Assembly (NCBI GenBank): GCA_945860295.1
Contig: CAMAQH010000001.1
Span: forward strand, 1-64,000
DNA length: 64,000 nucleotides
Direction of reading: 5' to 3'
Origin: Prosthecobacter debontii
GTDB taxonomy: Bacteria > Verrucomicrobiota > Verrucomicrobiia > Verrucomicrobiales > Verrucomicrobiaceae
The number at the start of each line of letters is the position of its first letter. Positions within the stretch are counted from its first letter, which is position 1. The notes beneath the pieces are model-generated. The model saw nothing but the letters and a program-made list of their open reading frames with translations. It searched no databases and was not told the origin of the DNA. A program made the position numbers and the translations under genes. Of this stretch, positions 1 to 64,000 are shown piece after piece.

Positions 1-35
1 CTCCGGCGAGTTGGGTGCCTGCGGCCAACCAATTT

Positions 36-63
36 GCGATCCAGTTCGGATCGCGATTTTTTT
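36..63 (+). terminator. Rho-independent terminator reading left to right
   Basis: A perfect 7-bp stem (GCGATCC at 36-42, GGATCGC at 48-54) with a 5-nt loop is followed by a run of seven T. It would end transcription of a plus-strand gene lying left of the window. Its T-run is also the left edge of the palindrome at 57-92. Confidence 0.55.
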
Positions 64-92
64 GATTGAGCGCATGCGCTCAATCAAAAAAA
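57..92. repeat. 36-bp perfect palindrome
   Basis: Seven T, then GATTGAGCGCA, are mirrored exactly with the centre between 74 and 75, so both strands read the same. The T-run lies outside-left and the A-run outside-right, which is the wrong order for a bidirectional intrinsic terminator. It sits in about 145 bp that do not belong to the neighbouring sulfatase, next to the point where that gene is cut. It may be a recombination scar or an assembly fold-back. Confidence 0.7.
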
Positions 93-674
93 CAACCCCA
101 GACCAAAACATAACCAAAGACCCGAAACACAAACTTTCGGACACGCCCCTTCCACGAGCGGCTTGTCATCGCGATACCAGTCCATTTTTCCATCGCGGTC
201 GTGCTTGAAATAATCCAGTGCGCCAAAGTAGTGTCCATATTGATGGTCAAAGCCGCGATGCGTCGGCGTGTAGTCTGATTGGAACTCACCGAGATGCCAT
301 TTGCCACAGATGGCCGTGCTGTAGCCCACGTCTTTCAAGGCCTGAGGAAGCAAGCGCTCAGTCAATGGCAGGCCCCATGGAGCGCCTGGCCGCACGACAT
401 TATAAACGCCTGTGTGGATGGCGTAGCGGCCGGTCATCAGCGCCGAGCGTGTGGGTGAGCACACAGGCTGCACATAGTAGGACTTCAACACGGCACCTTC
501 TTTGGCCAGCTTGTCGATGTTCGGCGTGCGGATGTCTTTCCCACCGTTGAACCCACAGTCGGCATAGCCCAAATCATCGACCAAGAAATAGACGATGTTG
601 GGTTTGGTGTCGGCAGCGCGTGACAGGCTGAGTGAGATTGCTGTGAGGGCAAAAAGTGTGTGGATGGATTTCAT
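84..674 (-). pseudogene. Truncated sulfatase, N-terminal part only
   Basis: This is the N-terminal third of an exported type I sulfatase, which hydrolyses sulfate esters. It has a signal peptide (about residues 1-20), the metal-binding DDLG near residue 33, and C72-S-P-T-R as the formylglycine site followed by LMTGRY. Homology fades after the LVEG at about residue 175, near base 147. The last 20 or so residues are low-complexity junk read from unrelated DNA. Intact family members have 430-600 residues, so the C-terminal metal site (DNGG) and most of the fold are missing. It is the last gene of the sulfatase operon, starting 9 bp after the stop of the gene ending at 684. The truncation is seen directly; its cause is not known. 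Confidence 0.8.
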
Positions 675-683
675 GGTGGGTGC

Positions 684-2000
684 TTATTTCTTTTTCTTCT
701 TGGCCTTCTTTTCGGTCTTGTGATCGGCATCGCCATTCCAGCGTTGATCTTCCCAGCGCGGTGATTGCATCGTGGCGTTCCATTGATCGAAGAGAGCGGT
801 CAGTTCTGTCTTTTTCGCCGGGTTTTCAGCGCTGAGATCCTTTTGCTCGCCGGGATCGGCGGCGAGGTTCAAGAGCATCGGTTCCATGTCTTTGGATGCC
901 TTCACGAGCTTCCAATCACCCTGGCGGACGGCGTGCTGAACACCGAAACGGAAGTAAAGTTCGCGCGGGACGAGTTTGTCGGCCTTGCCCTCGAGCAGCG
1001 GGAGGAGATTCACGCCATCGAGTTCGATGCTAGGCTTTTCAGCCTCGGTAGCGGCGAGAGCGGTGGGTAACACGTCGAGTTGGATCACAGGATCTGCCAC
1101 CACGCGGCCGCCGGGCACGCGACCTTTCCACTGTGCCATCCAGGTCACGCGGATGCCGCCTTCCCACACAAACCACTTCGAGCCGCGCAGGCTCATTTGC
1201 TCGGCTTCTTTGGACGCGCCGCCGTTGTCGCTGATGCAGAAAATGAGCGTGTTTTCCTCCAGCTTCAGGTCGCGTAGCCTCGTCATAACCGTGCCGATGG
1301 CTTCGTCTGCTTCAGCGATCAATGCGGCGTAGGCTTGCTGGCGTTTGCCGAGGGGCTTGAACTTCTCCAACCACTGCGGCGAAGTGACTACGGGCGAATG
1401 CACCGCGTTGAAAGAGAGATAAAGGAAGAACGGCTTGCCTTTATTGGTGTCGATCAAACCGCAAGCTTCGCGAGCATAAATAGGTGAGGTCACTGGCGCG
1501 CCTTCGAGTTCCTTGATCAGTTCATTGCCACGATAAAACGATGGTCCTTTACCCTCGCCAAGATTGCCGACCGTTCCCATGGCAAAATCGAAACCGCGCG
1601 AGAGTGGCATGAACTTCGGATCCGTGTCCCCAAGATGCCATTTGCCGACGATGCCCGTCGTGTAGCCCGCAGGCTTCAAATGCTGCGCCATCGTCGTTTC
1701 GCTCAGCAGCAGCTCACGACCTTCGCATGTCGGATTCGCATCATGTCCGGTGCGTGCTTGATAACGCCCCGTCATGAGCCCCACGCGACCCGGCGAGCAC
1801 ACGCAGCCGCTTGAGTAGCCATTCGTGAAGCGAACACCATCCGTCGCGAGGCGATCCATGTTCGGCGTCGGAGCCAATTTGCCGCAGTAAGCGCCCGGTT
1901 GCGCCCAACCCATGTCATCGAGGTAAAAGATTAAGATGTTCGTCTTGGTGGCCGTGCAAAGCGAAGAGCAAAGGGCGAGGAGAACGAGGAGTGTTTTCAT
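684..2000 (-). CDS. Exported arylsulfatase (S1 family)
   Basis: A 438-residue type I sulfatase predicted to remove sulfate esters from a glycan in the periplasm or outside the cell. A signal peptide covers about residues 1-18. Metal ligands are D28-D29, the maturation motif is C68-S-P-G-R72 with LMTGRY after it, and GKWHLGD and DNGG mark the active site. The C-terminus is a run of lysines (KTEKKAKKKKK type), unusual for the family. The start ATG overlaps the stop of the upstream sulfatase by 4 bp (1997-2000), indicating translational coupling. The substrate cannot be read from sequence. Confidence 0.93.
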   Translation of the reverse strand: MKTLLVLLALCSSLCTATKTNILIFYLDDMGWAQPGAYCGKLAPTPNMDRLATDGVRFTNGYSSGCVCSPGRVGLMTGRYQARTGHDANPTCEGRELLLSETTMAQHLKPAGYTTGIVGKWHLGDTDPKFMPLSRGFDFAMGTVGNLGEGKGPSFYRGNELIKELEGAPVTSPIYAREACGLIDTNKGKPFFLYLSFNAVHSPVVTSPQWLEKFKPLGKRQQAYAALIAEADEAIGTVMTRLRDLKLEENTLIFCISDNGGASKEAEQMSLRGSKWFVWEGGIRVTWMAQWKGRVPGGRVVADPVIQLDVLPTALAATEAEKPSIELDGVNLLPLLEGKADKLVPRELYFRFGVQHAVRQGDWKLVKASKDMEPMLLNLAADPGEQKDLSAENPAKKTELTALFDQWNATMQSPRWEDQRWNGDADHKTEKKAKKKKK

Positions 2001-3406
2001 GGTTTGGGTGCTTCGGGGGTTTCGGGCGTGGCGGGCTGACGTTTCTTGGCTCTTTCCATGTCTCTAACTTTCTTCTTTTCTTCCTTGGTCATCTTCTTCG
2101 CGGCGGGCGCAGCCATGTCGTAGCGCTTCTCACCGGCTTTAACGGGCTTTGCCATATCCGCGAGCCATGTGTCGTGCAGTTTCGTCAGTTCGGCGACTTT
2201 CTCGGGCATTTGTTTGGCGAGGTCGTTGGCCTCTGACACATCCTTGCTCAGATCAAAGAGGCCCAGCTTGTCCTTTTCTCCCACGAGCTTCCAATCGCCG
2301 GAACGCACGGCCCACCAGCCTTCGTCGCTGCCGGAGCACCAGAAGAAGTCACGCGATTGAGGCTGGGTTTCGCCTTTGAGCAACGGCAGTAGGTTATGGC
2401 CATCGAAACGCGTCTCGGCTGGCGTGGCTATGCCCGCCGCTGCGAGCGCCGTGGGCAAAATATCCAGCGAAGACACCGGCGACTGCCACTCGCCCGCTTT
2501 GAGCTGCGCAGGCCAGCAGATGAGAAACGGCACGCGAACACCGCCTTCGTAGTCGGTGTGCTTGCCACCGCGCAGCGGCGTGTTGTCCGCGCTTTGCGCC
2601 AGCGGGCCGCCGTTGTCGCTGATGAAGAAGAGGAGCGTGTTTTCCCAAACGCCACCGTCCTTGAGCGCCGTCACGACTTTGCCAATGGCGTCGTCCATGC
2701 GCTTGCCCATCGCGAGGCGGGCATCGCGGTCTTTGTTGCCCATGTTGAACTTCGCGATCTCGTCCTCCGGTGCCTGCAGAGGCGCATGAACGGCATTGAA
2801 GGCCAGATAAGCGAAGAACGGCCCCGCCTTGTGCTTCGTGATGAACGCCGCCGCCTCCTCGCCGAGGCGGTCCGTGAGGTAACCTTTCTCCTTCACCACC
2901 TCGGTGCCGCGATAGATCGGATCTTCAGGATCATCGAGCTTGAAGTAATCATGCGCACCACGGCCAAGAAAGCCGAACACCTCATCAAACCCGCGCAGTG
3001 CCGGACTCCACGCCGGATCAGGCCCGAGGTGCCATTTGCCAAACTGCGCCGTCGCATAGCCCGCAGGCTTCAAATACTGTGGAAAAATCGTCTCGCTCAT
3101 CGGCAGGCCCGATCCGGCCTCGCCACCCGTGTAAAGCCCGAGCCGCTGCTGATAGCGCCCGGTCATCAGTCCAGCCCGCGTCGGCGAACACACATGCCCG
3201 CTGACATAACCCTGCCGACAAATCACACCCTGCTTCGCCAGCGAATCGAGATGCGGCGTGGTGACCTCCTTCGGATGCTGCGGATTGAAAAGCACATCCG
3301 CATAACCCAAGTCATCCGCGACGACGACGATGATGTTGGGCTTCGTCTCGGCGAAGAGCGGAGGGCAAAGGGCGAAGAGTGTGAGGAGAAGAATCGGCAG
3401 TTTCAT
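1997..3406 (-). CDS. Exported sulfatase (S1 family)
   Basis: A 469-residue type I sulfatase with a signal peptide (MKLPILLLTLFALCPPLFA), metal ligands at D31-D32, the formylglycine site C73-S-P-T-R77, GKWHLGPD, and FISDNGG for the second metal half-site. The catalytic domain is followed by about 35 residues of Lys/Glu/Pro-rich tail (KKMTKEEKKKVRDMERAKK). It overlaps both operon neighbours by 4 bp (3403-3406 and 1997-2000), so the three genes are probably translated together. Sulfate-ester hydrolysis is secure; the polysaccharide substrate is not. Confidence 0.93.
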   Translation of the reverse strand: MKLPILLLTLFALCPPLFAETKPNIIVVVADDLGYADVLFNPQHPKEVTTPHLDSLAKQGVICRQGYVSGHVCSPTRAGLMTGRYQQRLGLYTGGEAGSGLPMSETIFPQYLKPAGYATAQFGKWHLGPDPAWSPALRGFDEVFGFLGRGAHDYFKLDDPEDPIYRGTEVVKEKGYLTDRLGEEAAAFITKHKAGPFFAYLAFNAVHAPLQAPEDEIAKFNMGNKDRDARLAMGKRMDDAIGKVVTALKDGGVWENTLLFFISDNGGPLAQSADNTPLRGGKHTDYEGGVRVPFLICWPAQLKAGEWQSPVSSLDILPTALAAAGIATPAETRFDGHNLLPLLKGETQPQSRDFFWCSGSDEGWWAVRSGDWKLVGEKDKLGLFDLSKDVSEANDLAKQMPEKVAELTKLHDTWLADMAKPVKAGEKRYDMAAPAAKKMTKEEKKKVRDMERAKKRQPATPETPEAPKP

Positions 3407-4782
3407 GGCTTGGAGGTAAAGGATGGCAGCTTTTGAATCCGAGCGGTGAGTTCGGCCAGGATGTCGGCGTGATGCGCAGAGACATCGTGAAGCTCTTCGG
3501 GATCGGTGTCGTGATCGTAGAGTTCGGTTTCACCGTCGCTCCAGCGGGTGAGGCGCCAGCGGGCGGTGCGGATGCTTTGACCGTGCAGTTTGTCTCCGCG
3601 CGTGACGAGGGTGAAGGCAGCATCTTTGATACTGGCGGCGGGATCAACCAACACAGGCCGCAAAGTCGTTCCTGCGGCTGTGTGGGGCATTTTCAGGCCG
3701 CAGAAGTCGGCGACGGTGGGATACAGATCGACGAACTCGACGAGCGAGCGCGTCGTCTGGCCGCCTTTCATGCCCGGCCCGGCGATGATGAGCGGCGCAC
3801 GGCAACTTCGCTCAAAGAGGGTGTTCTTGTTCCACCACTGACGCTCGCCGGTGTGGTAGCCGTGATCGCCGACAAAGATGACGAGCGTCTTGTCCCACAG
3901 TTTGCCGTTATCGAGCGCATCGAGCACACGACCGAGCTGCGCATCCATGAAGCTCGTGCCAGCGCAGTAGGCACGAAACAGCTCGCGCCACTCCTGCTCG
4001 GTGAACTTGGCGAAGGCCGTGCCGTAGTCGCCGAAGCCGACGCTGTCTTTGCGCACGGAGGTCATGTCGGCAGGATCGTTCCAGATTTTCAGCGAGTCAG
4101 CCGCGTAGAGATCAAAATATTTCTTCGGCGCGATGAAGGGATCGTGCGGCTTCATGAAACCGCAGCCGATGAACCACGGCGTGTCACCGAGCTTCTCGAT
4201 CATCGCCACGGTGGTGGCGGCGATTTGACCATCAGGTTGATCATCATCCGTGCCGTCCGCCGCGCCCCACTGACACCATTTCAAGGCACCGCCGGTCACA
4301 TTGCGGCCTTCTAGGAGTTTGCGGCCCGTCTTCGTCACCTCAAAAGCCTGCGCCGTATGCCACGAGCGGCCTGTGTCCATCCAGCGCTGCTTAGCTTCCA
4401 CATTTTTGCCGCCGCCGAGATGGAAGAGCTTTCCAAAAGCCTGCGACTGCCAACCGGCGTCTTTGCAAAGCTGCGGCAGCGTGATGATGTCCGGCATCTT
4501 TTGCCGCAGAGGCATGTCATTGCCCACGATGCCCGTCTGCTCCGCCCGCAGGCCCGTCATCATGCTGCTGCGGCTCGGATTGCACACGGGATACTGCACA
4601 TACGCGCGCTCAAACGTCGTGCCGCGAGCGCGCAGCCGGTCGAGGTTCGGCGTCTTCACGACCTCCTTCGTGAACGCCCCGCCGAAGTCCCGCAGATCGT
4701 CCGCCATGATGAGGAGGACGTTCGGCTGCGCGAAAACGGAGAGCAAAGGGCAGAGGGCGAGGAGGCAAACGAGCATGCGCAT
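3403..4782 (-). CDS. Exported sulfatase, iduronate-2-sulfatase-like
   Basis: A 459-residue sulfatase of the iduronate-2-sulfatase-like group. It has a signal peptide from the ATG at 4782 (MRMLVCLLALCPLLSVFA), the DDLRDFGG metal site, C67-N-P-S-R71 as the formylglycine site, then MMTGLRAEQTGI, and VGDHGYHTGE in the C-terminal half. The frame stays open upstream to a TTG at 4872 that overlaps the previous stop, but that extension reads through a repeat (4804-4862) and would hide the signal peptide, so 4782 is preferred. The 4-bp overlap with the next gene suggests coupling. It may act on sulfated uronic acids; that is inference from family resemblance. Confidence 0.9.
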   Translation of the reverse strand: MRMLVCLLALCPLLSVFAQPNVLLIMADDLRDFGGAFTKEVVKTPNLDRLRARGTTFERAYVQYPVCNPSRSSMMTGLRAEQTGIVGNDMPLRQKMPDIITLPQLCKDAGWQSQAFGKLFHLGGGKNVEAKQRWMDTGRSWHTAQAFEVTKTGRKLLEGRNVTGGALKWCQWGAADGTDDDQPDGQIAATTVAMIEKLGDTPWFIGCGFMKPHDPFIAPKKYFDLYAADSLKIWNDPADMTSVRKDSVGFGDYGTAFAKFTEQEWRELFRAYCAGTSFMDAQLGRVLDALDNGKLWDKTLVIFVGDHGYHTGERQWWNKNTLFERSCRAPLIIAGPGMKGGQTTRSLVEFVDLYPTVADFCGLKMPHTAAGTTLRPVLVDPAASIKDAAFTLVTRGDKLHGQSIRTARWRLTRWSDGETELYDHDTDPEELHDVSAHHADILAELTARIQKLPSFTSKP

Positions 4783-4803
4783 GGCGGCGCGTGAAACGAC
4801 GTA

Positions 4804-4862
4804 GCACGGGCTTTCTAGCCTGTGTTCTACGGTCTTCATGACACAGGCTAGAAAGCCTATGC
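4804..4862. repeat. REPIN-like inverted pair of short palindromes
   Basis: Two 22-nt arms (4804-4825 and 4841-4862) are reverse complements except at two positions, with 15 nt between them. The inner 17 bp match exactly. Each arm is itself a small palindrome (AGGCT-TTCT-AGCCT), giving the double-hairpin layout of a REP doublet. It lies between the stop of the sulfatase at 4869 and the start of the next one at 4782. It could act as an mRNA stabiliser or attenuator inside the operon, or be a mobile REP-type element. No second copy was found in the window by eye. Confidence 0.7.
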
Positions 4863-4868
4863 TCCGAC

Positions 4869-6758
4869 TCAAAACTCAGTCCGCGTCGGCTTTCCGCCGT
4901 TCTTCGACGTCAGTTGGATCCAGTCGATCTCCACCGGTTGCTCCTGCATCGGCAAGTAAATGCGCACGATACCGAGGGGGCCTTCAGCAGGCAGTTCGAC
5001 ACTGATTTCCTCCCAGCCGCCGCCTTTCAACGTGAAGTCGTTTCGCCGCTGTTTGCCGCCGGCGCCTCCAGGCAGCCAGTCAAAGTGGCTGGTACCCGCT
5101 TTGGCCTTGATGCGGAACTTTACCGTCTTCGGGCCACTGTGTTTGCTGGCGGACATGCCGAGGAAGCAAGCGTCTCCGATGTTGGTGAGGCGCAGGATTC
5201 CCTCTTTGACGGTCGCTTTGCAATCACGGGCCTTCCAGCCTTGTAGAGCGGGATCGCTATCATCTTTGCCTTTGGCGGGTGCTTTGGATTTGCCCTTCGG
5301 CTGCTGCTTGCCTTCGAGTTCGGGGTGATACTTCGATGGATCAAACGCAGGATTCGGCACGGGCACGACGGCCTTCGTGTCGGTGAGGAACTTCTCGATC
5401 ATGGCATCAAGTTCAGCCACCAGCTCGGGCTTCTGCGCTGCGAGGTTGTTCTTTTCGCCGAGATCCTTGCGCAGATTGAAGAGCAGGTGACGATGAGCGC
5501 CCTTTTCACCGCCGTGGAAGATGCGTATGAGCTTCCATTCATCACGGTGCACGGAAACAGCCGGTGGCAGCCAGTCCGGCACGCCCGGATTGTGCGGGAA
5601 GAATTGGAAGACGGCTTTGCCAGCAAGCGCATCGCCTTTCAGCGCAGGAAGGATGCTGGAGCCGTCGAAGCGCTGACCTTCGACAGGCTTCAAAGCGAGA
5701 CCATCGAGCAGTGTCGGATAGTAATCCTCGCTTTGGATGATTGCATCGCTGCGACTGCCAGCCGCCGCGATTCCGGGCCAGACGATGACACCGGGCACCC
5801 GCGTGCCGCCTTCAAACATCGTCGCCTTGCCACCACGCAGCGGGCGGTTGCTCGTTGGCGTTGTGCCATCGACCTCGTTGTACATGTTTCCGCCATTATC
5901 GGCCGTGAAGATGATGATCGTGTCGTCCGCGAGCTTCAGACGATCCAGCGCATCGAGCAGCGTGCCGATGGCTTCGTCCATGCTCTGAATCATCGCGGCG
6001 TAGATCGGACTGCGTTGCGCATTCTTCGGGTCAATGCGGCCGCGATGCTTTTCGATGTTCGCCTTCTTCGCATCGAAGGGGGCATGCATGCTGAACATCC
6101 AGTAGTTCATGTAGAAAGGCTTGTCCTTCTGCTGCTCCATCCACGCCACGGCCTCCGCTGCCATGCGGTCCTCAATGTGCTCGCCGGGCGACTTCTCTTT
6201 GAAGTTCGGAAACTTCCATGGCGCGACAAAACTGCCCGCAGGCCCCGGACCAGCGGTGTGCGGTAGATCGAAATCAAACCCCTGCTGCAAAGGCGAATAC
6301 GGCTCCGGCCCGAGATGCCACTTGCCGAAGTGCGCCGTCGCATAGCCCGCGTCCTTCAGCGTCTCCGCCAGCGTGCGATACTCCGTCTTCAATCGCGTCA
6401 CCGGATCTGGCTGGATTGCTTTTTGATCCACCGGAGCCTTCTTGCCCTTTGTCGCCTGCAGCACCACTTGCGGCATGTGGCAGTTCGGCACGGTGATGCC
6501 GGTGCGTGCCGGGCTTTGTCCCGTGAGCAAAGCGGACCGCGTCGGCGAGCATAGCGGGCTAGCTGAATACGCCCGAGTGAAGGCCATGCCACGCTTCGCG
6601 AGCCGTTCGACATTTGGCGTCTGATAATACGAGGTGTTGCCGTAGAGCGTCGTGTCACTCCAACCGAGATCGTCCGCTAGGATGACGATGACATTGGGCT
6701 GCTGTGCGGCGAAGACTGAAGCGCAGAGAGTAGAGAGGAGGGCGGTGAGGTGCTTCAT
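4869..6758 (-). CDS. Exported sulfatase with C-terminal beta-sandwich module
   Basis: A 629-residue sulfatase, first gene of the five-gene minus-strand operon. A signal peptide covers about residues 1-18 from the ATG at 6758; a longer start at 6794 would bury it. It has the metal site ADDLGWSD, C70-S-P-T-R74 followed by [20 protein letters not shown], and TADNGGN. The sulfatase domain ends near residue 490. A Lys/Pro/Gly linker then leads to a roughly 120-residue module beginning QGWKARD and rich in beta strands, possibly carbohydrate-binding. A similar module ends the sulfatase at 7681-9474. The gene is divergent from the SGNH hydrolase at 6895. Confidence 0.92.
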
Positions 6759-6894
6759 GGTGATCGCTGTTGAACGTAGCGTTTGCATCGACATCTCAGC
6801 AAATACTGTGTCGGATTCCGCAGGTTGGCGAGTCGCTGATCTAACGAAGCTCTTTTGAAATAGAGCCAGCGGCCAGGCGTTTCATGCGCCTACC

Positions 6895-7629
6895 ATGACT
6901 CGTTCCACCGCCCTTCGTTTCCTTGCTATTGTTTTCCTCACTTTGCCTGCCGCTCTCCATGCGGAGGTAAAAAAACCTGCGCCGCTGGATGCCTGGCCAA
7001 AGCCAAAACCCACCAAGCACGACTACAAGAAGTGGGAGAAAAACATCGCGACTTTCGAGGCTGCAGACAAAGAGTCGCCGCCAGCAAAGGGGAGCTTACT
7101 TTTCGTCGGCTCCTCAACCATCGTTCGCTGGAAGACACTCGCTGAGGATTTTGCGGGTGTGCCGGTGCTGAACCGTGGCTTTGGTGGCAATCAGATCAAG
7201 GATTCCACTTTCTATGCCGAGCGTATGATCTTTCCGTATGCGCCAAAGGCTATCATTCTGCGCGCTGGTGGTAACGACATCAATGCGGGCTGGCCTGCGG
7301 AAGATGTGTTCAACGACTTCAAAATCTTCGTCGCAAAGATGCGTGAGCGTCTGCCAAACATCCCGATCTACTACATCGGTCTCAGCCCGACGATTAAACG
7401 CCTCAAGCAAGTCGATGAAGGCAACAAGCTCAACGACCTCATCGCCGGATGGGCCAAAGAACAGACGGGCATCACCTACATCGACACCCGCACGCTCACG
7501 CTCGATCAAAATGGCAAGGTGCGCCCCGAGTTGTTTGTCGAGGACATGCTACACTTCAATCCTGAGGGCTACAAGCTGCTCGCGGCTGCCTTGAAGCCCT
7601 TTGTCACAGCGGCTGCTGCGGCGAAGTAA
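6895..7629 (+). CDS. Exported SGNH/GDSL-family esterase-like hydrolase
   Basis: A 244-residue SGNH hydrolase. Block I is FVGSSTIVRW with the nucleophile Ser, block II is NRGFGG, block III is LRAGGNDIN, and block V is DMLHFNPEGY with the catalytic Asp and His. A signal peptide covers about residues 1-23. Members of this fold remove acetyl or other ester groups from carbohydrates, which would suit the sulfatase surroundings. It is transcribed divergently from the sulfatase operon and ends about 50 bp before the stop of the convergent sulfatase at 7681. The precise substrate is unknown. Confidence 0.88.
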   Translation: MTRSTALRFLAIVFLTLPAALHAEVKKPAPLDAWPKPKPTKHDYKKWEKNIATFEAADKESPPAKGSLLFVGSSTIVRWKTLAEDFAGVPVLNRGFGGNQIKDSTFYAERMIFPYAPKAIILRAGGNDINAGWPAEDVFNDFKIFVAKMRERLPNIPIYYIGLSPTIKRLKQVDEGNKLNDLIAGWAKEQTGITYIDTRTLTLDQNGKVRPELFVEDMLHFNPEGYKLLAAALKPFVTAAAAAK

Positions 7630-7680
7630 GTTAAATATTCTGTTTGGCGCAAGCCTCTAATGGTGTGCAATCCAGAGGAT

Positions 7681-9474
7681 TCACGGCTTCAATGAGAGCA
7701 CCGGTTTGCCAGCCGCATCTCTGAGTTCTAACTGTCGAATCTCAATGCTGCCGCTTGGCAAGTGAACGCGCAGGTGGATCACCTTGCCATGAGTGGGGAG
7801 TTGGACTTCATGTGTTTGCCAATCGCTCTCAGCGCTGATTTTGAAGGCGACTCGATTGGCGGGAAGAAAGTCTTTATCGCTATCCATGCGCCAAGCGATG
7901 CTACCTGCGCCGGGAGTATTTGTTTTGATCGTGAGTGAGGCCGTGAGCGGGCCTTTGAGCTTGAGTTGGCTGCGCGTGATGAAGGGCGCTTGCTTGCCTT
8001 TGTCGGAAGTGAGCAGCAAGGTGCCATCCTTGACGCTGAGAGTGCCGTTGCGTGCCAGCCAACCTTGGATGCCTGCCTCTTCTTCTCCTTTGGCGGCTTT
8101 ACCGGGCACATTCGCGATGGTTTTGCCTTCGAGGTAATGATCAAAGTAGTCGTTCCAAGTCGCTGCCATCGGGCCAAGGGCCATGCCGGCGGGGTTGAGT
8201 CCATCGGCCCAGGTTTTGAGCTTGGTGCGGAGACGCGTGGCGATCTCGGGGTGCTTCGCGGCGAGGTTGTGTTTCTCTTCGCGATCTGTGGCGAGGTCGT
8301 AGAGGTATTCGCGCTCGCCACCGCGCAGGAGTTTCCAGTTTCCTTTGCGAATGGCGCTCTGGGCCATCCAGCGCCAGTAAAGGGCGTCGTGCGGTGCGGC
8401 TTTGTTTTCACCAGTGAGGTGGGGGAGCAGATTCACGCCGTCTAGGTCGCCGGGCTTCACTTCGATTTTGTTAGTGGCAGCGGCCGTCGCGGCAACATCG
8501 AGCGCCGTTACAGGCTGCTCATAGGTTTGCCCGCCGGGAATCGTGCCGGGCCAGGCGATGAGGAAGGGCGTGGACATGCCGCCTTCAGCCAGCATGCCTT
8601 TTTCTCCATTGAGTGGCGTGTTGAGGCTGCCATCCCAACCACCGGCATCGCCAATGAGGGGCGAGTCGATCTTATGGATCTTCAGTGGAGCGCCGTTGTC
8701 GCCAATGAAGAAGATAAGCGTCTTCTCAGTGAGGTTATGTTTCTTCAAAGTGCTCGTGATGAGTCCCACGCCATCGTCAATGGCTGAAAGCATCGCCAGT
8801 GCGGCGCGTCGTCGCTCCGGCATCTCGCCGGGGAAGCGGTCCATGTAGCTCTGCGGCGCATCCAGCGGTGTGTGCGGGCCGCGATAGGCCACATAGAGAA
8901 AGAACGGCTGGTCCTTGTAGCGCTCGATGATCGACGCGGCGGCCTTCGAGCAACCATCGAGATGATACTCTGTCGGCGGTAGGTCGCTCATCGGCCGATC
9001 TTTGCCATCGAGCGTGATGTTCGCCGCGAACTTCTGCCCGCCGTGCTGCGAGAAGACATGCCTGAAGCCGTGCCGCGTGATCTCATTCTGCGGGCCGAGG
9101 TGCCACTTGCCGAACTGTGCCGTGACATATCCCGCATTCTGTAATCGCGTGGCTATGGTGGTCTCCTTGTTGAAGCCGTCGAGCGCGGAGCCGTTGTTGT
9201 CCAGATTGAAGCGGCCTTGGAACTTCCCCGTCATCAACCCGCCGCGCGATGGCACACACTGCGGCGCCGTGCTGTAACCATTCGTCGCCACCACGCCGCT
9301 GCGTGCCAGTGCATCGAGGTGCGGCGTCTTAACATCCTTCATCACGCCATAGATGCCGAGATCGGCATGCCCGTGGTCGTCGGTGTAGATGAGGATGATG
9401 TTGGGGCGCTGCTCCGCAGCGAATGACGAATGTAAAATGATGAATGACGAAAGGAAGGCGGCTAGGAGTTTCAT
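7681..9474 (-). CDS. Exported sulfatase with C-terminal beta-sandwich module
   Basis: A 597-residue sulfatase with a signal peptide (residues 1-20), metal site YTDDHGHAD, and the less common formylglycine motif C73-V-P-S-R77 followed by [16 protein letters not shown] and FIGDNGAP mark the active site. The sulfatase domain ends near residue 455. The last 130 residues form a beta-rich module starting QGWLARNG, which resembles the C-terminal module of the sulfatase at 4869-6758. It lies 44 bp downstream of the fatty acid hydroxylase-type gene (9519-10361) on the same strand and is probably cotranscribed with it. Confidence 0.92.
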   Translation of the reverse strand: MKLLAAFLSSFIILHSSFAAEQRPNIILIYTDDHGHADLGIYGVMKDVKTPHLDALARSGVVATNGYSTAPQCVPSRGGLMTGKFQGRFNLDNNGSALDGFNKETTIATRLQNAGYVTAQFGKWHLGPQNEITRHGFRHVFSQHGGQKFAANITLDGKDRPMSDLPPTEYHLDGCSKAAASIIERYKDQPFFLYVAYRGPHTPLDAPQSYMDRFPGEMPERRRAALAMLSAIDDGVGLITSTLKKHNLTEKTLIFFIGDNGAPLKIHKIDSPLIGDAGGWDGSLNTPLNGEKGMLAEGGMSTPFLIAWPGTIPGGQTYEQPVTALDVAATAAATNKIEVKPGDLDGVNLLPHLTGENKAAPHDALYWRWMAQSAIRKGNWKLLRGGEREYLYDLATDREEKHNLAAKHPEIATRLRTKLKTWADGLNPAGMALGPMAATWNDYFDHYLEGKTIANVPGKAAKGEEEAGIQGWLARNGTLSVKDGTLLLTSDKGKQAPFITRSQLKLKGPLTASLTIKTNTPGAGSIAWRMDSDKDFLPANRVAFKISAESDWQTHEVQLPTHGKVIHLRVHLPSGSIEIRQLELRDAAGKPVLSLKP

Positions 9475-9518
9475 ACTGTTCCGGGTGAAACGTCATTCTC
9501 GCGCGAACATCGCTGATT

Positions 9519-10361
9519 TTATTGAGGGTCCACTTTCTTTCCGCGACGCAGAATCCAAGCGAACGGTTCCCAAAGTTGGCCGAAGTAGCCTTTTGGCATC
9601 GGCTCGCAAATGCCGAAGTTCTGAGGATAGCGTCCTTTGGGCATGTAGTAGGTGCCAAACAAAATGTCCCATAATGGAAGCAAGCCTGCGAAGTTCTTGT
9701 CCCATGCCTCGCGGTCCTTTGAGTGATGCCAGCGATGAAACACGGGCGTGGCGATGACGCTGCGCAGCGGACCGAAATCCCAGTTCACATTCGCGTGAAT
9801 GAAGATGGCGTAGAATGTCAGGATGGGCGCTGTGGAAAGCGTGACGAGTGGATTGTAACCCATCAGCAGCACTGGCGTGACCTGCGCCAGCTTGTTCACG
9901 AGATCATTCACCGGATGCACTCGCAGACTGCCGAGCCAATCGAGATCCTCCGAGCTATGATGCACCGCATGAAACGGCCACCATTTGCCGCGATGAAACA
10001 GGCGGTGAGTCCAGTAGGCGGTGAAATCTACGAGCACGTAAATTTGGATCGCCTGCAACCAAATGGGCTGATGACTGAGTGGCCCATAGCCTGAGTAAGT
10101 GCCCAGTTTCAGAATATCGACTGAAGTCACTTGCGCCAGAATCAACAAACTGAGTGGAAGGATCAGCATGAGGCGCACCAGTGGCTTTGTGAGTAGAATC
10201 GTGGCGAACCAATAAATCACGTCTGTTAACCAACCGTTACGAAGGATCGGCTGCACGCGATTGCGACCACGCCCGGCGATACGCTCGATAACAAAAAAGA
10301 TGGCTGACAGGATGACCAGCGTGACGAGAACGCTGAAAAAGGTTTTATCGGGTTTCATCAA
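9519..10361 (-). CDS. Sterol desaturase / fatty acid hydroxylase family membrane protein
   Basis: A 280-residue integral membrane di-iron enzyme of the fatty acid hydroxylase superfamily. Hydrophobic segments lie at about residues 8-25, 48-75 and 95-115. The histidine clusters are HRLFH, FHAVHHSSE and HRWHHSKD, which bind the iron pair. Members hydroxylate or desaturate lipids using O2. Pairing with the downstream sulfatase is unexplained. A decayed gene of the same superfamily lies at about 22319-22769. The lipid substrate is unknown. Confidence 0.88.
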   Translation of the reverse strand: MMKPDKTFFSVLVTLVILSAIFFVIERIAGRGRNRVQPILRNGWLTDVIYWFATILLTKPLVRLMLILPLSLLILAQVTSVDILKLGTYSGYGPLSHQPIWLQAIQIYVLVDFTAYWTHRLFHRGKWWPFHAVHHSSEDLDWLGSLRVHPVNDLVNKLAQVTPVLLMGYNPLVTLSTAPILTFYAIFIHANVNWDFGPLRSVIATPVFHRWHHSKDREAWDKNFAGLLPLWDILFGTYYMPKGRYPQNFGICEPMPKGYFGQLWEPFAWILRRGKKVDPQ

Positions 10362-10475
10362 GGAGGTGGTTTTTGAAGGGAAGCGGAGACGAGACGAAAT
10401 GTGTGTCTCGCCTGCTAAACGAAACTTTAACCTCGCTGGTAATTGTGCGTTCCAATAAAACCGCTGACCTCATGG

Positions 10476-10565
10476 TTTAGGCGAAAGTTGTATAAAGCCA
10501 TGGTTGAACGCATCGACCGCGGTGTTGGCATGATGCTCGCCGAACTGGAAATCTTGGTGCGCTGA
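10476..10565 (+). pseudogene. Tiny sulfatase relic (about 30 codons)
   Basis: In one plus-strand frame this stretch reads LYKAMVERIDRGVGMMLAELE and then stops with TGA at 10563. This matches the helix that precedes the DNGG metal site in sulfatases, where YAAMVERIDxxVGxxLAxLExLG is typical. No sulfatase sequence is recognisable on either side. It appears to be the last remnant of a tenth sulfatase in the intergenic gap. The rest of this 217-bp gap shows nothing. Confidence 0.45.
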
Positions 10566-10578
10566 ACTCACCTTGAAT

Positions 10579-11898
10579 CTACTTCGACTTCAGACCGACC
10601 GTATTTACGGCTATCACACGATACTCGTGCTTCTTACCAGCCTCAGCCTTCGTGTCGGTGAAGGTCATCTTCACAAGAGGATTCGCAGGTGTGTCGCTGT
10701 ATTGCAGGCCCTGGAAGATCGGGCGACCAAAGGGGTTCGCTGGTTTCTCGGGCACGGCGGCGATCTGCTTGCCATCGCGCTCTATTACAAAGCTGGCGAG
10801 TCCGCTTTCGAGATCAGCCGTGACATCCCAGATGAGTTCGTTGCCTTTGAATTGAATGTTGGTTGGCGCAGGCGGTGGCGTTGTGTCCGTCACAGCGCTG
10901 TCTTTCACATACTGAGCCCAGGCTTTGGCCGTGGCTGCATTCGGCAGCCACACAGCTTTGGTCTTGTCGCCAGAAAACTTCGCAGCAGGCGCGGCTTCGC
11001 TACCGAGCAGAGGTGCTAGCCAGGCGCTATCGGGAGACATCGCTTGGAGTGCTCCACCGCCCTTTTTTGAAAGTCGTGCTGTTAGGCAGGCATCAAGCCA
11101 AGGCATAGCGAGGTAGCGTTGGTTGCCGCATTCATGTGAGGTGAAAGGATCAACGGAGACACCGATGAGGCCGCCTCGGGAACGCACATGATTGAAGAAA
11201 GCCTCATTCGCCGCCCACGCGCCAGCAAAGCGGCCTTCTTTAACCGTGACGCCTTCTTTCGTGCCGAGATTGCACATGATAGGCACACTCAGAGCGGCTT
11301 CTGGGACAGTGTGTGTCTTGATGGTTGATCGGCTTGGATTGGCTTCCAGCAAAGGCACACCCGAGCGTAGCCATGCCGCAGCGACGCGCTCAGGATGCAT
11401 CAGCACCATACCGCCCGCCCAATGCCCGCCGCCGCTGTGACCCCAGAGCGCCCATGGCACTTTCGACAGCTCGGGATGTCCGCTTTTAGCACCGAGATCG
11501 ACGAGGCATTTCTGGAACGCAGCACTCGATCCATTGCGCGGATCACACCACATTTGGCACTCGGCTTTCTCCGGCTGCTCGTAGGCTGGCGCGATCAGTG
11601 CGCAGTCATGCTTCTTCGCCAGCGCCTGCCAATGCAGATCATAGGCACCCGTGAGTCCCGATTTGCACGAGCCCTCACCACAGCCATGCTGGTGCACGAT
11701 CACGCCCCGGAGCGTCTTCACGTCATTGGGCACCCAGACCGTGTAGTTCACCGGAAAAATCAGCTCGCCTGGCTTGGCCGATGCCTCATAGCGCACTCGA
11801 TAGTAAGGTGCCTCAGCAGGAGGAAAGACATCATACGGTGCCTTTTGAGCTGACAATGATGTGGCGAAAGAGAGGAAGAGGAGTACTGCGGTGCGCAT
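10579..11898 (-). CDS. Exported alpha/beta hydrolase with FN3-like C-terminus
   Basis: A 439-residue secreted hydrolase. A signal peptide covers residues 1-17. The serine nucleophile sits in WGHSGGGHW (G-x-S-x-G elbow) after an oxyanion-type segment VHQHGCGEG. Several cysteines ([15 protein letters not shown]) suggest disulfides. After about residue 345, the sequence [19 protein letters not shown] starts an Ig/fibronectin type III-like module of about 90 residues. It is probably a polysaccharide or ester hydrolase acting outside the cytoplasm. It stands alone, with no close same-strand partner. Confidence 0.8.
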
Positions 11899-12059
11899 GG
11901 ATTTAATATCAACGTCATCAGACCAGTGAGACTACAGGGAAATTATTTCTCAAAGCCTGCGCATGTGCATCCCAGTGATGGCTGGGTGGGAGACTGTGAC
12001 TTGATCAGGCGTTAGGAACTGCACACTTATGGCCAGATAAGCCATCGCTTCACATCGAC

Positions 12060-13556
12060 ATGAAACACATCGAAAATCCAGACATCATCCTCATCGGCAG
12101 CGGCATCATGTCGTCGAATCTAGGCACGCTGCTGAAGCGGCTCGATCCGACTCTCACCATCCAGCTTTATGAAGTCACTGATGGGCTAGCGCAGGAGAGC
12201 TCGGATGGCTGGAACAACGCGGGCACGGGCCATGCAGGCATCTGCGAGCTGAGCTACACCCCGAAGCGTGAGGCAGACGGCAGCGTGAATGTGAGCAAGG
12301 TGATCGAGATCTTCGAGCAGTTCGAGCACTCGAAACAGTTCTGGAGTTACGCAGTCGGCAGCGGCATGGTGGAGCGGCCTTCTGAGTTCATCAATCCGCT
12401 CCAGCACATCAGCTTTGTGCATGGTCAGGAGCAGGTGGACTTTCTCAAAGCGCGCTATGAGGGCATGGTGGCGCATCCCTTTTTCAGCTCGATGGAATAC
12501 ACCACGGATCGCGACAAGATCGCGACCTGGGCACCGCTACTACTGGAGGGGCGCGGTGATGTGCCAATCGCGGCGACGAAGATGGATGCAGGCACGGACG
12601 TGAACTTTGGAGCTATCTCACGAAAGCTCCTGCAATGGCTTGGCCAGCAGGATGGCTGCGGCATTGCTTCAGCGCACAAAGTCGTCGGGCTGAAAAAAAA
12701 GAATGGGCGCTGGGAAGTGGAGGCGCGTGATCTAAAGACAAATGAAGTGTGCACGAATCACGCGAAGTTCGTCTTTGTCGGCGCGGGTGGTGGTAGCCTA
12801 GGCCTGCTGCAAAAGTCCGGCATCCCTGAGGCAAAGGGCCTGGGTGGCTTCCCCATCGGTGGCCAGTGGCTGATCTGCGACAGCCCAGAGATCGTGGCCA
12901 AGCATGAAGCGAAAGTTTATGGCCAAGCACTGGATGCTGCGCCGACCATGGCGGTGCCGCATCTCGACACGCGCATGCTAGATGGCAAAAAGACGCTGCT
13001 CTTTGGCCCGTTTGCCGCATGGACGACCAAGTTTCTGCACAAGAAGGGCAGCATCACTGACCTGCCGTTTTCCATTCGCCCAGACAATCTGACGACGCTG
13101 ATCAACATTGGCATCAGCAACTTGGAACTGGTGCGTTACCTGATCCAACAAGGGCTGCAAAGCATGGCAGATCGGATGAAAGTGCTGCATGTCTTTTACC
13201 CAGCCGCGCAGGCCAAAGACTGGCGCTTGATCGATGCTGGCATTCGCGTGCAGGCCATCAAGAAGACGGATGGCCTGGCGGGAATCGTCCACTACGGGAC
13301 GGAAGTCATCACTGATGCTGACCATAGCATCTCGGCTCTGCTCGGTGCCTCGCCGGGAGCTTCGGTGTCGGTGAATATCATCCTGGAAGTCATCAAGAAA
13401 TGTTTCCCTCATCTGCTAGCCACACAGGAAGGTCATGCGCGCATGAAGGAGATGATCCCGACCTATGACGAAGACATCAAGCTGCTAGCCAATGCGAGGA
13501 GATTTCAGGAAGTAAATCAGCGGGCGGAGGAGTTGCTGGGGCTGCGGAGGGCTTAA
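12060..13556 (+). CDS. mqo: Malate:quinone oxidoreductase
   Basis: This 498-residue FAD enzyme oxidises L-malate to oxaloacetate and passes electrons to the membrane quinone pool, a TCA cycle step. The N-terminal dinucleotide motif IGSGIMSSNLG (about residues 12-22) binds FAD. The family block SSDGWNNAGTGHAGICELSYTP follows at about residues 47-68, and the C-terminal SALLGASPGASVS block is also present. Length matches the family (about 490-500). It is monocistronic and convergent with the ADP-ribosylglycohydrolase-like gene. It supports an aerobic respiratory lifestyle. Confidence 0.96.
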   Translation: MKHIENPDIILIGSGIMSSNLGTLLKRLDPTLTIQLYEVTDGLAQESSDGWNNAGTGHAGICELSYTPKREADGSVNVSKVIEIFEQFEHSKQFWSYAVGSGMVERPSEFINPLQHISFVHGQEQVDFLKARYEGMVAHPFFSSMEYTTDRDKIATWAPLLLEGRGDVPIAATKMDAGTDVNFGAISRKLLQWLGQQDGCGIASAHKVVGLKKKNGRWEVEARDLKTNEVCTNHAKFVFVGAGGGSLGLLQKSGIPEAKGLGGFPIGGQWLICDSPEIVAKHEAKVYGQALDAAPTMAVPHLDTRMLDGKKTLLFGPFAAWTTKFLHKKGSITDLPFSIRPDNLTTLINIGISNLELVRYLIQQGLQSMADRMKVLHVFYPAAQAKDWRLIDAGIRVQAIKKTDGLAGIVHYGTEVITDADHSISALLGASPGASVSVNIILEVIKKCFPHLLATQEGHARMKEMIPTYDEDIKLLANARRFQEVNQRAEELLGLRRA

Positions 13557-13586
13557 CCTTTCAAGCGAAACAAGTGACGTGCGTCT

Positions 13587-14654
13587 TCATGAATGCGTGA
13601 TGAGTTTCTGAATTTGCTCTTTGAGCAGTGCGGCATCGACGATCTGATCGACATACCTTTGCGGCATCTTTGAAACACCGACGGTGCAGCCAATCAACGC
13701 GCCAAGGACTGCTCCGCGATGGCAGTTATCACCGCCGACATTGGCATTGGCGATGACGCCGCTTTCAAAATCGTCGGCATATTTCCAAGCCAGATAAAGT
13801 GAAGCGGGGAAGGCCTCGGCAATGTAGCAGGCAGGACTCACTCGCCGCCCGATCACGACATCATCAGGATATTTAGACCATTCGAGAGCTTTGCGTTTGG
13901 AAAACCAATCGGTGGTATTGACGAGGATTGCTTCGCGAAAGGCCACGCCAGCGAGAACATCACAAACTATCCTCACCATAGCATCTGCGGCAGCCAAGAC
14001 TTCTGGTGCACGATGCGTGAGGCTGATGTGTTGTTTCACGGCCTCACGAGTGGCCGACAGATCACCGCCAAAGTAAGCACAGAGAATGCCGACATGAGCC
14101 AGGCCACCAATGTGGATGTCTGTGCCAGCACATTTACGCGGTGCGGTGCCGCGAGCATAGGCGGTGAAAAACTTCCGATGACACTCTTCGACATAAGTAT
14201 CCCGATGCTTTCTAGGCGTGAGCATGAAGTCGATGTAGCGCGTGAGGTAGTCGTCAGCATCGTAACCGCCACAAGCGCTGAGTGACTGCATGAGCACCTT
14301 GCCTAGCTGGAGGTTCAGTGTGTTTTCACCAGCCCTGAGAAACTGGTGATAGTGAATACCGCGCTGGCCCCAGTATTGAGCCTGATCATGTAAGATGTCA
14401 CCACGCTCATTGAGTGCCGTGTATTCAGAACGCCACAAAATGCTGCCTGAATGCTGGGAGCGTGGAGCCATGTAATCACGCACGATACCGTAGTCTTGAT
14501 GTAATGCTGAGCGGTCATAATACCAATGCACAGGCATGGCCAGCGCATCGGCAATGAAGCCGCCTGTAGCTAGGCCGGCGAGTGAGTCTTGAGTTGTTTC
14601 CACTTTGCTTATTGAGCTATTGAGGCTGTTGGTTTGGCTGATTTCGCTGTCCAT
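13587..14654 (-). CDS. ADP-ribosylglycohydrolase family protein
   Basis: A 355-residue all-alpha protein of the ADP-ribosylglycohydrolase (DraG/ARH) family. It opens with the family pattern GLATGGFIADALAMPVHWYYD and ends with NANVGGDNCHRGAVLGALIG, which carries the Asp-rich metal-binding end. Known members remove ADP-ribose or act on related N-glycosidic bonds with Mg2+. No signal peptide is seen. Its start overlaps the end of the lipoprotein gene by 46 bp, so the two are likely one transcript. The actual substrate is not predictable. Confidence 0.88.
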   Translation of the reverse strand: MDSEISQTNSLNSSISKVETTQDSLAGLATGGFIADALAMPVHWYYDRSALHQDYGIVRDYMAPRSQHSGSILWRSEYTALNERGDILHDQAQYWGQRGIHYHQFLRAGENTLNLQLGKVLMQSLSACGGYDADDYLTRYIDFMLTPRKHRDTYVEECHRKFFTAYARGTAPRKCAGTDIHIGGLAHVGILCAYFGGDLSATREAVKQHISLTHRAPEVLAAADAMVRIVCDVLAGVAFREAILVNTTDWFSKRKALEWSKYPDDVVIGRRVSPACYIAEAFPASLYLAWKYADDFESGVIANANVGGDNCHRGAVLGALIGCTVGVSKMPQRYVDQIVDAALLKEQIQKLITHS

Positions 14655-15475
14655 TGATTAAGCTTTAGATCTGCTGGGCTTAACCCGCGATTGAACTCCA
14701 ATCCGCAGAGGTTCCAATGATGAGCATGGAGATCAAAGGGGCTGCGGACACGCTCATCAAAATCAGTCGGCCACAGAACACCACCGATGGAGCGATATGC
14801 GCGAAGGGTTACTTCCACCTCGGCTCCACGAGTGCTGTCCAGCCCATTGAGCGTCATGCGGACTCGCCTAAGTTGTTTGTCGCTACGGCTGATGAAGAGG
14901 ATCACCCGATCTTCAGCAGCCACTCCAAGGCCTGGCCTTAGAACAGCGAGCACCTCGTCACACAGTTCGTCATCTACCTTGGATTCGCCATTCATAGCGA
15001 AGACGGTGCCGTTTTGCCGAAAGTAGAACGGCCCGAGCAGAAACATCGTATAGGCGTCTGCCACCAGAGCTGCCGCGTGACTGGCTTCCGCGTTATCGGA
15101 AGGCGCGCCGTTGTATGAAATGGCGATCTTTCCCGGCTGACGAAGGACATTTTTAATACCCCCTAATCCGGTGTGGGTCTGAGCCATGAGACGGGGCGAA
15201 AGGACCAGCCTTTCCTCGGAGCCACCCCGGAATTTTGAGTCCACCAGTATCGGCTGAAAGCGCGGCCCGATTGATGCCCATCGGCCTTTGTAGCGCACAC
15301 TCAGGTCGTGGATCTTTGAGAAAGCATCGCCACCATGGGCCTTTTGCGAAGCGCTCAAAATGGCTAAAGCTCTGGAATCAGACGATTTGAGTTCTCGAGT
15401 GCAAATCTTCGTCGCGGCGCATGACGTGAACAGGCTTACCGAAGCAAGCAGGACTGCGAAGTTGTTTGTCTTCAT
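14609..15475 (-). CDS. Putative lipoprotein, unknown function
   Basis: About 288 residues from the ATG at 15475, chosen because it gives a clean signal sequence ending in LFTSC, a plausible lipobox with Cys near residue 19. A start at 15562 is possible but would add a second hydrophobic stretch. The mature part has the alternating beta pattern of a LolA-like or outer-membrane-facing fold. Its central helical stretch runs SHAAALVADAYTMFLLGPF. I do not recognise a named family. It overlaps the ADP-ribosylglycohydrolase-like gene by 46 bp, which suggests a functional pair. The 280-bp divergent gap to the gene at 15756 holds a weak hairpin near 15618-15634. Confidence 0.7.
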   Translation of the reverse strand: MKTNNFAVLLASVSLFTSCAATKICTRELKSSDSRALAILSASQKAHGGDAFSKIHDLSVRYKGRWASIGPRFQPILVDSKFRGGSEERLVLSPRLMAQTHTGLGGIKNVLRQPGKIAISYNGAPSDNAEASHAAALVADAYTMFLLGPFYFRQNGTVFAMNGESKVDDELCDEVLAVLRPGLGVAAEDRVILFISRSDKQLRRVRMTLNGLDSTRGAEVEVTLRAYRSIGGVLWPTDFDERVRSPFDLHAHHWNLCGLEFNRGLSPADLKLNQWTAKSAKPTASIAQ

Positions 15476-15755
15476 GAAAATGAGGGAACTGGTTACGATC
15501 GACCTAGCCTGCATGATCAGCAGCAGTTTCACGATCAAAATTACGAACCACGCGGCCCTCACTGACTCAAAAAACTGGGCATTTAGATTTCCCTACCTTT
15601 TTACCTGAGCGGGGCGCGCCTCATCATGTGAGGCTTGGGTTTTGGTCGTCATTATTTATCAGCGGGTCAGGGCGGTTAACTGTGATTGCGAAATTAGACA
15701 CATAATTTGCTGGCATTTTTTGTGAAAGGCAGGCGTTTTAAATCCATCTCCAAAT

Positions 15756-18700
15756 ATGAAACGACTCGCCTTTCTCTCTCTGCTTTTGCTGTCCCCGCTA
15801 TTCGCCCAGGATGGTTTTAAACCACTATTCAATGGCAAAGACCTCTCCGGCTGGGATGGCAACCCGGAGCTGTGGAGTGTGGAAGATGGCTGCATCACGG
15901 GCAAGACAACCGGCCCAGAGCAACTCGCCTACAATCAGTTTCTGATCTGGCGCGGTGGCGTGATGAAGAACTTCGAGCTTAGAGCAAAGATCAAACAAAG
16001 CGGCAACAACACGGGCATCCAATACCGCAGCAAGGAGCTGCCGGAAAACGGCAAGTGGTCCATCGGCGGCTGCCAGTGTGACATTCACCCCGCTTCGCCA
16101 AATAACGGGATGGTCTATGAGGAAAAGGGACGCGGCATCATCTGTCAAAACGGTCAAGGCGTCGTGATCGACCCCGAGGGTAAGCGCTGGCTCGCCTCTG
16201 AGCATGAACCGGTAAAGATCGATATCGCCGAATGGCACGAGTACACCGTCATCGCACAGGGCAATCATTTGATCCACAAGATCGACGGCCAAGTGACCAT
16301 CGACCTGCTCGACTTCGAGTTGGCGAAACGTTCGATGGAAGGTCTGCTCGCTTTCCAGATTCATCGCGGTCCAGCGATGAACGTGCAGATCAAGGACGTG
16401 ATGCTCAAAGATCTGACGGAGGGCGCAGATGTCTCGTTTGAAAAATCAGCCATCCCGAGCGATGCACAGATCATTGAGGCCAAAGGACCGGCTGGAAAGA
16501 CAAAGGGAAAAGCTAAAGCACAGCCACCCGCTGCTCCCACCAAAAGTGAGCCAAAAGCAAAAGGCAAAGCTAAGGGTAAAGGTGAAGCAAAAGCAAAACG
16601 CCCTGATGCGGTGGGTCCAGCCATTGGTGCCAATGTCGCCACGCCAGTGAGCAACATCAAAACGCTGCCGAATTTTAAAGTGGAACTGCTCTACTCCGTT
16701 CCCGGTGGTGAACAAGGTTCGTGGGTGAACCTTTGCACAGACGAAAAAGGCCGCATCTACGCCAGCGACCAATACGGCGGCCTTTACCGCTTTGCCGCAC
16801 CTGCCGCAGGCCAGCCGCTGAAGCCCGCTGACGTGCAGAAGTTGCCAACCGACATCCGTGGCGTGAACGGCATGCTTTTTGCCTTCGGGGCGCTGTATGT
16901 CGGCGTGAACGATTACGAGAAAAAGATCCCCAGCGGCCTCTACCGCATCACCGACAGCAACCGCGACGACATGCCTGATAAAGTCGAGATGCTGCGTGAG
17001 TTCGAGGCTAGCAGCGATCACGGCGTGCATGCCATTTTGAAAACGCCGGATGGCAAAGGCCTCTACCTCATCAGCGGCAACAACGCCGTGCTCAAAGACG
17101 GCCCCGTCGCTGGAACGCCAGCCACATCGCCCGTGGCGAAGCTTTGGGGCGATGATCATCTCCTCACTCGTATGCCCGACGGTCGCGGCCACAACCGCCA
17201 TGTCATGGCTCCTGGCGGCATCGTCTATCGCTTCACACCAGATGGGAAGACCTTTGAGATTTTCGCCAGCGGCTTCCGCAACATCTTCGACGGCGGCGTG
17301 AACCGTGATGGCGAGCTGTTCGTCTATGACGCCGACATGGAGTACGATTTCAACACGTCGTGGTATCGCCCCACACGCGTCAATCACGTCGTCAGCGGCG
17401 GCGAATACGGCTGGCGCAACGGCGCAGGCAAGTATCCCGAGTTCTACTATGACAACCTGCCCGCCACGCTGAACATCGGCCCCGGATCACCCACCGGCAC
17501 CACCTTTGGTTACGGCGCTAAGTTCCCCACAAAATACCAAGAGGCATTCTACGTGCTCGATTGGAGCTGGGGCAAAATCTACGCCGTGCACCTGAAGCCC
17601 AGCGGCAGCACCTACACCGCCACGAAGGAAGAATTCGTCACCGGCGGCCCACTGCCGGTCAGCGATGCCATCATCGGCAAAGATGGCGCGATGTATTTCA
17701 CCATCGGTGGCCGCCGCGTGCAGAGCGGGTTGTATCGGGTGAGTTACACTGGCAAAGAAAATACCGATGCGACCCATCAGTCCGATCAAACAGCATCCGC
17801 CACTGTCACCCGCCGCACCCTTGAAGCCTTCCACGGTAAACAAGACCTAAAAGCCGTCTCCACCGCCTGGTCGCATCTCAACAACGAAGACCGCTACATC
17901 CGCGCTGCCGCTCGCACCGCACTGGAGCACCAGCCGATTGCTGAATGGGAAGCCAAAGCTCTCGCTGAAACAAACGTCACCGCGCAGCTTGAAGCCCTGC
18001 TCTCACTCACACGCGCCACGGGTGTCTGCCCTACCCACCGTGCTGCGGATCATGTCGTGAGCGACACCATGCGCGACAAACTTTGGGCCGCGCTGCTCAA
18101 GCACGACTTCACCAAGCTCACCCCCGAGCAACGCCTCGCCTATGTCCGCCTCACGGAGATCGTTTTGCATCGCTTCGGCAATCCCGACGACGCCACCGTC
18201 GCCGCTATCATCGCTAAGCTCGACCCATCATTCCCAGCGGATAACTTTGAGCTGAACTGGATGCTCATCGAAACGCTCGCCTACCTGCAAGCGCCGAACA
18301 CTGCCACCAAAGGCATGGCGCTCATCGCAGCAGCGGAAAGCCAGGAGCCACAGGTCGAATACGCCCGTAGCCTGCGCTTCCTCAAGGCTGGCTGGACGCC
18401 TGATTTGCGCAAACAGCAGCTCGAGTTCTTTCTGAAAGCCGCGAACTACAAAGGCGGCAGTAGCTTTGCCATCTTCATCGAGTTCATCCGCAAAGACTCG
18501 CTCGCCACATTTACGCCGGAAGAAAATGCACAGTTCGCGGAACTCATCGCCAAGAAGCCTGAGGTGAAAAGCGCCATCGAAAACGTCGGTGCCATGTTCA
18601 TTGGCCGCACACCAACGATGTGGACGCTCGACGAACTCAGCGCCGCTGCCAAGACCGGTATGAATGGCCGCAATTTCGACAATGGTCGCAAGATGTTCAG

Positions 18701-19115
18701 CGCCTCCGCCTGCTACACTTGCCACCGCTTCGGCAACGCCGGCGGCATGACTGGCCCCGACCTCACCGGCGCGGGCGGTCGCTACAGCCCGCATGACTTG
18801 CTCGATCAGATCATCAACCCCAGCAAGGTCATCAACGAGCAGTTTGCACCCATCATCGTCACCAAAAACGACGGCAGCATCATGACCGGCGTCGTTGTCA
18901 ATTTGAGCGGTGATGGCGTCACACTAAACACTGATCTCACCGACCCGAATCAGCGCGTGAACGTCGATCGCAAGGAGTTGAAGAGCATCGAACTCAGCAC
19001 CGTGTCTCCCATGCCATCGATGCTGCTAGCCATGCTGAAGAAAGGCGAGATTCTCGACCTCTTAGCGTATGTGCTAAGCGCTGGAAACAAGGATCACGCG
19101 ATGTTTGCGAAGTAG
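15756..19115 (+). CDS. DUF1080 / beta-propeller / HEAT-like / cytochrome c fusion protein
   Basis: A 1119-residue exported multidomain protein. After a signal peptide (1-18), residues about 20-215 match the DUF1080 concanavalin-like fold (FKPLFNGKDLSGWD, the 3-keto-disaccharide hydrolase-like group). A Lys/Ala/Pro-rich linker spans about 235-290. A soluble-dehydrogenase-type six-blade propeller follows at about 300-665, then an alpha-helical HEAT-like region. Last is a PVC-type heme domain with C986-Y-T-C-H990 and the GPDLTGAGGRYSPHDLL block. It may bind and oxidise sugars, handing electrons to the respiratory chain. The architecture is seen; the reaction is inferred. Confidence 0.9.
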   Translation: MKRLAFLSLLLLSPLFAQDGFKPLFNGKDLSGWDGNPELWSVEDGCITGKTTGPEQLAYNQFLIWRGGVMKNFELRAKIKQSGNNTGIQYRSKELPENGKWSIGGCQCDIHPASPNNGMVYEEKGRGIICQNGQGVVIDPEGKRWLASEHEPVKIDIAEWHEYTVIAQGNHLIHKIDGQVTIDLLDFELAKRSMEGLLAFQIHRGPAMNVQIKDVMLKDLTEGADVSFEKSAIPSDAQIIEAKGPAGKTKGKAKAQPPAAPTKSEPKAKGKAKGKGEAKAKRPDAVGPAIGANVATPVSNIKTLPNFKVELLYSVPGGEQGSWVNLCTDEKGRIYASDQYGGLYRFAAPAAGQPLKPADVQKLPTDIRGVNGMLFAFGALYVGVNDYEKKIPSGLYRITDSNRDDMPDKVEMLREFEASSDHGVHAILKTPDGKGLYLISGNNAVLKDGPVAGTPATSPVAKLWGDDHLLTRMPDGRGHNRHVMAPGGIVYRFTPDGKTFEIFASGFRNIFDGGVNRDGELFVYDADMEYDFNTSWYRPTRVNHVVSGGEYGWRNGAGKYPEFYYDNLPATLNIGPGSPTGTTFGYGAKFPTKYQEAFYVLDWSWGKIYAVHLKPSGSTYTATKEEFVTGGPLPVSDAIIGKDGAMYFTIGGRRVQSGLYRVSYTGKENTDATHQSDQTASATVTRRTLEAFHGKQDLKAVSTAWSHLNNEDRYIRAAARTALEHQPIAEWEAKALAETNVTAQLEALLSLTRATGVCPTHRAADHVVSDTMRDKLWAALLKHDFTKLTPEQRLAYVRLTEIVLHRFGNPDDATVAAIIAKLDPSFPADNFELNWMLIETLAYLQAPNTATKGMALIAAAESQEPQVEYARSLRFLKAGWTPDLRKQQLEFFLKAANYKGGSSFAIFIEFIRKDSLATFTPEENAQFAELIAKKPEVKSAIENVGAMFIGRTPTMWTLDELSAAAKTGMNGRNFDNGRKMFSASACYTCHRFGNAGGMTGPDLTGAGGRYSPHDLLDQIINPSKVINEQFAPIIVTKNDGSIMTGVVVNLSGDGVTLNTDLTDPNQRVNVDRKELKSIELSTVSPMPSMLLAMLKKGEILDLLAYVLSAGNKDHAMFAK

Positions 19116-19170
19116 TTTCGATTTGGCAATCGAAGCCTCGTGGCGCAACAAATTCGATTACCAGTCGAAT

Positions 19171-19797
19171 CTACGATGAGAGCGATTTGCAAGTCTTCAC
19201 TGCCGCGCAAATCGTTTCCTTCACATCCTCCCAGTCCTGTGCCATCAGCAACTCGGGATCATTGTCATCCTCGGCATCGTCAAAGTAAATCATGCTGCGC
19301 ATCACGACCATGGGATCATGGCTGGGGTATTTTTGGCGGTAGATGTCGATCAGTGCATCTACTCCGAGATGCTGGATGAGCGCATGAAGGTCGTAGAAGT
19401 CCTTGCGGGCACCACGATTGGTGATCGCGCTCAGTTTCATGCCAACGATGTCCGGCAGGCTAAACATGCGGATGCCATCCTGCGTCTCAGGCTGAGCAAG
19501 TAGAGGATACCGGTAGGTCACAAAGTCCACCTTCAGACCGTCGATAGTGGCATTCAGTCCGACCTTGTTCATCCCGGTGGTCTCAAAGCCGCTCAGTACT
19601 CGACTCAAGATGTCAGCGAGGCTTTCCACATCAAAAGGCTCTGGCGTGAAGAAGTCGAAATCAATGGAGCGACGATGCCCGAAACGAAGCGCCAGCGCTG
19701 TGCCGCCCACCAGTGAAAACTGCTGCAGGGCCGGATGCTTGGTCAGGTCTTTCAGGAGACCCAGGGAGCCATCGGGAAGGGTCTCGAAGTGCAGCAT
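19171..19797 (-). CDS. AbiEii-type nucleotidyltransferase toxin-like protein
   Basis: A 208-residue protein of the nucleotidyl transferase AbiEii/AbiGii family. The signature LVGGTALALRFGHR is followed by SIDFDFFT, giving the G-G-T-A-L and D-x-D metal/nucleotide motifs. Members act as toxins that transfer nucleotides to tRNA or other targets in toxin-antitoxin and phage-abortive systems. It overlaps its upstream partner (19752-20069) by 46 bp, the normal antitoxin-first order. The cytoplasmic location follows from lack of a signal. Whether this pair acts in phage defence is unknown. Confidence 0.85.
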   Translation of the reverse strand: MLHFETLPDGSLGLLKDLTKHPALQQFSLVGGTALALRFGHRRSIDFDFFTPEPFDVESLADILSRVLSGFETTGMNKVGLNATIDGLKVDFVTYRYPLLAQPETQDGIRMFSLPDIVGMKLSAITNRGARKDFYDLHALIQHLGVDALIDIYRQKYPSHDPMVVMRSMIYFDDAEDDNDPELLMAQDWEDVKETICAAVKTCKSLSS

Positions 19798-20069
19798 CGA
19801 AAGTTTTCTTTTTTTAGGTTCAGCATCAGACAGAGAAAATTCACAGTGCGCGGCTCCAGCGTCCGCAGGCTCGTGGCGACCTGCCGCAACTTGTCATCGC
19901 CATAGTGATGGCGGAGTTTGTGCCAGCCTTCCAGTCCACCGCGTTCGACGACACGAGCGATGATCAGCTTCTCATGTCGCGCTAGGTCCAGCGTCGCTAG
20001 ATCAGTATCCCAAAACAAAGCCTTGGGCAGACCAAGGGGTGTGGGAGGGCTGGCTTGAGTCAAATTCAC
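19752..20069 (-). CDS. Putative antitoxin partner (DUF6922-like)
   Basis: A 105-residue small protein beginning at a GTG at 20069. The core reads LFWDTDLATLDLARHEKLIIARVVERG followed by a helix-turn-helix-like segment, a layout common in the small proteins encoded just upstream of AbiEii-type toxins. I assign the family tentatively. It overlaps the toxin gene by 46 bp. It would neutralise the partner and may repress the promoter in the 96-bp divergent gap to the sulfatase at 20166. Confidence 0.65.
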   Translation of the reverse strand: MNLTQASPPTPLGLPKALFWDTDLATLDLARHEKLIIARVVERGGLEGWHKLRHHYGDDKLRQVATSLRTLEPRTVNFLCLMLNLKKENFRCCTSRPFPMAPWVS

Positions 20070-20165
20070 ATCCTGACACTATCCACTCACCTCCAAAGCT
20101 CAATGCGGAATGCGACACATGTTTTGCCGGGAGAATCGAGAATTTGCATCGTTACAAACGGAGCC

Positions 20166-21557
20166 ATGAAACGCTTCGCTTTCCTCTTCGCCCTTTGCCC
20201 GACGCTCTTTGCCGCTTCTCCCAACGTCCTCGTCATCATCGCTGATGATCTGGGCTACGCGGACATCGGCGTGCATGGCGGAAAAGAGGTTCCGACACCG
20301 AATATCGACGCGCTGGCGGCTTCGGGAGTGCGCTGCACGAATGGCTACGTCACCGCGCCGTATTGCAGTCCTTCGCGTGCAGGCTTTTTGACAGGGAAAG
20401 CGCAGACGCGGTTCGGGCATGAGTTCAATCCGCATGTCGGCGACGAGGCGAAGCTGGGACTGCCGCTGGACCAGCGTACGATTGCGAACGTGCTGCACGA
20501 TGCGGGCTATGCGACGGCGCTCGTCGGCAAATGGCATCAGGGTTTTGATGCGGCGCATCATCCGCAGTCGCGGGGTTTCGACGAGTTCTTCGGCTTTCTC
20601 GTAGGCGGGCATAATTTCTTGCTGCACAAGGACGCCGAACCGGAGTTCGGTTCCGCGCATTCGCATGACATGATCTACCGGGGCCGCGAAGTGCAGCATC
20701 TCGACGGCTATACGACCGACCTCTTTACCGATGAGGCATTGGGCTTCATGAATCGCAACGCATCGAAGCCGTGGTTCATCTACCTCGCCTACAACGCCGT
20801 CCATACGCCGCTCGAAGTTTTGGCCAAATACGGTGACCGCGTGCCCGCTAGCATCACAGAGCCAAACCGGCGTGGCTACCTCTCGCTCTTACTTGGTCTC
20901 GATGACAACATCGGTCGCCTCACGGCAGAGCTCAAAGCCAAGTATCCGAACACGCTCGTATTCTTCTTCAGCGACAACGGCGGCTCCGGACGCAAGCCGT
21001 TCTTCGCCTACAACACCGGCATCAACACGCCCCTGCGCGGCGACAAAGGCCAGACACTCGAAGGTGGCATCCACGTACCGTTTTTCGTAAGCTGGCCTGG
21101 CCAGCTACCCGTAGGCAAGACCTATGATCACCCTGTCAGTGCCATGGACGTGCTGCCGACGGCGGTCGCCGCGGCTTCTTCGATTAGCGGGCAAAGTGAC
21201 GTGGAGGGCATCAATCTTCTGCCTTATCTCCAAGGTGAAAAAACCAGTGCGCCACATGCAACACTCGCATGGCGATTCGGCCCGCAGAAAGCCCTTCGTA
21301 AGGGCAACTGGAAGCTTGTCGATGTCCGCGACATGGAAGCCAAAACGCAATCCGGCTGGCAACTCTATGATTTGAGTGCCGGCATCGGCGAAACAAACAA
21401 TCTCGCCGCCGAGAAGCCTGAAATCGTCGCCGACCTAACCCGCGAGTGGGAGGCATGGGACAAGAAAAACATCGCACCCCTTTGGCATGGCAGCCCCAGC
21501 GAGGACCCAACCTCGCCACAAAAAACCACAGGAAAACCAAAAAAGAAAACGCGATGA
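20166..21557 (+). CDS. Exported sulfatase (S1 family)
   Basis: A 463-residue sulfatase from the ATG at 20166, selected because it begins a signal peptide (MKRFAFLFALCPTLFAA). It has the metal site ADDLGYAD, C67-S-P-S-R71 then AGFLTGK, GKWHQG, and FFSDNGGSG. A short basic tail (KTTGKPKKKTR) ends the protein. Its stop overlaps the ATG of the decayed glycoside-hydrolase-like gene by 4 bp (21554-21557), so it once headed an operon running to the PQQ-like gene at 22766. It is divergent from the AbiEii-type pair. Confidence 0.92.
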   Translation: MKRFAFLFALCPTLFAASPNVLVIIADDLGYADIGVHGGKEVPTPNIDALAASGVRCTNGYVTAPYCSPSRAGFLTGKAQTRFGHEFNPHVGDEAKLGLPLDQRTIANVLHDAGYATALVGKWHQGFDAAHHPQSRGFDEFFGFLVGGHNFLLHKDAEPEFGSAHSHDMIYRGREVQHLDGYTTDLFTDEALGFMNRNASKPWFIYLAYNAVHTPLEVLAKYGDRVPASITEPNRRGYLSLLLGLDDNIGRLTAELKAKYPNTLVFFFSDNGGSGRKPFFAYNTGINTPLRGDKGQTLEGGIHVPFFVSWPGQLPVGKTYDHPVSAMDVLPTAVAAASSISGQSDVEGINLLPYLQGEKTSAPHATLAWRFGPQKALRKGNWKLVDVRDMEAKTQSGWQLYDLSAGIGETNNLAAEKPEIVADLTREWEAWDKKNIAPLWHGSPSEDPTSPQKTTGKPKKKTR

Positions 21558-22318
21558 AAGCCGCCACAATCATGAAACTCCTTTTAGCGATTCTCTTCAC
21601 TCTTCACAGCTTTGCCACGGCCCAAACCATCTTCAGCATTGCGGGCGAAGATTTTCAAATCAACGGCAAGCCCATGTATGCAGGTTGCGAATGGAAGGGC
21701 CATCGCATTGAACGCCTGCTGCTGAACTCAAGCATGGTGTAGGCCACTTATGACGACCTAAACTTCGCAAGCGCCAAGCGCTGGGCCTACGCCGACACGG
21801 GCAAATGGGACGCTGAGCGCAACGTCAGCGAATTCATCGCCGCCATACCCGAGTGGCGCAAAAAAGGTCTGCTCGCCGGCACTCTCAATTTTCAAGTTGG
21901 TTCACCAGAGGGCTACTCAAAAACACAACCCTGGATCAGCGTTGCCTTCGATGAAGAGGGTAGCCTTCGCCCCGAGTTCGCAGGTCGTATAAAGCCTGTG
22001 CTCGACGCTGCCGATGCCAACGGCATGGTCGTCATCCTCGGCTACTTTTACTTTGGTCAAGACCAGCGTCTCAAAGACGAAGCAGCCGTCATTCGTGCTA
22101 CCGATGAAGCAAGCAAGTGGCTGCTCACGGGAGGTTGGAAATACGTCCTCGTCGAAGTGAACAACGAGACGAATGTGAAAGCTTATGATCACGAAATCCT
22201 CAAACCAGGCCGCATTCATGAACTCATCGAGCGCGTGCACAAAACGAAGTGTGATGGCTGCCGGCTGCTCGTCGGCACCAGTTACGGCGGCGGTGGCATT
22301 CCACGGTAGAATGTCGTC
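21554..22318 (+). pseudogene. Broken exported cellulase/glycoside-hydrolase-like gene
   Basis: The frame starts with a good signal peptide (KLLLAILFTLHSFATAQ) and keeps one reading frame with TIM-barrel character (GMVVILGYFYFGQ, VLVEVNNETN). It is interrupted by TAG at 21740-21742 after LLNSSMV and by TAG after GGGGIPR near 22307. Restored, it resembles a cellulase-like glycoside hydrolase in which NNETN would carry the acid/base region. Sequence resembling it stops around RASDF near 22318, where it is joined in frame to a desaturase fragment. It lies in the sulfatase operon and no longer makes a full protein. Confidence 0.75.
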
Positions 22319-22769
22319 CGCGCCTCCGACTTCTGCTGGACGCACCGGTTCATGTATCGTCGGCGGCTGTTCCGCTGGTTTCATCGGGTGTATCACCAGA
22401 GCACCAATCCAAGCCCCTGGGCGGCGTATTCATTCGCGCCGCTGGAGGCAGTCGTGCAGGCGGGCATTTTTCCGCTGCTGGCTTTCACATTACCCATGCA
22501 TCCGCTGGCGTTTTTCGCCTTCATGATCTGGCAGATCGCCTTCAATGTCATCGGCCACACTGGCTATGAATAATTCCCGCCATAGCTCATGAAATCGTGG
22601 CTCGGCTAGCTGCTCAACACGCCCACCAACCAGACCCAGCATCACGAAAAAATGCGCGGCAACTACGGCCTCTACTTTTAATTATTGGAACCGCCTCATG
22701 GACACCAACCACAAAGACTACGAAGCTCGCTTTTACGAAGTCACCACGCGTTCCCACACTCACTCATGA
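22319..22769 (+). pseudogene. Decayed fatty acid hydroxylase / sterol desaturase fragment
   Basis: The frame reads WTHRFMYRRRLFRWFHRV, then a long hydrophobic stretch (LEAVVQAGIFPLLAFTLPMH), FNVIGHTGYE and QHHEKMRGNYGLYF, a di-iron fatty acid hydroxylase. The N-terminal membrane part is missing. Nonsense codons follow GYE (TAA), FPP (TAG) and WLG (TAG). A frameshift at about 22678 then restores NYWNRLMDTNHKDYEARFYEVTTR in another frame. Its stop TGA (22767-22769) still overlaps the ATG of the next gene, a leftover of operon coupling. Confidence 0.78.
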
Positions 22770-23986
22770 AATTCGCCTCTCTACTCATCGCCACCCTTTG
22801 CACATCATCACTTTTTGCTGCTGACTGGCCCGCGTGGCGTGGGCCGACGGGTGATGGTCATGCGGCTGCGGGACAAAAATTGCCGGTGAAATGGAGTGAA
22901 AGCGAAAACGTGCTATGGAAGGCTGAGGTGCGAGGCCGTGGACATGGTTCGCCCATCGTCATCGGTGACCAAGTGCTGCTCGCGACGGCGGATGTGGAGA
23001 CGGATGAGCAACTCGTGCTCTGCTTTGATCGTGGCACCGGAAAAGCACTCTGGGAGGCCGTGGTGCATCGCGGGAACCTCAACAACAAGGGCCACAAGAT
23101 ATCGTCGCAGGCCTCGTCGGATGTCGTGAGCGATGGCGAGCGGCTGTTCGTCAACTTCCTCAACAATGGAGCCATCTTCACCACTGCGCTTGATTTGAGC
23201 GGCAAGCAGCTCTGGCAGCGCCGCGTGTGCGATTTCCAGGTGCATCAGGGCTTTGGCTCCTCGCCCGTCGTTTATCAAAACATCGTGCTCGTCTCCGCGG
23301 ATCATCGTGGCGGCGGCAAGATGACCGGCCTCAACAAACTCACCGGCGAGATCGTGTGGCAGCAGGATCGCCCGCCAGTGGCGAACTATGCCACGCCCGC
23401 CGTCTTCACCGCCGCTGGCAAGGTCCAAGCCGTGCTCGCGGGCTGCAACAAGGTCGAAAGCTTCGATCCGTTAACCGGCACAAAACTCTGGAGCATCGAC
23501 GGCAGCACCGAGGAGACCGTCGTCACCGCCGTGACCGATGGCAGCCGCGTTTTCCTCGGCGGTGGTTATCCAAAAAATCACACTATGGCGCTCGAAGCCG
23601 ATGGCTCTGGCAAGATCGCTTGGGAGAACGTCACCAAGACCTATGTGCCCTCCATGCTCGTCAAAAATGGCCACGTCTTCACCGTCGGCGATGCAGGCCG
23701 CGCCGTCTGCTGGAAATCCGCGACAGGCGAAGAACTTTGGAACGAAAAAGTGGACCGTGAGTTCTACGGCTCGCCCGTCATGGCCGATTTCCGCATCTAC
23801 GCCACCAGCAAAGGCGGCGTCACCTCCGTCTTCGAGGCCACGCCGGAGAAGTTCACCCTCCTCGGCCAAAACCAGCTCGGCGACGAATGCTTCAGCACGC
23901 CCGCCATTTGCGACAACCGCATCTTCCTCCGCTCCGCCAAGACCAGTCCCACGCGGCAGGAGTATCTGTGGTGCGTGGGTGAGTGA
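22766..23986 (+). CDS. Exported PQQ-like beta-propeller repeat protein
   Basis: A 406-residue protein from the ATG at 22766, which begins a signal peptide (KFASLLIATLCTSSLFA). The mature start WPAWRGPTGDG is typical of the PQQ-binding-like repeat proteins abundant in Planctomycetota and Verrucomicrobiota. Repeated blades carry W-x-x-E or LW motifs (NVLWKAEVRG, GKALWEAVV, KLWSIDG, GEELWNEKV). No dehydrogenase catalytic residues are evident, so a binding, assembly or scaffold role is as likely as an enzymatic one. It is the last gene of the partly decayed sulfatase operon and is followed by a hairpin terminator. Confidence 0.85.
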   Translation: MKFASLLIATLCTSSLFAADWPAWRGPTGDGHAAAGQKLPVKWSESENVLWKAEVRGRGHGSPIVIGDQVLLATADVETDEQLVLCFDRGTGKALWEAVVHRGNLNNKGHKISSQASSDVVSDGERLFVNFLNNGAIFTTALDLSGKQLWQRRVCDFQVHQGFGSSPVVYQNIVLVSADHRGGGKMTGLNKLTGEIVWQQDRPPVANYATPAVFTAAGKVQAVLAGCNKVESFDPLTGTKLWSIDGSTEETVVTAVTDGSRVFLGGGYPKNHTMALEADGSGKIAWENVTKTYVPSMLVKNGHVFTVGDAGRAVCWKSATGEELWNEKVDREFYGSPVMADFRIYATSKGGVTSVFEATPEKFTLLGQNQLGDECFSTPAICDNRIFLRSAKTSPTRQEYLWCVGE

Positions 23987-23995
23987 ACAAAACAA

Positions 23996-24028
23996 AACCC
24001 ACCCCAGCAATCAATGCCGGGATGGGTT
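23996..24028. terminator. Bidirectional hairpin terminator between convergent genes
   Basis: Arms AACCCACCCCAGC (23996-24008) and GCCGGGATGGGTT (24016-24028) pair along 13 positions with two mismatches (G-T wobble in RNA), around a 7-nt loop. The left flank is A-rich and the right flank T-rich, fitting termination of the propeller gene on the plus strand and katG on the minus strand. Confidence 0.6.
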
Positions 24029-24055
24029 TGCAGATTTTGTTATTCGTTCCTTAAA

Positions 24056-27411
<3,356 letters not shown>

Positions 27412-27447
27412 GAATCCCTCGCCGTTTGCACACCTCTCACGCTGATT

Positions 27448-27494
27448 TCCAGGCGATAATCAGATGAGCGATTCGCGCTTGCCTGGACGTTTTT
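27448..27494 (+). terminator. Possible terminator after the OxyR-type gene
   Basis: TCCAGGC (27448-27454) pairs with GCCTGGA (27481-27487) around a 26-nt partly structured loop, followed by CG and five T. It lies in the 89-bp gap before the gene at 27501. The long loop makes it uncertain. Confidence 0.4.
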
Positions 27495-27500
27495 AAAACC

Positions 27501-28385
27501 ATGAGAGCCCGATTCCTCCTCGCCACCCTCTGTCTCACCACATTCATCGCCCCCGCGTATGATTTGCCGCCGCCGATCACCGTTGGGCAACGTGTCGCCA
27601 GCTGTGGACATAGCTTTCATGTCTTCACCTATCGCCAAGTGTCGGAGATGGCGCTGGCTGCGGGGCTGAAGCACGAGCTTGCAGGCCTTTCAAGCATCGG
27701 CGGCTCCACGATTCAGAAGCATTGGGATGTACCGGAAAAGAAAAGCGCGGTGAAGCAAGTGCTCAAAGCCGGTAAGGCCGACGTGCTCACGCTTTCGCCC
27801 ATCTGGCTGCCAGATGACGCTATCGAGCAGTTTGTTAAACTCGGTATCGAGCACAATCCCTCTTTGCGAATCACCGTGCAGGAATACTGGATGCCGAATG
27901 ACGAGTATGAGCCGGTCTATCCGCTGCAAACGAGGAAAAAGGTCGATCACAACGCTACCGACCTCGCCAAGCTGCGCGATGCCACGCTGCGCTATGCGGA
28001 GGACATCGAAGACTACGTCAAAGGCATTAACCAACGCCTCGGCAAAGACGCTGTTCTCATCGTCCCTGTCGGCGTGGCGGCAGTGACGCTTCGTGAAAAA
28101 ATCGTCAAAGGCGAAGCGCCCGGCCTCAAAGCTCAAGCCGACCTGTTCCGCGACAACTGGGGCCACGCCAATCCCCCGCTGCAAATTCTCTCCAGCTACT
28201 GCCACTACGCCGTCATCTATCAAAAAACTCCTGTCGGCCTGCCAATGCCACAAGCCTTCAAGCTGCTCAAAGACATGAGCGATGACGACAAAGCCAAACT
28301 CAACACCCTTCTCCAACAGATCGCTTGGGATACGGTGAGCCAGCATCCGATGAGCGGTGTGATAAAGCCGGCGTCCGCAAAGTGA
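27501..28385 (+). CDS. Exported SGNH-like protein of unknown function
   Basis: A 294-residue protein with a signal peptide (about 1-19). The segment VASCGHSFHVFTYRQ looks like a degenerate SGNH block I, with Ser after GH as possible nucleophile. GLSSIGGSTIQKHWD and VLTLSPIWLPDD occupy the places of blocks II and III. I cannot name a precise family. It stops immediately before the AlkB gene (7-bp gap to its ATG), so they share a transcript. It may be an exported esterase or a catalytically altered member of the fold. Confidence 0.65.
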   Translation: MRARFLLATLCLTTFIAPAYDLPPPITVGQRVASCGHSFHVFTYRQVSEMALAAGLKHELAGLSSIGGSTIQKHWDVPEKKSAVKQVLKAGKADVLTLSPIWLPDDAIEQFVKLGIEHNPSLRITVQEYWMPNDEYEPVYPLQTRKKVDHNATDLAKLRDATLRYAEDIEDYVKGINQRLGKDAVLIVPVGVAAVTLREKIVKGEAPGLKAQADLFRDNWGHANPPLQILSSYCHYAVIYQKTPVGLPMPQAFKLLKDMSDDDKAKLNTLLQQIAWDTVSQHPMSGVIKPASAK

Positions 28386-28391
28386 TTGATC

Positions 28392-29009
28392 ATGGAACTC
28401 TTCCCACCCGATCCCAGCGCCAATCTTCTGCCCTGCGATGGCACGGTGAACTATCATGGACGAATCTTCTCCATGGCGGATGCCAATAACTATTCTGCGG
28501 CTCTGCTGAATGAGGTACCGTGGCAGCATGATGAAGTCGTCATCTTTGGAAAGCACATCGTCACAGCGCGGAAGGTGGCTTGGTATGGAGATTCCCGCTT
28601 ATCCTATACATACTCAGGCATCACTCGACAGGCATTGCCATGGAACGAAACTCTCATGCGATTGAAAGCTGTCGTTGAGCAGCATTGCGGCACTACGTTT
28701 AACTCATGTCTGCTCAATCTCTATGAGCAAGGCGACCAAGGAATGGCTTGGCATAGCGACGACGAAAAATCACTGGCTCAGCATGCAGCCATCGCCTCCC
28801 TAAGCTTCGGCGCGGAGCGTCGATTCTGCTTCAAACACAAGCGCACCTCGCAGACAGCCGAGATCGTGTTGGAGCATGGTTCACTACTCGTGATGAAGGA
28901 CACCACGCAAACCCACTGGCTGCACAGCATTCCCAAATCCAAGCGGATCACCGAGCCCAGGATCAACCTCACCTTTCGCACCATTGTGAGGCAAGACCGT
29001 GTCAGTTGA
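28392..29009 (+). CDS. alkB: AlkB-type 2-oxoglutarate/Fe(II) dioxygenase
   Basis: A 205-residue DNA/RNA alkylation-repair dioxygenase, which oxidatively removes methyl groups from damaged bases. The iron site is W-H-S-D-D (His-x-Asp) plus the later His in THWLHSIPKSK. The 2-oxoglutarate-binding arginines lie in the C-terminal RINLTFR block, and YSGITRQALPWNETL is typical of the family. The ATG at 28392 is preferred; a TTG at 28386 in the same frame is possible. It is cytoplasmic. It follows the SGNH-like gene by a few bases and is not clearly related to it. Confidence 0.9.
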   Translation: MELFPPDPSANLLPCDGTVNYHGRIFSMADANNYSAALLNEVPWQHDEVVIFGKHIVTARKVAWYGDSRLSYTYSGITRQALPWNETLMRLKAVVEQHCGTTFNSCLLNLYEQGDQGMAWHSDDEKSLAQHAAIASLSFGAERRFCFKHKRTSQTAEIVLEHGSLLVMKDTTQTHWLHSIPKSKRITEPRINLTFRTIVRQDRVS

Positions 29010-29063
29010 TCGCGCCTTCAATAGCCATGCAAGTCAGTGTGGAGTATCACGTTTCCTCACGTC

Positions 29064-30596
29064 ATGAAAATTCTCCTTTCTGCACTCCTATGCGCCCTTG
29101 GTGGTTCACTGTTTGCCGCATCGCAGCCGAACATCGTGATCATGCTCGTCGATGACATGGGTGTGATGGACACATCGGTGCCGTTTTTGACCGATGCAGA
29201 TGGCAAACCGAAGCGGTATCCGCTCAACGACTACTACCGCACGCCGAACATGGAGCGACTCGCCGCACGCGGCATTCGCTTCAACAACTTCTGCGCCATG
29301 AGCGTCTGCTCGCCCACGCGCATCAGCATCATGACGGGGCAAAATGCCGCACGGCATCGCACTACGAACTGGATCAATCCCGACAACGACAACGCAGGCC
29401 CACAAGGCCCTGCGGAGTGGAATTGGAAAGGCCTCAAAAAGAGTGATGTCACGCTGCCCGCTCTTCTACAGGCCAATGGCTACCGCACCATTCATGTTGG
29501 CAAAGGCCACTTCGCCCCCCGTGAGTTTGAAGCGGCAAATCCACAGATCATCGGCTTCGACATTAATGTCGCCGGTGCTTCGATAGGTGCGCCAGGGAGC
29601 TACTACGGCACAAAGAACTTCGGTGGCTTGACGGATAACCCGAAGGCCAAGAAGAAGCCCGGTGCTGCGGTTCCTGGATTGGAGAAATACCATGGCCAGG
29701 ACATCTTCCTCACCGAAGCACTGACCCTTGAAGCCAAAGCGCACGTCGGTGATGCGGTGAGAGAGAAGAAGCCCTTCCTCCTCTACTTCGCCCAATACGC
29801 GGTGCATGGGCCATTCAATTCAGATCCTCGTTTCGCCGATCATTACAAGGACAGCGGCAAACCTGCTCCTGCACAAGCATTCGCGACTCTCGTGGAAGGC
29901 ATGGACAAGTCCCTCGGCGACGTCCTCGACCATCTCGACGCCCTCGGTGTCGCCGATAACACGCTCATCCTTTTCCTTGGCGACAACGGCAGCGACGCTC
30001 CGCTTGGCAACGAACACGCAGTCGCCTGCGCTGCTCCTCTGCGCGGCAAAAAGGGCTCACACTATGAAGGCGGCATGCGCGTGCCCTTCATCGCCGCTTG
30101 GGCTAAGCCCAACAGCGAGAATGCACATCAGAAACGCCTGCCCATCGTCGCAGGAGCCATCCAAAGCCAGCAAGCGGCCGTGTATGACATGTTTCCTACC
30201 CTGCTAGGCCTTGCGGGTATCGACTCGCCAGCTCAACACATCGTCGATGGTGAAAAACTGGACACACTATTCATCGCCAAGCCTGACAGCAGCCGCAGCG
30301 AGACTTTCCTCATGCACTACCCGCATTCACCGCATCGCACCAACTACTTCACTACCTTCCGCGATGGCGAATGGAAAGTCATTTACCACTACTTTCCTAC
30401 CGAGGTCAGCGGCGGCAGACACTACCAGCTCTTCAACCTCAAAGCTGATCCCTTCGAGCAAACGGACCTCGCCACCACTAACCCAGTCGAACTGAAAAAG
30501 CTCATGCAGGGCCTCATCACCGGACTCGAAGCACAAAACGCCGTCTATCCCGTCGAAAAAGGCAGTTCCTCGCAGGCAAAACCGATGCTCCCCTGA
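29064..30596 (+). CDS. Exported sulfatase (S1 family)
   Basis: A 510-residue sulfatase starting at the ATG at 29064 (signal peptide MKILLSALLCALGGSLFAA). It has the metal site LVDDMGVMD, an insert (about residues 38-58) not seen in the others here, C82-S-P-T-R86 then ISIMTGQNA, KGHFAPRE in place of the usual GKWHLG, and LGDNGSD. The changed KGH segment keeps Lys and His but differs from its paralogues, suggesting another substrate subfamily. It stands alone between alkB and the SMR transporter gene. The 260-bp gap after it shows no clear feature. Confidence 0.92.
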   Translation: MKILLSALLCALGGSLFAASQPNIVIMLVDDMGVMDTSVPFLTDADGKPKRYPLNDYYRTPNMERLAARGIRFNNFCAMSVCSPTRISIMTGQNAARHRTTNWINPDNDNAGPQGPAEWNWKGLKKSDVTLPALLQANGYRTIHVGKGHFAPREFEAANPQIIGFDINVAGASIGAPGSYYGTKNFGGLTDNPKAKKKPGAAVPGLEKYHGQDIFLTEALTLEAKAHVGDAVREKKPFLLYFAQYAVHGPFNSDPRFADHYKDSGKPAPAQAFATLVEGMDKSLGDVLDHLDALGVADNTLILFLGDNGSDAPLGNEHAVACAAPLRGKKGSHYEGGMRVPFIAAWAKPNSENAHQKRLPIVAGAIQSQQAAVYDMFPTLLGLAGIDSPAQHIVDGEKLDTLFIAKPDSSRSETFLMHYPHSPHRTNYFTTFRDGEWKVIYHYFPTEVSGGRHYQLFNLKADPFEQTDLATTNPVELKKLMQGLITGLEAQNAVYPVEKGSSSQAKPMLP

Positions 30597-30857
30597 TTCA
30601 GCTTCATGATCAGCCGCAATGGAATCCGCGAGCGGCCAATATGACAGAAATAAACGGTCAAAGCGGCGTATCCAAACTCATTGTTTCCAACGCTCAGGTC
30701 CATGCCGCGTAAGACTACACATGGGTTGTTGTGACAACATGCCCTCATCGTTAGAACAAGAAAGCGGATGCATGTCACAATAATCTTGGCATCAATCGCC
30801 GCGATCGCACTTATTCACTACTAGCGCCTTTTACCCTCTGCTTCTCGTTTGACTGCT

Positions 30858-31175
30858 ATGCACTGGCTTTACCTCATATTCGCGATCGTATCCGAAGTGG
30901 CGGGCACCACCTGTATGAAGCTCTCTGAGGGATTCACCAAGACGATTCCCTCAACACTGATGTGGGTATTTTATGGTATCTGTTTCTACTTCCTGACTCT
31001 GACTCTCAAGAAGGTCGATGTTGGTATCGCCTATGCAATTTGGAGCGGCGTTGGTACCGTGTTGATTGCCACCGTCGGCATCCTTTACTTTCGAGAACCT
31101 GTTGGCGTCCTGAAGGTTGCTGGGATCATGGCTATCATCGGCGGCGTGATTGCGTTGAACATCTCTGAGATTTAG
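30858..31175 (+). CDS. Small multidrug resistance (SMR) family transporter
   Basis: A 105-residue protein with four transmembrane helices. The essential membrane glutamate is E13 in IFAIVSEVAGTTCMKLSEG, and the family motif AYAIWSGVGT lies in helix 3. SMR proteins work as dimers, exchanging protons for cationic compounds or guanidinium. It begins at the ATG at 30858; a TTG three codons upstream is possible. It is followed by a 261-bp gap with no feature seen. QacE/SugE-type specificity cannot be told from sequence alone. Confidence 0.93.
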   Translation: MHWLYLIFAIVSEVAGTTCMKLSEGFTKTIPSTLMWVFYGICFYFLTLTLKKVDVGIAYAIWSGVGTVLIATVGILYFREPVGVLKVAGIMAIIGGVIALNISEI

Positions 31176-31436
31176 CAGAATGAAAGTGTCGCGGGCCTCA
31201 TAGCTTTGCGTTGAAACGCCGAGGACAGGCGACGTCAGACGTGGAGAGTTCCCTCAATGTCTGCCTGAGCGGCAAAATAACAATAATGTCACCGTGTTTC
31301 ATTGGAATCAGTGGTCTTCACAGTGAAATTGAAATGATCGGGATGTCGGCCGTCTGGCTCTGATCACCGAAATCCCTCCTTGACGTGCAGACTCACGAAG
31401 GAAGCAGGCTAGCAATCTCAAACCAATAATTATCAA

Positions 31437-32168
31437 ATGTCAGCAGAGCACACTATAGACCTTACGTCCGATGATGGTGACCTTGAGTTCGCATCGGGCA
31501 TGAACGTCAACGCCGATGCTTCATGCTCGGACTTGATCGACACCTCGTTTTTTCGTGAACTGGTGGAGACTCTGTCGGTCCAACGCTGGGATGATCATCG
31601 CTACTATCATCACAGCCGCATCAATCAGTCGCTTCATCTCGTGAGCGCGCTCTGCTTCCTGGCTTCCTATGTGATCCTTTTCTATGATCCCGCGACCGCA
31701 GCGTTGCTCGCCTGGGGAGTTTCCATGACCACTAGACAGGCGGGGCACTTCTTCTTTGAGCCGCATGATTACGATCATGTGAACCACGCCTCCCACGAGC
31801 ACAAGGAGGAAATCAAAATCGGCTATAACCTCAGGCGCAAGGTGGTGCTGATGAGCGCATGGGTGCTCCTACCGGTGGCGCTCTGGTATGTTCCTTCCAT
31901 CGGTGGGGTGATCGAGCGTGCTACGGATTTCCAGGGCTACCTTCACAATGTCGGCATCGCCTGGCTCGCGCTTGGCGTCGGCGGCCTGCTCTTCCGCACC
32001 GTGCATCTGTTCTTCCTCTACAATGTTAAGACCGGCGTTGTCTGGGCGATCAAGATCCTCACCGATCCCTTCCATGATGCGATGATCTATCGCACCGCTC
32101 CTCTGCATCTTCTGCGTGGCCAGCTCATTGATCCCATGCTGCACGCTCAGCATGGTCGTCATCCTTGA
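31437..32168 (+). CDS. Membrane protein, Mpo1/DUF962-like (tentative)
   Basis: A 243-residue polytopic membrane protein with hydrophobic segments at about residues 70-95, 140-160, 172-195 and 198-215. Conserved polar residues HHSRINQSLH and QAGHFFFEPHDYDHVNH lie at membrane edges. That spacing resembles the Mpo1/DUF962 family, iron-dependent dioxygenases acting on 2-hydroxy fatty acids. The assignment rests on pattern only. It ends 65 bp from the convergent aminotransferase gene. Lipid genes nearby make a membrane-lipid role plausible. Confidence 0.55.
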   Translation: MSAEHTIDLTSDDGDLEFASGMNVNADASCSDLIDTSFFRELVETLSVQRWDDHRYYHHSRINQSLHLVSALCFLASYVILFYDPATAALLAWGVSMTTRQAGHFFFEPHDYDHVNHASHEHKEEIKIGYNLRRKVVLMSAWVLLPVALWYVPSIGGVIERATDFQGYLHNVGIAWLALGVGGLLFRTVHLFFLYNVKTGVVWAIKILTDPFHDAMIYRTAPLHLLRGQLIDPMLHAQHGRHP

Positions 32169-32232
32169 GTTATCCATCGATCGCGGTGTCGGTTAGGGCT
32201 TCCCATGGCCAACACCCATACGATCACAGAGT

Positions 32233-33855
32233 CTAACGTGGTGATCGACCGAACCTGTGTTTCAACATCTCCCTCAAAACACCGCGTCGGATTGTCTTGT
32301 TGGAAAGTTCTGTCCCCTGCCACCACCAGCCGTCCTTCTGCATTGTCTGTGCAGCGAGCAGGAAGCGATCACAGACAGTGGCGACATCGGCCTCGGAGAA
32401 GTTAAGGCTGAAGATGAATCGGCCCGTGCCTACCCACGAAAGAGCCAAGCCTTGAGCGCGCAGGTAATACTGCAGCATCCAATTGTAGCGGGACGGCTGC
32501 GTAAAAGACACCGTCCAGATCGTGGACATATTCGTCACCTTCACCGGCAGCCGCGCAGCGCTAAGTCGCTCATTGAACTGTTTAGCCCGGCGGTTCCACG
32601 TTGTGTCGAGATCGTCATACATGGCCTGCACCTCTCGGGTTTGCAGACGCTCAAGGAAGACCTGCATCGCGCCCATTACATAAGGGTGAGAGTTGAAGGT
32701 GCCGCGTGCGAAGCAGATGTCGGCCGGGCGCACCTCACGGAATCTCTTCATCAGTTCACGCTTGCCACACACCACACCCACGGGAAGCCCGCCGCCGAGC
32801 GTCTTGCCGTACGTGACCATGTCCGCTTTCACGCCGAAATACTCCTGCGCTCCACCGGGAGCGAGGCGGAAGCCAAGAAACACTTCGTCAAAAATCAGCA
32901 CAATGCCATTGGCCGTGCAAACCTCGCGCAACTTGCGCAGCCACTCGGTGTAGGCATCACGGTCATAGTGTGCATCACGCCCGCTGTCGATCAGGGCACC
33001 ATCGCCTGGGGCCGCCTTGTTTGGATGCAGAGCCTGCAAGGGATTGACCAGAACGCAGGCGATGTCCTTGCGCGTGCGCAGCACTTGCAGCGTGCGCTCG
33101 CTCATCTCCGCAAGCGTGTATACTTTTCCTGGTGGCATCGGGTTGCCCGGGCCGGGCTGCACATCATCCCACCAGCCATGGTAAGCGCCGCAGAAGCGGA
33201 CGATCTTCTTCCGACGAGTGTGATAACGCGCCAGCCTCACGGCCTGCATCACCGCCTCCGTTCCCGACATGTGGAAGGACACTTCATCCAGACCAGAGAT
33301 GCGGCACAGCTCTTCCGAGATCCATGCGACCGCAGGATGGTAACTGCCAAGCACCGCACCAAGCTGGGCGACCCGCGCGCTGCCTTCTGCGATGCACGAT
33401 TTGTAGAAGTCGTGGCCGAACACGTTCACGCCATAGCAGCCCGTCAAATCAATGAAGCTCTGCCCGTCGAGATCCGTGACCGTCACGCCAGCCGTTGCCT
33501 CGACGAACGAACCCACGGAAATCTTCTCCCGCAAAAACACGCTGTATTGAAACGGCACGCGATAGGCGCTCGTGAACTGAAGATCAGAAATCGTCGCCCG
33601 AGATTGCTTCGTCAGGGCGATGGACTTCGCATGGCGCGTGTTCAGCGTCAGCGCGAGCTGCTCAAAGCCTGCACGTCTGAGTGCCTGCACGTCCGCAGGC
33701 GCTCCGTCGGAGCTGAAGAACTCTTTCTCATCGTAGTAGTAGCCCGGCACCTGCGCAGCAAAGCGCTTGGCCATGCGCGAGTGCCCGATGAGGGAGCGAT
33801 GCTTTGCCCGCGAGAGTTCCACTCGCTGCCGAATAGGCCTCCAGAGAGCTGCCAA
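32233..33855 (-). CDS. Class III PLP aminotransferase, glutamate-1-semialdehyde aminomutase-like
   Basis: A 540-residue PLP enzyme of the class III aminotransferase fold. It shows GCYGVNVFGHD, the phosphate-binding SGTEAVMQAVRLAR, IVRFCGAYHGWWD, DEVFLGFR (Asp to the pyridine N) and the Schiff-base Lys in TYGKTLGGGLPVG. About 90 residues precede the standard domain and look genuine (GHSRMAKRFAAQVPGYYY), so I keep the TTG start at 33855; ATG at 33774 is the alternative. It is unlikely to be heme-pathway HemL because of this extension. It is divergent from the phosphatidylserine decarboxylase gene. Confidence 0.85.
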   Translation of the reverse strand: MAALWRPIRQRVELSRAKHRSLIGHSRMAKRFAAQVPGYYYDEKEFFSSDGAPADVQALRRAGFEQLALTLNTRHAKSIALTKQSRATISDLQFTSAYRVPFQYSVFLREKISVGSFVEATAGVTVTDLDGQSFIDLTGCYGVNVFGHDFYKSCIAEGSARVAQLGAVLGSYHPAVAWISEELCRISGLDEVSFHMSGTEAVMQAVRLARYHTRRKKIVRFCGAYHGWWDDVQPGPGNPMPPGKVYTLAEMSERTLQVLRTRKDIACVLVNPLQALHPNKAAPGDGALIDSGRDAHYDRDAYTEWLRKLREVCTANGIVLIFDEVFLGFRLAPGGAQEYFGVKADMVTYGKTLGGGLPVGVVCGKRELMKRFREVRPADICFARGTFNSHPYVMGAMQVFLERLQTREVQAMYDDLDTTWNRRAKQFNERLSAARLPVKVTNMSTIWTVSFTQPSRYNWMLQYYLRAQGLALSWVGTGRFIFSLNFSEADVATVCDRFLLAAQTMQKDGWWWQGTELSNKTIRRGVLREMLKHRFGRSPR

Positions 33856-33949
33856 TGCTGCCGCCGCGATTGCTGTGTAAGTGACTTGTTCGTTCAGAGG
33901 AATTTCGGGGGTTAATGTACAATTTCTAGGTCCATCTCAGTACCAAACA

Positions 33950-34825
33950 ATGAAAACAATGTTACAGCTTCGACAATGGCGGGACAGGCTCCTGCTGCAA
34001 GAGGACCTCAACTTTCTCCTCACCAATCGCGTTCCAAGGCAGGCACTCACCCGCTTAATGGGACGATTCAGCAAGATCCGGAATCCATGGATTTGTCGGC
34101 TTTCCATCGCCATCTGGCGAATGTTCACTGACCTCGATCTCAGTGAGGCGAAGAAGCAGAGCTTCGACAGTCTGCATGACTGCTTCACTCGCGAGTTGCT
34201 ACCAGGTGTGCGATCCATCGACAGCGATCCCAAGGTTCTCTCCAGCCCTTGCGACGGCATCGTAGGAGCCAGTGGCACCGTGCAGTGCGGTGAAATCTTC
34301 CAAGCCAAAGGCTTCCCTTACCGCGTTGAAGACCTTTTCGGCGATCCCGAGCGGGCCGCTCCGTTCATGAACGGCACCTACGTCACTCTGCGGCTCACCT
34401 CCAGCATGTATCACCGTTTCCACGCGCCCTGCGCAGCGACCATCCAGCACGTCACCTACCTGAGCGGCGACACTTGGAACGTCAACCCCATTGCACTCAG
34501 ACGTGTCGAGCGCCTTTTCTGCCGTAATGAACGCGCCGTCATTCGCATGGCATTGCCAGATGGAACGCCGCTGGCACTCGTGCCCGTAGCCGCCATCCTC
34601 GTCGCGAGCATTCGCCTCCATTTTCTCAATGTGCTGCTGCATCTCCGCTGGCCAGGTCCGAATGAAATGCCGTGTAACCAAGCCGTCGTCAAAGGCGAGG
34701 AACTAGGCTGGTTCGAGCACGGTTCCACGATCATCGTGTTCGCACCACCTGGCTTCACATTGGCTCCAGGAATCGAGACTGGGAAACAGATCCGCATGGG
34801 CCAGGCGTTGCTGAAGTTCGCATAG
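33950..34825 (+). CDS. Phosphatidylserine decarboxylase-family protein
   Basis: About 291 residues from the ATG at 33950. The family features are LSSPCDGIVGASG, the substrate-pocket MYHRFHAP, and the self-cleavage motif GWFEHGSTIIVF, where Ser of G-S-T becomes the pyruvoyl group. Members convert phosphatidylserine to phosphatidylethanolamine at the membrane. The N-terminal arm (residues 1-60) is typical of the longer forms. It is divergent from the aminotransferase and convergent with an alpha/beta hydrolase. It could be the housekeeping Psd or a specialised decarboxylase for another amino lipid. Confidence 0.9.
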   Translation: MKTMLQLRQWRDRLLLQEDLNFLLTNRVPRQALTRLMGRFSKIRNPWICRLSIAIWRMFTDLDLSEAKKQSFDSLHDCFTRELLPGVRSIDSDPKVLSSPCDGIVGASGTVQCGEIFQAKGFPYRVEDLFGDPERAAPFMNGTYVTLRLTSSMYHRFHAPCAATIQHVTYLSGDTWNVNPIALRRVERLFCRNERAVIRMALPDGTPLALVPVAAILVASIRLHFLNVLLHLRWPGPNEMPCNQAVVKGEELGWFEHGSTIIVFAPPGFTLAPGIETGKQIRMGQALLKFA

Positions 34826-34828
34826 TCA

Positions 34829-35530
34829 CTACTCCAACACGTGACTCTTCAGGAATTCAGTGATCAATACCGCCGACGGAACAGGATTGGTGAAGAGACC
34901 CTGATGCGAACCCGCGACCTCAACGATATGCGTTTGAGGCGCGAGGCTCTTCACCTCATCACAGTTGGCGCGCGGGACCACATCATCCTGCGTGAAGGCG
35001 AGATACATCAAAGGCGCAGCGCATTGCCGCAACTCCACACGGACATCCACACCCAACACTGCTCTCGACCGCGCCGCTAAAACCCGTGCTCTCACCCTGC
35101 GCCAAAGCACCGCCTTGGCCCGCCGCAGATCATTGCTCGCAAAGCCAGGGATCACATAGCGAATGCGCCGGACCGCACGGAGCGCCGCTATCACCGGTGT
35201 CCGCGTGATCGAACGAAACCGAGTCAACTCCGGACGCGGAGGCATCACAAACGACGCACACAAGACAACCGCAGATACCTGCGAGGGACGTCGCGCTGCC
35301 AGCATCAAAGCAAGCGGCCCCCCGAAGGAGGAACCAAGAACCGCAAACTTCCCCATCGACGCCACCCTTTGCTCAACCCGATCGATCAGTTCTTCATAAC
35401 TGTTCGTGCCTGCCGCCGGATAGTTCAGGACCACAGGCTTGATCCATGACGGAAGATTGGCCAGCAAAGGACCAAACAAGACCTCCGTCCCATCAAGTCC
35501 GGGAAGAATCACAAGGGAAGTCTCATTCAT
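34829..35530 (-). CDS. Alpha/beta hydrolase
   Basis: About 233 residues from the ATG at 35530 (MNETSLVILPGLDGTE); the frame stays open to 35605. The nucleophile elbow is LGSSFGGPLAL, the acid is probably the Asp pair in FTQDDVVPR, and the catalytic His lies in AGSHQGLFTNP. No signal peptide is seen, so it acts in the cytoplasm. It ends 3 bp from the stop of the phosphatidylserine decarboxylase gene on the other strand. A thioesterase or lipase-like role would suit the lipid surroundings, but that is inference. Confidence 0.85.
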   Translation of the reverse strand: MNETSLVILPGLDGTEVLFGPLLANLPSWIKPVVLNYPAAGTNSYEELIDRVEQRVASMGKFAVLGSSFGGPLALMLAARRPSQVSAVVLCASFVMPPRPELTRFRSITRTPVIAALRAVRRIRYVIPGFASNDLRRAKAVLWRRVRARVLAARSRAVLGVDVRVELRQCAAPLMYLAFTQDDVVPRANCDEVKSLAPQTHIVEVAGSHQGLFTNPVPSAVLITEFLKSHVLE

Positions 35531-35898
35531 TGTTTGATCGCGAGCACTGTTCTCGAGTCTGTTATCAATCGTTTCATCAATCCCTTCAATCGTCATTAGG
35601 ATCACAACTCAGCATCGCTAGCTGCGAAACAAACGAAACCCTGTGCAACGATCTCGTCACTGATCCACCTGGCCCAGGCCTAATTTGTCCATCATTGGAC
35701 TTGTTCCCGGATAATTTTGAGAGCTGCGCTGCCTGTGAAAACCGCCTTAAAATTGAGGAGAAACACGAGTTTTGACCGAAAAATGACGTGATTTTTGTAG
35801 CCCTTGGCTCGCGAGGAACAAGTCTATTCCCATGGGGTAATTCAAGGCCTTGAGACGCTCGGCCGCGCTTTTGAAAATTATGACGCCATCGGCCGCTG
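35531..35898. other. Intergenic stretch with no gene seen
   Basis: No convincing coding frame, RNA gene or repeat was seen in these 368 bp. They should hold the promoter of the minus-strand hydrolase. The right part abuts the decayed gene at 35899 and may include its unrecognisable 5' portion. Confidence 0.4.
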
Positions 35899-36559
35899 AT
35901 GTCCTTGGAGAAGCATTGCGCGGACATCAGTCCTATTAGCGGCCTGCATCACCCGATGGTTCTCGGCAAGCATCACAACTGTGAGAAGGCTTGGCTCACT
36001 GGCGCGAACGTTCCGGGCGATGGCGGTGTCTTTCGCAACACCGTGTCTGCTGACCAACTCATCGCTGAGGTGCATGCTGCAGCCACACGTTTATCCTCAC
36101 TAGAAATGGCCATCGAGGGCACTTCACTCGCCACAGCGCAGTAACTCGAACGCCGCCTTGTGCACATTTGCGAGCTTGGCCTGCCCGGTTGGGTTACTGC
36201 TGTCGAGGATGAGCCGCAGCTCGTCACCGTCACTTTCTTTGGCAATGTGGATGCCAAGCTCTTCGACGAACTCACTCGCGTGGACCCCAATGGCCCGCTG
36301 CCGACCAATGATCCGCGCGGCGGCCTTGCCGTCGCCCGCGAGAGACTCACGACCCACGCCTCTGCGAATGACCGCAAAACCGGCGGCATCCTTGAAGGCA
36401 AAAATCCCCATCGAACCCGGCGGCAGCGGCATTCAGATCAAGCTCAAGATGGACATGATGCTTGAAGGCTGCCGCCCAAGGCGCATCGTGCACTTTTACC
36501 CGCCGACTTGGAAAGTGAAAGCGCTGCCGAAGAAAGAAGAGTTCTTCGGACGCGAGTAA
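35899..36559 (+). pseudogene. Decayed gene of unknown function
   Basis: One protein-like reading can be followed across two frames. Frame A runs from 35899, passes an in-frame TAA at 36142-36144 (after ATAQ), and continues through VHICELGLPGWVTAVEDEP and LAVARERLTTH to about 36400. The reading then shifts by one base into a second frame with IPIEPGGSGIQIKLKMDMM and FYPPTWKVKALPKKEEFFGRE, ending at 36559. The good amino-acid composition in both frames argues for a real former protein of about 220 residues, damaged by one nonsense change and one frameshift. I do not recognise the family. Confidence 0.65.
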
Positions 36560-36590
36560 CCATCACATCGCTCACCCATCATCCCCACTC

Positions 36591-37589
36591 ATGAAACCAG
36601 CCATCCTTGCCATTCTCGCCCTACCGTTCGCAACCAGCCAAGCGCTAGATACTCACGTCGAAGCCGTCACCCGCATCGTCGAAGGCGCGAAAGGCAAAGT
36701 CGAGAAAACCGATGACGGCCAAAGCCTCAGGCTCGTCGATCTCCAAGTGCCCAATGCCGGACCGCATGACCACCGCAAAGATGATCCGTATGACGCGGCC
36801 TTCTTTGAACATCTCAGCCACATCATCACGCTCGAATCGCTGAACGTCATCTCAACGAAAGCGAACGACGAGTGGATCGCGCCGCTCGGGAAGCTTACGA
36901 ATCTCAAGACGCTTCGTTTCACCAACAACGGCAAGCTCACCGATGCTGGGATGGAACATTTCGCGGGATTGAAAAACCTCGAAGCCTTCTCTTTCGTCGG
37001 CACGCAGATCACGGGCAAAGCCTATGCGAAGTTCGAAGGCTTCACTAAGCTCATCAAAGTGAGCCATCGCGGCAGTAGCATCAATGATGAGGGCCTTGCA
37101 GAACTCTGCGCTCACCTGCCAAACCTCGAAAGCATCAGCCTCGCTCACGCCAAATTCACCGATGCCGGAGCCGTACATCTAGCCAAGCTCACCAAGCTCA
37201 AAGGCCTCGAAATAGGCACTTCCGAAGCGACTCCACAGGCGCTGACTCACCTGGCCAAACTCCCACTCCTCGAATCCCTGCAACTCGGCGAAGGTTTCGA
37301 CTCCATCGAATGTATTCCTTTGATCAAAGGCATCGCCACACTGCGCCGCCTCACCCTGACCAACGCCACGAAGTTAACCGATGCCGAGTTAAAGACAGTC
37401 ACCTGCCTCACACAGCTCGAACACCTCGAACTAGGCAAGGTGCCATTTCCCGATGAGCGTCTTCCTGTGGTCAAAGATTTTGCCTTTCTCAAGTCCATGC
37501 GCCTTGTGCCGGTGAAGGATCCTTTTAGCGATGAGGCTCAGGCCAAAATCAAACTTCTAGTGCCGAAGACAGCGTTGCAATTCAAATAG
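36591..37589 (+). CDS. Exported leucine-rich repeat protein
   Basis: A 332-residue protein with a signal peptide (about 1-18) and about eight leucine-rich repeats of 23-25 residues (LTNLKTLRFTNNGKLTDAGMEHFAGLKNLEAFSF type). The T-D-A-G turn is typical of the LRRs in Planctomycetota and Verrucomicrobiota. Repeats of this kind form a curved binding surface. No catalytic domain is attached. It precedes the sulfatase at 37618 by 28 bp on the same strand, so the two may be cotranscribed. A ligand is not predictable. Confidence 0.85.
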   Translation: MKPAILAILALPFATSQALDTHVEAVTRIVEGAKGKVEKTDDGQSLRLVDLQVPNAGPHDHRKDDPYDAAFFEHLSHIITLESLNVISTKANDEWIAPLGKLTNLKTLRFTNNGKLTDAGMEHFAGLKNLEAFSFVGTQITGKAYAKFEGFTKLIKVSHRGSSINDEGLAELCAHLPNLESISLAHAKFTDAGAVHLAKLTKLKGLEIGTSEATPQALTHLAKLPLLESLQLGEGFDSIECIPLIKGIATLRRLTLTNATKLTDAELKTVTCLTQLEHLELGKVPFPDERLPVVKDFAFLKSMRLVPVKDPFSDEAQAKIKLLVPKTALQFK

Positions 37590-37617
37590 GTACGCGAGTG
37601 CGATTAGCAGACCCATC

Positions 37618-38946
37618 ATGAGAAATCTGTGCTTCATCCTGGGCCTTTTGTGCTCGTCGCTTTTCGCGGCATCGCCGCCAAACATCCTACTCATCTTTGC
37701 CGATGATCATGGCTATGGCGATGTCTCCGCCTACCACGCCTCCGATGTGCGCACGCCAAATATCGACCGCATTGGCAGCGAGGGCATTCTTTTCACGGCG
37801 ATGCGAGCAAACTGTACCGTGTGCTCACCTTCACGCGCAGCTTTGCTCACGGGACGCTACGCGGATCGTGTCGGCGTACCGGGTGTGATCCGTACCAAGC
37901 CGGAGGACTCCTGGGGCTACTTCAAACAGGGTGTGCCGACGATTGCAGATGAATTGAAAAAGGCAGGCTATCACACAGGCATCATCGGCAAATGGCACCT
38001 CGGCCTGGAATCACCGAACACGCCGAACGAGCGCGGTTTTGACCACTTCCACGGCTTCCTCGGCGACATGATGGACAGCTACACGACGCATCTGCGCGGC
38101 GGTCAAAACTTCATGCGCCTCAACAACAAAGTCATTGATCCGCAGGGCCACGCGACAGACATCTTCACCGATTGGGCCAGCGATTACATCCGCGAGCGAG
38201 CCAAAACAAAGGACAAGCCGTTCTTCCTCTACCTCGCTTACAACGCGCCGCATTTCCCCATCGAACCGCCTGCCGAATGGCTAGCAAAGGTCCAAGCGCG
38301 TGCGCCTCAACTCGACGAGAAACGAGCGATGAACGTGGCCTTTGTGGAGCATCTCGATGATCGCATCGGACAGGTGCTTGCTGCACTTAAAGAGTCCGGT
38401 TTGGAAGAAAACACCGTGGTCGTTTTCAGCGCGGACAATGGCGGCTCGCTCCCACACGGCCAGAACAACGACCCATGGCGTGGGGGCAAGCAGGACCACT
38501 ACGACGGCGGTCTGTGCGTGCCTTTCATGATGCGCTGGCCTGCTCAAATTAAGCCCGGTAGCCGCAGCGACTACCAAGGTTTGAACTTCGATCTCTTCCC
38601 CACTTTCCTCGAACTCGCGGGAGCCAAGCGCTCGCCTGAACTCGATGCTGTGAGCCTCGTGCCCATTCTCAAAGGCGGCACCATCACCACACGGCGCGAT
38701 CTTTATTTTGTTCGACGCGAAGGCGGCAAAACGTACGGCGGCAAGAACTACGAAGCACTCATTCGCGGCGATTGGAAGCTCATGCAAAACGATCCCTATA
38801 GCCCGCTTGAGCTCTACAATCTCAGGCACGATCCGCAGGAAAAGACCAACGTCGCCACCAAGGCACCGAAGATCTTCAACGAGATGGCCGAGGGCCTGCG
38901 AAAACACATCCAGCGCGGCGGCAGCACGCCATGGCAGAGGCCGTGA
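37618..38946 (+). CDS. Exported sulfatase (S1 family)
   Basis: A 442-residue sulfatase with a signal peptide (MRNLCFILGLLCSSLFAA), metal site FADDHGYGD, C69-S-P-S-R73 followed by AALLTGRYADRVG, GKWHLGLE, and FSADNGGSL. It is in a same-strand run with the LRR gene, a pectate lyase and a glycoside-hydrolase-like gene, so it likely works on a pectin-like or mixed sulfated polysaccharide outside the cytoplasm. The start ATG is the only one giving the signal peptide. Confidence 0.93.
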   Translation: MRNLCFILGLLCSSLFAASPPNILLIFADDHGYGDVSAYHASDVRTPNIDRIGSEGILFTAMRANCTVCSPSRAALLTGRYADRVGVPGVIRTKPEDSWGYFKQGVPTIADELKKAGYHTGIIGKWHLGLESPNTPNERGFDHFHGFLGDMMDSYTTHLRGGQNFMRLNNKVIDPQGHATDIFTDWASDYIRERAKTKDKPFFLYLAYNAPHFPIEPPAEWLAKVQARAPQLDEKRAMNVAFVEHLDDRIGQVLAALKESGLEENTVVVFSADNGGSLPHGQNNDPWRGGKQDHYDGGLCVPFMMRWPAQIKPGSRSDYQGLNFDLFPTFLELAGAKRSPELDAVSLVPILKGGTITTRRDLYFVRREGGKTYGGKNYEALIRGDWKLMQNDPYSPLELYNLRHDPQEKTNVATKAPKIFNEMAEGLRKHIQRGGSTPWQRP

Positions 38947-39024
38947 TGCCTCGGTAACATGACGGCTGAACAATCGCATTTGCGTTCTCTCTGGAGGCGG
39001 TGTCGTCTTGGGCACTGTCAACGT

Positions 39025-40254
39025 ATGCGCGTACAACTGCTCCCACTCCTCTTTGTCACCTCCATCGCTGCGGCAGAAGAAAAGCCTTTCACCATGCTCA
39101 CCGATGAGCTGCTCGCGAAGCTCCCCGAAGCCCAGCGGGCGGAATGGACGGCCTACATCGCCCAATCGCGTGCGTCTGCCGCTGAAGAGCACCGTCTTCT
39201 CGATGAAGAACGCATCAAGGGCGAGGCGAAGCCAGCGCCGGGCTATCGCGCTGAGTTTGAGTTCGATAGCGACACGCCTGCGGAGTGGTTCGCCAGCAAG
39301 GAAAACCTTAAGCTCGCCGACATCGTCATCAGCTACCAGACACCGACCGGCGGCTGGTCAAAGGCGGTCGATTACATGAAAGGCTCGCGCCAGCCCGGCA
39401 CGCACTGGACCGCGCAAACCGGCGATGCCTGGCACTACTGCGGCACCTTTGACAACCGCACCACGACCGAGCAGATCAATTTCCTCGCCGGAGTCTTCAC
39501 CGCCACGAAGCACGACGACGTGAAGACCGCGCTGATGAAGGGCCTCGACTACGTATTCGCCGCGCAGTATCCGAACGGCGGCTGGCCTCAAAATTACCCT
39601 GTCGAGCGCGGCTACCACGAGGCCATCACGCTCAATGACGACGCCATGGTGCACATCCTCGAGGTCCTGCACGACCTCGCCGAGGGCGACAACCACTTCG
39701 CCTTCGCCGATGTCCCGCTGAAGCAGCGTGCGCAGGCCGCTTTCGACAAAGGCATCGCCAACATCGCCGCCATGCAGGTCCGCATCAACGGCCAGCCCAC
39801 AGTCTGGTGTGCGCAGCATCATCCGCTCACGCTCGAGCCCGTCAAAGCCCGCGCCAAAGAGCCGCCGTCCCTCAGCGGCGGCGAATCCGCGAACCTCGTG
39901 AAGTTCCTCATGCGCAGCGGCCCCACCACGCCCGAGGTCGTCGCCATGATCGAGGCCGCGCTGAAGTGGTTCGACGCCCACCGCCTCACCGGCCTGCGCA
40001 AAACAAAGAACGACCAGGGCAAGACCGACTACATCGCCGACCCCGCCTCCACCGACGTGCTCTGGGCCCGCTTCTACGACCTCCAAACCGCCAAACCCAT
40101 CTTCGCCGGTGCCGACGACGGCATCGTTTATTCCACCTTCCAGGAAATGGCCGCCAAAAACAAAGTCGCCTACGACTTCTTCAGCACCCGCCCCGCCGAA
40201 CTCCTCGGCAAGGAACTCCCACGGTGGAAGAAGCGGCTGGAGAAGGAGAAATGA
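39025..40254 (+). CDS. pelA: Exported pectate lyase, PL10-type
   Basis: About 409 residues from the ATG at 39025 with signal peptide RVQLLPLLFVTSIAAA. It has the PL10 pectate lyase landmarks: TPTGGWSKAVDY, GTFDNRTTTEQINFLA, YPNGGWPQNYP, ITLNDDAMVHIL (the Asp pair binds Ca2+) and a C-terminal LWARFYDLQTAKPIF block. PL10 enzymes cleave polygalacturonate by beta-elimination. It begins 78 bp after the sulfatase stop, in the same direction. A catalytic Arg is expected in the central region but I did not fix its position. Confidence 0.9.
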   Translation: MRVQLLPLLFVTSIAAAEEKPFTMLTDELLAKLPEAQRAEWTAYIAQSRASAAEEHRLLDEERIKGEAKPAPGYRAEFEFDSDTPAEWFASKENLKLADIVISYQTPTGGWSKAVDYMKGSRQPGTHWTAQTGDAWHYCGTFDNRTTTEQINFLAGVFTATKHDDVKTALMKGLDYVFAAQYPNGGWPQNYPVERGYHEAITLNDDAMVHILEVLHDLAEGDNHFAFADVPLKQRAQAAFDKGIANIAAMQVRINGQPTVWCAQHHPLTLEPVKARAKEPPSLSGGESANLVKFLMRSGPTTPEVVAMIEAALKWFDAHRLTGLRKTKNDQGKTDYIADPASTDVLWARFYDLQTAKPIFAGADDGIVYSTFQEMAAKNKVAYDFFSTRPAELLGKELPRWKKRLEKEK

Positions 40255-40297
40255 AGCGATATTTCCCAAATCAGAATCGATCAGCCACCTCAAACTC

Positions 40298-40660
40298 ATG
40301 CCTCCCTACTGGTTCTCATTCGTGCAAAGGCACGGCTTGATTGGTCGCGAAGTCTCCGTTCCTGCGGAGTGTGACAGCTCCGGTGTTGGTGCTGAGATCG
40401 AAATCCTCGACGAGTCGGGCATTCAATCCGAACAAACCGACCTCTATCCGGGAATTGCCGTAGCTGAGGCTGGTTATGTTCCAGTCGGCGGATGCAATAT
40501 CGGGACTGGTGACCCCTATTTCATCAACACCCGCGATGGAGAAGGAGGGCCATTGTATCGAATTTATCATGATGAGGTCGTTGATGAGCACTTTGACGCG
40601 ACCAAGGCGATTGCTGTGGTTCTCAAAGACTACCGAGAGCTACTGGACTTTGTAGGCTAG
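40298..40660 (+). CDS. SMI1/KNR4 (SUKH) family protein
   Basis: A 120-residue cytoplasmic protein. The core PLYRIYHDEVVDEHFDATKAIAVVLKDYRELLDF and the earlier PVGGCNIGTGDPYFINT match the SUKH (SMI1/KNR4) fold. In bacteria these are often immunity proteins for contact-dependent or polymorphic toxins. No toxin gene adjoins it. It lies between the pectate lyase gene and a glycoside-hydrolase-like gene, 43 bp after the former. A neutral regulatory role is possible. Confidence 0.8.
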   Translation: MPPYWFSFVQRHGLIGREVSVPAECDSSGVGAEIEILDESGIQSEQTDLYPGIAVAEAGYVPVGGCNIGTGDPYFINTRDGEGGPLYRIYHDEVVDEHFDATKAIAVVLKDYRELLDFVG

Positions 40661-40671
40661 TGAGTCCGTCC

Positions 40672-41817
40672 ATGCGCCTCCTCTTCTCGTCATTCGTCAT
40701 TCTGGTTTCGTCATTGGCGGCGGAGCCGCCCAACATGCTTCTCGGTACGCAGGCCATCGGCGGGCGGTATCAGTTCACGCAGGACGAGCCTTTGCTGGAG
40801 AGTGCGAAGCTGATCGCGGAACTCGGGTCGGGCATCATGAAGTTCTCCATCTCGAAGCAGGCTTCGTTTGGCCAAACGAAGGCGAATGTGCGCGGCAGCA
40901 ATCCCGGCCTCCAAACACTCTCCGAGATCGCGGAGAAGGAGCCGACGCATCGCGCGGTGCTCGACATGCCGTTCACGCACGTTTTCATCTGGGCCTATCC
41001 CTTCACCACGCATGGCAGTGCGGGCACCTTCAAGCCCGCCGAGCGCGATCTGGAGTATCGCGAGATGTTTGAACTCGTCGCGCATCTGCTGCGCACTTAC
41101 AGCGGCAGCGGCAAACAATTCTACCTCGGCCACTGGGAGGGCGATTGGCATCTGCGACCGCACTTTGACCCGAAACAGCCCTTCCCGTCGCCCTTTGGCG
41201 AGAACTTCATCGCCTGGCTCAAGGTCCGCCAGCAGGCCATCGACGACGCGAAGCGCGACACGCCGCATCAAAACGTCGAAGTCTGGCACTACACCGAGGC
41301 GAACCTCGTCGAGCCCTTCCTGAAAGGCGGCCAATGCCTCGCCAACGACATCCTCCGACAGGTGGACGTCGATTTCGTCAGCTACTCCTGCTACGACAGC
41401 CTCCAGCGCGGCATCCGCGACGATCTCCACGCCGCGCTCGACCATCTCGAGTCGAAACTGAAGCCCAAGCCCGGTATCTCCGGCAAACGCGTCTTCATCG
41501 GCGAATACGGCTTCCCCGTACGGCGCTACTCGCCTGAGGAGCAAAACCGCAAAAGCATCGAAACCATGATCGCTGCCATCGAATGGGGCTGCCCCTTCGT
41601 GCTCTACTGGGAACTCTACGACAACGAAGGCACACCCGAAAAACCCGGCGGCTTCTGGCTCATCAACGAAAAGAACGAGAAGCAGCCCGTCTGGCACACC
41701 CACCAGCGCTATTTCGAGTGGGCGAGGAAGCACATCGCTGACTCCCAACAACGCACCGGCAAGTCCATCACCGACGCCGACTTCCGCGCGGCGGCCCTGG
41801 AATATCTGCGCCGATAG
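40672..41817 (+). CDS. Exported TIM-barrel glycoside-hydrolase-like protein
   Basis: About 381 residues from the ATG at 40672; a GTG at 40660 is in frame. It has a signal peptide (LLFSSFVILVSSLAA). The sequence has TIM-barrel features with acidic residues at strand ends: LGHWEGDW, EVWHYTEANLVEP, KRVFIGEYGFP and FVLYWELYDNE. The last two suit a nucleophile/acid pair of a clan A-like glycoside hydrolase. I cannot assign a CAZy family. Position after the pectate lyase suggests a polysaccharide side-chain or oligosaccharide target. Confidence 0.7.
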   Translation: MRLLFSSFVILVSSLAAEPPNMLLGTQAIGGRYQFTQDEPLLESAKLIAELGSGIMKFSISKQASFGQTKANVRGSNPGLQTLSEIAEKEPTHRAVLDMPFTHVFIWAYPFTTHGSAGTFKPAERDLEYREMFELVAHLLRTYSGSGKQFYLGHWEGDWHLRPHFDPKQPFPSPFGENFIAWLKVRQQAIDDAKRDTPHQNVEVWHYTEANLVEPFLKGGQCLANDILRQVDVDFVSYSCYDSLQRGIRDDLHAALDHLESKLKPKPGISGKRVFIGEYGFPVRRYSPEEQNRKSIETMIAAIEWGCPFVLYWELYDNEGTPEKPGGFWLINEKNEKQPVWHTHQRYFEWARKHIADSQQRTGKSITDADFRAAALEYLRR

Positions 41818-41935
41818 CCCAACTCTATTACTCGCAAGTGTATGGGCTCTCGCCTCAAAGGCATTCCCTGACCTGTTTTGCCAAGGTTAGTGCTCGAAAT
41901 CACTTTCAACACCGCGTTAAGGAAGGTCTCAAACC

Positions 41936-43087
41936 ATGTCCGCCTTTTCCGATCCCTTTAAAGAAGCCCGCGCTGATTCCGGCGTTATGCAGTGCCCATT
42001 TCACGGTGAAAACATCACCATGATTCTGCGACATGAAGATGTGCGGAAGGCAGCGAAGGATTGGCAGACTTTTAGTTCGGACGCGCCCTTCCGTGTGCCG
42101 ATTCCATCGGAAGAAGATGTGCGCTCCATCCGCCAGCTCCCAATCGAAACGAATCCGCCCGAACACACGGATTACCGCGAGATCGTTGAGCCGTTTTTTC
42201 AGCGCGCCAAAGATCCCACGATGATCGCGCAGGTCGAAGCTCTGATCGGCAGCATGATTACTCAAGCACTGGAGTGCGAGTCCATCGAGATCGTGAACGA
42301 GTTCGCACTGCCTGTGCAATCACGCGCCCTGACCTACCTGCTCAACGTTCCGGAGTCCGAAGGCGAAATTTGGGTCAGCTGGGGCATCCATGTTTTCAAA
42401 GTCACGGGCGGTGAGTTCAAAGCAGGCACGGCGTTGGAAAGCTACCTGCACGCCAAATTCGATCAAGCTGAAGCAAACCCTGGACCCGACTTTTTCAGTG
42501 CTCTCAGTCAAGCCACTTTCCGCGACCGCAAGCTCACGCGCGAAGAATGCATGGGCTTTGCTAATCTTGCCTTTGCCGGTGGTCGCGACACGATCATCCA
42601 CAGCATTTCCTGCGCGATAGGTTACCTCGCCGAGCATCCTGAAGCACTTGAGTTTCTCCGCGCGGATCAAAAGCGCATCACCCTCGCCAGCGAGGAGTTT
42701 TTCCGCGTCTTCATGCCGCTCACGCACATCGGCCGCGTGTGCCCTGCCGACACCGACGTGAATGGAGTCACCGTGAAAGCTGGCGAGCGCATCTCCCTCG
42801 CTTGGGCGTCCGCCAATTTTGACGAAGCCGCCTTTCCTGCTCCGCAGGAAATCCGCCTCGACCGCAAGCCCAACCCACACATCTCCTTTGGCTTCGGCAC
42901 GCATCTCTGCCTCGGCGCACCTCATGCACGACTCATCCTGCGCACCTTACTAAAACTCTGCTGTGATCGCGTGAAGCGCATCACGATCCTCAAGGCCGAT
43001 GAACGTGTCGAGCATGAAGCTAAGTTTGACCGCACTCTTGGTTATGACTCGCTGCTGGTGAAGTTGGAGGCGCTACGTCGCCTTTGA
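41936..43087 (+). CDS. Cytochrome P450
   Basis: A 383-residue soluble bacterial P450. The heme-thiolate motif FGFGTHLCLGAPHARL contains the Cys ligand. The I-helix is FAGGRDTIIH, with Asp-Thr for O2 activation. The K-helix E-x-x-R is in EEFFRVFMP. It monooxygenates an unknown substrate using electrons from a ferredoxin or reductase; none is encoded nearby. A 118-bp gap separates it from the upstream gene. It is probably monocistronic. Confidence 0.93.
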   Translation: MSAFSDPFKEARADSGVMQCPFHGENITMILRHEDVRKAAKDWQTFSSDAPFRVPIPSEEDVRSIRQLPIETNPPEHTDYREIVEPFFQRAKDPTMIAQVEALIGSMITQALECESIEIVNEFALPVQSRALTYLLNVPESEGEIWVSWGIHVFKVTGGEFKAGTALESYLHAKFDQAEANPGPDFFSALSQATFRDRKLTREECMGFANLAFAGGRDTIIHSISCAIGYLAEHPEALEFLRADQKRITLASEEFFRVFMPLTHIGRVCPADTDVNGVTVKAGERISLAWASANFDEAAFPAPQEIRLDRKPNPHISFGFGTHLCLGAPHARLILRTLLKLCCDRVKRITILKADERVEHEAKFDRTLGYDSLLVKLEALRRL

Positions 43088-43562
43088 CGATGCCGCCGAC
43101 CTCACTTGGGTGAAAGCGCGGCGCGTTCAGGATCCCTTATGCCGCGCCGGATTCGGACCTGTGGACACACGCTTCACGCTTGATCCGTGGCTGTCGCCAG
43201 CCCTGGCTAAAGGGTTCGTGCCGGCGATCACTCTGAAGAATCGGCTGGGTTTAACAGCGAATCAATTCACCGCCAAGCACAGCCTCATCCCCATCATCAG
43301 CGCGTCGTTTGCCTATCTCCCGACGAACCTCGGACTCAATGCCACGACCAATGTCGTGAGCGTGGTCGCCCCTGTGACGACGCCTGCGAATATCACGAAA
43401 TGGAAGGTCACCATCACTCCGACGACAGGCGCGTTTGTCGGCAGCTTAGTGCTGACCGATGTTGGTAAAACACGCACCGTGCCTTTAACCGGTATCATGC
43501 GTCAGTCACCGAGCAACGACCTCAGCGGCCTAATTGGCGATGGCAACTTTTTATTGGGCTGA
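43083..43562 (+). pseudogene. C-terminal remnant of a large secreted Verrucomicrobia-type protein
   Basis: One frame reads DDAADLTWVKARRVQDPL, then DPWLSPALAKGF, KWKVTITPTTGAFVGSLVLTD, RTVPLTGIMRQ and SGLIGDGNFLL before stopping. The TGAFxGSxxLxD...RTVPxxGIxxRQ...GxGxFLL pattern resembles the conserved C-terminus of long beta-rich secreted proteins in this phylum (Ig-like, RCC1-like and similar arrays). No N-terminal part exists: the frame begins inside the P450 stop codon region. It is therefore a fragment left after deletion. A GTG at 43110 could in principle start a short 150-residue product. Confidence 0.55.
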
Positions 43563-43874
43563 CGCCGTCCGCTACCGTTGGTTGTCATCGAGCATAGACG
43601 GTGACGGGGGCGGCGAGGATGCTTTGACGGCGAAACGGGTTCCGGCTCGCGCAAGTCCAGGCCCTTCGCAGGGGCCTTGATCTAAAAGACCCAGGAGAGC
43701 CTCGGGTGGCTCCATAGTGCGACGGGCACGGAAACGGTGCTGCTGGAGAAGGCTCCGCCTCCGTTGCGGAACTGCGTGAGCGCTCCGCGGTATGGGAGGG
43801 TTTGGATGTAGCGTGTGATTCACCTTCAAAAAAGAAGGCTCACGCCGTCCTCTACGGCGGGGACACTGAGGCTA
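43563..43874. other. Intergenic stretch, possibly further gene debris
   Basis: No intact gene is seen in these 312 bp. On the minus strand one frame around 43690-43820 gives YIQTLPYRGALTQFRNGGG and then a stop, which has coding character but is too short to name. It may be more debris from the fragment upstream. Confidence 0.35.
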
Positions 43875-44894
43875 TCAGCTAGCCAGGAGATCTTTGGCCT
43901 GCTGCACCCAGTGATCGCGTTTGGCGCGGTCTTTGAAGGAGAGGATTTCGCTGAAAGCTTCGACATCGGCATCGGTCCAGTCGGCGATCTGGCGGAAGGT
44001 GCGGATGCCGTAGGTGTGGAGATGGGCGCTGAGCACGCTTTTGATGCCTTTGATCTTCGTGAGATCGTCGTCCGCGGTGACGCTGGCGGCTTGCTCTAAG
44101 GTGTGGTGCAGGGTGTGATTTTGACTTTGCAGGCTTTCCAATCTGGTTTGCGCTTCGGCCACTTGGGCTTCGCTGCGCTGAAGGCTCTTGGTGGCGAGTC
44201 CGAGGCCGGCCGCGTCGTTGCCTTTTTCCCGCAGGCGACTGACACGCTTCTGCCAGTCGCCGTGCTCCTGGCGCAGGGCGCTGAGGAGTGTCTGCTGTGC
44301 GGTGATGTTGGTTTCGAGACGGGTGATGGTGGCCTGCACGTCGGCGGCTGGTTTGGCTGGTTTGGCTGGTTTGGCTGGTTTGGCTGGTTTGGTGGGAGCG
44401 CTGGGCTTGCGGATGCGCTTGGGTTTTTCAGGAGCTGGCGCAGTGGATGGGACTGATATAACCGATGTTTGAGAGCGTAGGGCAGCGATCTCTTTTTGGA
44501 GTTGCTCGAGCTGTTGCTGGCGGGTACTGTTTTGACTCAGCGCGGAAACGAGGTCTTCGGCGCGCTGTTGGGCATCGCGCTTGGCATCTTTTAAATCGTC
44601 ATGGCAGCGGATGAGTTCGCGCTCGAGATTGCGGCGGTGGTCGTTGGCTTCTTGGAGGTCGGCTTCGATTTTGAGCTGCGTAGTGCGCAGCATTTGGTCG
44701 TTCGCGAGGGCGGCATCACGCTGATCCTGAAGAGTCTTAAACTCGGTCGAGTCGGCATCAATGCGGGCGTTGAGCGCCTGGATGTCGCGCGTGGCGTTTT
44801 GGCCGCGCCAGCGCCAGCCTAGCAGGAAGAAGACGACGGCTGCGGCGAGCAGCAGCACGGCCATTTGAAGTAGGAGCCAGAGGAAGCCTTCCAT
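43875..44894 (-). CDS. Membrane-anchored coiled-coil protein with helix-hairpin-helix end
   Basis: A 339-residue protein. One transmembrane helix (about residues 5-26) is followed by a coiled coil rich in Gln/Arg/Glu (residues 30-150). A proline-lysine spacer with five KPA repeats comes next, then a second coiled coil. The C-terminal part (about 275-337) begins DDLTKIKGIKSVLSAHLHTYGIRTFRQIADW, the helix-hairpin-helix-like domain found at the end of many envelope coiled-coil proteins. It starts 6 bp after the stop of the BON-like gene, so both are one operon. It may bridge membrane and nucleoid or wall. Confidence 0.82.
   Translation of the reverse strand: MEGFLWLLLQMAVLLLAAAVVFFLLGWRWRGQNATRDIQALNARIDADSTEFKTLQDQRDAALANDQMLRTTQLKIEADLQEANDHRRNLERELIRCHDDLKDAKRDAQQRAEDLVSALSQNSTRQQQLEQLQKEIAALRSQTSVISVPSTAPAPEKPKRIRKPSAPTKPAKPAKPAKPAKPAADVQATITRLETNITAQQTLLSALRQEHGDWQKRVSRLREKGNDAAGLGLATKSLQRSEAQVAEAQTRLESLQSQNHTLHHTLEQAASVTADDDLTKIKGIKSVLSAHLHTYGIRTFRQIADWTDADVEAFSEILSFKDRAKRDHWVQQAKDLLAS
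44347..44391. repeat. Five tandem 9-bp units inside a coding region
   Basis: GCTGGTTTG is repeated five times without change and encodes (Lys-Pro-Ala)5 on the minus strand, in the spacer of the coiled-coil protein. Perfect identity at the DNA level suggests recent slippage, so spacer length may vary between strains. Confidence 0.85.
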
Positions 44895-44900
44895 GTTGGT

Positions 44901-46532
44901 TTAGGGTGCGGTCTCCTTCTTCGACCCGGCGTTGAGGGTTTTCCAGTGCTGACGAAGGTGATCGAAGCCATCCCAAAAGGTGTCTTCGGCCATGGCAGCG
45001 GGGAAGTCTTCGGAGAGGATGCCTGATTTGGCGACGGTTCCAGGCTGGTCGATGCCGACCGTGGCTGGGGTACTTTTCCAGACGGAGCCTGGTTTGGCAA
45101 AGGCAAGTGTGCCGGGGCTGGAGGCAGAGGGTAGGGGCGGCAGGCTACGGAGTGTCTGCTCAATGTCGCTCGATGGCTCGCAGGTGCCGCGGACAAGCAG
45201 GGCCTCGGCCATGACGAGTGCCTGACCAGCATATTTTTGGCGTGCGGCCTCGACGAGCTGTGTGTGCAGTGACTCCTCGGCTAGCTGGCCGGCGAGGATG
45301 ACTTTACCCGGCAGCAAGGTGAGTGTGAGGAAGCTGGGCTGGGCGCGGATGGGCAAGGCGGGAATGCCTGTGGCTTTGCCCTGAAGCCAGTCTGTGACCA
45401 TGCTGCTATCACTTTGGAGAAGCGTAGGAGGGAGATCGTCGGGCAGTAGTTTTTTCCAAGGTTGGGCATCTCCGCCGACATGCCAGTCCACGGTTTCCCA
45501 GGCGAAGCTGGAAAGGCCGAGCATGAGGGATTTGCCAGCTGTTTTGGGGTCTTCCTGAGTCGGGTCCGGAAGGAGTGCGGCAGTGATGGGGCCGAAATCG
45601 GCCTCGGCGCGGCGCTGCGGATTCACTCGGATGTCATCGAGGACGCGCCATTCTGGAAAGGCGGCAATGAGGCCATTGAGCAGTTCACGCTTGAGTCCAA
45701 TATGGGCCATCTCACCACGAGCCAGCAGTCTGCGATCTCGTGTGGCGATGAAAACGTGGGGCGGCGGCAGTTTGGCTTGGCGTGCGGCCTCGGCGGCTCG
45801 GGCGCGCTCATCGGTCTGATAGCGACGCACACTCTGGATGAGCGGTAGAATGCTCTTTTCCCAGTCCTGTGGGGTGATGCCGATGCCTGTGATTTGCTTT
45901 TTAAGCTGATCATCCTTGGCATCCATCACCAGTCGCTGCCATCCACTACCGATGCGGGCGATTTGAAGTTGGGCACTGTCGCCGCCAGTATTTGCGCGGG
46001 GTTTAGGCAGGGTGGCCAGGGTGGCTTTCAGATCGGTCGCCTCATCGTGGGCGTCGGGCGCAGGTTGTAGGTGGCTTTCGATTCGGCCGCCTTTACCGCT
46101 CCAGCGGTCTTTAAAAAGAGCCGTGAGATCGCGCGCCTCATGGTCCGTGGCGGCAGCGCCGATTAATTGGCCGCTTTGACCATTTCCGGCCAGCACTAGC
46201 CAGCCGGGCGGGTAGGGCACGATCTCTAAAGCGTCTGTCACTTGTTGCACGGGATTCAGCTTCGCGGAAAAAACAGGTCCACTGCGGATTCGACTTTGAA
46301 TTGTGTTGAGGATTTCGGCCCGCTGACTGTCCTTTCTGACTCGTCCGGACAAAAGGGCGCGCTGGCCATCGAACTGGATTTTAGGGGGCTCGTAGCCTGT
46401 CGGGCTATCGGCCAGCAGACTGAGCGCGCTTGCTGCCAGTTTTTGCTGAATGGCAGGGGCAACGATCACCCCGGCGAGGAGCCAGAATGCGATAAGCCAG
46501 AAGCCTGCGATTAACCACCTCGCGCGAGTCAT
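44901..46532 (-). CDS. BON-domain envelope protein (OmpA-associated type)
   Basis: About 543 residues from the ATG at 46532; the open frame upstream of it is antisense to the desaturase gene and is not used. A single N-terminal transmembrane helix (ARWLIAGFWLIAFWLLAGVIVAP) is followed by repeated 70-80 residue BON-like units (IQFDGQRALLSGRVRKDSQRAEI; FLTLTLLPGKVILAGQLAEES). These units usually bind phospholipid or support outer-membrane integrity. It is first in an operon with the coiled-coil HhH protein. No OmpA peptidoglycan-binding domain was recognised at its C-terminus. Confidence 0.72.
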   Translation of the reverse strand: MTRARWLIAGFWLIAFWLLAGVIVAPAIQQKLAASALSLLADSPTGYEPPKIQFDGQRALLSGRVRKDSQRAEILNTIQSRIRSGPVFSAKLNPVQQVTDALEIVPYPPGWLVLAGNGQSGQLIGAAATDHEARDLTALFKDRWSGKGGRIESHLQPAPDAHDEATDLKATLATLPKPRANTGGDSAQLQIARIGSGWQRLVMDAKDDQLKKQITGIGITPQDWEKSILPLIQSVRRYQTDERARAAEAARQAKLPPPHVFIATRDRRLLARGEMAHIGLKRELLNGLIAAFPEWRVLDDIRVNPQRRAEADFGPITAALLPDPTQEDPKTAGKSLMLGLSSFAWETVDWHVGGDAQPWKKLLPDDLPPTLLQSDSSMVTDWLQGKATGIPALPIRAQPSFLTLTLLPGKVILAGQLAEESLHTQLVEAARQKYAGQALVMAEALLVRGTCEPSSDIEQTLRSLPPLPSASSPGTLAFAKPGSVWKSTPATVGIDQPGTVAKSGILSEDFPAAMAEDTFWDGFDHLRQHWKTLNAGSKKETAP

Positions 46533-46670
46533 TGTTTGGGGAAAGGTGACAGTTAGCAGACCGCTCGCATGAGGCAATAGCACAAAATCAGCCTGATCTC
46601 GGCCAAGGCTGTCTCCATTCCAGCCAATAATTGATCTGGCATAAAGGCTCAAGTCTGCTAAAACTCCCGC

Positions 46671-47777
46671 GTGCCATTCCGACACCCTACCTCCAAAGTT
46701 AACTGGACCAACAGTTCGTTTTTGACCTCCACGGCCGTATTGACCTTCACGCTGGTCCCCTGGTATCTTTACAACTACGGCATCGACCTCTTCCAGACGG
46801 TCATGTTCCTGGTCTTCTGCATCATTACCGGCCTCAGCATCACGCTGGGCTATCACCGCCTGTTTTCCCATTTGTCCTTCAAGGCTAAATGGCCCGTGCG
46901 TCTGCTGACTCTGATTTTCGGCGCAGCCACTTTTGAAAATCACGTCATCGCCTGGGCCTCTGATCATCGCCGCCACCATAAGAATGTGGATACCGATGGT
47001 GATCCTTATGACATTTCCAAAGGCTTCTGGCACGCCCACATCGGCTGGATCATGTTCCGCCGTGAGATCGAGCCGCCGTGGGACAATGTGAAGGATCTCA
47101 TGAATGATCCTCTCGTCCGCTGGCAGCAAAAGCATTATGTGTTGATCGCCACGATGGCCAGTTTTGTCCTGCCTGCCTTCTTGGGCTGGCTGCACGCTGG
47201 CGCCAGTGGTGCCATCTGCGGTTTCCTCATCTCTGGCGTGGCCCGCATCACGGCAGTTCAGCATTCCACCTTCTTCATCAATTCCCTCTGCCACACGGTC
47301 GGCTCCCGCCCTTACTCGACGAATTGCAGCGCTCGTGACAGCGGCTTCATGGCCCTTTTTACCTTCGGTGAAGGCTATCACAACTACCATCACGAGTTTC
47401 AGCACGACTACCGCAACGGCGTGCGCTGGTATCAGTGGGACCCCACGAAATGGAGCGTCTGGACTCTCTCAAAGCTCGGCCTCACCAGCGACCTGCGCCG
47501 CGTGCCTGAAGAAAAAATCGTGCTGGCTGAAATCGCTGAAGCTCGCCGCCAACTCGGCAAACGCATCACCTGTGAGCGCCAGCCTATATCGGCAAAGGTC
47601 AGCGAGATGCTCCGTGCTTCCGATGAAAAACTTCACGAGTGGGCGCAGCGCTGGCAGACTTGGAAATCAACTCCGAATCCAGAGCGTCCAGACTATCTCG
47701 AAGAGATTCGCAACGCGCTCAAAGAGACTCGCCGAGATATTCAGCGTGCCTTTGAATTGGTGGCTATAGCGGCCTGA
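46671..47777 (+). CDS. Acyl-CoA-type fatty acid desaturase
   Basis: A 368-residue membrane di-iron desaturase starting at a GTG at 46671. Its three histidine boxes are HRLFSH (62-67), HRRHHK (99-104) and HNYHHEF near residue 240. Hydrophobic segments flank them. This is the delta-9 (stearoyl-CoA) type that adds a double bond to acyl chains using O2 and an electron donor. The C-terminal 90 residues are charged and helical, beyond the catalytic core. It is divergent from the BON-like gene (138-bp gap). Confidence 0.93.
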   Translation: MPFRHPTSKVNWTNSSFLTSTAVLTFTLVPWYLYNYGIDLFQTVMFLVFCIITGLSITLGYHRLFSHLSFKAKWPVRLLTLIFGAATFENHVIAWASDHRRHHKNVDTDGDPYDISKGFWHAHIGWIMFRREIEPPWDNVKDLMNDPLVRWQQKHYVLIATMASFVLPAFLGWLHAGASGAICGFLISGVARITAVQHSTFFINSLCHTVGSRPYSTNCSARDSGFMALFTFGEGYHNYHHEFQHDYRNGVRWYQWDPTKWSVWTLSKLGLTSDLRRVPEEKIVLAEIAEARRQLGKRITCERQPISAKVSEMLRASDEKLHEWAQRWQTWKSTPNPERPDYLEEIRNALKETRRDIQRAFELVAIAA

Positions 47778-47859
47778 TTGGCCCAGATACTCCTCCGACT
47801 TTAGCTTTTTAGCCCTCTCCTTCACTGGAGGGCTCCTGCGTCTGCTCGAACAGCAAGCC

Positions 47860-48120
47860 ATGACGACTAGCCGCCTCGGGCTAACCGACACCGTGCAGCC
47901 GATTGTGGACGAACTGCTCAAGTTACCCAACGGAATCATCCTCATCACCGGTCCGACAGGCAACGGCAAAAGCACCACGCTCTGCGCTTTCCTCAATAAG
48001 ATGAACCAAGCGCATCGGCGTATCGTCACTATTGAAGATCCGGTGGAATACAAAATGCCCGGCATAGTCTACGGCATAGTCTAGATCGCGGTGAAGCCAG
48101 AGATTGGACTCACTTAGAAA
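47860..48120 (+). pseudogene. Fragment of a type II/IV secretion or pilus ATPase
   Basis: The reading LGLTDTVQPIVDELLKLPNGIILITGPTGNGKSTTLCAFLNKMN followed by VTIEDPVEYKMPGI is the Walker A and Asp-box region of a GspE/PilB/PilT-type ATPase. A 12-bp tandem copy (48061-48084) then disrupts the frame, ending in TAG at 48082-48084. The next bases still read IAVKPEIGLT before a second TAG. The N-terminal domains and everything beyond the Asp box are absent, so this is a remnant of a roughly 550-residue gene. Confidence 0.8.
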
Positions 48121-48351
48121 GTGCGCGTGCAACTCCAGAAGGGTGATCAGGCAGGTTGGATCAGCTTTGCAGAGCTCAATCAAGCTCCCGTTGAAACCAT
48201 CGCGCCAGGCATCCCTACACGACCCGTTCAGTCTGTCCGCCTGCCCATCTCATCTCCGCTTTTACCACGCATTCAGCCAGAGGCAGTGACTCAAGTTCCA
48301 GTCGCCCCGCAGCCCTCCGCGTCAAACGATGTCCCTCTACCGCCATCGTGA
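48121..48351 (+). other. Possible C-terminal debris of a second protein
   Basis: Directly after the ATPase relic the same frame reads RVQLQKGDQAGWISFAEL followed by a proline-rich tail ending at 48351. The first part vaguely resembles the end of a GYF-like domain, but there is no reliable start. It is probably fused debris rather than an expressed gene. Confidence 0.3.
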
Positions 48352-48380
48352 TTTAGTGATTTGCCCAACCCTCTAATTAT

Positions 48381-48809
48381 ATGTTGCTAGTCTTAATCCA
48401 GAATGGTCATTTGCATATCATGTCTGAACTCCTTGAGTTTCCACCGCACACCTTGCTAGCAGCCTTGCAGGCTCTCTTTGCTCTGTCGATCGGACATGCT
48501 TTAGCCGACTTCCCACTTCAGGGAGAGTACCTCGCCACGAGTAAGAACTGGCGTCTGCTCAAGCGTCTCCAAGACCCCTCACGTCCTGAGCGTATATGGG
48601 TCGTGTGCATGGCCGCTCACTGCCTGATCCATGCCGGCATGGTTTGGGTCATCACGGGTTCATCCCTGTTTGCGGCCATGGAGTTCGTTCTGCACTGGTC
48701 CATCGACGTCGCCAAATGCAGCGGCAAGACCAACTTCAATCTCGATCAGTCCATGCATATCATCTGCAAAGCTGGTTATGTCGCGGCGGCGTATGCCGGT
48801 TTGGCGTAG
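48381..48809 (+). CDS. DUF3307-like membrane protein
   Basis: A 142-residue small membrane protein, with ATG at 48381 or 48420. The pattern GHALADFPLQGEYLA, MAAHCLIHAGMVWVITGS, EFVLHWSIDVAKCSGKTNFNLDQSMHI matches the DUF3307 family, with three or four transmembrane helices and conserved His/Asp near the membrane surface. The function of the family is not established. It is convergent with the large cupredoxin-fusion gene, 12 bp away. Confidence 0.75.
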   Translation: MLLVLIQNGHLHIMSELLEFPPHTLLAALQALFALSIGHALADFPLQGEYLATSKNWRLLKRLQDPSRPERIWVVCMAAHCLIHAGMVWVITGSSLFAAMEFVLHWSIDVAKCSGKTNFNLDQSMHIICKAGYVAAAYAGLA

Positions 48810-48821
48810 TTACTCCACGCC

Positions 48822-51800
48822 TCACTCCACCTTCAGGACACCGTTCATGACCATCCAGTGACCTGGGAAGGTGCATAGGTATGGGTAGTCGCCTTTTTCC
48901 TTTGGCGCGGTGATGTGGATGGTGAACTCGCCTTTCTGATTTGTCATGTCGGTGTAGGCGATCACGTCGGTGCTTTCTGGGACGTAGTGCTTCTGCATAC
49001 CCTGTGGGTCGGTGATCATGAGATTGCACTTCTCGCCGAGTTTTTGCAGTGAACCGGGCTTCGCGAGCAGCCAGTTGTGCGGTACGACGTCGGGGTTTTT
49101 GAAGATAAGCGTGAGTTTCTCACCCGCTTTGGCCTTGAGTTGCTTTTGCATGTATTGCAGGCCCAAAGCGGCTTCGATGACCAGTTCGCGGCCGCCTTCG
49201 CCCTTGGCCCAGGGGTTCGGCTGGGTAGGCTTGGGCGCTGCGAGACCGATTTGGGCGGCGTGGTTGGTTTTGGCGATCTTTGAGTAAGAGGGGAAGTCGG
49301 TGAAGGGTTCGGCCAAAGCATGCGCGGTGAGGAAGATGTCGTGGCCAGTGCTTACGCGGACATGAACCTGGCTCGCGGTGACAATTTGAGGAATTTCGAG
49401 GAAGAGCGTCTTGCCGTCATCGAGCTTCTGAACGCTGCGCACCTCAAGCGGATCGTGGCCTGGGGTGTCGGCATACTTCACCGAATACTCGGGCGAGCCG
49501 TATTGTGCGCCGTATTTGTAGTTCCAGCATTGCGCGAAGCAGGCGGCGGCATCGGCGTCCTTCACGGGTTGGTTGAAACGGAGAAGCACGCCGTTGTCGC
49601 GTGCTTCAAAGCCTACCGGCACTGGTTTGTCGCCACTGGTGAAGCGCACGCGTTGGAAGCAGCCGTCCTTTGGCGTGTAACTGCCCCAGCCCTGCATGCC
49701 GTTCACATAAAGATGCCCGTCCTTTGGATTGAAGCGGGCACATTGCGGCCCGGAGTCGAAGTTTCCGCTGATTTTGACCGCCGCCGCCTGCCAACGGCCT
49801 TTCACCTGCTGCCGCATCATGAGCCAGGCGCTGCCGCCGCCTGAGGAGAGATGAATGAGGTTGTTGTTGCCTTTGAGTGCGGCCCATTGGTCGCTGGTGA
49901 TGAAGACCTGGCTGCTCGCGCTGTTGTCCTCGCCACGCGGCATGTACATGAGCACCGGTTCCGGCGGCTTCCCATCCTTCGGACCACCGGCACCAAAGTG
50001 AGCACCTTCGTTTTTGCCAAGCTCGATCTGGCAGATGGACGTCGCTGGTGTCCAATCGCCTTCCTGGACGCTGGTGGTGATGAATCGGCCATCCGCTGAG
50101 ATGCCGAGACCGTTGGGGTTGCGGAAGCCGGTTCCGAGGACTTCGAGTTTGTCACGGTCGGTGATCCGACATAGGCCCTGATTGCCGGAGGCAAAATACC
50201 AGCGGCCTTCTCTGTCCGCTTCGAGTCCGACGATGAAGTCATGACCGCCAGGCGAGGTCTGCATCGCATTCGTGACGCATTCGTAGAAGTCGGCTTCATC
50301 ATCGCCATTCAGGTCGTGCAGGCAGGTGATTTGATCGCGACCAAGCACGTAGAGCTTGTCCTTCACGATCTTCATGCCAAGCGGCTGATGAAGGCCCGTG
50401 GCGAAGCGTTTCCAGCGTAGCTTCTCCAGCTTGTCGTCGATGCCTTTCACCAGCCACACCTCGCCCGTCATCGTGGAGACGGCTGCGGTGCCATCGCTGA
50501 AGAAATCATGTGCGGTGATGAAAAATAGCGTGCCATGCGGATTCTCGAACGGGATCGTGATGCGATCCGTGGCGAAGGGCGTCTGCGTGCCGAGTTCGCC
50601 TTTGGTTTCGATCCACTGCGGCCATTGGGCAGGGCCTGGTGTAGGTATGGGCGTTTCGCTGGTGACAATATTGACCTCATTGTCGCGGCGGAAAAAGCCA
50701 CGGTAGGTTCCAGAAAGCTTCTTTTCCTGTTTGGAGATGACTTTGCCATCCATCGGTGCACCTGCCATGAAGCCGTGGCGGTTGTCATTGAGCTTGAGGA
50801 AGCCTCCCGACCATTCCAAACGCCACGCCATGCGTTCAGGATCAAAAACGGCAGATTTGCCGCCGGTGCGCACGCACACGCCTTTGTTCACGGTCACACC
50901 TGCGCCTTTGAAGACACCGCTGAAAACACTACCGAGATCACTCGCGGCCCAGCGTCCGTCCTTCCAGGTGGTTTGGTCGTTTTGATTGCCCCAGTGGCCT
51001 TGCTGGCCGCCGTCCATGCCGGGGAAGGCTGGGATGAGTTCGGGAGGCGGCTTTTGCTTCATGAATTGTAAGGCTTGCTTGCCGTAGAAGTCGAAGGTGC
51101 GCTCGCGATTGACGAACTCCTGCCAGTGCTGGTTGTCGGCTTTGTTGAGCGGCGGCAGATCCGGTGTGAAATCAGCGGCTTTCGGCGCGGGTGGCGGAAG
51201 GAGATCGCTGAGGTTGTCGAAGTCCCAGAGGCCGAGGGTGTTGTCCATGCGCAGGCGTGGCGCGTTGCCTTTGCGCGGTTTCATGACACCGCGGGCAATG
51301 CGCACGTCGTCGATGAGGCCTGCGCAACCGATGGAGTGATCGACGAGACTGCCGAAAGCGATACCACCGGCTGTCGATGTGCCTTTCAGCTGCTGTACGG
51401 GCTTTTCGAAGACTTGTTTGCCGTCGATCCAGAGGATGATGCTCTTGTCGTCGATGCTGGCGAGGAAGTCGTGCCACTGGCCGTCGCAGACATCGACCTG
51501 CGAGTCGAAATCGCCGCCGCGTCCGGGCATGTAGAGCGCGAGCGAGCCGCGTCCGGCATGCGTGTAGAGTTCCCAATGTGTGGCGGAGGATTTGGCGTCG
51601 GAGGCGATGAGGATGTTGTAGCGATCCTTGCTATTGAGCTTCGCGCGGCACTCGATGGTGAGCGGCAGCGCGCGGAAAGGTTCGTTATCGAGTAGGAAAT
51701 AGCTGCCCTTCAAGGCATCGCCGAATTCCTTGCTCAGAGACGGTACGCCTTGCCCGACGACCGCCAGCTTCGTTGTGATGGAAGGTCCGGCAGCGGCAGA

Positions 51801-52697
51801 TTTGTCGCTCCAAGTGCGATACTTTGGCTTCGCTCCCGGCTTCGCGTCATCAAGCTGCGGCACGAGCCACTTCAAGCCGTCGAGATTGTCGAGCAGGCGG
51901 CCTTCGGCGTCTTCGTTTGTGTGATTCAGAATGCCAATTGGGCCGCTGTAGCCGCTGGCGCGGATTTGGCGCTGCACCTTCACATCCTGCGTGCCGACAC
52001 CGAGCGGGAGGATCTTGCGGCCTTTCGTATCGCCCGCGATGTCCATGCCGTTGAGGTTGAGGCAGAGGAGATGCGGCTTCATGGCCTCGATGGCCTTTGG
52101 CAGGCGGTCGAGGTGGCTGTGGCCGTGGTGGAGGTTGTAGATGATGCCGATGTTCTTGATGCCATGTGCCTTCAGCCCCTGGCAGACGGCGATCATGTTT
52201 TCCGGTTCGCCACCCCAGCCGCCGTGATTGTAGATGCCGACTGAACATACGAAGGGCACAGCGGCCTCGCAGATTGGTTTGAAACGAGCGATCTCTTTCT
52301 CGATGCGGCTTTGTTGATCTGCCTCATCCTTCACCGGAATCGCGCCACCGCCGCCGCTGATCCAAAGCTGGGGATGTACATCGAAGCGTTTGAAAAGCTC
52401 GAGTGCCTTTTTTGCCTCGTCATTGATCGCGCCTGGAAACCACCAGCCCATCAGCTTGATGTGATGCTTCTTGAGTGCGTTCAGTTCATCGTCCCATTGC
52501 GGGATGTGCTCGGCGCGGTAGTCATAGACAAATTTTTTCACGCCCATCTTCTCGAGCATTGCCGCACGTTCCTCCGGGCCGCGCTTCTTCGCGTCAAACG
52601 GCACGATGCACCACGCGGCTAGATTAGATTTGTCGAAGAGATCGGTGGCGGAGAGTGAGCCAACGAAAAGAAGGAAAAAGATAAGACGGAAGAGCAT
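48822..52697 (-). CDS. Giant exported TIM-barrel / LamG / propeller / cupredoxin fusion
   Basis: A 1291-residue protein from the ATG at 52697, with a signal peptide (MLFRLIFFLLFVGSLSA). In order: a sugar-isomerase/AP-endonuclease-type TIM barrel (about 20-300), a LamG-like jelly roll (about 330-500), a DUF6797-like region (about 570-720), and a glucose/sorbosone dehydrogenase-like propeller (about 730-1090). The last domain is an azurin/plastocyanin-type cupredoxin whose ligands are His in DVVPHNW and C-T-F-P-G-H-W-M-V-M at the end (Cys, His, Met). It follows the amidohydrolase by 43 bp. Sugar oxidation with electron transfer to copper is inferred from the architecture. Confidence 0.87.
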   Translation of the reverse strand: MLFRLIFFLLFVGSLSATDLFDKSNLAAWCIVPFDAKKRGPEERAAMLEKMGVKKFVYDYRAEHIPQWDDELNALKKHHIKLMGWWFPGAINDEAKKALELFKRFDVHPQLWISGGGGAIPVKDEADQQSRIEKEIARFKPICEAAVPFVCSVGIYNHGGWGGEPENMIAVCQGLKAHGIKNIGIIYNLHHGHSHLDRLPKAIEAMKPHLLCLNLNGMDIAGDTKGRKILPLGVGTQDVKVQRQIRASGYSGPIGILNHTNEDAEGRLLDNLDGLKWLVPQLDDAKPGAKPKYRTWSDKSAAAGPSITTKLAVVGQGVPSLSKEFGDALKGSYFLLDNEPFRALPLTIECRAKLNSKDRYNILIASDAKSSATHWELYTHAGRGSLALYMPGRGGDFDSQVDVCDGQWHDFLASIDDKSIILWIDGKQVFEKPVQQLKGTSTAGGIAFGSLVDHSIGCAGLIDDVRIARGVMKPRKGNAPRLRMDNTLGLWDFDNLSDLLPPPAPKAADFTPDLPPLNKADNQHWQEFVNRERTFDFYGKQALQFMKQKPPPELIPAFPGMDGGQQGHWGNQNDQTTWKDGRWAASDLGSVFSGVFKGAGVTVNKGVCVRTGGKSAVFDPERMAWRLEWSGGFLKLNDNRHGFMAGAPMDGKVISKQEKKLSGTYRGFFRRDNEVNIVTSETPIPTPGPAQWPQWIETKGELGTQTPFATDRITIPFENPHGTLFFITAHDFFSDGTAAVSTMTGEVWLVKGIDDKLEKLRWKRFATGLHQPLGMKIVKDKLYVLGRDQITCLHDLNGDDEADFYECVTNAMQTSPGGHDFIVGLEADREGRWYFASGNQGLCRITDRDKLEVLGTGFRNPNGLGISADGRFITTSVQEGDWTPATSICQIELGKNEGAHFGAGGPKDGKPPEPVLMYMPRGEDNSASSQVFITSDQWAALKGNNNLIHLSSGGGSAWLMMRQQVKGRWQAAAVKISGNFDSGPQCARFNPKDGHLYVNGMQGWGSYTPKDGCFQRVRFTSGDKPVPVGFEARDNGVLLRFNQPVKDADAAACFAQCWNYKYGAQYGSPEYSVKYADTPGHDPLEVRSVQKLDDGKTLFLEIPQIVTASQVHVRVSTGHDIFLTAHALAEPFTDFPSYSKIAKTNHAAQIGLAAPKPTQPNPWAKGEGGRELVIEAALGLQYMQKQLKAKAGEKLTLIFKNPDVVPHNWLLAKPGSLQKLGEKCNLMITDPQGMQKHYVPESTDVIAYTDMTNQKGEFTIHITAPKEKGDYPYLCTFPGHWMVMNGVLKVE

Positions 52698-52740
52698 GGC
52701 GAAAGAGTGAGTAGTTTTAAACGCGACCAGGATGCAGGAG

Positions 52741-54042
52741 TCATCCCATCTTCGTGGCATTATCCCAGGTGTGTTCTGTGCGGGTGAGTTGGCCGGCTTT
52801 GATGACGCCGCCCTGGAGGACGGCGATGAAACGGCTGCGGTCTTCGAGGAGAGCAATGTCTTTTAAAACATCACCATCGACGATGAGGAGGTCGGCGAGC
52901 TTGCCGGGTTCGACGGTGCCGAATTCGTGGCTACGGCCCATGATCTCGGCGCCGGTTTTGGTGGCGCACATGATGGCCTCCAGCGGTGTGAAGCCGACAT
53001 CCTTCACGAAGAAGGTGATCTCGCGGGCGTAGTCGCCGTGCGGGTTCCAGCCGAAGCCGTAGTCGCCACCGAGGCCGATGCGACCGCCTGCGCGGAGGAT
53101 GCGCAACGCGGAAGCGGTGCCGCCATCGAGCGTTTCCTGATGGCCGTCGATGACGCTTTGAGGTAGGCCGAACTCGGGTCCACGCAGGATGCTGGCTTTT
53201 TCAAAGTAGAGTGCGGGGACACAGGGCACATCGCGCTTCAGGAGAAGTTCCAGGCCTTCGTCGTCGATGAAGGTGCCGTGCTCGATGCAGTCGTAACCGG
53301 CGCGCAGAGCGTTCTTGATGCCCTCGGTGGCGCGGCAGTGGCCGGTGACCTTGAGCTTGTGATTGTGCGCGGTTTGCACCACGGCGTTCATCTCGTCGAA
53401 GTTCATGCACAGCGTGTGATGATCGTTCGTGTCGGGCGATGCGGCATCGCCGGTGGGATAGGTCTTCACCCACTCGATGCCGTCTTTGACGAGCGCACGC
53501 ACGGCGCTGCGGGCGTCCTCGACGCCGTTGATGATGAAGACGAGGCCTTCCATACCGATTTTGCGGAACTCGGGGTTCCAGTCCATCAATCCGCCCGCGC
53601 TGCAAATCTCGCGGCCTGAGGTGGCGAGACGCGGACCGGCAATGAGATCGTTCTCGATGGCCTTCTTGAGCCAGACATCGACATTGAAGAGGCAACCGCC
53701 ACTGCGAGCCGCCGTGTAACCGCATTCGAGCGCGAGCTTCGCATTCACAGCGGTCAGCATACTGACGTATTCGACGGGGTATTTGATGTCGAGGTCCTGG
53801 AGTTCCTGGATGTTGAAGTAGGTGGCGTGGAAGTGAGCCTCGACGAGCCCCGGCAGGATCGTTCCGCCCTTGGCGTCGATGACGCGCGCATCGGGTGGTG
53901 TCTGCGGGGCAGCTTCAGTAGAGCCAGCATAAGTGATGCGACCGTCTTGAACGATCACGGTGGCGGTGGGGATGGCGGGCTTACCCGTGCCATCGACGAG
54001 TTGGCCGTTTTTGACGACGGTGATGCCTAGTTGGAGCTTCAT
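52741..54042 (-). CDS. Amidohydrolase, imidazolonepropionase-like
   Basis: A 433-residue metal-dependent amidohydrolase. It shows the H-x-H motif in LVEAHFHATY, a second metal-site region in GHCRATEGI and CIEHGTF, the catalytic Asp in GLGGDYGFG, and the typical end EPGKLADLLIVDGD. It hydrolyses cyclic amides or related C-N bonds in the cytoplasm; no signal is seen. It is upstream of the cupredoxin fusion gene in one operon and its start is 75 bp from the end of the AraC-type gene. The substrate is unknown. Confidence 0.88.
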   Translation of the reverse strand: MKLQLGITVVKNGQLVDGTGKPAIPTATVIVQDGRITYAGSTEAAPQTPPDARVIDAKGGTILPGLVEAHFHATYFNIQELQDLDIKYPVEYVSMLTAVNAKLALECGYTAARSGGCLFNVDVWLKKAIENDLIAGPRLATSGREICSAGGLMDWNPEFRKIGMEGLVFIINGVEDARSAVRALVKDGIEWVKTYPTGDAASPDTNDHHTLCMNFDEMNAVVQTAHNHKLKVTGHCRATEGIKNALRAGYDCIEHGTFIDDEGLELLLKRDVPCVPALYFEKASILRGPEFGLPQSVIDGHQETLDGGTASALRILRAGGRIGLGGDYGFGWNPHGDYAREITFFVKDVGFTPLEAIMCATKTGAEIMGRSHEFGTVEPGKLADLLIVDGDVLKDIALLEDRSRFIAVLQGGVIKAGQLTRTEHTWDNATKMG

Positions 54043-54117
54043 GGTTGGCAGAAGCTATCAGGTGCAGCGCGGGCGTTCTAGTGACAGGACGGCATCCTTT
54101 GGAAGAAAAACGGCGCT

Positions 54118-54930
54118 CTAGGTTGTGTAGCGAGTGCGGTAGTCCCGAGGCGTCAGGCCTGTCTCGCGATGGAACTCGCGTGTGAAGTGGCTTTGATCGC
54201 AGAAGCCATGATGAAGGGCGATCTCTGCCAATGCCTGACGAGTGCTGACCAGCGTGCGGCAGGCTAGACGCACGCGCAGGCGGCGCAGATATTGCTGTGG
54301 TGTCATGTGGATGGTTCGCGAGAAGCGCCGCTCGAAGGCCCGCAGGGAAGAGCCCGCCAGCGCGGCCAGCCGCGTGTTTTCCACCGGCTCATGGTAGTGC
54401 TGATGAATGAAGGCAATCACTTTGGCCAGCGCCGCCTCTGCCGAATCAGGCTGAATATTTGCCGTCGGCGCGGAATGCGTGATGCCCACAGAGCCGTTAA
54501 TCTGTCCGGCCTTGTCATGAAGCGGCAGTTTCGTCGTGTGACTCCAAACAGCCGTGTGATCGAAGCGGCCCACCAGCTCGACGCGGTTGATGATGCGTTC
54601 GCCGGCCAGCACTCGCTCGTCGTCCTGCTGATACTGATTGGCGAGGTGGGCAGGGGAAAGATCGAAGTCCGTGCTACCCACCACCTGATTACGCTCGTCG
54701 AGCGAGTAGTTCATGAGGAACCCGCGGCTGACCCACAAATACACGCCATGACGGTTCTTCACCCAGAACTGCACGTCAGCGAGAAAGTCGAACAGCTCCC
54801 AGACCTCTCTCCTGGATGAGGACAGGGCATGGATCGGGCTGACGGGTTTGTCGGGCATGTCACTCCAATGCAAGCAGGCGCAAGGCTTCACGACAAGGCG
54901 TGATTCGTTTCGGACCTCTGGTTGACGCAT
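54118..54930 (-). CDS. AraC-family regulator with PAS sensor
   Basis: Up to 270 residues; an internal ATG at 54858 is an alternative start. The N-terminal PAS-like fold includes FWVKNRHGVYLWVSRGFL and VVGSTDFDL and may bind a ligand or cofactor. The C-terminal about 100 residues hold two helix-turn-helix units (TRLAALAGSSLRAFERRFSR, IALHHGFCDQSHFTREFH) of the AraC/XylS type. It is divergent from the EboE-like gene (25-bp gap) and upstream of the amidohydrolase operon, so it may control one or both. Confidence 0.9.
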   Translation of the reverse strand: MRQPEVRNESRLVVKPCACLHWSDMPDKPVSPIHALSSSRREVWELFDFLADVQFWVKNRHGVYLWVSRGFLMNYSLDERNQVVGSTDFDLSPAHLANQYQQDDERVLAGERIINRVELVGRFDHTAVWSHTTKLPLHDKAGQINGSVGITHSAPTANIQPDSAEAALAKVIAFIHQHYHEPVENTRLAALAGSSLRAFERRFSRTIHMTPQQYLRRLRVRLACRTLVSTRQALAEIALHHGFCDQSHFTREFHRETGLTPRDYRTRYTT

Positions 54931-54955
54931 GGCGTGTCGCTTGGCACGCTAAAGG

Positions 54956-56134
54956 ATGCTTCTCAATCACGGCATCCATCTCGGCTACTGCACCAATATC
55001 CACCGCGGAGAAACGTGGGAGGAGACGTGGCGTGGGCTGAAGGATTACACGCTGCGGGTGAAGGATCGTGTCAGCGATGGGAAGCCTTATGGCATCGGTC
55101 TGAGATTGAGCGAACAGGCAGCGCGTGAACTGAGCGCGCCAGGAAAGGTGGCTGAGTTTAAGGCCTGGCTGGAAGCGAATCACTGCTATGTCTTTACCAT
55201 CAATGGTTTCCCATACGGCTCATTTCACGGCACACGGGTGAAGGAGCAGGTGTTTAAACCCGATTGGTCCACGAAGGAACGCTTGGTCTACACCAACCTA
55301 CTCTTTGATCTCTTGGCTGAGCTTTTACCAGCAGGGGTGAGTGGCAGTGTGAGCACGCTTCCTGGATCGCATAAGACGTTTGGGATTGGTTCCGAGGAAC
55401 TGACGGCCATCTTTGAAAACCTGCGCCTTTGCCGTGAGCACATTGAAAAGCTTTGTGTGGCCACGGGGCACGATCTTCACTTGGGCTTGGAGCCTGAGCC
55501 GCTAGGCCTGTTCGAGACGAGTGGCGAGACCCTGAAGTTTTTTGGCCTCTACTTCGATCGTTTTCCACAAGACAAAGACTTTTTTAAGTTTGTCGGCCTC
55601 AATTATGACACCTGCCATTTGGCCATTGAGTATGAGACGCCAAAGCGTGCTCTATCTCGGATCACGGGGGCAGGGATCCGATTGAGTAAACTGCATTTCA
55701 GCTCTGCGCTGAGGCTCACGCCAACGCCTGAGATGGTGGAGAAGTTACGGGCTTTTGATGAGCCGGTGTATTTTCATCAAGTCATCGCCAGCTATGGTCC
55801 CACGGAGCCTTTGCGGCGCTTCAAGGATCTGGCAGATGCACTGGCCTTTGCGCAGACAAATCCACAGGAGGTGGGTGAGGAATGGCGCGTGCATTTCCAT
55901 ATCCCACTTCATGCTGAGCCTGTGGATGGTTTTGAGAGCACCCGAGATCACATTCAGGGAGCCATGGATTGGCTGTCTCAAAACCCAACCAAGTGTCAGC
56001 ACATTGAAATGGAAACCTACACCTGGGAGGTTTTACCGCCCGAGATGAGGGCAGGGGATGTGGTGGATCAGCTGGTCAAAGAATACGACTGGACGCTCGC
56101 TGAATTGCGTGAGCGAGGGCTGGCGGAGGCGTGA
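54956..56134 (+). CDS. eboE: EboE-like sugar isomerase/endonuclease-fold protein
   Basis: A 392-residue TIM-barrel protein similar to EboE. It begins with HLGYCTNIHRGETWEET and has SVSTLPGSHK, LHLGLEPEPLG and NYDTCHLAIEYE, which carry the His/Glu/Asp metal ligands of the AP-endonuclease-2 fold. In Ebo gene clusters EboE sits with a prenyltransferase and a dehydroquinate-synthase-like protein in a poorly understood metabolite export pathway. Here it is alone. The start at 54956 is supported by the family N-terminus. Confidence 0.8.
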   Translation: MLLNHGIHLGYCTNIHRGETWEETWRGLKDYTLRVKDRVSDGKPYGIGLRLSEQAARELSAPGKVAEFKAWLEANHCYVFTINGFPYGSFHGTRVKEQVFKPDWSTKERLVYTNLLFDLLAELLPAGVSGSVSTLPGSHKTFGIGSEELTAIFENLRLCREHIEKLCVATGHDLHLGLEPEPLGLFETSGETLKFFGLYFDRFPQDKDFFKFVGLNYDTCHLAIEYETPKRALSRITGAGIRLSKLHFSSALRLTPTPEMVEKLRAFDEPVYFHQVIASYGPTEPLRRFKDLADALAFAQTNPQEVGEEWRVHFHIPLHAEPVDGFESTRDHIQGAMDWLSQNPTKCQHIEMETYTWEVLPPEMRAGDVVDQLVKEYDWTLAELRERGLAEA

Positions 56135-56181
56135 CAATGCCGGTTGCCATTTGCTGCTGATGAACACACTTTGCCAGCCGT

Positions 56182-56586
56182 ATGGAAAACAACACACCTC
56201 CTCCAGACGGCGACGCACCTGTCACAGATGCAGTGGGACCTTCCAAAGAAGAACGCACGATGGCTATGATTTGTCACCTTCTACCGCTCGTAGGCTGCCT
56301 CGTGCCGGCGCTTCCGATTTTAAATATCGTCGCTCCTCTTGTGCTCTGGCTGATCAAGAAAGACTCGATGCCCTTTGTGAACGATCAGGGTAAGGAGGTG
56401 CTCAACTTCCAGATCACGGTGAGCATCATCATCTTTGCCTGCATGCTCACATTCTGGCTACTGCTCCCCATCGGTATCGCCTTTGTGGTTGGCATTGGTG
56501 CCCTAGTGATGATGATCATCGCGGCGATCCAGTCCAATGAAGGCAAACCTTACCGTTATCCCTTCACGCTAAGGCTGATCAAGTGA
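56182..56586 (+). CDS. DUF4870 (Tic20-like) membrane protein
   Basis: A 134-residue protein with a soluble acidic N-terminus (PPPDGDAPVTDAVG) and three hydrophobic helices. The first helix follows SKEERTMAMICHLLPLVG, then LVLWLIKKDSMPFVNDQGKEVLNFQ matches the DUF4870 pattern. The function is unknown; members are small membrane proteins distantly like Tic20. It is separated from the next gene by 1 bp, so the two are cotranslated. Confidence 0.85.
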   Translation: MENNTPPPDGDAPVTDAVGPSKEERTMAMICHLLPLVGCLVPALPILNIVAPLVLWLIKKDSMPFVNDQGKEVLNFQITVSIIIFACMLTFWLLLPIGIAFVVGIGALVMMIIAAIQSNEGKPYRYPFTLRLIK

Positions 56587-56587
56587 T

Positions 56588-56908
56588 ATGAGCACCGAGC
56601 CTTCCCCCAGCAAAGCAAACACGCTCTGGTCCGAGCTGCGTGCGGCGCTGGACTTGGTGCTGGATTTTTCCTTCCAGCATTTTGTTACACCGCGCCTGAT
56701 CCGGCTGCTTTATGCACTGAGTCTGATGGCGGCTGTGCTGGCGACACTGACTTGGATGTTCAGCGGTTTTACCCAGAGTCTGTTTTACGGCATGTTCACC
56801 TTTGTCACCGGGCCTGTGGCTTTCGTCATTTATATCTTGAGTGCACGGGTGGTGATGGAGGTGATCTTAGCTATCTTCCTGATCGCGGAAAAGCTGCGTG
56901 AGAAGTGA
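56588..56908 (+). CDS. DUF4282-like membrane protein
   Basis: A 106-residue protein with two or three transmembrane helices; the segment FDFSFQHFVTPRLIRLLY-type (here LDFSFQHFVTPRLIRLLYAL) and GPVAFVIYILSARVVMEVILA are the DUF4282 hallmarks. The role is unknown. It starts 1 bp after the stop of the DUF4870 gene, which supports a shared membrane function for the pair. Confidence 0.85.
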   Translation: MSTEPSPSKANTLWSELRAALDLVLDFSFQHFVTPRLIRLLYALSLMAAVLATLTWMFSGFTQSLFYGMFTFVTGPVAFVIYILSARVVMEVILAIFLIAEKLREK

Positions 56909-56927
56909 TAGCGCGCGCACAAACTTC

Positions 56928-57131
56928 TTACAACTCACTTGCCAGAGCCTGACGCATTCCTCTGGAAAGGTGGGACAATGCATCCAGACAATGGTAATCT
57001 GCTCGCAGTTCACAGTCGTTACTTTCAGACAGCGGTTTGACCTTCATGGTTGTTGGCTGACCTACGATAACGCGCGGCGGATCGAGATATCCGCCTCGCT
57101 TATTTTTCAGAGCCGACCTGAAATTGCGCAA
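56928..57131 (-). other. Uncertain small ORF in a 360-bp gap
   Basis: The gap 56909-57268 contains a minus-strand frame reading GGYLDPPRVIVGQPTTMKVKPL and ALSHLSRGMRQALASEL, with a plausible protein-like end. The only start is a TTG at 57131 and no family is recognised. The right part (about 57180-57260) is AT-rich and probably holds the promoter for the gene at 57269. I give the ORF low weight. Confidence 0.3.
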
Positions 57132-57268
57132 TGCCTCAAAAAACGAGAAGTGCCGTATGACGAATCTGCAAATTTTCGCAAATAGTCGAAGTATCTGCTT
57201 TAATTTTTGATACAGGATAATATTTTCAATAGTTAAACCAGCATTGCAGAAATCTAAACCTTTCGTTT

Positions 57269-59530
57269 GTGGCTAGTTCAGACCCTTCCTTCATCACTCC
57301 GGCTGCTGCGCCTATGCCAGCCAGTCCGGATCGGGGTAATCCGTTTCTCAGCAACGTTTGCCGTTCGCCATGGGACTTGGATGGGTCTGTGGATGGCCTG
57401 AATGCCGAGGTCCTAGATCAGCTTGTGGATGCTGTCGAGGCGCGTGCAGGCGGTTCGCTGGTCCTGTTGACCGCACCGCGTGCTGGTTATGGAAAAACTC
57501 ACCTTCTAGGGCGTGTCGCTGCGGCGACTGCACAGCAGGCGGTGATGGTGCCGCTGGCTTTTCGAGCCGGTGATGCATTGACGCTGACTACACTGGTGGG
57601 GCGCGGCATTGAGTCTCTGAGCCAGGCGGCTGGGGAGCATGCAGACTGGACGCGACTGCGCGAGTCGAGTGCTCAGGTGGTCACGCTGTTGCTGCACCGT
57701 CTGATCGAGAGTGGTCAGCTCGCCTGTGCGAATCCCAGTCAGGCACTCAACGTGCTGGCTGGCCCAGTGGTGGAGATTTTTGCTGCTCAGGGAAAGGCCC
57801 GAATGATCGGCGAATGGATCGGCAAGAATCGTGACAGCCTGCGTGGCCCACTGGCCATGCTCGCGGCAAAATCACTGCCTCTGCACGCCGAGCTGCTGGA
57901 TGGCTGGATCGCTGCCATGCTGGATCAAAGTTATGACGGCGGCCTGACAGGCGTGGCCGAGATGCAGGAGCTGGCTTCAGCCGATGCGGATACGGGTTTG
58001 CCTGCTTGGCTGTGTCTGCTTTCCATTTGGCGGCCCGTGGTTTTGTTGGTTGATCATTTGGATGGCCTGTGTCGGAATCCTCAAGCTGGAGTCTCTATCG
58101 CCACGCTGCTCATGGACCTTGTGGACTGCCATCAGGTGCATGTGCTGCTGAGTCTAAATCAGGATGTTTGGCAGGCCACGTTTGGCCATCATTTACCCAG
58201 CGCGCTGGAGGATCGCCTGACGACCAGCCAGGTTATGCTGCATGGTCTGAGCGAAGCGGACGCTCAGTCATTGTTACGTTTGCGGCTAACTCAAAGCAGT
58301 CTGGATGCAGCTGGGCAAGCTGAGTTTGAAGCCTTCGTCTGCGTCAATTGTCACTTCCTTGGTCGCCCTATCGGATCGGTTTCTGCACGAGCTTTTTTGC
58401 GACATTGCGCGCGTCAGTGGGAGATTTTTCAAATGGAACAGCCAGCTCCGGCAGGCAGCCCTTTCCCCGTGCTACCCGAAGCCTTGGTTGAAGAGGACAC
58501 TGCCATCCCGCGCATGACTGAGGAGATCGAGGAAGAGATGCCGCTAAGTGTGCCGGTTCTCCCCGATCTATTTGATACGGATACGGCGATCGAGATGCAG
58601 ATCATGGCTAAAGGCCTGGCCGAGCCACGCCCTGCGCTGTCCCAGGATGAGGTCGTCGCCACGCACCCGCCTTTGCCAGTCGCGTCCCTCATTAAAGATG
58701 AGGACAGCGTGGAAGTTTGGCACAGCACGCCGGGCATGGCTGCGGCTAACAACGGCGTTGGACCAACGGCAGATGCGTTTGTCAAATTGCGCGAAATGCT
58801 CGCTCGCTTGCGCCAGCCTGGTAGTCAGGTCGCTTTAGCTTCCGTCGCCGGTGTGCAAGCTAGCGATCAGAGTCACTTCCGAGTGCCGGTAGCTACCGGC
58901 ACTCCATACCTCCCTGCAGCGGCGACACCTACCATCAAGACCGCACCCGATGCTCTCAAGGGCCGCTTCCAGGCGCTGCGTCTGCAAATGAGCACTGAGG
59001 TTCAATCACAGCCGTTGAATTACGCGAAGATTGCCGATCTCATCCGTCTTGCCGGGCGTGGCTTTCCACTCGTCAGATTCAGCGAGCACGAGCTGCCAAG
59101 TCTCACGGGTCGCTACGCCATGTTCTGGGCGCTTCAGGGCGTGGAGATTCTCTTTGGCCTCGCGCCGTTCACCGACGTCGCTTACTGGCGCACGCTCAGC
59201 GGTTTCGCTGCGGGACGACTCGCGAATCTAGCCATACAAGCTGAGCGCGAGTCACGCCCGCCACCGAGGTTGAAATTGGTTTCCTTCAAAACGGAGCGCG
59301 AACAGCTCGCCTGGCAGAATCTCACCCACAGCCAGACCCTTTCTGCGCCGCTCGTCGGGATCACGGACATCGTGCATCTCGACATGAACAGTCTCGCCTC
59401 CCTATACGCCATGCAGCGTATTATTAATGAAGCCGAGTCTGGCACACTCCAGGCCGAGCCCACTCAAGTCATGACGGTGCTGGCTCGTGAGCTGGACTTT
59501 TTCTGGAAACGAATCACGCGGGCCGGGTAA
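57269..59530 (+). CDS. P-loop ATPase-like protein of unknown function
   Basis: A 753-residue cytoplasmic protein from a GTG at 57269. Walker A is APRAGYGKTHLL (about 69-80), the Walker B-like segment is VVLLVDHLDGL near residue 255, and a sensor-like VLLSLNQDVW follows, so residues about 25-390 form an AAA/STAND-type ATPase. A loose acidic and Pro/Ala-rich linker (about 390-560) contains a 24-bp DNA palindrome. A conserved-looking helical C-terminal domain (about 570-750) has no name I know. It is followed by an Opp-type ATPase and RodA on the same strand, hinting at an envelope or growth role. Confidence 0.7.
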   Translation: MASSDPSFITPAAAPMPASPDRGNPFLSNVCRSPWDLDGSVDGLNAEVLDQLVDAVEARAGGSLVLLTAPRAGYGKTHLLGRVAAATAQQAVMVPLAFRAGDALTLTTLVGRGIESLSQAAGEHADWTRLRESSAQVVTLLLHRLIESGQLACANPSQALNVLAGPVVEIFAAQGKARMIGEWIGKNRDSLRGPLAMLAAKSLPLHAELLDGWIAAMLDQSYDGGLTGVAEMQELASADADTGLPAWLCLLSIWRPVVLLVDHLDGLCRNPQAGVSIATLLMDLVDCHQVHVLLSLNQDVWQATFGHHLPSALEDRLTTSQVMLHGLSEADAQSLLRLRLTQSSLDAAGQAEFEAFVCVNCHFLGRPIGSVSARAFLRHCARQWEIFQMEQPAPAGSPFPVLPEALVEEDTAIPRMTEEIEEEMPLSVPVLPDLFDTDTAIEMQIMAKGLAEPRPALSQDEVVATHPPLPVASLIKDEDSVEVWHSTPGMAAANNGVGPTADAFVKLREMLARLRQPGSQVALASVAGVQASDQSHFRVPVATGTPYLPAAATPTIKTAPDALKGRFQALRLQMSTEVQSQPLNYAKIADLIRLAGRGFPLVRFSEHELPSLTGRYAMFWALQGVEILFGLAPFTDVAYWRTLSGFAAGRLANLAIQAERESRPPPRLKLVSFKTEREQLAWQNLTHSQTLSAPLVGITDIVHLDMNSLASLYAMQRIINEAESGTLQAEPTQVMTVLARELDFFWKRITRAG
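58881..58904. repeat. 24-bp perfect palindrome within a coding region
   Basis: GAGTGCCGGTAG and its exact reverse complement sit back to back. They encode VPVATGT in the flexible linker of the P-loop protein without breaking the frame. This looks like a single REP-type palindrome tolerated in an unstructured segment. Confidence 0.7.
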
Positions 59531-59584
59531 AACAATTTGTGCCGCAGCGTGACAGTCAGCAGGACTGGCGTAATTTCTGCGCCC

Positions 59585-60367
59585 ATGGCTCTACTTCGTG
59601 TCGAAAATCTCCAGGTTCATTTCCCCATCCGCTCCGTCTGGGGAAAGCATGATGTGGTGAAAGCGGTGGAGGGCGTGAGTTTTGAAATTACTGAAGGAAA
59701 AACACTCGGGCTGGTAGGCGAGAGCGGTAGTGGTAAATCCACTGTTTCTCGTGCGCTGATGAAGCTCCTCCCGCCCACTGGCGGCACAGCGCATTATCGT
59801 GGGCAGGAAATCCTAGCGATGCCCGAGTCCGTCTTCCGTCCGCTGCGCAGGGAACTGCAGATGATCTTTCAAGATCCTATCGGCTCGCTGAATCCGCGCA
59901 TGACGATTGAGTTCATCATTGCAGAGCCTCAGACGATTCATTACAAAGACAAGTCACGCAGCGAGCGGCGCGATGTCTCAGCCGCTTTGCTAAAGCGCGT
60001 GGGTTTGCCAGAGGACTCGCTCAATCGCTACCCGCATGAGTTTAGCGGCGGGCAGCGGCAGCGCATTGGTATTGCTCGGGCACTTGCTGTGCGTCCGCAG
60101 TTTCTCATTTGTGACGAGCCTGTCAGTGCTCTGGATGTCAGCGTCCAGGCTTCGATCTTAAATCTGCTCAAGGATTTGCAGGACGAGTTCAAACTCACTT
60201 ATCTTTTCATCGCTCATGACCTCGCCGTCGTTCGGTACATGAGTGATTCCATCATCGTGATGAACCGCGGTGTTGTCGTTGAGAGTGGTAATGCTGACGA
60301 TGTCTGCGAGCGCCCGCAGCATGAATACACCCGCAAGCTCATCGCCTCCATCCCTGTACTTGGTTAG
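59585..60367 (+). CDS. Oligopeptide-type ABC transporter ATPase (OppF/DppF-like)
   Basis: A 260-residue ATP-binding subunit from the ATG at 59585. Walker A is GLVGESGSGKST, Q-loop MIFQDPIGSLNPRM, signature FSGGQRQRIGIARAL, Walker B LICDEPVSALDVS and H-loop AHDLAVV. The sequence class is the OppF/DppF group that powers peptide uptake. It begins 54 bp after the P-loop protein and ends 14 bp before rodA. No permease or binding-protein gene is adjacent, which is unusual; its partners must be elsewhere. Confidence 0.92.
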   Translation: MALLRVENLQVHFPIRSVWGKHDVVKAVEGVSFEITEGKTLGLVGESGSGKSTVSRALMKLLPPTGGTAHYRGQEILAMPESVFRPLRRELQMIFQDPIGSLNPRMTIEFIIAEPQTIHYKDKSRSERRDVSAALLKRVGLPEDSLNRYPHEFSGGQRQRIGIARALAVRPQFLICDEPVSALDVSVQASILNLLKDLQDEFKLTYLFIAHDLAVVRYMSDSIIVMNRGVVVESGNADDVCERPQHEYTRKLIASIPVLG

Positions 60368-60381
60368 ACATTCAGCGTTCC

Positions 60382-61590
60382 ATGACCCCTCTTTTCAAAA
60401 AATTTCTTGGCATTAACTGGATACTAATGCTCACCATGGCGGGTCTTCTTACCTTCGGTGTCTATTCCATTTTTAATGCCTCATCCTTCCGTGAGTCGCA
60501 GGATTTGGCACTAAAATGGCGACAGCAAATCACCTGGATCGGCATCGGTCTGCCCTTTCTTTTTGGTGCAGCATTGATTGATTACAAATGGGTGCGCTGG
60601 GCCTGCTGGCCGATGTATCTCGCGGGTATTGGAGGGTTGATTTATCTGCATCTCTTCGGGGTCGAAATCAACGGTAACAAAAACTGGATCAACATCGGAG
60701 GCTTATCGATGCAGCCTTCGCAGTTTGCGATCATGTCGGGTATTGTGATGCTGGCAGTCGTCTTTGGCGAACTTCCGCGTATGGCCGCCGTGTTCCGTCG
60801 TCCTTGGTTGCGCATTGTGATTGGTGGTATGCTCGCGGGCATCCCTGCTGCGATGGTGATCAAGGAAGACTTGGGTTCAGGTCTTGTTTGGGGCCCCGTC
60901 TTTCTATCAATGATGTTGGTGGGCAGCATTCCCTTTCGTTACATCATCACACTGATTCTCAGTGCGCTCTGTGTGATGCCGCTTCTCTACTTTTTTATCC
61001 TCAAAGATTATCAGCAAGAGCGTATCGACCAAACCTGGTATCTACTAACCAATCAGCCGGAGAAAGTGGACACGCGCGGACATGGCTGGGTGCCAAATTT
61101 TGTGCAGACAGCCGTCGCTTCAGCAGGCTTTGAGGGTAAGGGGCCACTGTCTGAAAAGGCGCCGGACCAGCGCTCCATCCACCGCATGTTTTACCCTGAA
61201 GCAGAGGCCTTCAGTGACTATATTTTTAGCGTGATTTGTGAGGAGTTTGGCTTCCGCGGTTCGGTGCTTCTACTCAGCGGTCTTGCTCTGCTTTTGCTAC
61301 AAGGTGTCTTTATTGCGTTCTATTCGCGTGATCAGGTGGGGCGACTCATCGTCGTGGGCGTTGTGACCATGTTCTTTGCTCACACTTTTCAAAATGCCGG
61401 CATGAATCTATGCATGCTTCCAGTGATCGGCCTGCCCATGCCTTTCATTAGCTACGGCGGCACATTTATGATCGTGACCCTCTTTCTCATGGGTATGATG
61501 CAGAGCGTTTGGGTGCATCGTAATATCTCGTCCGTGAAGAAGCGAACGTCGGGCGGATGTGAAATCAGAGATGAAGATGAGGATGATTGA
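60382..61590 (+). CDS. rodA: Rod-shape peptidoglycan glycosyltransferase RodA
   Basis: A 402-residue SEDS-family polymerase that extends glycan strands of peptidoglycan with a class B PBP. It has about ten transmembrane segments. The signature blocks are GNKNWINIGGLSMQPSQFA, IKEDLGSGLVWGPVF (with the catalytic Asp region), EAFSDYIFSVICEEFGF and GLPMPFISYGGT near the end. The RodA rather than FtsW assignment is inferred from these blocks and overall length. It is in line with the OppF-like gene 14 bp upstream. A rod- or spindle-shaped cell is suggested. Confidence 0.9.
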   Translation: MTPLFKKFLGINWILMLTMAGLLTFGVYSIFNASSFRESQDLALKWRQQITWIGIGLPFLFGAALIDYKWVRWACWPMYLAGIGGLIYLHLFGVEINGNKNWINIGGLSMQPSQFAIMSGIVMLAVVFGELPRMAAVFRRPWLRIVIGGMLAGIPAAMVIKEDLGSGLVWGPVFLSMMLVGSIPFRYIITLILSALCVMPLLYFFILKDYQQERIDQTWYLLTNQPEKVDTRGHGWVPNFVQTAVASAGFEGKGPLSEKAPDQRSIHRMFYPEAEAFSDYIFSVICEEFGFRGSVLLLSGLALLLLQGVFIAFYSRDQVGRLIVVGVVTMFFAHTFQNAGMNLCMLPVIGLPMPFISYGGTFMIVTLFLMGMMQSVWVHRNISSVKKRTSGGCEIRDEDEDD

Positions 61591-61844
61591 GTATCCGACA
61601 TCAGCTGATTGATTTCTGGTTCGCCAAAACACGCGCTGTTTCCAGATTATATTCTTCGTTCACTTTGCCCTATTGGAATCTGCGAGGTGGTCCTTGACTT
61701 TGTCAGATGCTATCCGTTTCGCATGAATGATGCGGCTTCTGTTTGGATGAATTTTAGGCTCTAGCGGCAGACGAGAGCCTTGAGTCGTTGTTCTGGTTTG
61801 CAGGAATAAGATGAGAGGTGGAATCGAGTCGCATAATTTGAGAA

Positions 61845-62264
61845 TTACATGCCAAAGGGATGATGAGGAGCTAATCCAGCACTGCTGCGACCCTTGGTGC
61901 GCCAGCGTGGACCTTCGCCCACTGAGCCACCAGATGTGTCCAAGCGAAGACCGCACACAGTCATGAAAACATGTTCACCAGGCTTCACCCAGATGGTTAT
62001 GAAGCGGCCTTCGCCAGCCTGCCCAAAATTCGCAAAACCAATCGAGGTGAGGAGAGCCTTCAATAGACCGGCCTTGATCAGGGTATAAGAAGTCTAGCTA
62101 GAGCAGTCGTAGGCGCGATCTTCGATTTTACCGTGACCAGCACCGCGAACGTAAGGGCTGCCCTGGAGCGAATTCGCAGCATTGATAGCGTATTGGACTT
62201 GAGTTGGCAGACAGGCGGAGCAAGCAGCGAAACGGCCTTCAAAACGGATCAGGTTGTTGGCCAT
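61845..62264 (-). pseudogene. NlpC/P60-type cell-wall peptidase relic
   Basis: The minus-strand frame from the ATG at 62264 reads QYAINAANSLQGSPYVRGAGHG, then DRAYDCSS and TAG at 62094-62096, then TSYTLIKAGLL and a long tail to the stop at 61845. D-C-S is the catalytic Cys block of NlpC/P60 peptidases, and HVFMTVCGLRLDTSGG carries the His region. The stop directly behind the catalytic Cys kills the product. The left gap 61591-61844 holds nothing recognisable. Confidence 0.72.
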
Positions 62265-62265
62265 A

Positions 62266-62487
62266 TTATTTACGGAAGTTATGATTAATCGTTTGCCCCA
62301 AAATTGATAAAAAAGATGCGATGCTTCGGCAAGCCACTCTCTGGGTGAGACTCGAAAAGTAGGTCCAGACCTCGTTGGCGGAAAAATGAGTCAAAGAGTC
62401 GTAGTTAGCCCTGTAGGCGTCTGCGTCCTCAGGGGCATCAAAGGCTTGGATATAGGCCTTTAATGGCCTTGCTCTTCTGCGAGCCAA
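62266..62487 (-). CDS. Small ORF upstream of the peptidase relic
   Basis: A minus-strand frame of about 73 residues reading PLKAYIQAFDAPEDADAYRANYDSL and ending HNFRK. It ends 1 bp before the peptidase ATG, a typical coupled spacing, so it was or is the first gene of a two-gene unit. No family is recognised. A TGA just upstream of its first Met means a longer protein would need a frameshift, so it could also be a fragment. Confidence 0.4.
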   Translation of the reverse strand: MARRRARPLKAYIQAFDAPEDADAYRANYDSLTHFSANEVWTYFSSLTQRVACRSIASFLSILGQTINHNFRK

Positions 62488-62545
62488 TCATTTGCGTCCT
62501 GCAACTGGCGGTTGTGTCATCGTTGATTCCCGCTTTCATGACCGA

Positions 62546-64000
62546 ATGCTCGAAGTCTTGAATGTGTCCCAAATCATCGTGCGTCCGAAGCGGGATGCAC
62601 TTACGGTGCTGAATCAGGTGAGTTTTGGAGTCCCCAGAGGACACCTCATGGGGGTGATCGGAGCGACCGGCAGCGGCAAGAGCTGTCTGATAGGTTTGCT
62701 GATGGGAGTTGAGCAGGCTTCGTCGGGGGTCATCGCTTTTCAAGGCAAGGATACATCGATCAGTCCTGCGCATCCGAATAGTATTGCCCATGTGCCGGCG
62801 GAAGATGACACCCTTATCGGGGTGTTGACGGTGCGTGAGACGGTGATGAGTGCGCTCATGCTCCGAGTCGCAGGGCAGAGTTCCGATGAGCGTGTGGGCA
62901 AAGCTTCACACATCCTTGTAGGCCTGGGCCTTGAAATGATTGCCTCTCAGCGTGTGACCACACTCACGCTGGCAGAGTGTCGGCGACTGAAGCTTGCGCT
63001 CGCTCTGGTCAGTGATGCACCTCTGGTGCTGTGTGATGAGTTTACCGATGGTCTTGATGTGCAGTCCGAGCAGGAACTCACGGCACTGCTGAAATTTGTC
63101 GTTAGCGATCAACCGGGGCGCATCGTCATTCATGCCACGCAGACGCTTGGGAATCTGAGTTCTTATGACACTGTGGTCATTTTGCATGAAGGCCATGTCT
63201 GCTTCCATGGACCCGCCCGTGCAGTGGCGCACTACTTCAGTATCAGCACGTTAGAGGAACTCTATCCGCGACTCTCCAAGCGCCCTGCTGAGCGCTGGGG
63301 TGACTCTTGGTCAAGGCATCGCGAATCGTATTATGAAGCCTTTAAGCTCGGTGATCTTGGGCAGTCCCTTGCAGAAAGACCTGAAGAGGAATCCACTGAA
63401 GGCGGAAAGGGTAAGGCGTCCGCCTTGAAGCGTGCGAACTCGAATCCTGCGGATGAAGATAACTTTACCACTCCACAAGCTTTACCTTCAGTTATTACAC
63501 AGGCTAGCCATCTCATACGCCGCCGTTGGAGTATTCTGCGTCGCACGCAGGGAGAGTGGCTACCGCACCTCGTACTGCTGATTCTCGCTTCGCTGCTAGC
63601 TTCGCTGCTAGTGGCCCCGAATACGGGGTATATTTCCGCTTCGAAGCGTGGTGCTCTCACTCCTGAGATCCTTTGGCCGGCTGCTTACACTTGTGCGATG
63701 GCGTTGTTTATTCAGATGCTGCTGATTTTGATCATGAGTGTCCATAATGGTTCTCGTGAGATCGCTAGGGAGCGGACTTTACTGGAGCGCGAACGCCGTG
63801 GCGGACTGAGAGTCTCCGCTTATCTGCTCGGTAAACTCGGCTTTCTTATTCCCATCGTGCTCGTGCAGAGTTTGACACTCGGCCTTTTTGGTGAGCTAAC
63901 GGGTTGCAGTCTACCCGGAAACGGATCTGCGCGTTTGCTGTTGCTGATGCTAACTGGCATTGCCTTCACCAGTCTCTGCCTCGGTATTTCAGCGCGCTGT
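62546..64000 (+). CDS. ABC-2 type transporter, ATPase and permease fused (partial)
   Basis: The frame is open from the ATG at 62546 to the window end, at least 485 residues. Walker A is IGATGSGKSCLI (about 38-49), Walker B LVLCDEFTDGLD, and the H-loop IVIHATQT. The signature position reads TLTLAECRRLKLAL instead of LSGGQ. A linker is followed by transmembrane helices (LVLLILASLLASLLVAP and on) and the ABC-2 permease motif REIARERTLLERERRGGLRVSAYLLGK. The order resembles ABCG-type half transporters. The cargo is unknown; the C-terminus lies outside the window. Confidence 0.85.
   Translation, partial: MLEVLNVSQIIVRPKRDALTVLNQVSFGVPRGHLMGVIGATGSGKSCLIGLLMGVEQASSGVIAFQGKDTSISPAHPNSIAHVPAEDDTLIGVLTVRETVMSALMLRVAGQSSDERVGKASHILVGLGLEMIASQRVTTLTLAECRRLKLALALVSDAPLVLCDEFTDGLDVQSEQELTALLKFVVSDQPGRIVIHATQTLGNLSSYDTVVILHEGHVCFHGPARAVAHYFSISTLEELYPRLSKRPAERWGDSWSRHRESYYEAFKLGDLGQSLAERPEEESTEGGKGKASALKRANSNPADEDNFTTPQALPSVITQASHLIRRRWSILRRTQGEWLPHLVLLILASLLASLLVAPNTGYISASKRGALTPEILWPAAYTCAMALFIQMLLILIMSVHNGSREIARERTLLERERRGGLRVSAYLLGKLGFLIPIVLVQSLTLGLFGELTGCSLPGNGSARLLLLMLTGIAFTSLCLGISARC

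Follow-up and report, generated by a model that had tools for sequence, protein, structure and literature searches.

The PlcP–Agt system remodels membrane lipids under phosphate limitation (available portions of PMC4796936 and PMC9239053), and the plcP gene contexts named in the available part of PMC4796936 include btaA/btaB and glycosyltransferases, but not the module of three genes, psd, AT and mpo, that we describe here. We found this module in a 64,000-nucleotide stretch of Prosthecobacter debontii DNA (contig CAMAQH010000001.1, hereafter the window). Relative to what the available portions of these two papers describe, it is similar in having PlcP-like and GT4 genes near the module or in the genome, as well as a Pho-box-like promoter in many Proteobacteria, and different in that it adds three extra enzymes: a phosphatidylserine decarboxylase (Psd), a class III aminotransferase (AT) and an Mpo1-like membrane protein. 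We found the module described neither in the available portions of PMC9239053, PMC11828411, PMC4796936 and PMC3870968 nor in the wider literature searched, which covered mostly papers outside subscription and hence is weak evidence of absence.

The AT gene (32233..33855, minus strand) encodes an AMT-like class III PLP aminotransferase (PF00202, E 3e-36), as a stand-alone ORF of 540 aa with no PKS/NRPS polypeptide around it. Its closest solved relative, both by sequence (6kfm, E 1.8e-46) and by predicted fold (TM-score 0.70/0.83), is the AMT domain of the mycosubtilin synthase MycA (6kfm, 6kfu), and AMT domains carry out glutamine-dependent amination of a β-ketothioester (PMC3870968, available portion). 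AT differs from the MycA domain in being free-standing, in its hydrophobic N terminus and in its location outside PKS/NRPS, and the two are only ∼26% identical. Given that the frame stays open ahead of the listed TTG codon, and that homologues with a visible start display a hydrophobic segment followed by a basic stretch at the N terminus, the true start of AT probably lies upstream of the listed ORF, perhaps at the CTG at 33897. The corresponding segment of the window frame (33835..33897, minus strand; LNEQVTYTAIAAAALAALWRP) is like the hydrophobic N termini of the homologues and is predicted to act as a conserved membrane anchor. The initial annotation had noted a non-standard N-terminal extension; this extension is real, is longer than the listed ORF and comprises, besides the hydrophobic anchor, a part common to mycosubtilin-type AMT domains.

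The mpo gene (31437..32168, plus strand) encodes an integral-membrane protein. For the Mpo1/DUF962-like identity first proposed for it, PF06127, the family of yeast Mpo1, gives a weak match, over the histidine-bearing part, in 56 of 59 homologues with E ≤ 0.01 (3.4e-5 at best); the window protein itself scores 17.8 bits, short of the 24 that Pfam sets as its cut-off. It is also longer than yeast Mpo1 and has conserved C-terminal residues beyond the matched part. H58, N63, H67, H104 and E108 are invariant across the 59 homologues, and we take the histidines to bind iron; the protein is a putative iron oxygenase. Mpo1-like dioxygenases oxygenate a 2-hydroxy fatty acid in an Fe(II)-dependent manner. 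A structure model (pLDDT 86.7) displays long helices, with low confidence at the N terminus, and the first ∼35 residues of the ORF may be over-called. The model had no Foldseek match in the PDB at E ≤ 0.001 (best 0.24) and no VIA-align hit with Z ≥ 5 among 396 chains (best 4.2), from which neither a new fold nor the absence of a known fold follows.

Searches returned 349 AT relatives, and the present description covers the best 80. In the loci of these 80 of 349, Psd is present in 79 and the Mpo-like protein in 78, and psd–AT–mpo has one layout throughout. Distances agree (r 0.86 and 0.76). All three genes are present in each of 20 survey loci, and in L153, L155 and L156 they are collinear on one strand. 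The three gaps among the 80 loci fit contig ends: L075 and L095 stop at contig edges, and the contig of L114 stops about where mpo is expected from its placement in the close relative L127. The α/β hydrolase next to psd (34829..35605, minus strand), in contrast, occurs in only 2 of the best 80 of 349 loci, L061 (65%) and L094 (40%). These results show that psd, AT and mpo are inherited as one unit, to which the hydrolase does not belong. The initial annotation had grouped all four ORFs, which are indeed present at 31437-35605, into one cluster; its assignments of Psd, class III aminotransferase and α/β hydrolase were borne out by family matches, and three of the four genes proved to stay together rather than scattered in relatives, while the hydrolase is a neighbour outside the conserved module. 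AT was detected in 93 of the 299 genomes sampled from a single family; neither these genomes nor the near-identical Bradyrhizobium loci are independent of one another. The module has probably spread horizontally and occurs in many soil and freshwater bacteria, with Proteobacteria the probable source of the window copy.

The psd gene (33881..34825, plus strand), whose start is more likely the ATG at 33950 than the GTG at 33881 judging from the sequence and from homologues, encodes a type I enzyme (TIGR00163, 150.3 bits, above the cut-off of 111.75) homologous to E. coli Psd (6l06, 7cnw; E 4e-35) across most of the β chain. It carries the motifs SPCDG, MYHRFH and HGST, the last of these at the processing site, where the usual motif is LGST; this distinguishes it from E. 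coli Psd, as does its status as a second copy tied to AT. In an alignment of 80 rows, some of which end at contig ends, the D and H are kept in at least 97% and HGST in at least 80%, and we assume that the conserved D, H and S form the catalytic self-cleavage triad. A second Psd gene, which had been suggested as a check on the cluster, exists in the window genome (G000) at C3:118045, so that the window Psd is not its only one. For this and the other genome-wide family counts (Psd, Spt, OlsB, BtaA and PlcP), we used 43 carrier genomes, that is, those of 42 of the 80 loci plus the window genome. Another Psd besides the module copy was found in 41 of these 43, and within the single family of 299 genomes, two or more Psd genes occur in 91 of 93 genomes with AT vs. 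4 of 206 without it.

These counts bear on an alternative account of the locus, in which Psd merely adds capacity for making phosphatidylethanolamine (PE), while AT and the Mpo-like protein, in the same regulon, do unrelated accessory work such as fatty-acid or amine breakdown. Both its family score and its conserved D, H and S do mark Psd as an ordinary type I enzyme, and membranes would be under rebuilding in the setting proposed below. However, 41 of 43 carriers already possess another Psd, and the module copy is tied across phyla to AT and not to other PE genes, which makes this account unlikely, even if it is the best placed of the alternatives.

The genomic surroundings point to phosphate and lipid metabolism, a link to phosphate stress that was absent from the initial annotation. 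A PlcP-like gene is present in 41 of 43 carriers and, within the one family, in 92 of 93 genomes with AT vs. 122 of 206 without; the window genome has one at 40% identity, on a different contig from the module. The names PlcP and Agt are inferred here: representatives match general families only, with lipid models below cut-off, and the PlcP identity of the query comes from context. With genes called by a simple codon score and grouped by single linkage, we counted as neighbours in the best 80 of 349 loci GT4 (69), LplT (24), PlcP-like (21), PmtA-like (18), nucleotide-sugar dehydrogenase (8), PhoU (6), PPK2 (6), PhoB (5) and PhoR (5), all of which are lower bounds, given how many of the loci are cut off by the end of their contig. 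In Bradyrhizobium, a PmtA-like gene adjoins mpo.

The region between psd and AT was compared in 81 copies (80 loci and the window), of which 76 had both anchors, 75 had a usable ATG and 43 passed a 70% identity filter. In 21 of these 43, TTGACA stands at one and the same distance ahead of psd, compared with at most 4 in shuffles and at most 6 in other-gene samples; when counted from called psd ORF starts, a site of at least 11/14 appears in just 6 of 58 psd genes. This arrangement suggests a Pho-box-like promoter with fixed spacing in many Proteobacteria, and only weakly in the window, where the promoter-like stretch before AT (33923..33956, minus strand; TTTTCAT-N4-TGGTACT-N10-TAGAAA) has one Pho half-site and lacks the second. 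The E. coli control for the site was phoB (L143) alone, as the phoA stretch (L142), which probably stops short of the promoter, yielded no 11/14 site. A sigma-70 reading was set aside, given that the gap from TTGTCA to TAnAnA is too short and that the spacing fits a Pho promoter.

The PlcP-like and PmtA-like genes could also be read as signs of head-group turnover, such that Psd makes PE, PlcP cuts it, AT deaminates PE or phosphoethanolamine and the Mpo-like protein oxidizes the resulting aldehyde. Terminal amines are common substrates of class III enzymes, among which is ethanolamine-phosphate lyase. Nevertheless, a soluble phosphoamine would need no membrane-anchored enzyme, and the closest known relatives of AT are AMT and GSA-type enzymes rather than ethanolamine-phosphate lyase, so that we regard such turnover as improbable, slightly more so than surplus PE synthesis. 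The initial annotation had offered a sphingoid or serine-derived lipid as an example of the product, and such a long-chain base is a further alternative. In yeast, Mpo1 takes part in breaking down phytosphingosine, and one Sphingomonas plasmid carries the module ∼10 kb away from a group of sphingolipid-like genes; a clear serine palmitoyltransferase (Spt, 47-48% identity), however, is present in just 3 of 43 carriers, the other Spt matches at E ≤ 1e-40 being only 29-35% identical and resembling related enzymes. We therefore dropped the sphingolipid link, which has very little chance of being right. That AT is an ordinary HemL paralogue, or its neighborhood a product of chance, can be dismissed, as HemL models rank first for AT in NCBIfam but TIGR00713 gives 191.4 bits against a cut-off of 527.3, a separate HemL-sized match lies at C3:63903 in the window genome, and the conserved linkage contradicts chance.

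We also considered the module as a stand-in for ornithine or betaine lipids. The OlsB-type family occurs in 32 of 43 carriers (by PF13444, which also catches other acyltransferases) and the BtaA family in 5 of 43, each being either a genome titled as Verrucomicrobiota or the window genome; these counts give no clean exclusion and were not used as evidence.

The reading that we prefer, and consider reasonably likely, is that psd–AT–mpo is a horizontally spread module for membrane-lipid remodelling under phosphate stress. The original proposal, that a membrane-lipid cluster here encodes a pathway not yet described, gains support from inheritance as a unit, from the second Psd in 41 of 43 carriers and from the lipid and phosphate neighbours, and the module probably makes or modifies a hitherto undescribed amine-bearing lipid. 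According to this model, low phosphate would lead PhoB to switch on the module together with plcP/agt; Psd would supply a primary-amine lipid (PE or PE-like), the Mpo1-like oxygenase would introduce a carbonyl on the acyl chain or head group, and the membrane-anchored AT would transfer an amino group onto it, in the way that the related AMT domain aminates a β-ketothioester, giving an amine-bearing lipid that would help replace phospholipids. This particular order of Psd, Mpo-like oxidation and AT amination is a doubtful guess. Somewhat more plausible, though still tentative, is the broader idea that the product belongs to a new class of bacterial membrane aminolipids, probably phosphorus-poor or phosphorus-free, with the anchored transaminase aminating a lipid carbonyl and Psd using something other than ordinary PS as its substrate. 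The module would then form part of the response to phosphate starvation in Burkholderiales, Bradyrhizobium and some Verrucomicrobiota, through which it is spread.

When phosphate stress leads bacteria to exchange their membrane lipids, this shapes how much phosphorus they demand. The module, whose role is testable in culturable environmental species, would, through its presence in 93 of 299 genomes of one family, tie a widespread genotype to an undescribed lipid.

A scan of genome contigs with the class III aminotransferase (AT, assigned by family search; 32233..33855, minus strand) gave 349 relatives. At the loci of the best 80 of these, Psd (33881..34825, plus) is present in 79/80 and the Mpo-like gene (31437..32168, plus) in 78/80, while the alpha/beta hydrolase (family search; 34829..35605, minus) is found in only 2/80. 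The initial annotation had proposed a membrane-lipid cluster of four genes; all four ORFs exist as described, but only psd, AT and the Mpo-like gene belong together, and the hydrolase is not a member of the unit. The layout psd< AT> mpo< holds, so far as the genes are present, in 80/80 of these best loci, with exceptions in spacing: a UDP-glucose-type nucleotide-sugar dehydrogenase lies between psd and AT in two loci (L068, 3790-4569; L078, 6392-7810), and mpo is shifted by about 3 kb in another (L127). Over 78 rows, protein distances correlate at r 0.86 for AT-Psd and 0.76 for AT-Mpo (permutation maxima 0.08 and 0.10).

We also surveyed 299 genomes of the family holding the beta proteobacterium AAP65 (G445), as well as Curvibacter gracilis and Rubrivivax pictus. 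All three genes were carried by 20/20 survey loci, at least 5 of whose genomes are already among the 80; 17 have the psd< AT> mpo< layout and three (L153, L155, L156) are collinear, with the order mpo, AT, psd on a single strand. AT was found at E<=1e-100 in 93/299 genomes, and two or more Psd genes in 91/93 AT-positive vs 4/206 AT-negative genomes. These four (G508, G632, G675, G712) have two or three Psd genes. The second Psd that the initial annotation had suggested looking for is present in the window's own genome, as in 41/43 carriers examined.

The window's Psd scores above the TIGR00163 cut-off, and a comparison with solved structures pairs it with E. coli Psd (6l06 and 7cnw, E 4e-35). 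For AT, the nearest solved relative is the AMT domain of mycosubtilin synthase (6kfm), both by sequence (E 1.8e-46) and by predicted fold (TM-score 0.70/0.83), at 26% identity; according to the part of PMC3870968 available, the MycA AMT transfers the glutamine amine onto a beta-ketothioester. An assignment as HemL was ruled out, the score of 191 bits lying under the curated cut-off of 527. The AMT alignment by sequence covers the protein from about residue 104 on, the fold match spanning more. The N-terminal extension described as non-standard is real, combining a part shared with such AMT domains and a segment common to the homologues, and is even longer than the ORF: the frame is open 5′ of the listed TTG start and encodes a hydrophobic stretch there, and the start is probably a CTG at 33897. 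Homologues with a visible start show a hydrophobic segment, which we read as a putative membrane anchor, then a basic stretch and R..LS.AKH.SL.GH. The Mpo1-like membrane protein reaches 17.8 bits against PF06127, whose cut-off is 24, and 56/59 family members match weakly; this match and histidines invariant among homologues suggest a putative oxygenase. A structure search with this protein returned no fold match.

Neighbours were counted over the best 80 of 349 loci, giving lower bounds, and one representative per type was tested. NCBIfam cut-offs are passed by LplT (at least 24/80), the nucleotide-sugar dehydrogenase (at least 8/80), PPK2 and PhoU (at least 6/80 each), and PhoB and PhoR (at least 5/80 each). 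Lipid family matches fall below cut-off for a GT4 glycosyltransferase (at least 69/80), a PmtA-like methyltransferase (at least 18/80, 17 Bradyrhizobium-like) and a diglucosyl-DAG-synthase-like enzyme (at least 8/80), as do LpxH models for a metallophosphoesterase (at least 21/80). We infer the name PlcP for the latter from this LpxH match and its place; in the part of PMC9239053 available, methanotroph PlcP is described with LpxH as outgroup, and Agt as a GT4. Four genes point the same way in L068 and L078: those for the dehydrogenase and Psd, a DAG-glycosyltransferase-like gene and the plcP-like one. A PlcP-like protein occurs at E<=1e-20 in 41/43 carriers; with the threshold set to E<=1e-70, the family survey has it in 92/93 AT-positive vs 122/206 AT-negative genomes (Fisher p 1e-15, a value that overstates the association because members of a single family are not independent samples, though the direction is plain). 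What the data show is a unit of three lipid-type or membrane proteins, carried by genomes that also encode a PlcP-like protein.

In the genome of locus L061 (G435, contig C131, 5211-8909), about 1.8 kb separates a BtaA-family gene from a PlcP-like one, and betaine lipids may therefore be a further low-phosphate product of this carrier; the window's own genome has a BtaA-family gene on contig C42. On a 385 kb plasmid of Sphingomonas parapaucimobilis (L141, 11039-25058), the module, its Mpo-like gene recognised by eye, is accompanied by a PmtA-like gene, with a fatty acid desaturase, lptFG and a sphingolipid-like gene set nearby.

TTGACA (at least 5/6 letters, towards psd) recurs at a single distance upstream of the psd start in 21 of the 43 non-redundant psd-AT regions, a set that includes the window, against at most 4 in 1000 shuffles and at most 6 in 300 samples of 43 other genes from the same loci. 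Towards AT, the layout is TTTTCAT-N4-STGTCAA-N10-TAnAnA, comparable to TTTTCAT-AAAT-CTGTCAT-N10-CATAAT upstream of E. coli phoB; the Pho box consensus is CTGTCATNNNNCTGTCAT (PMC11828411, available part). Sites of at least 11/14 letters number 2.1 per kb in psd-AT regions vs 0.14 per kb across whole loci, and lie upstream of GT4 (31/72), mpo (19/74), PlcP-like (4/21) and LplT genes (3/24) vs 54/647 other genes. Such motifs show what reads as Pho-like control of the module in many Proteobacteria. Against the Pho reading, coding constraints fix part of the first half-site, which extends over the psd start codon, and the Bradyrhizobium loci are near-copies. Called psd ORF starts, often placed too far upstream, have a site upstream in only 6/58, and in the window nothing but the first half-site and the -10-like part is retained.

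No AT orthologue was seen in 34 same-genus genomes (best E 9e-35). Across the phylum (387 genomes), the top hit besides the window's genome (E 9e-52, 33% identity) lies inside a 3989 aa open frame that we take to be a putative PKS/NRPS. When 81 AT proteins are placed in a tree, the window's copy clusters with those of two Verrucomicrobiota bins (100/100), inside a supported group of 24 rows (95/84) that includes 18 from Pseudomonadota. L107, also labelled Verrucomicrobiota, is placed elsewhere, and the label needs two changes; species names on bins (e.g., Akkermansia muciniphila) come from the submitters and could be incorrect. This placement, with the absence from same-genus genomes, suggests that the module was gained by transfer, most likely from Proteobacteria. 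Elsewhere in the window, a catalase-peroxidase-like ORF (minus) faces a LysR-type regulator ORF (plus) at 24056-27411, a candidate katG/oxyR pair named by eye; an AlkB-like 2OG-Fe(II) oxygenase (PF13532, 28386-29009) and a small multidrug resistance protein (PF00893, 30849-31175) lie upstream of the module, flanked on both sides by sulfatase-like ORFs (29037-30596 and 37618-38946, named by eye), which are typical of the phylum.

The setting is already known: under phosphate shortage, PlcP and Agt swap phospholipids for glycolipids (PMC9239053; PMC4796936; available parts). Among plcP gene contexts, the available part of PMC4796936 names btaA/btaB and glycosyltransferases but not the psd-AT-mpo module, of which we found no description in the literature searched, with partial coverage. 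We propose that low phosphate would turn the module on, that Psd would supply an amine lipid, and that the Mpo-like protein would yield an oxidised lipid and AT an aminated one. Its relation to AMT would have AT aminate a carbonyl beta to an acyl group, and its linkage with Psd speaks for the head group. The module poses a testable biochemical question inside known phosphate-stress remodelling.
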